IMG/VR virus record: IMGVR_UViG_3300045996_000148
Coordinates: 1-24,509 of that record
DNA length: 24,509 nucleotides
Strand: one strand, 5' to 3'
Origin: a virus
In this document: piece after piece, positions 1-24,509 of the stretch
Layout of the letters: the number at the start of each line of letters is the position of its first letter
How positions within the stretch are numbered: the stretch's first letter is position 1
Made by a program: the position numbers and the translations under genes
The notes under the pieces: model-generated
Database searches by the model: none
Told to the model about the DNA's origin: nothing
Seen by the model: the letters and a program-made list of their open reading frames with translations, nothing else

Positions 1-2842
1 CGCGCACCGCCGTTACCCGCACCCGCGCAATGTTCGAAGCGCCGAACACCGACCGGGGAAGATCGAAGGATGATCCGGCGATACCGGACTCCGTTGTGAT
101 CAGCGCATTCGTCACCGCGTCATAGACCTTGATGCGGGTGGTCTGCCCTGTCTCCGGCGTCACCCCGGCGGCTGTCCAGCCGAGCACCTGAGTATTTTCC
201 AGCAACCGGTTGCGGTTGGCCCAAGTGATCGGCACCGGATCGATCGCGGTTGCGTCAAGAGTGCCGAAACCCACCGTGCCCGCCTTGACGTTCGCCGGGC
301 GCAACGGCAAGTGCGGGCGCTCGGTCAGCGTCTCAGTGATCACAGGCGCCAGGGAAAGATCGAGCATGCCCCGGCTGGTGATGGTCTGAACCTGATAGCT
401 CACCGTCTGAAGCGCCGATTGTGCGGTATCATCCTGCACGCGAAGGCCACTGCTGACGAACCATACCGGCGTGCCAGCCGCCCAGGCGCGCGGAACCGTG
501 TCGAGCACGCCCCGGCTGACGGTCCAGGCCGGATCGACATAGCCGGTGATCAGACCGATTTCCGCCGTGCCCTCATTCGCCGCCCCTTCGCCGATCAGGA
601 CGAAACCACCGATCATCGGGCCGGTGCCCTGCGTCATGCCGCTGAAGGTGACGGCGGACTCCGCCTGCGCCGGCAAGGCATCGGTGAGGGTGCCGCGCGA
701 GACGATATCCTTGGTGCCGGCACCGTCCATGACCGCGTTGCCGGCCGGGTCAACGTCAGGCCCGACAAGCTCGAACGTGTCGGTATCCGTCCCGGTCTGC
801 GCGGCGAGCACGCCCGCGAACACGTCGGGATAGGCCGCGCCGGCAAGCGCCGTGCTGTCCACTGCCATGTTCGCCCAAAAATACGGGAGCGTCAGGATTT
901 CCGTATAGGCGGCAGGCGCCGGATCTTCACTCGGGTCCGTCCACGCCGTTTCCGGCGGCACTTCGTAAGCCGGCACCGGCAGGCTGAATATGTCCTCCAG
1001 CAAAGACAGCTTGATCGTAGGCTCGCCCGGGCGGCCGTAATCGACCTGCATAATCCGCATGACCATCTCGGCTATCCCGTACTCGGGATAGGCAAGCTTG
1101 ACCACGCCGCCCGGGACAAAGGCCCATGCCGTCCGATCCACTTCAGCGTCACAAGATGCCAAAGGTGCGCTCGCCGTGGCGATATCGCGGGCCGCCAGTT
1201 TCGCCGCGTTGGCGCGCGATCTAACGCCATAGTAATTGCGGCCATCCGAGATAATGGAGCCCTGCACGGCAATGCCGCCCAAGTCCTGCATGGTGACCGT
1301 CTCATCCTGTTCGTTGACGGGATTTGTCCAGGTCACGATGATTTCGTTGATCGTCTCTGCCGGCGACTTCCTTTGAAAATTCGATATTTCGGCGTTGTCC
1401 TCATCGATCACGGGCAGATCGGCCGCCACGTAATCGCCCCGGATCAGCTTAAGCGTGATGAGCCCGGTCGCGGGATTTACGAAGAGAGTCCCGTTGATGT
1501 GATTCAGGACTTCAGTGATAAAATCTTCGATCGCCGCCTGCCGGGTCCAGATCATCGAAAGGCCCAAGCCTTCCGCATAGAGCGTATCCGCCGCCGCCGT
1601 AAAAGACGTCAGATCCAGGGCGGCGCTTGACGTGCCCATGCCCCAATCCGAGTCCGTGAGGCAGTTGTGGATGATGTGCGCCGGATTGCTGTCGGGCAGG
1701 CCGGCACCCCCGAAAAGCGCCTTTTCGATCGCAGCAACCAGCGGCGCCGGATCGGCACTGGTGATCACCGGTACGCCGTCTTCCGGCGTGTTGTCCAGCT
1801 TGGCGGTATGGGTGGTGACGCCCAACACCACATTCATGGCGTGACAGTCGACCGATGTTCCGGCCGCCGTGTTATAGCTTCCGCCATCGCGCGAGAGCAT
1901 ATCCGCGATCGTGGCGGCGGCGGCATCCGACGAGTCTCCCGGCTCACCGTCCGTCAAAAAGATAAAAATGCGCTTCTGAATCGTGGTGTCGGCGAGTGAG
2001 GCGTCAAACCACGCCTTCGCACCATCGGCCGCCACGCCGAAATAGGTCCCTCCCGTGGTGACGCGCGCCGCTGTCCAGGTCCGAAGCGCCGCCGCATTGG
2101 CCGTGGTCAGATGCGTATAGCTGGTCTGCGTGGCAGACCATGACCAGAAATTGATGGCGATATCCAGATCCACGCCACCGGCACCAACCGCCGCCTCGAC
2201 ACGGGCCAGCACGGTATCAAGCGCCGATTTGGTCACTGCCAGGCGGCTTGCCGGCGAGCCGGAATCAACAATGTCCATGGAGCCGGATGCGTCAACGGCG
2301 ATATAGACACTGGCCCGCCCCGACAGGCCGGTGCCGATGATCGCTTTCTCAGGATACCACGTCTTCGGACAACGGGTGACCTGAGCCCAAATCGGCCTCA
2401 AGTACGGAGTGTTGCTTGTCCAGAAAAACCCCTTGCGCTCGCGGAACACCCTCGGCTGGACCTGAACTAGACTAAGGGCGCTCCCGCCGGTCAGGTTGGA
2501 CGCGATCACATGCTCGGTGAAGAACAGAGACGCGATGCCGCGAAACCCCGGGCACGTCAGCGCCGCTCGACCGAGCTTGCCGGCGAGAAAGGTACTGAGG
2601 ATCTGAGAAGGACCGCCGGGCAGGTAATGGATGGCGCCCATCACGCCACCCTCTTTCTTGACGTCGCCGAACAGATCGAGCCGGGTCACGTTGAACGCTG
2701 TCGCATCGGCCGTCTGAGTTGAAAGCGCCTGCTTCTCGCCGACCCACACCGCGCGCAAGGCATCCACCGGCCCGGTGCAGATGCCGACATGCATGCTCAT
2801 TCGGTAATCGACAACTTGTTGCTTAGGTGACTTACTTCCCAT
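1..2842 (-). CDS. J-like tail-tip / host-specificity protein with an inserted VWA domain (partial, C-terminus beyond window)
   Basis: An uninterrupted frame runs from ATG at 2842 to the window edge (947 codons, no stop). The start has GGAG 7 nt upstream and overlaps the preceding gene by 11 nt. Residues 1-167 look like the N-terminal part of phage tail-hub/J-like proteins (PKQVVDYRM, then GGPSQ, PGFRG, NTPYLRP and WYPEKA at 162-167). Residues about 177-378 are a VWA domain. The hub resumes at N386 with NPAHIIHNCLTDSDWGMG and a long block containing SMIW, NEIIVTW and MVMRIMQVDYG, followed by beta-rich repeats. The protein should form the baseplate hub/central tip and contact the receptor. Last gene of the tail cluster here, at the J position of lambda. 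Family assignment is from recognised motifs; the adhesion role of the VWA insert is inferred. Confidence 0.85.
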   Translation of the reverse strand, partial: MGSKSPKQQVVDYRMSMHVGICTGPVDALRAVWVGEKQALSTQTADATAFNVTRLDLFGDVKKEGGVMGAIHYLPGGPSQILSTFLAGKLGRAALTCPGFRGIASLFFTEHVIASNLTGGSALSLVQVQPRVFRERKGFFWTSNTPYLRPIWAQVTRCPKTWYPEKAIIGTGLSGRASVYIAVDASGSMDIVDSGSPASRLAVTKSALDTVLARVEAAVGAGGVDLDIAINFWSWSATQTSYTHLTTANAAALRTWTAARVTTGGTYFGVAADGAKAWFDASLADTTIQKRIFIFLTDGEPGDSSDAAAATIADMLSRDGGSYNTAAGTSVDCHAMNVVLGVTTHTAKLDNTPEDGVPVITSADPAPLVAAIEKALFGGAGLPDSNPAHIIHNCLTDSDWGMGTSSAALDLTSFTAAADTLYAEGLGLSMIWTRQAAIEDFITEVLNHINGTLFVNPATGLITLKLIRGDYVAADLPVIDEDNAEISNFQRKSPAETINEIIVTWTNPVNEQDETVTMQDLGGIAVQGSIISDGRNYYGVRSRANAAKLAARDIATASAPLASCDAEVDRTAWAFVPGGVVKLAYPEYGIAEMVMRIMQVDYGRPGEPTIKLSLLEDIFSLPVPAYEVPPETAWTDPSEDPAPAAYTEILTLPYFWANMAVDSTALAGAAYPDVFAGVLAAQTGTDTDTFELVGPDVDPAGNAVMDGAGTKDIVSRGTLTDALPAQAESAVTFSGMTQGTGPMIGGFVLIGEGAANEGTAEIGLITGYVDPAWTVSRGVLDTVPRAWAAGTPVWFVSSGLRVQDDTAQSALQTVSYQVQTITSRGMLDLSLAPVITETLTERPHLPLRPANVKAGTVGFGTLDATAIDPVPITWANRNRLLENTQVLGWTAAGVTPETGQTTRIKVYDAVTNALITTESGIAGSSFDLPRSVFGASNIARVRVTAVR
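1709..2314 (-). other. von Willebrand factor A (VWA) domain inside the tail-tip protein
   Basis: Residues about 177-378 of the tail-tip protein. The first strand (SVYIAVD) runs into the MIDAS motif D184-A-S186-G-S188. The third MIDAS element is T266 in TTGGTYFG. The fourth is D298 in FIFLTDGEPGD, at the end of a hydrophobic strand. A later strand (AMNVVLGV) and a terminal helix (PLVAAIEKAL) complete the expected alternating alpha/beta order. All five metal-site residues of a classical VWA are present, so divalent-metal-dependent ligand binding is plausible. The domain is bounded by WYPEKA upstream and NPAHII downstream, which read as neighbouring blocks of the ordinary tail-hub protein. This suggests insertion into a surface loop. 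Confidence 0.9.
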
Positions 2843-3053
2843 TCTGGCGCTCCAGCGTGCGACGGATCACTTGCTCGGCCAAGCCGTCACCGATGGCCAA
2901 AACCCGCCGGGCGGAAATGCCATCGCGCAGGAAAGCGCGAAAATCCAGGCCGTGCCCTTCGAACCAATCGCGCGCACCCCGGGCGCAATGACCGGCCGCG
3001 CGCACGTCATTTATGGTGATGATCATATGCTCAGTGCGCGTATCGTTCATCAT
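2832..3053 (-). CDS. Small hypothetical tail-tip-cluster protein (73 aa)
   Basis: Predicted 73-residue soluble protein beginning MMNDTRT, with a second in-frame ATG at 3050. Its start overlaps the stop of the 80-residue gene by 4 nt (ATGA), and its stop lies 11 nt inside the tail-tip gene, so it is translationally coupled on both sides. The body is compact and mixed in charge (NDVRAAGHCARGARDWFEGH, then GDGLAEQVIRR), with one cysteine, no transmembrane segment and no signal peptide. I do not recognise a named family. Its place between the L-position and J-like genes suggests a tail-tip assembly factor or small structural subunit, roughly where lambda carries K and I; that is inference from position only. 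Confidence 0.75.
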   Translation of the reverse strand: MMNDTRTEHMIITINDVRAAGHCARGARDWFEGHGLDFRAFLRDGISARRVLAIGDGLAEQVIRRTLERQNGK

Positions 3054-3292
3054 ACCTTGACCTGATACTCGGCTTTGTTCTTATCGCCATACCATAATAC
3101 ATTCAATCCCTTGACGGTGATCGTGCCGAAAATGACCGGCACCGGGCGGCCCGCTTCGGCTGTCGGGTTATCCAAGTCGCTCGTTTCGGGCGGTTTTTCC
3201 GGCTTCGGTTTCGGCATGATCGCGTAGGCAATCAAGCTGATGACAACCGCGATGGCGATTTGGACTAGAACAGCAACGAGCGTGATTGCCAT
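3050..3292 (-). CDS. Small tail-cluster protein with an N-terminal membrane segment (80 aa)
   Basis: Starts with ATG at 3292, preceded by GAGGT 6 nt upstream, 9 nt after the stop of the L-position gene. Residues about 2-26 form a long hydrophobic segment (ITLVAVLVQIAIAVVISLIA), followed by a proline/lysine-rich linker (PKPKPEKPP). The conserved-looking C-terminal half contains GRPVPVIFGTITVKG and NVLWYGD. The GRP-PVIFGT-NVLW pattern resembles small proteins found beside tail-tip genes in other phages, but I cannot name a family. The hydrophobic N-terminus could insert into the host membrane during ejection, anchor an assembly intermediate, or pack inside the tail tip. It overlaps the next gene by 4 nt. 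Confidence 0.75.
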   Translation of the reverse strand: MAITLVAVLVQIAIAVVISLIAYAIMPKPKPEKPPETSDLDNPTAEAGRPVPVIFGTITVKGLNVLWYGDKNKAEYQVKV

Positions 3293-3301
3293 GGCGGGAC
3301 C

Positions 3302-4153
3302 TCAATAGAACTGGTTGGCATAGCCAATGGGATTGACGGTCGGAATCCAGGGTTGCCCGCCGTAATTCACGATGTTGGACAGGCCGGTGCCCGTCTCGAC
3401 AAAGAGGTTCTGGCAATCGTCCATGGTGTGAGCGCAGCCGAGCGACACCAGGAGCGCCGTGCCGACAGAAAGCCCGATCGGCAAGCCGTTGATCGTCAAA
3501 CCGTTGCCGATCACCCGCATGATGGTGCGGATTTCCGTGTTGCCCTCGGGAGTCGTCCACTCCAGAAGTCCGCCGGCATACTTCGCCGCCGCTCGCGCGC
3601 CGTTCCATCCGGCCGGCAGGGTGACGACATTGCCGGCGATGCTGGAAACGGTTGATGAAGTGGTGGCGGCCGTGCGGTTGGCCTTGCACATCGGCCCATA
3701 GAGCGCGTGCATGCATCCGTACTGGTAATGCCGGCGGAGCCCCGGGCGCCGCATCGATGTGCTGACCGGCTCACATGACAAGACAGCCTGATTGCCGGTG
3801 CGGCTGATGTTGATGACGCGACCAACCCATATCGCCGGCCAGTCGGTTTCACCGACATGCCCTTGGCGCACGATCACCACGACAATTCGAGTGGGTGCGT
3901 AAAGCTTATACAGGTCAGCCAGGCCGCTTGTGGTCGGAAGCTGGATATCGAGCACCGCCTTGTCCAAGGTCCCTTGGGTGGCAATGCTGCCGCGCATGAT
4001 GGGAAGCGGCTGATACGCCACCCCATCGAAGGTGACCAGTTGCTCGGCATCGGTATACGCGAAGTAGGCCGCATCGTCCTCGCCATAGGCGAAATGATAC
4101 AGCGTGGCCGGCGTGCCCTGCGCCCGACTGAGTTCCTTGGCTTCAAATGTCAT
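3302..4153 (-). CDS. L-position minor tail protein, phage BR0599 / DUF2163-like family
   Basis: 283 residues. The N-terminal half (residues about 15-135) reads like the DUF2163-type beta fold (HFAYGEDDAAYFAYTDAE, VGRVINISR). The C-terminal half carries two diagnostic cysteine pairs: C147 and C156 (GCMHALYGPMCK), and C240 and C247 (GCAHTMDDCQNLF). The family tail motif follows (NYGGQPWIP-NP). Lambda gpL at the same map position binds an iron-sulfur cluster through cysteines, so these four may be ligands; that is inference. It joins the Dit-position protein to the tip hub in assembly order. It overlaps the upstream gene by one nucleotide (TGATG), implying translational coupling. Confidence 0.85.
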   Translation of the reverse strand: MTFEAKELSRAQGTPATLYHFAYGEDDAAYFAYTDAEQLVTFDGVAYQPLPIMRGSIATQGTLDKAVLDIQLPTTSGLADLYKLYAPTRIVVVIVRQGHVGETDWPAIWVGRVINISRTGNQAVLSCEPVSTSMRRPGLRRHYQYGCMHALYGPMCKANRTAATTSSTVSSIAGNVVTLPAGWNGARAAAKYAGGLLEWTTPEGNTEIRTIMRVIGNGLTINGLPIGLSVGTALLVSLGCAHTMDDCQNLFVETGTGLSNIVNYGGQPWIPTVNPIGYANQFY

Positions 4154-5340
4154 CAGACGCCCCCCAGGTCTTCAAGCGTGCGGATCGGGAGCACGTATTG
4201 CGCAACGGTGCGGGTCAGCCACTCAACGGTGATGCTGTCCGATGCCAACCGGCAGACCGGGCACCAGGAGATTGACCGGATGCCGCTCGGCGCCACGGTC
4301 ACCGGCCAGGCGCTTACCATCGTCGCTTGACTGTTGCCGGCGACATTGGCCCACGATGAGATGCGGTTCAGGAGCACGGAGCCATCGGCGAGCGTCACGG
4401 CGACGGCACGGCGCACCGTGTCACTCCCATGCATGAGATGCCAGTTTGCCCCCGGAAGCGTCATGGTGCTGGCGCCGCCGGTCAAGGCGACGGCCGGCAG
4501 ATCCGCCGTCAGGTTCGGCATGTAAAACTCGCCCTGCTGCCCGCGCATGCGAGCGGCGAACTGAGTCACCTCCCGGGCTTCTGCCGGCGAGCGCGCGACA
4601 TAGGTTGCCCGGGTGGCGTTGGTGCGGTAATCGCGTGGCGTCGAATAGACGGCCCGGCCGAACCCGAAATCCAGCCGCTCAACATACGCCTCGAAATCGA
4701 TCTGCGGCTGATCGGCCCAATTCGGCCGGCGCAAGAAAACTTCCCGACCGTTCAGGACCGTGCCCACCGCGCCCGGGTCCATAGTTACGTTGAATCCAGG
4801 TTCCACGTTTAAACGGACTGACACCTCGGCTACCGTGTTGGTCTGCTGCTTACTGCTGATCACATCAGCCGCCCGGCACGTCACGGCCGGGTGGAGCCGG
4901 GAGCCGGCGACGAACGATGCGGCGGTGCTATCGGTCAGGGTGACCAGCAAGGCCACGATCGTATCGACCTGGACAAGCTCGATCGCCTGCCCGCGCGACA
5001 GGACGCACAACGCGCCATCCGTCAGCCACGGCGGCACACTATCGACATTGAAGGTGGTCGCCGGGGAAGCCAGCGGCGTTGTCAGCATGACGGATTCGGC
5101 GGGATGCGCCGCTTGGAAGGCATCGGCTTGTCGGTAGGACATGGCGCGCGACCATGTTTGATACCGGTCGCCGGTCAACAGGCCCGTGTATTCGAAGCTC
5201 ACCCGTGGCGACTGGCGCAAGGCCCGCCGCTGTTCCCGGCCCGATCGGGACGTAATGATTTCCGTCCGCCATTCGTGAAGCTCATTGACGGATTCCCGCC
5301 AGTTGGGCGCCGCCGGCCACAAGAGGGATTGATCAGGCAT
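4153..5340 (-). CDS. Minor tail / distal tail protein (M/Dit position), 395 aa
   Basis: Directly follows the tape measure gene (one-nucleotide TGATG overlap) and precedes the BR0599-like gene, the slot of lambda gpM or the distal tail protein of other siphoviruses. The N-terminus has a characteristic PNWRESVNELHEWRTEI segment and an SGREQRRALR stretch. The middle is predicted beta-rich (NVEPGFNVTM, VFLRRPNWADQP), and a CPVC pair occurs near residues 350-355 close to the C-terminus. No membrane segment or enzyme motif is visible. It probably forms the ring that connects the tube/tape measure to the tip complex. Assignment rests mainly on gene order and the N-terminal pattern; an exact family name is not claimed. 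Confidence 0.75.
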   Translation of the reverse strand: MPDQSLLWPAAPNWRESVNELHEWRTEIITSRSGREQRRALRQSPRVSFEYTGLLTGDRYQTWSRAMSYRQADAFQAAHPAESVMLTTPLASPATTFNVDSVPPWLTDGALCVLSRGQAIELVQVDTIVALLVTLTDSTAASFVAGSRLHPAVTCRAADVISSKQQTNTVAEVSVRLNVEPGFNVTMDPGAVGTVLNGREVFLRRPNWADQPQIDFEAYVERLDFGFGRAVYSTPRDYRTNATRATYVARSPAEAREVTQFAARMRGQQGEFYMPNLTADLPAVALTGGASTMTLPGANWHLMHGSDTVRRAVAVTLADGSVLLNRISSWANVAGNSQATMVSAWPVTVAPSGIRSISWCPVCRLASDSITVEWLTRTVAQYVLPIRTLEDLGGV

Positions 5341-8300
5341 CAGCCAAGCGCCTGCTTGAACGCGCCGGGATTGGCGCGAACGAAATTCAGGATGGCCCGC
5401 TCACCGACCTTGCTATTCAACGCAGCCTCCAGGAACGAAGCGGTATCGAACGCATTGACGATTTTCGGTGTCATGGCGGGTGCCGCGTTGTTGTTGTCGG
5501 CCGCCTGCCCGATATTGAAACGGTGCCGGGGATCGCTGCTGGTCAGCACTTCCTCCCCGCGCTCCAAAATTGTAGGAACCTCATTCGGCCGCAACCCTGC
5601 AATGCCGCCGTTGTGGTACTGGACAGCGTTGGCAAACCACATGGGGCTTACCTGCCGGGACCGGTTGGAAGATCCGGCGATACCGCCGCTATGATTGGCC
5701 GCCACGCCGAAGGTGCCCGGGAAGGCTGTCTTGAGAGCATTCAAAATGACGGTTTGGATGATCATTTGCGCGATCATCCTCAGAAAATCGGACGCAAACT
5801 GAAGGAAGGCATCGCGCGCCGCCGCAAACGCCGACTGCCCTTCAACCACTTTCTGAGCGAAGGAGTCGAAGGCGTTTGCCAGGCCGCCGGCCGCATACTC
5901 GCCAACTTCCTTCCACCGGATGAGCGCCTGCTGGCCGCTGGTTTGGGTGGTGACGGCCATGGTCCTGAGCTTGGCGATTGCCGCGTCAGCCGCCGGCCCG
6001 CCGATCGCTTCCCACATGGCGATGGCTTGCTGGATCGCCAAAGCCAGTTGCCCGTTGATGGCGAGAATGGCTTGATATGTCGCGTCTTCGGCCGCCGTGT
6101 CGCCGGTCTGCTGCGCAAGCTCGTATTGCTCGCGCAACTCATTGCGCAAGGCAATCAGCTTGTCGACCTTTTCATTGGCGAGTTCGTGCGCCTTGGTCTG
6201 ATCGAACAGCGCGGCCGTGCTATCGATGATCGCCTGCCGGTCGGCTTGCTCAAGAATGACCTTATCCTTGATCGCCTTCTGTTCGGCTTCCCGGATTGCC
6301 GCATTGATGGCGGCCTGTTTCTCCAGGCCGGCATTGGTGAGTCTGGTCTGTTCCGCTTCGAACAGCCGGTCCTCATTACCGCGCCGCACCTCTTCGTTGA
6401 ATTTGACCTGTGCATCAACGCTCTTGTCCTGGAGCTTAACCACCTCCTGAACCATGGCCACCTGAGCATCGGTGATGCCCATTTTCTCGGTCGCGTAGCC
6501 GATCACATCGCCGACCGATTTGCCCTTGAGAACGGTGGGGTTGCTCTCGATCGCCTTGTCCGACAGCAAGCCCTTGACCGGCGCGTTCGGATCTTCGGCG
6601 AACTTCTTCAGCACTTTGACCGCGCCGTTCGGCCCCAGGAAATGCGCCAGATACAGCGCCGCCTCACTGACGGCCAGGCCGGCATCCTGGAGCACTTTGG
6701 CATTCTCGGTCGCATACGCCTCGACCAGCTTTTTACTGAGAGCCGCATCCTTGCGAAGCTCCAGCATCATAGGCTCGGTCATGCCGGCAGCACGTTCCGG
6801 GAAATACTGCTTGAACAGCGCGAGCCAGGTTTTTTCGATGAACTGGCCGGCACCCGTGGCGGTGCTGACGTTGTTCTTCGCCAGCGCCCGCCCGCCGCTT
6901 TCAACTGCAACTATTTTATCGACAATCGCTTTTGCGATTTTCTCGGCCGCTTCCGCGTTGATGCCGGCCCGCGCCTCATCCCGGGTCCGGTCCAGCAACG
7001 CCACCTCTTCCGGCGTTTTCGCGTTCAGCTTCGCCGCATTATATAAGGTGTCGATTTCCTGGAGATCCTTGAGCCGCTTCATCTCCACGGAGATACCGGG
7101 GATGGCGGCCTTGATCTGATCCAGCGATGCCTTGAACTTCTTCGCGGCTTCCTGCGCCCGGGCCAGGGCGCCCGCCGCGTCATCGGTGCTGCCGCCGAGC
7201 CCGAGCAACTTCATCTGCGTGTCGCTGGCCGTACCGTTCAGGACGGCAAGCACCGCTTCCGCCTTGGCGATATTCACCTCGGCGACGGCCGCATTATCGG
7301 CGGCCTCCAGGAAACTCACCGCAACGGCCTGTTTGAACGCCGGGTTGGCCTGCGCCAGCGCGTCGATACGGGCCTTGAAATCAATCGCGCTGATGGTGCC
7401 TTTCTTGAACCCGGCAAGCAGTGCTTCGATTTCCCGGCGAACGGGGAGGGTCACCCGGCCGAGCCCGCCAAAGAACGGCACATCGGTATCGTCGCGGATA
7501 TCCTGAAGTTCTTCCCGTAGCTTGGCCAGGTTGGCGACAGCCTGAGTCGTGCTCGACTTGGCGATTTCCGCCGCCCAATCCTTGACCGCTCCGCCCGCCT
7601 TATCATAGGCGTTCTTCACTTGATCGAGGATCTTCTGATGGCTGTTAAGGGCTTCCGTGGCCTTGTCGGCTTGGGTTGCCCATGCGCCGATCGCAATCGA
7701 AATGCCGGTGATCAACAGCCCAATGCCGGTACTCGACACCAGGGCGAGGATCGCGGCCCGCAAGCCAAGCATGGCGGTTGTCAGCACCCCGACCGAAGCG
7801 GCGGACGTCCGCGCCGCCGTCGCCACACCGGTAAGCTGCGCCGGAGTCTTGGCCAGGTTGGTATACAGGGCGCTGAACTGCGCCCCAAGGGCGAGGATGA
7901 ACGGCGTGATCTTGACGCCGATAACCGCCATCATCGCGGCCACCAGCAAATCAAAATGCCGGATCGCGGCCGACAGCAAATCCATCAGCCCGCCGAGTAC
8001 CACACCCACCCGCTTGAAAAACGCTTCGGCATCGGCACTGGAAAGCGCCTTGTTGAGTTCCCGGATCGTTTCGGTGAACTTCTCAATGAAGGTGCTGGCG
8101 CCGATCGTCAGCAACGCCTTGAATGAAGCGTTCTCCAGCTTGCCGAGTTCAGTAGACGTGGATTTCAGGGCTTCCGGCAGAGATGAGCCGAACCGCCGAT
8201 CGAGCGCGTCAGCGAACCCGATCAGGGCGGTGCTCGATACCTGCCCTTGCTCCATCATCTTAATCAGAACGTCAACGCCAACGCCCAGGCCATCGGCCAT

Positions 8301-10259
8301 CAACTGCACGGCGCCCGGCAACCTATCGCCCAATTGCTGCCGCAATTCCTCCATTTGCACGGCGGATTTTCCGGCGATTTGCGACAAAGCCGTGAAAATG
8401 CCCTGCAACTGTTCTAGCGAAAGTTTATTGACCCGCCCGGCTTCCGCGACCGAGATAAAGACGTCCTTGGTCTTCTGGCCTTCAAGCACCGTGCCCTTGG
8501 TTGAGACGGCGAACTTGGTGTACTGATCGGCCAAAGCGCCGAACTGAATACCAAGCCGGTCAGCCGTGCGCCGGATGAAATCAAGTTCTTCCGCGATTAC
8601 CGACTTGTCGCCCTGCGCGATCACGTTAAGCCGGGACTGCGCGGCTTCTAACGTGCGAAAGGCGCTGACGACATTACCGATGCCCTGCACGGCCGCATAC
8701 AAGCCGACATAGCTTGTGGTCAGCGCCAGGACTTCGCCCCGGAGCCGCTGAGTCCAACTCATCGCGGTACGGGACTCGCCGTACAGCGCGCGAAGTGCCG
8801 ATGCGAAGGAATAAGTCTGCGCGCTGGCCTGCCCCATGCCGCTCCCGGCCGCCCGGGCGCCAGCACCAACCGCGTTCAGACCGGCGCCGGCCGCACTGGC
8901 TCCAGCCCCTAGTCCGCGTTGCGCCGCCCCGGTGGAAGCGGCGTCCTGCCGGATGCGGGCGAGGGCGGCGGCCACGGCGTTCTGCGCGGCGGCGAACCGT
9001 TCCTGCTGCTGCCGAAGGGTGTCAACGTCAGTGCCGGTCTGACGAAGCGCCTGCCCCATGCCGTTCAGGCCGGTGCGCTGCGCGAGGTATTCCGCCTTGG
9101 CCTGCGCGGCGGCGGCCCGGGCGCGTTCGAAAGCGGCCGTCAGGGCGGCATTCGGCTCCGTCGTCTTGGCTATCTGCTGCGCCAGATCCTTGACGGCGCC
9201 TTGAGCCGTCTGCCACTCCCGGCGGGTTTCCAGCATCGCCCGGCGTTGCGCGTCAAAACTGCGTTGCAGGGTGGCAGTCGACCCGGCGGCGAGCTTGGCC
9301 ATGGCGGCATCGGCCTGTGTCGCCGAAACGGCCAACTGCTGAAACTCGGATTCCGCCTTGTTGAGAGCGGCATTCTCCCGATCGAGGGCGGTTGCCGCTT
9401 CCTCGGCGGCACCCTTAAGCTGCTTCTGAGACAGGGCCGCCGTCCGCACGGCCGCCTGCATCTCCTTATAGGACTGCGCCGCCCGGGCGAGCGCCGTTGA
9501 CTGCTGTTCGAAGGTCGCGGCGGCTGTGGAAAGCTCACCCTGGAGACGGTTGATCGTCCCGCCGGTCGCCGCCGCCTGAGTCCGCGTTTCGGCCAACCGC
9601 TCATTCAACGCGGTGAGCTTGGCTTTCTTCTTCTCCAGGCTCTCGCCCGCCGCCTCGACCGCGCTCTTGAGGGTCTGTGTCGGCCGTGCTGCGGCGGCAA
9701 GCTCCGTCTTGTACCGCTCCAGCCGCTCGGCAACCCGTGTGATCGCCGCTTCCTGCTTGGCAATCGCCTCGACCGTGCGCGTCTCCGCCCGGTGCAATTT
9801 CTCGCGCTCGGCCGTCGACTGGCGGAGGGCTTGATTAAGCTCGGTCTGCGCCTGTTTGGATGCGGCCACGGTCTGCTGCTGCGCCTTGACGGCCGCACCG
9901 CTGGCTTCCGTTTCTGTACGCAGTTTGGCCGTCGCCGTCGCCGCTTCGGCCGCCTGTTTCTCAAGCTGATCAAGGGCCGCCGCCGCCTTGCGACTCTCGC
10001 CGGCCAGGCGGCTTGTCGCCTGGAATGCCCGGTCAAGCTCGCCCGCGATCTTGGCGGCGCCCGACTCACCCTTGAACTTCTTTTGCAGATCGGTAAGCGC
10101 GATACCCAGGCGGGTAAGGGCGGTGTCCGTTTTACCGGCGCTGACTCCGATGGTGTTCTGCGCGTCAACAAGGGACTTCAGCGCATCCTTGACGCTATCG
10201 ACGGCCTTACTTGCTTCGTTCTTAGCCCTGATGACTAACTCAACGTCTTTTTTAGCCAT
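5340..10259 (-). CDS. Tape measure protein with embedded transglycosylase-like domain (1639 aa)
   Basis: Start ATG at 10259 has GAGGG 9 nt upstream and lies 5 nt after the frameshift extension stop, as expected for lambda H after GT. Residues about 1-440 are Ala/Gln/Glu/Lys-rich coiled coil. Residues about 500-700 match the tape-measure domain (EELDFIRRTADRLGIQFGAL, QMEELRQQLGDRLPGAVQLM). Hydrophobic segments lie near 766-866. Residues about 1110-1260 form a lysozyme/transglycosylase-like domain with candidate catalytic Glu1120 in AVESGGRA and the motif TATGAGQFI. More helical repeats and a C-terminal region with several GG/NHSGG turns follow. The protein sets tail length, fills the tube and probably opens peptidoglycan during ejection. 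Lambda H is about 850 residues, so this tail should be much longer. Confidence 0.93.
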   Translation of the reverse strand: MAKKDVELVIRAKNEASKAVDSVKDALKSLVDAQNTIGVSAGKTDTALTRLGIALTDLQKKFKGESGAAKIAGELDRAFQATSRLAGESRKAAAALDQLEKQAAEAATATAKLRTETEASGAAVKAQQQTVAASKQAQTELNQALRQSTAEREKLHRAETRTVEAIAKQEAAITRVAERLERYKTELAAAARPTQTLKSAVEAAGESLEKKKAKLTALNERLAETRTQAAATGGTINRLQGELSTAAATFEQQSTALARAAQSYKEMQAAVRTAALSQKQLKGAAEEAATALDRENAALNKAESEFQQLAVSATQADAAMAKLAAGSTATLQRSFDAQRRAMLETRREWQTAQGAVKDLAQQIAKTTEPNAALTAAFERARAAAAQAKAEYLAQRTGLNGMGQALRQTGTDVDTLRQQQERFAAAQNAVAAALARIRQDAASTGAAQRGLGAGASAAGAGLNAVGAGARAAGSGMGQASAQTYSFASALRALYGESRTAMSWTQRLRGEVLALTTSYVGLYAAVQGIGNVVSAFRTLEAAQSRLNVIAQGDKSVIAEELDFIRRTADRLGIQFGALADQYTKFAVSTKGTVLEGQKTKDVFISVAEAGRVNKLSLEQLQGIFTALSQIAGKSAVQMEELRQQLGDRLPGAVQLMADGLGVGVDVLIKMMEQGQVSSTALIGFADALDRRFGSSLPEALKSTSTELGKLENASFKALLTIGASTFIEKFTETIRELNKALSSADAEAFFKRVGVVLGGLMDLLSAAIRHFDLLVAAMMAVIGVKITPFILALGAQFSALYTNLAKTPAQLTGVATAARTSAASVGVLTTAMLGLRAAILALVSSTGIGLLITGISIAIGAWATQADKATEALNSHQKILDQVKNAYDKAGGAVKDWAAEIAKSSTTQAVANLAKLREELQDIRDDTDVPFFGGLGRVTLPVRREIEALLAGFKKGTISAIDFKARIDALAQANPAFKQAVAVSFLEAADNAAVAEVNIAKAEAVLAVLNGTASDTQMKLLGLGGSTDDAAGALARAQEAAKKFKASLDQIKAAIPGISVEMKRLKDLQEIDTLYNAAKLNAKTPEEVALLDRTRDEARAGINAEAAEKIAKAIVDKIVAVESGGRALAKNNVSTATGAGQFIEKTWLALFKQYFPERAAGMTEPMMLELRKDAALSKKLVEAYATENAKVLQDAGLAVSEAALYLAHFLGPNGAVKVLKKFAEDPNAPVKGLLSDKAIESNPTVLKGKSVGDVIGYATEKMGITDAQVAMVQEVVKLQDKSVDAQVKFNEEVRRGNEDRLFEAEQTRLTNAGLEKQAAINAAIREAEQKAIKDKVILEQADRQAIIDSTAALFDQTKAHELANEKVDKLIALRNELREQYELAQQTGDTAAEDATYQAILAINGQLALAIQQAIAMWEAIGGPAADAAIAKLRTMAVTTQTSGQQALIRWKEVGEYAAGGLANAFDSFAQKVVEGQSAFAAARDAFLQFASDFLRMIAQMIIQTVILNALKTAFPGTFGVAANHSGGIAGSSNRSRQVSPMWFANAVQYHNGGIAGLRPNEVPTILERGEEVLTSSDPRHRFNIGQAADNNNAAPAMTPKIVNAFDTASFLEAALNSKVGERAILNFVRANPGAFKQALG

Positions 10260-10264
10260 CAGGA

Positions 10265-10938
10265 TCAGCCCTCATTCAAGCGGTTCACAGTCTCGCGGAA
10301 CAGCTTGCCCGCTTCTTTCGATAGGACACTGGAGACGGCCATTTGCAACAGCGTGGCGCGGGTAGCCTCCAGATGGTTGATATGTCGTACCACAATTGCG
10401 GCCTCATCCCAAACCATACCGAGAGGGTAATTTTGCGCTTCAGTGTGCCCATTAGCCAACAAGAGGGAGACTTGTGTTCGAAGCCCCCACACCCACGCCT
10501 TCAGCGTCAGCGGTTCAGGCTGTTGAGAAGATTCGTGGTCCCGGTTGCGGCTCTTATGACCGTCTCGACTACTTTTTTTAGGTCTTGATCCGTGGCGAAG
10601 GTGTGGCCCATCAACAGATCAAGCGCCTCGACCTGGACCGGCAGAGGCAAAGTGCGAACAATATCAACAGCTTCCGGCTCACCCGCCGCGAGCGCGATCA
10701 TCTCACTGGCGGCATCCGGTGCTATCTCCAACAAAGTGCGGCCCATGGTCGCCATGTCGGCCGGCGGCATACCGTCTTCGCCCTGCCGGATGAACCGATC
10801 GAACAGAAGGGTCATGGCGGCGCCGTGGTGGCGGACCAAGGCGCTTATGTCCTGGAGGGACAGGCCCCGCACGGCGAATGAATCGCCGCCCGGGACCGTC
10901 ACACTGGAGGACGGCAATCGAAGATCGCGCAGCCCCAT
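10265..10938 (-). CDS. Tail assembly chaperone, frameshifted long form (GT-like fusion, 224 aa)
   Basis: Ribosomes reading the G-like gene that slip back one base at A-AAA-AAA (10573-10579) continue through an open -1 frame to the TGA at 10265. The product is 122 residues of the short form plus 102 new residues beginning SSRDGHKSRNR. The T-like extension contains AWVWGLRTQVSLLLANGH and YPLGMVWDEA, typical of tail-chaperone T domains, and has no start with a convincing ribosome site of its own. In lambda the G:GT ratio matters, and GT links the tape measure to tube subunits. Gene order (tube protein, chaperones, tape measure) is the same here. The length of the open -1 frame and the perfect slippery heptamer are directly visible; expression in vivo is inferred. 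Confidence 0.85.
10507..10938 (-). CDS. Tail assembly chaperone, short form (G-like, 143 aa)
   Basis: Starts with an ATG overlapping the tail tube stop by one nucleotide (TAATG). The 143-residue protein begins MGLRDLRLPSSSVTVPGG and continues FAVRGLSLQDISALVRHHG, a pattern common in siphovirus tail assembly chaperones. It is then mostly helical and ends NLLNSLNR. It is expected to coat the tape measure during tail assembly and to be absent from finished virions. The slippery heptamer lies 22 codons before its stop, giving the longer GT-like product described separately. Confidence 0.85.
   Translation of the reverse strand: MGLRDLRLPSSSVTVPGGDSFAVRGLSLQDISALVRHHGAAMTLLFDRFIRQGEDGMPPADMATMGRTLLEIAPDAASEMIALAAGEPEAVDIVRTLPLPVQVEALDLLMGHTFATDQDLKKVVETVIRAATGTTNLLNSLNR
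10573..10579 (-). promoter_or_regulatory. Programmed -1 ribosomal frameshift heptamer (A AAA AAA, followed by G)
   Basis: On the coding strand the G-like frame reads CTA AAA AAA GTA. This places A-AAA-AAA in the X-XXY-YYZ register needed for a simultaneous -1 slip of both tRNAs. The -1 frame stays open for 102 codons downstream and encodes a T-like chaperone domain. Position, phase and neighbours match the lambda G/GT signal, although lambda uses G-GGA-AAG. I did not identify a convincing downstream stimulatory stem-loop or pseudoknot by eye. Confidence 0.85.
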
Positions 10939-11705
10939 TACAGCGGCCGACCGTCAACATAGATCGCTTCGGCGAATGTGGGCTTAAGCGCCTCAATCGA
11001 GAAGGGAATTGTCTGCCACTCATCCCCCTTAAGCGCGTAATCTCCGTTCGGGGTGACTTTAATCCATGGCATGATGTAGTCCTTATTCTCGCCTTTCGGG
11101 TTGTTGGCGATGTACCGCAAGGCGCCCTCAACCGGAGTCGAGCCCGAGATGACTCGGGTGCGCGTGCTGGACAGCACGGCATAGGTCACGGTCAGATCGT
11201 CGCCACTGACGATGGCGCCGCCGGCAATAATCTCAAGCATACCGGTGTCCGTATTGATCCGGTAATCGGTGTTGAGAACATGCGTGGTCGCGCCCGTGGC
11301 GACGGTTAGGCCGGTCGGGTTGATCTTGCGATGGCCCACGGGATTCGCCGTCGTCAAGCCAAGCTGGTAAAACATGCCCGGCACCACATCGGTAAGAGTA
11401 TAGCCGGTGCTGGCAACGGCGGACTGAGTCAGCACCGAAGCACTGCCGAAAAAGAACAACGCGGTATTTTCAGGACTGATGTTGTCGGTCGTGAATGATC
11501 CGGTGCGGGTGGTTTCCAGCGGAACGCTATCATCCTTCTCGCGGATACCGGCATCCGACGAATAGTGATCCAGCGTCTCGCTTTCGATCGTCAGGCTGAA
11601 CTCAGGCGTGTTGCCGATGTAAAGGTAACCGGCCGGTGTTTGGGTGCCAGGAAGGAAACGGCTGAAGTAAACCATGCCGCGCCCAAGCGTGTAGTTCTGT
11701 GCCAT
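10938..11705 (-). CDS. Major tail tube protein (255 aa)
   Basis: ATG at 11705 is preceded by a strong AGGAG 6 nt upstream, suiting a highly expressed structural protein. The sequence is beta-rich and lacks hydrophobic segments: YTLGRGMVYFSRF at the start, a typical tube core (GNTPEFSLTIESETLDHYSS), a middle insertion (residues about 120-190, including TGLTVATGATTHV) and a C-terminal strand set ending AIYVDGRPL. It lies between the tail terminator and the chaperone pair, the position of lambda V. It polymerises around the tape measure into the tail tube. Assignment is secure from position and pattern; the exact subfamily is not claimed. Confidence 0.85.
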   Translation of the reverse strand: MAQNYTLGRGMVYFSRFLPGTQTPAGYLYIGNTPEFSLTIESETLDHYSSDAGIREKDDSVPLETTRTGSFTTDNISPENTALFFFGSASVLTQSAVASTGYTLTDVVPGMFYQLGLTTANPVGHRKINPTGLTVATGATTHVLNTDYRINTDTGMLEIIAGGAIVSGDDLTVTYAVLSSTRTRVISGSTPVEGALRYIANNPKGENKDYIMPWIKVTPNGDYALKGDEWQTIPFSIEALKPTFAEAIYVDGRPL

Positions 11706-11728
11706 CTTTATCTCCTATAGTCGCACGA

Positions 11729-12217
11729 TCACGCAAACGGATCGGCTAAGTCCTCAACCATGTCGATTACTAACGATAACCAGAAGTAAGCCTTTGCGCT
11801 CACTTCATCGGGCGGGCGAACAACACCCGGCCCAATTCGAATATTCGAGATTTCTCTCATCCCGAATGCGGTTCCGTCGTTGACCCGCCGCTTTTCTTGC
11901 GCGAGCCGGCGCTTGACGTCGGCCATCAGCACATGCGCGGGATCGGTCGGATTCCTGAAATCATCCTCGACAAACCCTTGAATCATCAGGTCCCACCCGC
12001 CGGCCAAATCCTTGCTGTCGCGCGGCGAAACAAGCTGATCCAGCGGCAACGGCACCTCCAGGATGCTCACCATCGGGATAGGATCGCGCTCGCCGAAGAT
12101 GATCCGGCCGCGATAGACCCGCCCGGCAAGATCGGTCTGATAGCCGCCGGCTACGCTGATTTCTTCAAGCGCCGCCGTGAGCGCCTTCAGAACCTTCAAG
12201 CGGAAGGGATCAGGCAT
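11729..12217 (-). CDS. Tail terminator / completion protein (U position, 162 aa)
   Basis: ATG at 12217 has GGAG 9 nt upstream and comes 3 nt after the Z-like stop. The protein starts with an amphipathic helix (FRLKVLKALTAALEEIS), followed by strands (GRVYRGRIIFGERDPIPMVSILEVP), a central GGWDLMIQGFVED block and a C-terminal AYFWLSLVIDMVEDL strand. This helix-then-sheet order fits tail terminator proteins that cap the tube and allow head joining. Location immediately before the tube protein matches lambda U. No enzymatic motif or membrane segment is seen. Function is assigned by synteny plus general fold pattern. Confidence 0.72.
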   Translation of the reverse strand: MPDPFRLKVLKALTAALEEISVAGGYQTDLAGRVYRGRIIFGERDPIPMVSILEVPLPLDQLVSPRDSKDLAGGWDLMIQGFVEDDFRNPTDPAHVLMADVKRRLAQEKRRVNDGTAFGMREISNIRIGPGVVRPPDEVSAKAYFWLSLVIDMVEDLADPFA

Positions 12218-12220
12218 GGC

Positions 12221-12814
12221 TCAAAGCTCCAGCAAGCGTAAGAACTCGGCTTCAAGGAATGCCGCCGTCTCAGGCGCGATTTCCTCGGAGACGGTTCGAA
12301 ATACTTGATCGACACTTGGGCCATAGAGAAGGTATAGCCCCTTCTCCATCTTAACGGCTTTCTTTTTATTCTGGAGAGACTCACCCGGGCGCAAGCGGAT
12401 CGCCAAGCCCATGTTGAACTTGGTATCGACCGAGCCCTTGCCCTGCCGCAACTTGATCAGAAAGGCGCGGCGCATGTACTTGGCGCGGCCGGGCGCAACC
12501 TCGACCCGCACCCCGGCGCCCCTTGCCGGCGAGCCGGCCGCGAACCGTGCGAGCGAAGTTGCCCGCTGGCGACCAGTGATCCTGGACTCCAGATCGTTAC
12601 CGCTGGCCTGCTTGCTGACCAACAGCCGGCCGGCGGACGGCTGGAGGTACGCCGCCGGGAAATTGACCTGGCGCCGGATTTCGCGCGCCGACTGCGCCCG
12701 GGCGCGTTCGGACGTCTTGTTGATCGCCCGCACAGCCGAGAGCCGGATATTGTCTTTCACATCCGTCATGCTGTTGAGGGCGGCCAAGCCGTCGACATAC
12801 ACCGCGTAACTCAT
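12221..12814 (-). CDS. Minor tail protein Z-like (197 aa)
   Basis: Overlaps the upstream connector gene by 4 nt (ATGA). The protein is basic: AVRAINKTSERARAQSAREI near the N-terminus, then RQVNFPAAYL, an SGNDLESRITGRQRATSLARF block and an AFLIKLRQGKGS segment, ending in an acidic helix (ETAAFLEAEFLRLLEL). The AINKT-RAR...VNFPAAYL pattern matches the lambda Z/minor tail Z family, which acts in tail completion and head-tail joining. Length (lambda Z is 192 residues) and map position just before U agree. Confidence 0.83.
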   Translation of the reverse strand: MSYAVYVDGLAALNSMTDVKDNIRLSAVRAINKTSERARAQSAREIRRQVNFPAAYLQPSAGRLLVSKQASGNDLESRITGRQRATSLARFAAGSPARGAGVRVEVAPGRAKYMRRAFLIKLRQGKGSVDTKFNMGLAIRLRPGESLQNKKKAVKMEKGLYLLYGPSVDQVFRTVSEEIAPETAAFLEAEFLRLLEL

Positions 12815-13185
12815 TCCGGGATATCCTGCGGTACGGGCAAGCCGATCCGTTGCGCGGCCGACAGGCTGACCACCTCGACCGTCACTGTAGGACCGTCGCG
12901 CGGGATCACGTTATCGACCCTGTATGCCTCGTCGGCGGAAACCACCACGACGGCGCGATTGTCGGGATTGATTTCGTCCCGCCAGAAAATCAGCTTCGGC
13001 ACCACTTCCTGATGCTCGGCGTACCCGAGCGACGTCCCGCGCATGTCACCCAAAGCGTCAGCCTTGGTGTGTACGCGGACATGGCAAATGACGGGCTCTT
13101 GGCCCTCCACGACATAGAGAGCGCGAACCTTCATCGCGTCATGCAGCGCCTTCCGGCTGCGCATCTTTATGTCGCGGAGAGTCAT
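12811..13185 (-). CDS. Probable head-tail connector, FII-like (124 aa)
   Basis: A 124-residue protein starting MTLRDIKMRSRKALHDAMK, followed by beta strands (VRALYVVEG, VICHVRVHTK), a central KLIFWRDEI and a run AVVVVSADEAYRVDNVIPRDG typical of small beta-barrel head-completion proteins. It lies after the FI-position pair and before Z, where lambda has FII. No strong Shine-Dalgarno is visible, so translation may depend on the gene 5 nt upstream. Family identity is inferred from order and predicted beta content. Confidence 0.62.
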   Translation of the reverse strand: MTLRDIKMRSRKALHDAMKVRALYVVEGQEPVICHVRVHTKADALGDMRGTSLGYAEHQEVVPKLIFWRDEINPDNRAVVVVSADEAYRVDNVIPRDGPTVTVEVVSLSAAQRIGLPVPQDIPE

Positions 13186-13190
13186 GCCGC

Positions 13191-13517
13191 TTACTCGTTG
13201 GGCTTGGCGGGCGGCGGCTCGGCCGGCGGCACGGGTTGCGGCTCGACCGGCTGCGATGCGGCCACTTTGTCGCCCGCGACGGCGCCCGGGATCAGGGTAG
13301 AGGTAGCCGGCGGCGACAGCGCGGCATCACTACGGCCAACCGTGCTCAGTTCAGACAACGGCTCATCGTCGCCGACGTCCTCGACCGCGCCGGCCTTGCG
13401 CAGATCCTCTAGCTCCTGGCCCTCGCACTCGAAAACGGTACCCACCGGAAATTCAGCCTCGGTTTGCTGATCGTCCAGCGTCCGCGCGATGGTGTGAATT
13501 GCTCTTACCTTGGCCAT
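13191..13517 (-). CDS. FI-position hypothetical protein, paralogue 2 (108 aa)
   Basis: ATG at 13517 follows a strong GGAGG 5 nt upstream. The N-terminal half (VRAIHTIARTL... EFPVGTVFECEGQELEDLRKAGAVED) follows the same pattern as the preceding gene's N-terminal half. The C-terminal half is low-complexity, rich in Pro, Ala, Glu and Ser (VEPQPVPPAEPPPAKPNE), and probably disordered. The position between capsid and FII-like genes is that of lambda FI, a packaging accessory protein. I cannot show homology to FI, so this is a positional hint only. It may bind the capsid or terminase, or be a linker protein. Confidence 0.7.
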   Translation of the reverse strand: MAKVRAIHTIARTLDDQQTEAEFPVGTVFECEGQELEDLRKAGAVEDVGDDEPLSELSTVGRSDAALSPPATSTLIPGAVAGDKVAASQPVEPQPVPPAEPPPAKPNE

Positions 13518-13529
13518 GTCATCCTCCCG

Positions 13530-13910
13530 TTAGACCAGATCGGAAACGTCGTCATCCTTGCTGGATTTCTGCTTCGCGGTTGCCCGCTTCTGGCTCGCCT
13601 TCGGCTCATCCGAGTCCATCCGTTCCGGCGTGCTGAAAGCGGTTGCTTCCGCGCCCTCGGGATCGGTGGAATTGGCCGGATCGAAACCGGTTGTGTGAAT
13701 ATCCTGGCTCGGCTGTGACACCGCCGTTTTATCGCCTTCAACGATGGCGCCGATCTTCAGCAGCACCTCGGCGTCTTCGGCGGAAAGGTCCACGGTCTTG
13801 CCGGCTTCGATGATTTCGATTTCCGGCTCCACGGCCGGCTCAGTTTGTGTCGCGTTCCGACCCGGCTTGACGGCCTTGTGGATCGTGCGAACGGCTTTGT
13901 ACTGCGGCAT
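13530..13910 (-). CDS. FI-position hypothetical protein, paralogue 1 (126 aa)
   Basis: ATG at 13910 has GGAG 7 nt upstream. Residues about 1-60 (YKAVRTIHKAV... IEIIEAGKTVDLSAEDAEVL, then LKIGAIVEGD) form a small domain mirrored in the next gene. The C-terminal half is charged and low-complexity (SDEPKASQKRATAKQKSSKDDD) and likely disordered. A basic then acidic tail could bind DNA or another head protein. No catalytic motif is seen. It lies directly downstream of the major capsid gene after a GC-rich hairpin. Function is unknown; its place suggests a packaging or head-completion accessory. Confidence 0.72.
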   Translation of the reverse strand: MPQYKAVRTIHKAVKPGRNATQTEPAVEPEIEIIEAGKTVDLSAEDAEVLLKIGAIVEGDKTAVSQPSQDIHTTGFDPANSTDPEGAEATAFSTPERMDSDEPKASQKRATAKQKSSKDDDVSDLV

Positions 13911-13936
13911 TGATTATCTCCCCGGGGATTGGCAGA

Positions 13937-13954
13937 CGGCGGCCCGCGAGCCGC
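13937..13954 (-). other. GC-rich hairpin after the major capsid gene
   Basis: A perfect 6-bp inverted repeat (GGCGGC / GCCGCC) with a 6-nt loop lies in the short gap between the capsid stop and the next start. No U-tract follows, so it is not a standard intrinsic terminator. It could slow polymerase or protect the 3' end of the abundant capsid message. Confidence 0.4.
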
Positions 13955-13965
13955 CATCAGTTGCT

Positions 13966-15018
13966 TTAGGCAAGCACGGTCGCACGGAAGGTCGCGTTAG
14001 GATTCACCGGGACCATCAGCGGCGCGGACTGAGTCAGGATGTGCTCGATCGCCGGGTCATTGGTCGGCACGAAGTTCCTGGGGAAGATGGGCAAGGCGTT
14101 GAATGCCGCGTGAAGATCCTGGATCATGCCAAAGCAGCGATAGCCCTGGACCTGCGGCCCGGTGAGCACCACATCCTTGCTCGACATAAAACGTGTAACA
14201 GTACCGGCTATCGTATACCAATCGTTGTATACATAAACATCCAGACCGATACCCAAAGTGCCGACATACCGCGCTTCAGTATTTCCAGCAACAAGCCCAC
14301 GTTCAAGAGCAACATTGGAGCCTCGCTTATTCAAATCCATCAGATCGAGGATTTCAGCGTTTTTCCGCATTACCTTCCAAACGTCCGAACCGATCGTAAT
14401 GCGATTTGGTGCACCGCCAAACTCGGCATCCGTCATGGTGTCAATCCAGGTTTGGATATTATCCAGGATGGAGACACCGGAATCGCCCCACCGGGCGCCC
14501 ACGCCGAGCACGATGCTATGACCGGACGCACGGCCGAAATCGATCAGGCGCGCGGGTGAATCGTCGCCCTCGATCCGTACTGCGGACTCGATGATCGCCT
14601 TGGCCGCCATATATTCCCAAAGCCGTTCCACCGCGAGCCGGTGATACGCGAGAATGTCAGCCTTGATCGCATTGTAGCGCGCGCCGGGCGAAGTGGTACC
14701 GGCCGACAGCAACGTACCCGGGCGCTTGGTGATAACCCGTGTCGGAGTGATAGGATCAAGTGCCTTGACATAGGCAGGCTTGAACCGGGCCATCCGACTA
14801 CCTTCCTCGTAGATCGGTCGGCCTTGGGCCAAGGGCGCGACAAAAGGCGCCAATTTGCGGCCGTTAGTCGGGATCTTCTCAAGGTCGATATACTCGTCTT
14901 CCGAAGTAATAACGTTCGGAAACAGCAAATCCAGCCAATAATTCTGCGGCTGGTCGGTGTCCTGCATGACCGCAAGCAGAGTATGCGTATTCCAGAGTTC
15001 GTATCGCTCGAACGCCAT
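13966..15018 (-). CDS. Major capsid protein, lambda gpE-like (350 aa)
   Basis: ATG at 15018 has GAGG 8 nt upstream. The 350-residue length is close to lambda gpE (341). The N-terminus (MAFERYELWNTHTLLAVMQD) and LDLLFPNVITSEDEYIDLEKI fit the gpE family's N-arm. ALDPITPTRVITKRPG, the internal ITIGSDVWKVM and a C-terminal segment (AFNALPIFPRNFVPTND and later) fit the HK97-fold capsid family. It follows the decoration protein gene, as in lambda D then E. It forms the icosahedral shell. The stretch coding for residues about 205-285 has visibly lower G+C than its neighbours, which may reflect codon preference in a highly expressed gene. Confidence 0.9.
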   Translation of the reverse strand: MAFERYELWNTHTLLAVMQDTDQPQNYWLDLLFPNVITSEDEYIDLEKIPTNGRKLAPFVAPLAQGRPIYEEGSRMARFKPAYVKALDPITPTRVITKRPGTLLSAGTTSPGARYNAIKADILAYHRLAVERLWEYMAAKAIIESAVRIEGDDSPARLIDFGRASGHSIVLGVGARWGDSGVSILDNIQTWIDTMTDAEFGGAPNRITIGSDVWKVMRKNAEILDLMDLNKRGSNVALERGLVAGNTEARYVGTLGIGLDVYVYNDWYTIAGTVTRFMSSKDVVLTGPQVQGYRCFGMIQDLHAAFNALPIFPRNFVPTNDPAIEHILTQSAPLMVPVNPNATFRATVLA

Positions 15019-15047
15019 GGTCTTATCCTCTCAAGTCAAATGCCGCC

Positions 15048-15061
15048 GAGCGATACCGCTC
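15048..15061 (-). other. Small hairpin between decoration and capsid genes
   Basis: A perfect 5-bp stem (GAGCG/CGCTC) with a 4-nt loop sits in the 63-nt gap upstream of the capsid ribosome-binding site. There is no U-run, so it is not a classical terminator. It could be an RNA processing or stability element, or chance. Confidence 0.3.
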
Positions 15062-15081
15062 CTTTGGCTCAGGCAACGCCG

Positions 15082-15480
15082 TTACAGACGCTTGCGGACG
15101 ATAATGTTGGTGGGAGCCGTAGCACCATCGAACGCGGCGCGTTTGTGCGCATCGGTCGTGAAGCTGGAATGCCAGGTCAGGGCGGCAGGATTGAAGTTCC
15201 CCGCGATGAACAACGCAACGGACGTTGTTCCTACACCCGGGACGATCGGGCCGGTTGTGATGCCGACAGCCTTTGGTGCGCCGTCTTGCTCGGCGAGCAC
15301 GACATTACCGCTACCGTCCAAGCCAACCACGGAGAAGGCCGCGAGTGTGGTATCGGCGGCAACCGGGTAGTCCCGGGTGACCACAAGCGGAGTAGGGCCG
15401 CTGAAAAGCTCACTGGAATTATAGGTCAAGCCTTGTTCGAACGAAGCGAACCCGACGTCACCGTATGGAATCGTTACCAT
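15082..15480 (-). CDS. Head decoration protein, lambda gpD-like (132 aa)
   Basis: 132 residues, slightly longer than lambda gpD (110). The central FSVVGLDGSGNVVLAEQDG and the AVGITTGPIVPG and FIAGNFNPAALTWHSSF segments match the gpD decoration family, ending NIIVRKRL. The N-terminal 30 residues form an arm (IPYGDVGFASFEQGLTYNSS) that would bind the capsid lattice. It lies between the protease/scaffold gene and the major capsid gene exactly as in lambda. It trims and stabilises the expanded head at threefold positions. The ribosome site (GGGTGA) is moderate. Confidence 0.88.
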   Translation of the reverse strand: MVTIPYGDVGFASFEQGLTYNSSELFSGPTPLVVTRDYPVAADTTLAAFSVVGLDGSGNVVLAEQDGAPKAVGITTGPIVPGVGTTSVALFIAGNFNPAALTWHSSFTTDAHKRAAFDGATAPTNIIVRKRL

Positions 15481-15506
15481 ATGAAATCACCCGTCAGTTG
15501 GGAGGG

Positions 15507-15938
15507 TTAGGAAGCCTTGCGGGTGCTGCCGGTGACGGAGCGGTAATCGGCTAGGATACGCTCGGCCTGACTGGCTTCGGCATCCTCGGTCTGCGCGCCC
15601 GCGCCCACCTCGGGATTGCCGCTCTTGGCCATCGCCTCGCCGAAGTGATCCTTGGCCGGCTTCTGTTCAGCGGCGGCGGCAGGCTTGGGCTCGGCCGGAA
15701 GCTCGGCCAGGATGCCGGCAACTTGCTCAACCGACATATCCGTAGTCAGCGCCATCTTGACCGCGAGCCCTTGGCGGCCGGTCGCATGCTCGCACGACAA
15801 AATCGCGCCCAACCGATCGCGCTCCGCCTTGGCGCCGGCCTTGTGCCCTTCGGCCACGCCTTCGGTGCGAGCCTGCGCCACGGCTGTCTCATGCGCGGAC
15901 TGCGCAACCGTCGCCTCGGCAGCTTGCTGCTGTGCCAT
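15507..15938 (-). CDS. Nested scaffold protein (Nu3-like), in-frame internal start, 143 aa
   Basis: Within the protease gene an ATG at 15938 is preceded by AGGAG with an 8-nt spacer, a near-ideal ribosome site. It is in frame with the protease, and both share the stop at 15507. The predicted product (MAQQQAAEATVAQSAHETAV onward) is the Ala/Glu/Lys-rich helical tail of the longer protein, with a GVAEGHKAGAKAERDRLGAI helix and an ERILADYRSVTG C-terminal helix that could bind capsid. Lambda makes Nu3 scaffold in the same way from the end of gene C. Sequence and site are visible; actual internal initiation is inferred. Confidence 0.75.
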   Translation of the reverse strand: MAQQQAAEATVAQSAHETAVAQARTEGVAEGHKAGAKAERDRLGAILSCEHATGRQGLAVKMALTTDMSVEQVAGILAELPAEPKPAAAAEQKPAKDHFGEAMAKSGNPEVGAGAQTEDAEASQAERILADYRSVTGSTRKAS

Positions 15939-16850
15939 CTCATCATCTCCTGCTGCTAAATCATCGGCGAATGCCGAAAGGGCGCTCTCGAACACCCCCA
16001 CTGAGTCGGCAAGCCCGACGTCCAGTGCCTCATCGGAGTCGAAGGTCGCGGCCTCTGTGGCGCGAATGGCCTTCTGATCCATATCTCGATTGCGCGCGAC
16101 GGTCGAAACGAACACGCCGTACAGCTTGTCAATGCGCGCCTGTATCCGGCCTTTGACGGCCGGCGGCAGAGCTTCATAGGGGTTGCCGTCGACCTTGTGC
16201 TTGCCGGCATAGATGAAGGTCACCTTGACGCCGGCTTGCTCCAGCGCACCGCTCAGATCCACATGCGCGGTGACAACGCCGATCGATCCCACGCCACCCG
16301 ACCGAGTCATGGTGATGGTGTCGGCCGCCGATGCGATCGAATAGGCCGCGCTGTACGCATGCTCGGCGGCGAAGGCGCGAACCTGCTTCTGGCCGCGCGC
16401 CGCGTACATCCGGTCAACCAGTTCGAAGTTACCCGCGACCTCGCCGCCGGGAGAGTCGATGATCAGCGCAATACCGGTGACGTCGGGATCGGCCAGGCCA
16501 CGATGAAAGGCCCGGTCGATATACTGGTACCCCGTCGCATACCGGCCAAACTGGTACCCGAAGTTATTCAACAACACCCCGAAAACCGGGATGTGGAGCA
16601 CGCCGGCCTTCACCACATAGGGCCGCACTTCCGCCCGCCAGTCACCCGGCGCCGGCCAGAAATTATCATCGGCCATGCGCTCGGCTGTCGGCTCGGCGAG
16701 CATCAGCTTGGCGCGATCGTCAGTGACCACGGCGCGGACACAGCTTTCAAACCATTCGGTGCGCTCGGGAGCGACAAGCATCTCTTCCTGCGCCATGCGC
16801 GCAAGTATTGGATTGTCAATCCGGGGCATTGGCTTCGCTTTCGCCGCCAT
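15507..16850 (-). CDS. S49-family prohead protease with C-terminal scaffold (lambda C-like), 447 aa
   Basis: Chosen start is ATG 16850, 8 nt after AAAGG; an ATG at 16853 is equally possible. A more distal ATG at 16892 would overlap portal by 77 nt. The protease domain (residues about 85-290) has ALIIDSPGGEVAGN, the candidate catalytic Ser167 in EHAYSAAYSIASAAD, VGSIGVVTAH and a candidate catalytic Lys in AGKHKVDGNPYE (residues 217/219). The C-terminal 143 residues are the scaffold, also made from an internal start. It is expected to digest scaffold and itself during head maturation. It overlaps the end of the portal gene by 35 nt. Order portal, protease, D, E matches lambda. Confidence 0.88.
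   Translation of the reverse strand: MAAKAKPMPRIDNPILARMAQEEMLVAPERTEWFESCVRAVVTDDRAKLMLAEPTAERMADDNFWPAPGDWRAEVRPYVVKAGVLHIPVFGVLLNNFGYQFGRYATGYQYIDRAFHRGLADPDVTGIALIIDSPGGEVAGNFELVDRMYAARGQKQVRAFAAEHAYSAAYSIASAADTITMTRSGGVGSIGVVTAHVDLSGALEQAGVKVTFIYAGKHKVDGNPYEALPPAVKGRIQARIDKLYGVFVSTVARNRDMDQKAIRATEAATFDSDEALDVGLADSVGVFESALSAFADDLAAGDDEMAQQQAAEATVAQSAHETAVAQARTEGVAEGHKAGAKAERDRLGAILSCEHATGRQGLAVKMALTTDMSVEQVAGILAELPAEPKPAAAAEQKPAKDHFGEAMAKSGNPEVGAGAQTEDAEASQAERILADYRSVTGSTRKAS
15947..15951 (-). promoter_or_regulatory. Internal Shine-Dalgarno (AGGAG) for nested scaffold
   Basis: AGGAG on the coding strand, 8 nt before the in-frame ATG at 15938 inside the protease gene. It is stronger than most ribosome sites in this window and decides the scaffold start. 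Confidence 0.75.
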
Positions 16851-18471
16851 CATCAGAACCTTTCTTTTCCCGTGGCGCTCCAGTCGTGGCATTCATCATG
16901 TTATCCTGGATCATATCGGGAGTAAGAAGGTCCAATTCCTTCATGGCTTTTACCTCCCGCGCCCGTTGCGTGAGAGTTTTACGCCAATCTTTGCCGAAGC
17001 GGGCCATTTCGTCTTCATAAGTACCTAAGTGATACTTCATGCGAAGAACGGCGGCCTGCGTCTCCTTCAGTTCATCCACCTGCCCGCGACCGGCGCCGAT
17101 CCAGTCACAAACGGAGTACGCATCTGCGTTAAGCCCCTCATACCAATTCGGGGCACTGCGAGGCAAGGAAGAAATCTCCCCTTTGTTGATTGCCTCTTCT
17201 AACCACAACCGGTAAACGCTGCTGGCAAACCGATCCGCCACCATGCGCTTGCGGGCGCCCATGAACTTGCCGGTTTCCGTCGCGGCGGCGCGGATCGATG
17301 AGTAGGTGGATTTGCTGTAGTCACGCGAAAGCTGTTCGTAGCTCACGCCGAGATTAGCCGCGATATACCGAAGCAACGAAACCTCGAACTCCTGACCAAC
17401 GCCGCCCGGCGTACCGGCGTTGTGCAGGTTCAGCTTCGTTCCCGGAAAAAGATGAGGTATTCGCGCACCGTCGATTTGAGTGTGCTTAGAGTTACCCGCG
17501 TATTGGGCGATAGCGCCCAGGTAAGCAGCAGCGAAGCCAGCAATACCTTCACCAATATTGCCGCCGCCAAGTTGGCTATAGACTGTCTCACTCGGCAACT
17601 CGCTCTCGATCGACGCCGCGAATGTTGCGTTGACCACGGCGTTCTGAAGGACCACATCGCGAAATTTCTTGGTGATCCGCATTTCCTTGAGAGCGGATAC
17701 CATCTCACTGATGCCGCGACTCTGATCCGGCCGCGACTGTTCGTGGATGTGGATAACCTGGAGCCGGCCCCATGGCTTGCGGATCGCCACGCGCCTAAAC
17801 TTGTCACGGTCCATATTGGCCCAATCGGTCGGGTGACCCAACCGAATGTTGTAATGTGTCGGCGCTCCGAACCGGTCGAACTCGATCCCCGCCCGCATCG
17901 AATCGTCTAGCTTTACGCCAATCAGCGGATTGGAAAGCCGGTCAAGCTCGATCATCTGAATGGCAGTTCTAAATGGACGAAGCGGGTCCTCCCTCATCCA
18001 TTCAACTGTCGCCAAGACTTCACCAGCCGCGACATAGACGCCGACGGCCAGGCGCACCATAGCAGTTAAAGTATTCGTGCGCGCCGCATCGGGCCAATTA
18101 TTTGCGCTCTCGGCCCATAACGTGAACTTGCTTTCAACCTCCTGCTGGAACTCTTCGGCCCAATCAGCCGACAAGCCCAAAACATTGTATTCGGGCTTGC
18201 TGTTGAGGACGAACATCGAACCAACGATGTTGTCCCGGTGAAGCGCCTGCCCCGATTGAACATAGGCGTCATTGCGCAGCATGTCTCTGACACGCGCATC
18301 AACCACATCCTTGTCGGGGAGAATATCAGCGTCAGCCGAATTGAGCCCCGGCATCCATAGCGCCAGATCCCTATCGAACCGGTCGGCACCCTCGAAAGCC
18401 CCGCCGATGGCCATTTCCCGGCCGCCTGCCGGCCCGATCAGCGCCTCGATATCCGGTGCAAACCGCTCCAT
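16816..18471 (-). CDS. Portal protein, lambda gpB-like (551 aa)
   Basis: ATG at 18471 overlaps the gpW stop by one nucleotide (TAATG); a TTG nine bases earlier is possible but less likely. 551 residues, near lambda gpB (533). The ALWMPGLNSADADILPDKD, RDMLRNDAYVQSGQALHRDN and AGEVLATVEWM segments, the VIHIHEQSRPDQSRGISEMV block and LGVSYEQLSRDYSKSTYSS are typical of lambda-type portals. It forms the dodecameric vertex through which terminase loads DNA, and nucleates head assembly with scaffold. The C-terminal tail is charged (EKKGSDDGGESEANAPD). Confidence 0.92.
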   Translation of the reverse strand: MERFAPDIEALIGPAGGREMAIGGAFEGADRFDRDLALWMPGLNSADADILPDKDVVDARVRDMLRNDAYVQSGQALHRDNIVGSMFVLNSKPEYNVLGLSADWAEEFQQEVESKFTLWAESANNWPDAARTNTLTAMVRLAVGVYVAAGEVLATVEWMREDPLRPFRTAIQMIELDRLSNPLIGVKLDDSMRAGIEFDRFGAPTHYNIRLGHPTDWANMDRDKFRRVAIRKPWGRLQVIHIHEQSRPDQSRGISEMVSALKEMRITKKFRDVVLQNAVVNATFAASIESELPSETVYSQLGGGNIGEGIAGFAAAYLGAIAQYAGNSKHTQIDGARIPHLFPGTKLNLHNAGTPGGVGQEFEVSLLRYIAANLGVSYEQLSRDYSKSTYSSIRAAATETGKFMGARKRMVADRFASSVYRLWLEEAINKGEISSLPRSAPNWYEGLNADAYSVCDWIGAGRGQVDELKETQAAVLRMKYHLGTYEDEMARFGKDWRKTLTQRAREVKAMKELDLLTPDMIQDNMMNATTGAPREKKGSDDGGESEANAPD

Positions 18472-18683
18472 TACATCCAAACTCGCATCGGACCAACCGC
18501 GCTGACACCCAACTGGCGTTTCAACTGCGCGATGTATCCAGCGAGTCTAGGGGCGCTAGACGCCGTATATTCGATGCGCTCCCCGTTCTGGTCTACAAAG
18601 ACGCGAGCTTGCTTACCTGTCATCAACTCATGATAAGCAAGCTCGGCGTCGAGTAGTAGGGAGGAAACATCGGGAATCGCCAT
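18471..18683 (-). CDS. Head-to-tail joining protein, gpW-like (70 aa)
   Basis: 70 residues, essentially the size of lambda gpW (68). LLLDAELAYHELMTGKQARVF, then VDQNGERIEYTASSAPRLAG and YIAQLKRQLG follow the gpW pattern of two helices around a beta hairpin, with a polar C-terminus. It lies between large terminase and portal, as in lambda A-W-B. ATG is preceded by AAGG 4 nt upstream, and the start is 6 nt after the terminase stop. It is required for stable packaged heads and for attachment of the head-tail connector. Confidence 0.9.
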   Translation of the reverse strand: MAIPDVSSLLLDAELAYHELMTGKQARVFVDQNGERIEYTASSAPRLAGYIAQLKRQLGVSAVGPMRVWM

Positions 18684-18689
18684 CGGACC

Positions 18690-20789
18690 TTACGCGAGCG
18701 TGGATGCCAGTGCGGCCAGATCATATGCACTGTTTCGCTCAGACTCAACAAAAGGTTTGCCGCTTTGTCGCGGATCATACACCAGATCGTTGATTTCCCA
18801 CTCATCGGCCCATGACGGAGGGGCTTGCCAGTCGATTTGCTCGATCCGAATGTGCCGGGAGAGCACCCCAGCGATGGCGTAGCAGAGAAGATCCCACGAC
18901 TCGTTGCGGTAGTTCTTGGGATTCTCCCACCCCTTCGCCGTCCGTACCTCGACCGTAAGCTCGGTATAGAAGTTGTCCGATAGCCAATTGCTGAAGTTTA
19001 CCCGGCCGCCGCCCGGGTCCGTGCGCTCCAGCATCTTATCCGCCTGATCCTTGATCTGGTCGGTATTGATGAACAGCACGGGTATCTCGCCGCGAGCGCC
19101 CGCATGCCGGTCCTTCCGCTCACTGTCGGGATAACTGATCGCCACGCGCGGCGCGGCCTTGTTGTTGGCGCCCTTGAGAAGCTGAAACCTGCGTTGCAAG
19201 TTGGGCACCGGACATTCATCGCGGAGCCATCGATAGAAGCTGTAGGCATTCGCCGTGACGCCTTCCCGGCCGCCAGAGTCGCAAAGGGTGAGCTTGACGG
19301 CCATCTCGCGGCCCGAGCCGTCATTGAGCGGATAGGTTTTGACCAAAACCTCATCAACGATGATATGCCAATCCTCAGCATAGGCACCCGGATTCACCCA
19401 ATTCCGTTCTCCGTCCTCATCACGGCGGCGCGACTTCCGAATGTCGAACCGATCGATCACCCAAATATCGCCGCCCTCGCCGATACCATGGACCTGCACC
19501 ACAAAGCGGTTCTTCTGCACATCGATGGCAGCCACCAGGAACCGCACGCCGAGCGGCACCATGCGCATGCCATAATCACGGGCGCGGTCCTTCAGATGCT
19601 CGGGCAGTCGGTTACCTTCACTGCCCTTGGGGATGTACGGAGTCCCTTGATCGACATTGACCGTCGTTTTCAGGGCCTCTTGGCTCCCGGTTTTCTCGTA
19701 TTCCTCATTGGCCTTGAGAAAGTTCAACACCAGCGTTTTCCAGTCGGCGAATGCCGCCGCCGTGCCCTTCAGCCAGAAACTCGCCACGTCCGATCGGATC
19801 GGCGTTCCAACCACCTCACCATCGGGCCGCCAGATCATGCCATCCTTGATCCACCGGCCGGATCGGTTCAGTTCATTCTTTCCCGGCGTGCCGAGCCTAT
19901 CGTCATGGTCATGATGATAGACCTGGCCACAATGCGGACAGGCCATGACGGCTTGTTCGGCGGCATCCAAGAAATCCGGCGTTTCGGGCCAGGTCAACAA
20001 GCTGAAATCCGGCTCGAAAGCGTGCTGGCATGAGACACACCGCCAGTACCAGCGGCGCCGATCGCCGCGATTATAGAGTGACAAGATCCCTTGGGTTGGC
20101 GGCGCCTCATGCGATGTGGCGCGGGTCCATCTGACATTCTCGACCATGTACCCGGGCGAGCTTTCACAGGCCGTCATGCCATGACTGCGGAAGGTGGTTG
20201 CCCGCTTGCGTGCCAGATCGAAGGGCGAACCCTCATCGTCAATGTTCATGGGCATGCGGTCATAGTCGGTCAGCCACAGGCGCGGGATCGGCTTACCCGA
20301 CAATTCGTTGATCGTTGGCCAACTCAACGTCAACATCATCCCGTTGCTATACATTTTGTCATAAGCATTGTCGGCGTTGCGGTGCTGAACGAGCTTTTCG
20401 CCGACAGCCCGGGTGTGACGATGCAAACGATCGATCCGGCGCTTACTGAAGTCCCGGGCCGTCGTTTGACTGGTCTGAATAAGCATCATATCGCCGGGAT
20501 CGCACAGAACAGAGTATAGCTGCCAATTAAGAAAAATGTCCGTTTTCCCGCACTGAGCCGGGCCGGCGAAGATCATTGCCGTGTAACTGACGCTGGACAG
20601 AACATCCATCACGTCTACTAGGTACGGAGCGATGCTATTGCTCCAGGGTCCGACGTATGATCCAGGATTATTCAGTTTGCGATACTTCTCGGCCGCCTCA
20701 CTGACCGTCAACCGCTCGGGCGGGCGGACACCGGCCGCCGCCTCGACAAGCATTTCCTCCAGGCTGCTAAACACCGTCAATGTCGCCAT
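18690..20789 (-). CDS. Terminase large subunit, GpA family (699 aa)
   Basis: The ATPase domain has Walker A GPAQCGKT at residues 76-83 and a Walker B-like LWLTDYDRMP at 171-180. Two CxxC pairs (C251/C254 and C284/C287) look like a zinc-binding site. The nuclease domain includes D423 in VAAIDVQKNRF and D504 in LCDSGGREG as likely metal ligands. It powers DNA packaging and cuts genome ends. It overlaps the small terminase gene by 23 nt. GpA-type enzymes usually act with cos-cutting phages, but no cos site can be assigned here. 699 residues is close to lambda gpA (641). Confidence 0.94.
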   Translation of the reverse strand: MATLTVFSSLEEMLVEAAAGVRPPERLTVSEAAEKYRKLNNPGSYVGPWSNSIAPYLVDVMDVLSSVSYTAMIFAGPAQCGKTDIFLNWQLYSVLCDPGDMMLIQTSQTTARDFSKRRIDRLHRHTRAVGEKLVQHRNADNAYDKMYSNGMMLTLSWPTINELSGKPIPRLWLTDYDRMPMNIDDEGSPFDLARKRATTFRSHGMTACESSPGYMVENVRWTRATSHEAPPTQGILSLYNRGDRRRWYWRCVSCQHAFEPDFSLLTWPETPDFLDAAEQAVMACPHCGQVYHHDHDDRLGTPGKNELNRSGRWIKDGMIWRPDGEVVGTPIRSDVASFWLKGTAAAFADWKTLVLNFLKANEEYEKTGSQEALKTTVNVDQGTPYIPKGSEGNRLPEHLKDRARDYGMRMVPLGVRFLVAAIDVQKNRFVVQVHGIGEGGDIWVIDRFDIRKSRRRDEDGERNWVNPGAYAEDWHIIVDEVLVKTYPLNDGSGREMAVKLTLCDSGGREGVTANAYSFYRWLRDECPVPNLQRRFQLLKGANNKAAPRVAISYPDSERKDRHAGARGEIPVLFINTDQIKDQADKMLERTDPGGGRVNFSNWLSDNFYTELTVEVRTAKGWENPKNYRNESWDLLCYAIAGVLSRHIRIEQIDWQAPPSWADEWEINDLVYDPRQSGKPFVESERNSAYDLAALASTLA

Positions 20790-21420
20790 CCTTCAACTCG
20801 CCGCGAAGCGATGGCGTGCTCTTTTCCTGCGCCCGGCGGACCATGTTTTCATAAAGTTCATCCTGCAACCCGTCGACCATGCCAACCAGGAGCTTACGCT
20901 GTTCCTCGGTAAGTCCCGTAACGCGCTCTAGGTTGTCCGCCCAAAGCTGCATGGAAAATTTGACGCCTTTGAACGCCTCGCCCAAAACCTCAAGCACGGA
21001 CTCAGTACGCCAGAGTTGACCGGCATTTTCCTCCCACTTCTGGCGTTTAAGCGCGGCATCCCAATAATCTTTCTGAAGACCGTTCGGTAACTCCGATGCC
21101 TTCATTGTACTTAGGTATTTCTGAACGTCGAAAACCGGCTTGACCAAATACCGGGCCGCGATCGGCAGGGAATAGACGTAGCCGGCTTTCCGCCTGTGCA
21201 ACGGTGGGCAGTCGGCCAGGCGCTTTTTCACGTCCGAAGGGTCCATGCCGAACACCTTGCTCAACCACCCAACCGTCACGCCTGAAAACACATCGGTCAT
21301 GTCCATGGACGGCAAGCCGGCGTCCATGTCACGCTCATACCGGATTTCAGGCGACAGTTTCGGGCGGCCCGGGCCGCGCTTGGCAGGACCGAGAAGTTCG
21401 GCGATATCGGGATCTTCCAT
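20767..21420 (-). CDS. Terminase small subunit (217 aa)
   Basis: ATG at 21420 has GAGGTG 4 nt upstream, the first gene after the 49-nt gap. Residues 15-21 (RGPGRPK) resemble an AT-hook, suggesting minor-groove DNA contact. Residues about 48-72 (VTVGWLSKVFGMDPSDVKKR) look like a winged helix-turn-helix. The later part is helical (QLWADNLERVTGLTEEQRKL), ending in a charged tail likely to bind large terminase. The adjacent GpA-type gene gives the functional assignment. It recognises phage DNA and loads large terminase. It is longer than lambda Nu1 (181 residues) and the sequence family is not certain. Confidence 0.8.
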   Translation of the reverse strand: MEDPDIAELLGPAKRGPGRPKLSPEIRYERDMDAGLPSMDMTDVFSGVTVGWLSKVFGMDPSDVKKRLADCPPLHRRKAGYVYSLPIAARYLVKPVFDVQKYLSTMKASELPNGLQKDYWDAALKRQKWEENAGQLWRTESVLEVLGEAFKGVKFSMQLWADNLERVTGLTEEQRKLLVGMVDGLQDELYENMVRRAQEKSTPSLRGELKDGDIDGV

Positions 21421-21444
21421 AGTTCACCTCATGAGCGACCGATA

Positions 21445-21473
21445 ACCATAATCACCATATGGTTGAGTGTCAC
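21445..21473 (-). promoter_or_regulatory. Possible sigma70-like promoter before the packaging/head operon
   Basis: On the coding strand GTGACA (5 of 6 to TTGACA) and TATGGT (4 of 6 to TATAAT) are separated by 17 nt, within the only substantial gap in this half of the window. Predicted transcription would start just before the small terminase ribosome site. The spacer contains a perfect 10-bp palindrome. This is a by-eye match only. Confidence 0.35.
21454..21463. repeat. Perfect 10-bp palindrome (ACCATATGGT)
   Basis: Identical on both strands, and overlapping two direct TATGGT copies 9 nt apart. It sits between the helicase stop and the small terminase start, inside the promoter-like spacer. 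It could be an operator half-pair, part of a packaging signal, or chance. Confidence 0.4.
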
Positions 21474-22954
21474 GTTTTCAGTAGCCGCTCGGCGCGGACC
21501 CGCACCATTTCCGTGATGGAATCCTGCGTAGCGCCCTTGTGCTCCAGGACCCCTAGCATCTGTTCGTCCACGGTATGCCGGCACAAGATGCGGTACATAT
21601 AGACGCGATCGGCCTTCTGCCCCGACCTGTGAAGCCTTTTATTAAATTGCTTGTAAAGTTCGAGACTCCAGTTGAGCCCGTACCAGACGCAGATATTGGA
21701 ACCGTGCTGGAAATTGAGCCCATGGCCCGCCGACGCCGGGTGAACGATCAGGCCCGGTATCCTGCCGGCGTTCCAATCGCGCAAGTCATCCCGGCTCTCC
21801 CCAAACACCCGGAACTTCGGAAACTTCTTTCTGATCCTGGCCAGGTCGAACTTGAAGCTGTAGGCAATCAGGATCGGCGCACCGCCGGCTTCCTCGACCA
21901 CGCTTTCAAGCGCCTTGAGCTTCAAATCATGCACCGGTTGAACGGTGCCGTCCTGCCGGTAAAGCCCGCCGTTGGCAAACTGGAGCAACTTGTTGACCAG
22001 AACACCGCTCGACACGGCTTCAATGTCGTATTCCTCCAGCACCATAGTTTTTTCAAACCGTTCGTACTGATCGTCAAGGTGCGGCGGCATGGTCACCCAC
22101 CGATCGCGGACCACCAGCGGCGGCAGGCTTAGATAATCTTCCTCGCGCAAGCTCACCATGACGTCAGACAAGCGGCTCATGATTTCGGCTTGACTATGCG
22201 GGTGTGGCGTCACTGACCAGTTGTACGGGTCGACCTTGAACCACCGGTCCATGAATGCCGTCTTAGTGGCGCCGAGCCGGCGGCCTTGATCAAGGATGTA
22301 AGCCGGCCCCCACAGATCCACCAAGCCGTTCGGTGCCGGCGTGCCCGATAGCTCGATCACCTTTTTATAGTAGCCACGGGACCGGGCGAGGGCGCCGAAC
22401 TCCGAAAGCTTCCGGCCGCTCACCGAACCGTCCGCGCGCTTGGTGACACCGGTTCGCTTCCGACCGCCCTTCAAGCGGCTGGCCTCATCATACACCAGGC
22501 AATCATAGGGCCATCGGCCGCCGTGGAGCGCCCCTAACCACACAAGGTTTTCCCGGTTGATGATGTGGATCTGAGTCGGCTGCATCGCGGCCTTCCGGCG
22601 CTCCGACTCTTCGCCGGTCAGCACACTATAAGAGAGGCGCCGGGCGAACGTCCAAACGCGCATCTCTTCCGGCCAGGTATTGCGGGCGACATAGAGCGGC
22701 GCGACCACCAGCACCTTTTTGATCACACCTTTGTCGAGCATCCGACGAAGCGCATGCAGGACGGCACCTGTCTTGCCGAGTCCCATAGATGCCGCCAGAA
22801 GAACCGCCGGCTTCTTACACGCCAGATCCGACATATATTTTTGATACGGCCGGAAATCGCGCTCAGACCTGATAACCGGCGGCGGGCCGTCCAGGATATC
22901 GAAGATTTCCGGGTCCGTTATGTCGTTGTCCCGAAGCTGTCGACGTCGAATCAT
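21470..22954 (-). CDS. SF2 DEAD/SNF2-type helicase (494 aa)
   Basis: Helicase motif I is ASMGLGKT (residues 55-62), motif II VYDEAS (154-159), motif III ELSGTPAPNG (201-210) and motif VI QFNKRLHRSGQ (436-446), followed by VYMYRILCRHTVDEQML. The MGLGKT and HRSGQ pairing is typical of SNF2-like phage helicases. It translocates on DNA using ATP, and with the neighbouring polymerase and nuclease genes probably acts in phage replication or recombination. It begins with a 4-nt ATGA overlap with the HNH gene. No accessory nuclease or zinc domain is fused to it. Confidence 0.92.
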   Translation of the reverse strand: MIRRRQLRDNDITDPEIFDILDGPPPVIRSERDFRPYQKYMSDLACKKPAVLLAASMGLGKTGAVLHALRRMLDKGVIKKVLVVAPLYVARNTWPEEMRVWTFARRLSYSVLTGEESERRKAAMQPTQIHIINRENLVWLGALHGGRWPYDCLVYDEASRLKGGRKRTGVTKRADGSVSGRKLSEFGALARSRGYYKKVIELSGTPAPNGLVDLWGPAYILDQGRRLGATKTAFMDRWFKVDPYNWSVTPHPHSQAEIMSRLSDVMVSLREEDYLSLPPLVVRDRWVTMPPHLDDQYERFEKTMVLEEYDIEAVSSGVLVNKLLQFANGGLYRQDGTVQPVHDLKLKALESVVEEAGGAPILIAYSFKFDLARIRKKFPKFRVFGESRDDLRDWNAGRIPGLIVHPASAGHGLNFQHGSNICVWYGLNWSLELYKQFNKRLHRSGQKADRVYMYRILCRHTVDEQMLGVLEHKGATQDSITEMVRVRAERLLKT

Positions 22955-23481
22955 GTCAGCAGGCCAAGGGACGCATTGGTGACCGCAAACTCGCCGTGAA
23001 GCTCGATCGCGGCGACGTCATACGCTCGCGCCGCCGCTTCCGCTGTGTCATGCAAGCCGAGCCATGACCATTTTAGTTCCGCCTTGATCTGCGCCGCATA
23101 TCTCGCATGACGACGGCAGTAATAGACTCCCTTATACCCAACCACACCAGCCACCACGCGCCGATTGCTGTTGTTCTGCGCTGTCGTCGCCGGTCGCAAA
23201 TTCAATATCGCATTGTTGGTGAAATCACTGTCCCTGTGATCGATCTTCCCTGGTGCCCACTCTCCGGTGTGGATCGCCCATGCAAGTTGATGTGCCCGAT
23301 ACAGCCTGGCTCCGATCTTGACCTGTATCTCGCGCTTCTTCAGCGTCCCGGCGGGCGTCCCGGCGTACCGGGTATTCCAGGTAGGCCGCTCGCGCGGACG
23401 ATACCGCCACGTCAAAACCCCCGTTTTCGGATCGTAGTCCAACAGGGATCGAAGCTCATCAACGGATGGCCGCGCCTTCAT
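22951..23481 (-). CDS. HNH endonuclease with AP2 DNA-binding domain (176 aa)
   Basis: Residues about 60-106 form an HNH domain: H64 in YRAHQLAW, DH at 81-82 in GKIDHRDSDFTNN, and N94 with NLRPATTAQNNSN. Residues about 114-170 (VGYKGVYYCRRHARYAAQIK through AARAYDVAAIELHGEF) form an AP2 domain. HNH-AP2 proteins are usually free-standing homing endonucleases. Unlike most inserted elements, this one is embedded with ATGA overlaps on both sides (VRR-NUC upstream, helicase downstream), so it has become part of the translationally coupled unit. It could spread between phages by cutting homologous sites or serve a resident role. Confidence 0.92.
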   Translation of the reverse strand: MKARPSVDELRSLLDYDPKTGVLTWRYRPRERPTWNTRYAGTPAGTLKKREIQVKIGARLYRAHQLAWAIHTGEWAPGKIDHRDSDFTNNAILNLRPATTAQNNSNRRVVAGVVGYKGVYYCRRHARYAAQIKAELKWSWLGLHDTAEAAARAYDVAAIELHGEFAVTNASLGLLT

Positions 23482-23750
23482 GCCTCGAGTCCCAGGATCA
23501 CCAGACCATCGGCGATGTTATCGACCACATAAGCTTCGACCCCTTGCCCGTGAAGACGGGCAATCTCGCGTTCCTGGTGCGGCTCGGGTTTCCTGCCGGG
23601 CGCCTTGAACTCGATAAAGAGCAACCGGCCCGCTTTGCAGAACAGCCGATCGGGCGCACCCCGGCGGCCCACCCACTGACACTTGCGCGTTAGCCACCCG
23701 GCCTTTTCCGCTTTGCCGCACACGGTCATTTCAATGAGGATTTCAGACAT
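23478..23750 (-). CDS. VRR-NUC domain nuclease (90 aa)
   Basis: ATG 23750 is chosen because AGAGGTG lies 6 nt upstream; a GTG at 23759 would sit on that ribosome site. The short protein is nearly all domain: GRRGAPDRLF (with D34), IEFKAPGRKP (E47 and K49) and a helix with Q59, the PD-(D/E)XK nuclease pattern of stand-alone phage VRR-NUC proteins. It probably acts with the helicase and polymerase on replication or recombination intermediates. It starts 13 nt after the polymerase stop and overlaps the HNH gene by 4 nt. Confidence 0.92.
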   Translation of the reverse strand: MSEILIEMTVCGKAEKAGWLTRKCQWVGRRGAPDRLFCKAGRLLFIEFKAPGRKPEPHQEREIARLHGQGVEAYVVDNIADGLVILGLEA

Positions 23751-23756
23751 GTGCTG

Positions 23757-23763
23757 CACCTCT
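23757..23763 (-). promoter_or_regulatory. Ribosome-binding site for the VRR-NUC gene (AGAGGTG)
   Basis: AGAGGTG ends 6 nt before ATG 23750 and begins immediately after the polymerase stop codon. It decides the start in favour of ATG 23750 over GTG 23759. Confidence 0.7.
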
Positions 23764-24509
23764 TTAATCCTTTATGAATATGGGCGTGACAATGCCGGCA
23801 GAGCCGAGCGGCAGATCCGGCGCCCATGCCGGGCGAGTCCGCATGCAATCCTGGAGGACCGCCAACGTCTCCGCCGCGCGATCGGCCGGCGCCAAGGCGA
23901 CTATCTGATCATGGACGTGTAATCTTATATCGATGTTCTCTTTATGCGCGAGTACCATCCCGTGCGCCAGAAGATCCCGGGCGATAGCCTGCACCGCATT
24001 TTCCGTGAGCTTGCCCGGGTGGGTACCGATGCGCACCCACTGACTTTGATCGTTGACGCCTTCATAGGTCAGCGTCAGTTTCATCTCGCCCCATGGCGTC
24101 TTGCGGCTCTCCAGTCGCGGCCGGCAGTAGTGAAGCGCCCGCCCGCTCGGCAACAGCATGCGCATGAAAGGACCGGATCGGTCAAAGCGGATACGGCCGC
24201 ACTCTTGCGGCTCGCCCGTGCGAACGCATTTCTTCGCCGCGCGATCGATCTTCCACCAGAAATCGACAACATCGGTATAGGTGTCACGCCAGATTTTGAC
24301 CGACTCCGCCGACAATTCCGCCGTGAGCTTGATTCCCATGTTCCAGGCGTAGCCGAGAAGACCGGTAGCCTCTATCTCGCCAGTCTTGACGTTCTCACGC
24401 TCGACTCCCGCGCCGAGCATGTACCCCGCGCCGAGCACAGCCGGCTTGGCGACCGTCCGCTTGCTCTTGTCGCCGGCCTTGTACTCCGCATACAGTTCGT
24501 CATATGGCC
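23764..24509 (-). CDS. Family A DNA polymerase, C-terminal part (5' end beyond window)
   Basis: The open frame enters from the right edge (first readable residues PYDELYAEYKAGDKS) and ends at TAA 23764. It contains the fingers helix pattern K-PAVLGAGYMLGAG (the K...GYG-type nucleotide-binding helix), GRIRFDRSGPF, LPSGRALHYCRPRL and motif C HVHDQIVAL at codons 23905-23913. Motif C normally reads HDE; here the metal-binding Asp is kept and Glu is replaced by Gln. About 248 codons are present, roughly the palm/fingers part. It probably replicates the phage genome together with the helicase and nucleases encoded downstream. Confidence 0.93.
   Translation of the reverse strand, partial: PYDELYAEYKAGDKSKRTVAKPAVLGAGYMLGAGVERENVKTGEIEATGLLGYAWNMGIKLTAELSAESVKIWRDTYTDVVDFWWKIDRAAKKCVRTGEPQECGRIRFDRSGPFMRMLLPSGRALHYCRPRLESRKTPWGEMKLTLTYEGVNDQSQWVRIGTHPGKLTENAVQAIARDLLAHGMVLAHKENIDIRLHVHDQIVALAPADRAAETLAVLQDCMRTRPAWAPDLPLGSAGIVTPIFIKD

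Follow-up and report, generated by a model that had tools for sequence, protein, structure and literature searches.

A VWA domain inserted in a J-like tail hub protein, and its relatives in neighbouring phage tail-tip genes

The window analysed here, comprising the whole 24,509 nucleotides of IMG/VR record IMGVR_UViG_3300045996_000148, encodes at one end a large tail-tip protein, within which the original prediction placed a complete von Willebrand factor type A (VWA) domain with its metal site (MIDAS). The questions raised by this locus are whether the block is a VWA domain set between consecutive parts of a tail hub, how widely such domains occur in tail-tip proteins, and what they may do there.

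The tail hub protein and its inserted domain

The gene order of the window is that of J-type tails, with the genes for the tape measure protein, the distal tail protein, the gpL-like hub protein and small proteins followed by that for the J-like protein. The principal features are as follows:

2–2842, minus strand: J-like tail hub or tip protein, with ATG at 2842, 947 amino acids and the 3' end truncated at the edge of the contig
2330–2842, minus strand: N-terminal hub block, residues 1–171, ending WYPEKAIIGTG, from alignment with Chi and JBD30 over residues 1–116 and alignment of 12 relatives
1694–2329, minus strand: predicted inserted VWA domain, residues 172–383, from AlphaFold2, Foldseek and Pfam VWA_2, and missing from RcIroh, Chi and JBD30
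983–1690, minus strand: second hub block, residues 385–620, beginning NPAHII, from the Phage-tail_3 domain and alignments with Chi, JBD30 and lambda
3302–4153, minus strand: gpL-like hub protein (DUF2163/TIGR02218 type), 283 amino acids, VWA-free in the window, from phrog_778, phrog_15205, TIGR02218, Chi 8vjh_D and JBD30 8rk3_g
4153–5340, minus strand: distal tail protein (D), 395 amino acids, VWA-free in the window, from 8vjh_B ('Distal tail protein', E=2e-21) and 8rk3_U

The J reading frame is still open where the window and the virus record both end, and its C-terminal region, in the place of the central fibre or receptor-binding part, lies past the contig end. The protein matches two PHROG hub families (phrog_1101, E=5e-201; phrog_6284, E=8e-171) and, in the PDB, the hubs of Chi (8vjh_A, E=1e-75) and JBD30 (8rk3_o, E=1e-58). 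Pfam searching placed Phage-tail_3 (PF13550) at residues 433–601 (E=7e-13), and the second hub block aligns with Chi from residue 160, with JBD30 from 150 and with lambda J from 268. On the basis of homology across both hub blocks, the J protein can be assigned as a tail hub of the lambda-J/Chi/JBD30 type. A megablast search with positions 1–12000 of the window gave no match.

Among the other genes of the window, the tape measure protein (5340–10259, minus strand, 1639 amino acids) contains a transglycosylase-like stretch at residues 846–1329 (phrog_4067), while a small open reading frame between the gpL-like and J genes (3050–3292, minus strand) has a strongly hydrophobic start (MAITLVAVLVQIAIAVVISLIAY), like lambda gene I.

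Approximately 210 residues of the window J protein are without counterpart in both the phrog_1101 and phrog_6284 alignments. The Chi and JBD30 hubs align to window residues 1–116 and resume at 383–385, and in Rhodobacter phage RcIroh, a VWA-free relative, a short linker joins the two hub flanks. These PHROG gaps, hub alignments and linker place the borders of the block near residues 171 and 383, identify it as an indel separating two hub blocks that are otherwise contiguous, and bear out the earlier reading of its flanks as consecutive parts of the hub.

The fold of the block was approached through an AlphaFold2 monomer model of J residues 1–634, based on 36 aligned sequences. The mean pLDDT was 84, with values mostly between 85 and 96 in the VWA part, where strands and helices alternate over residues 176–376 in VWA order. 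In Foldseek the whole model aligned to the Chi and JBD30 hubs and was also paired with RcTitan A0A0K1LKT9, while the inserted part matched the integrin alpha-1 I domain (E=2e-6, target TM 0.69), with further matches to the LapA VWA, BatB and SpaC. The inserted block is confidently predicted by this model to adopt the alpha/beta, Rossmann-like VWA fold. Pfam VWA_2 is matched weakly by the entire protein (E=0.0019, 19.3 bits against a 27-bit cut-off), and by the window domain alone at E=9.6e-5 (23.4 bits, under the 27-bit curated cut-off), while 26 of the 27 relatives match this family, with a best E=3e-13. A profile of the VWA subfamily, compared with the PDB, matched collagen VI, LapA-type, BatB, TRAP and integrin I domains. 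Because the window copy is divergent, a VWA_2 search of the virus record itself returned no match; a search of virus-contig proteins with the window protein alone likewise found nothing, and an alignment query was needed. The two results bearing most directly on the original prediction, namely a predicted VWA fold and insert-free relatives in which the flanks adjoin, both came out in its favour.

The five metal-site residues initially pointed out lie in one frame with the right order and spacing, and the domain span of 1709–2314 corresponds exactly to residues 177–378. The metal site and a second motif of the domain are located as follows:

2279–2293, minus strand: MIDAS motif DASGS, with D184, S186 and S188 (first codon bases 2293, 2287 and 2281), invariant across copies
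2045–2047, minus strand: MIDAS T266 (first codon base 2047), invariant across copies
1949–1951, minus strand: MIDAS D298, within TDGEP (first codon base 1951), invariant across copies
1775–1795, minus strand: DNTPEDG motif, J residues 350–356, near-invariant in the aligned tail-tip VWAs

All five MIDAS residues are unchanged in 48/48 J-type, 11/11 L-type and 3/3 D-type copies with letters at those columns, and a looser motif count gave 143/143 copies. Across 27 J, L and D copies with 29–40 % identity to the window only 13 columns are invariant, the five MIDAS residues among them. The same residues are fixed in eleven tail-tip proteins at 31–34 % identity, an invariance that argues for the complete MIDAS (DxSxS, T, D) being more than a chance match. 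Almost as conserved is D-[N/T]-T-x-x-D-G, which lies between strands 5 and 6; the DNTPEDG of the window apparently takes the place of helix 6 of I domains.

Occurrence in three tail-tip genes

The same VWA subfamily is also found in two neighbouring tail-tip genes, an aspect absent from the original prediction. The gpL-like N-terminus is fused to it in six of eleven related phages (alignment; phrog_15205), while in relatives the distal tail protein holds it at four alternative positions, recognised by homology to VWA-free copies. These are the N-terminus (L138, L142), after residue ~98 (L015, L143, L149, L156), after residue ~178 (L118, L116, L109, L151, L202, with RcMotherGoose gp22 near there) and the C-terminus (L199, L205). 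Each candidate distal-tail carrier gene that was checked proved to be genuinely homologous, and the VWA in it was cleanly delimited. The subfamily as a whole is found in three consecutive tail-tip genes and at six positions (J internal, L N-terminus and four in D), and structures are available for the Chi and JBD30 tail-tip homologues of all three carriers. A weak 'VWA' match in the distal tail protein of L038 was discarded, as it has no MIDAS.

Other features of these two proteins were also observed. In nine relatives (L036, L033, L023, L028, L032, L063, L078, L085, L088) the distal tail N-terminus is ~165 residues longer than in the window; Chi and JBD30 share this extension, which represents another optional block. 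The spaced cysteines common to the gpL-like family are retained in the window protein; cysteines of this kind ligate an iron-sulphur cluster in lambda gpL.

In a virus survey seeded by the DNTPxDGV motif, for which the best 80 of 165 matches were taken, the VWA occurred in one of the three tail-tip genes in 71/71 newly read virus loci, with J as carrier in 65, the distal tail protein in 13 and L in six, some loci having it in two genes. In eight genomes of Rhodobacterales and related hosts, the tail VWA copies scored 199–223 bits and other VWAs 20–31 bits, with the exception of a Maritimibacter genome (G008). There a divergent tail copy, split in two pieces, gave 102 and 62 bits, and a separate frame scored 60 bits. 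The subfamily was thus found only in tail-tip genes in this motif-seeded survey, and is far from the host VWAs in seven of the eight genomes. The separate Maritimibacter frame, of 1480 amino acids (G008:C59:404596-405165), contains a weaker relative of the tail-tip VWA.

The content of the J site varies among relatives. In 86 relatives, a sample seeded with VWA-bearing proteins and whose proportions are not prevalences, the site holds a VWA in 51, another insert in 15 and is empty in 20, and from such comparisons the insertion point can be described as a domain-swap site. On a tree built from the second hub block, the VWA label must change at least five times, with VWA, other-insert and empty relatives interleaved around the window. 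When a tree is built from the VWA domain, the window copy falls with two copies of L015, those in J and in the distal tail protein (97/82). The latter two are sisters (100/97), which suggests that the VWA was copied between genes of this one phage, although the program flagged the branches as long. In every distance band, the mean divergence of the VWA exceeds that of the hub; for example, a mean hub identity of 67 % is accompanied by 53 % in the VWA, while the window and L012 share 63 % in the hub and 32 % in the VWA. The lowest VWA identities between copies are ~19–30 %.

The other J-site inserts (~120–360 residues; L014, L016, L017, L018, L020, L022, L024, L026, L029, L078, L084, L087) gave no matches in Pfam. 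By eye only, some resemble beta-propellers, with an apparently all-beta, repetitive make-up; a structure model of one (L018/L020/L024/L017 type) had a pLDDT of 36.

Candidate roles at the tail tip

The tail-tip VWA probably serves as a reusable module with which these phages take hold of the host cell. More specifically, it is rather likely to represent a portable, tip-specific, integrin I-like module for metal-dependent adhesion to the host surface, as suggested by the predicted fold, invariant MIDAS, clean insertion, recruitment into three genes and faster divergence than the hub. Since the domain is optional, repeatedly grafted and fast-diverging, with a metal site that is never lost, it appears to be a binding module under selection for a metal-dependent ligand. 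The VWA sits at the swap site of the J hub, where by homology with JBD30 there would be three copies per tail, and its MIDAS would face outward at the tip and carry Mg2+ or Mn2+, which may contact an acidic or carboxylate-bearing ligand. This ligand could be a feature of the bacterial surface, such as a pilus, outer-membrane protein or polysaccharide, and the contact would work alongside other receptor-binding parts. MIDAS VWA adhesins are found in bacterium-bacterium contact, for example Bd0875 of Bdellovibrio (PMC11003981). Of the two roles originally suggested, metal-dependent adhesion and control of hub opening, the former is the best supported of the candidate mechanisms, though the binding of metal, the outward position of the MIDAS, the class of ligand and adhesion itself are all putative. 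However, weak constraint would likewise make the VWA diverge faster, and a VWA in three tip proteins could equally serve contacts within the tip. A broader proposal, put forward tentatively and with more doubt than conviction, is that a siphophage lineage has built an integrin-like metal-dependent tip adhesion from one virus-specific VWA subfamily, in three proteins and at six graft sites, sometimes in two proteins of a single virion, directed at a conserved acidic target of the host envelope and possibly with a conformational switch coupling grip or force to tip opening.

Contacts within the tip are the basis of the main alternative, which gives the VWA a structural or regulatory role inside the tip. 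Its MIDAS would clamp an acidic residue of another tip or tape-measure protein, either to stabilise the tip or to act as a trigger opening in response to contact or force. The three carriers adjoin in one small assembly with copies at six positions around it, the MIDAS is conserved more strictly than a contact with varying receptors might require, MIDAS proteins have been proposed as force sensors (PMC11003981), and the VWA/MIDAS binds protein partners in machines such as Rea1 (PMC6624252). This internal role is nevertheless unlikely, if deserving of serious consideration, as the VWA is optional, with close relatives that have the same three genes but no VWA or other inserts there, and many VWA-free homologues belong to functional phages. 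Furthermore, the varied positions suit a peripheral ornament more than a fixed internal clamp, and the VWA outpaces the hub in divergence. That the domain is purely a structural ornament, spread by recombination and passively kept with no present binding role, would agree with its patchy distribution and repeated insertion, but is improbable in that loss of the MIDAS would be expected where selection is absent, and no losses occur among the scorable copies despite identities of ~19–30 %.

VWA domains also occur in intracellular assembly. MoxR-VWA pairs are proposed to act in the assembly of jumbo phage virions, and such pairs are also reported from an archaeal virus (PMC7824862). A co-chaperone-like function restricted to tail assembly has little likelihood here, however, given that the VWA is fused inside virion parts and not a separate co-chaperone, and that no MoxR-type ATPase turned up among those genes of the window, an incomplete fragment, to which an identity could be given. 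The virus record, at 24,509 bases, may itself be a fragment, but the chance that the architecture is a chimeric assembly or annotation artefact is negligible. The same architecture and boundaries are found in ten phage genomes of annotated collections and dozens of independent contigs, while the block and the rest of the gene have the same G+C content (62.7 % both) and a similar third-position G+C (72 % versus 74–75 %). These two lines of evidence, architecture and base composition, led to rejection of an assembly artefact as the source of the VWA-in-hub arrangement.

Comparison with known systems

Domain insertion in tail hubs and VWA labels in databases are known already, whereas a VWA subfamily across three tip genes with an invariant metal site appears not to have been described in the open-access literature. 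The Chi and JBD30 hubs (PDB 8vjh chain A, 8rk3) share both flanking blocks with the window, as well as the neighbouring distal tail and gpL-like proteins, but contain no VWA, their aligned blocks being only ~35–45 residues apart. Lambda gpJ is likewise similar, with NNMAW...RYGMG (residue 268 on) matching NPAHII...WGMG after the VWA. Its N-terminal region holds an inserted FNIII-A at residues 72–215 (PMC10721106); this insert, however, is fibronectin-like and by alignment appears to precede the VWA position, and gpJ has neither VWA nor MIDAS. The HDII-ins domains are further known tail-hub insertions (PMC13243795).

The same VWA at the same J site is present in Bordetella phage MW2, in phages of Stenotrophomonas, Xanthomonas, Variovorax and Erythrobacter, and in Pseudomonas phage PaMx28. 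These proteins are 31–34 % identical overall, and in several of the phages, unlike the window, the gpL-like protein bears a second VWA. The MW2 homologue is labelled 'von Willebrand factor type A' in GenBank, and RcTitan A0A0K1LKT9 'VWFA domain-containing protein' in UniProt. Rhodobacter Titanvirus RcMotherGoose gp22 has the same VWA subfamily and MIDAS in a tail-tip protein, but here the domain is carried by the distal tail protein, and the J hub has none. The VWAs of Vi01-like, N4-like and jumbo phages are annotated as genes in their own right. The original suggestion that no described system pairs this domain with this hub holds for the open-access literature, in that no description of a VWA on siphophage tail tips was found there and the Mesyanzhinovviridae paper does not mention a VWA, but it does not extend to sequence databases, where MW2 is labelled and the architecture occurs in many phages. 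The VWA provides a sequence mark for likely contact modules among 'minor tail protein' and 'hypothetical' entries, and its role is testable in cultured phages, including the Rhodobacter Titanvirus, Stenotrophomonas phages and Pseudomonas PaMx28.

Integrin alpha I, the LapA VWA, the SpaC pilus adhesin and Bd0875 share the VWA fold with the phage copies. The first three have a MIDAS of the DxSxS type. A MIDAS of this type is also present in Bd0875 (PMC11003981). All four are cell-surface adhesins, in contrast to the virion parts considered here, and DNTPxDG between strands 5 and 6 is a feature of the phage copies. Optional binding modules on tip scaffolds are also found in the 'evolved Dit' of Gram-positive phages, distal tail proteins decorated with carbohydrate-binding modules. 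Similarly, gp49 of JBD30 bears oligosaccharide-binding domains (PMC11445458). These are beta-type carbohydrate binders, however, whereas the metal-dependent VWA is common to three genes. Optional carbohydrate-binding tip modules being known, an integrin-type metal-dependent VWA points to a second attachment chemistry.
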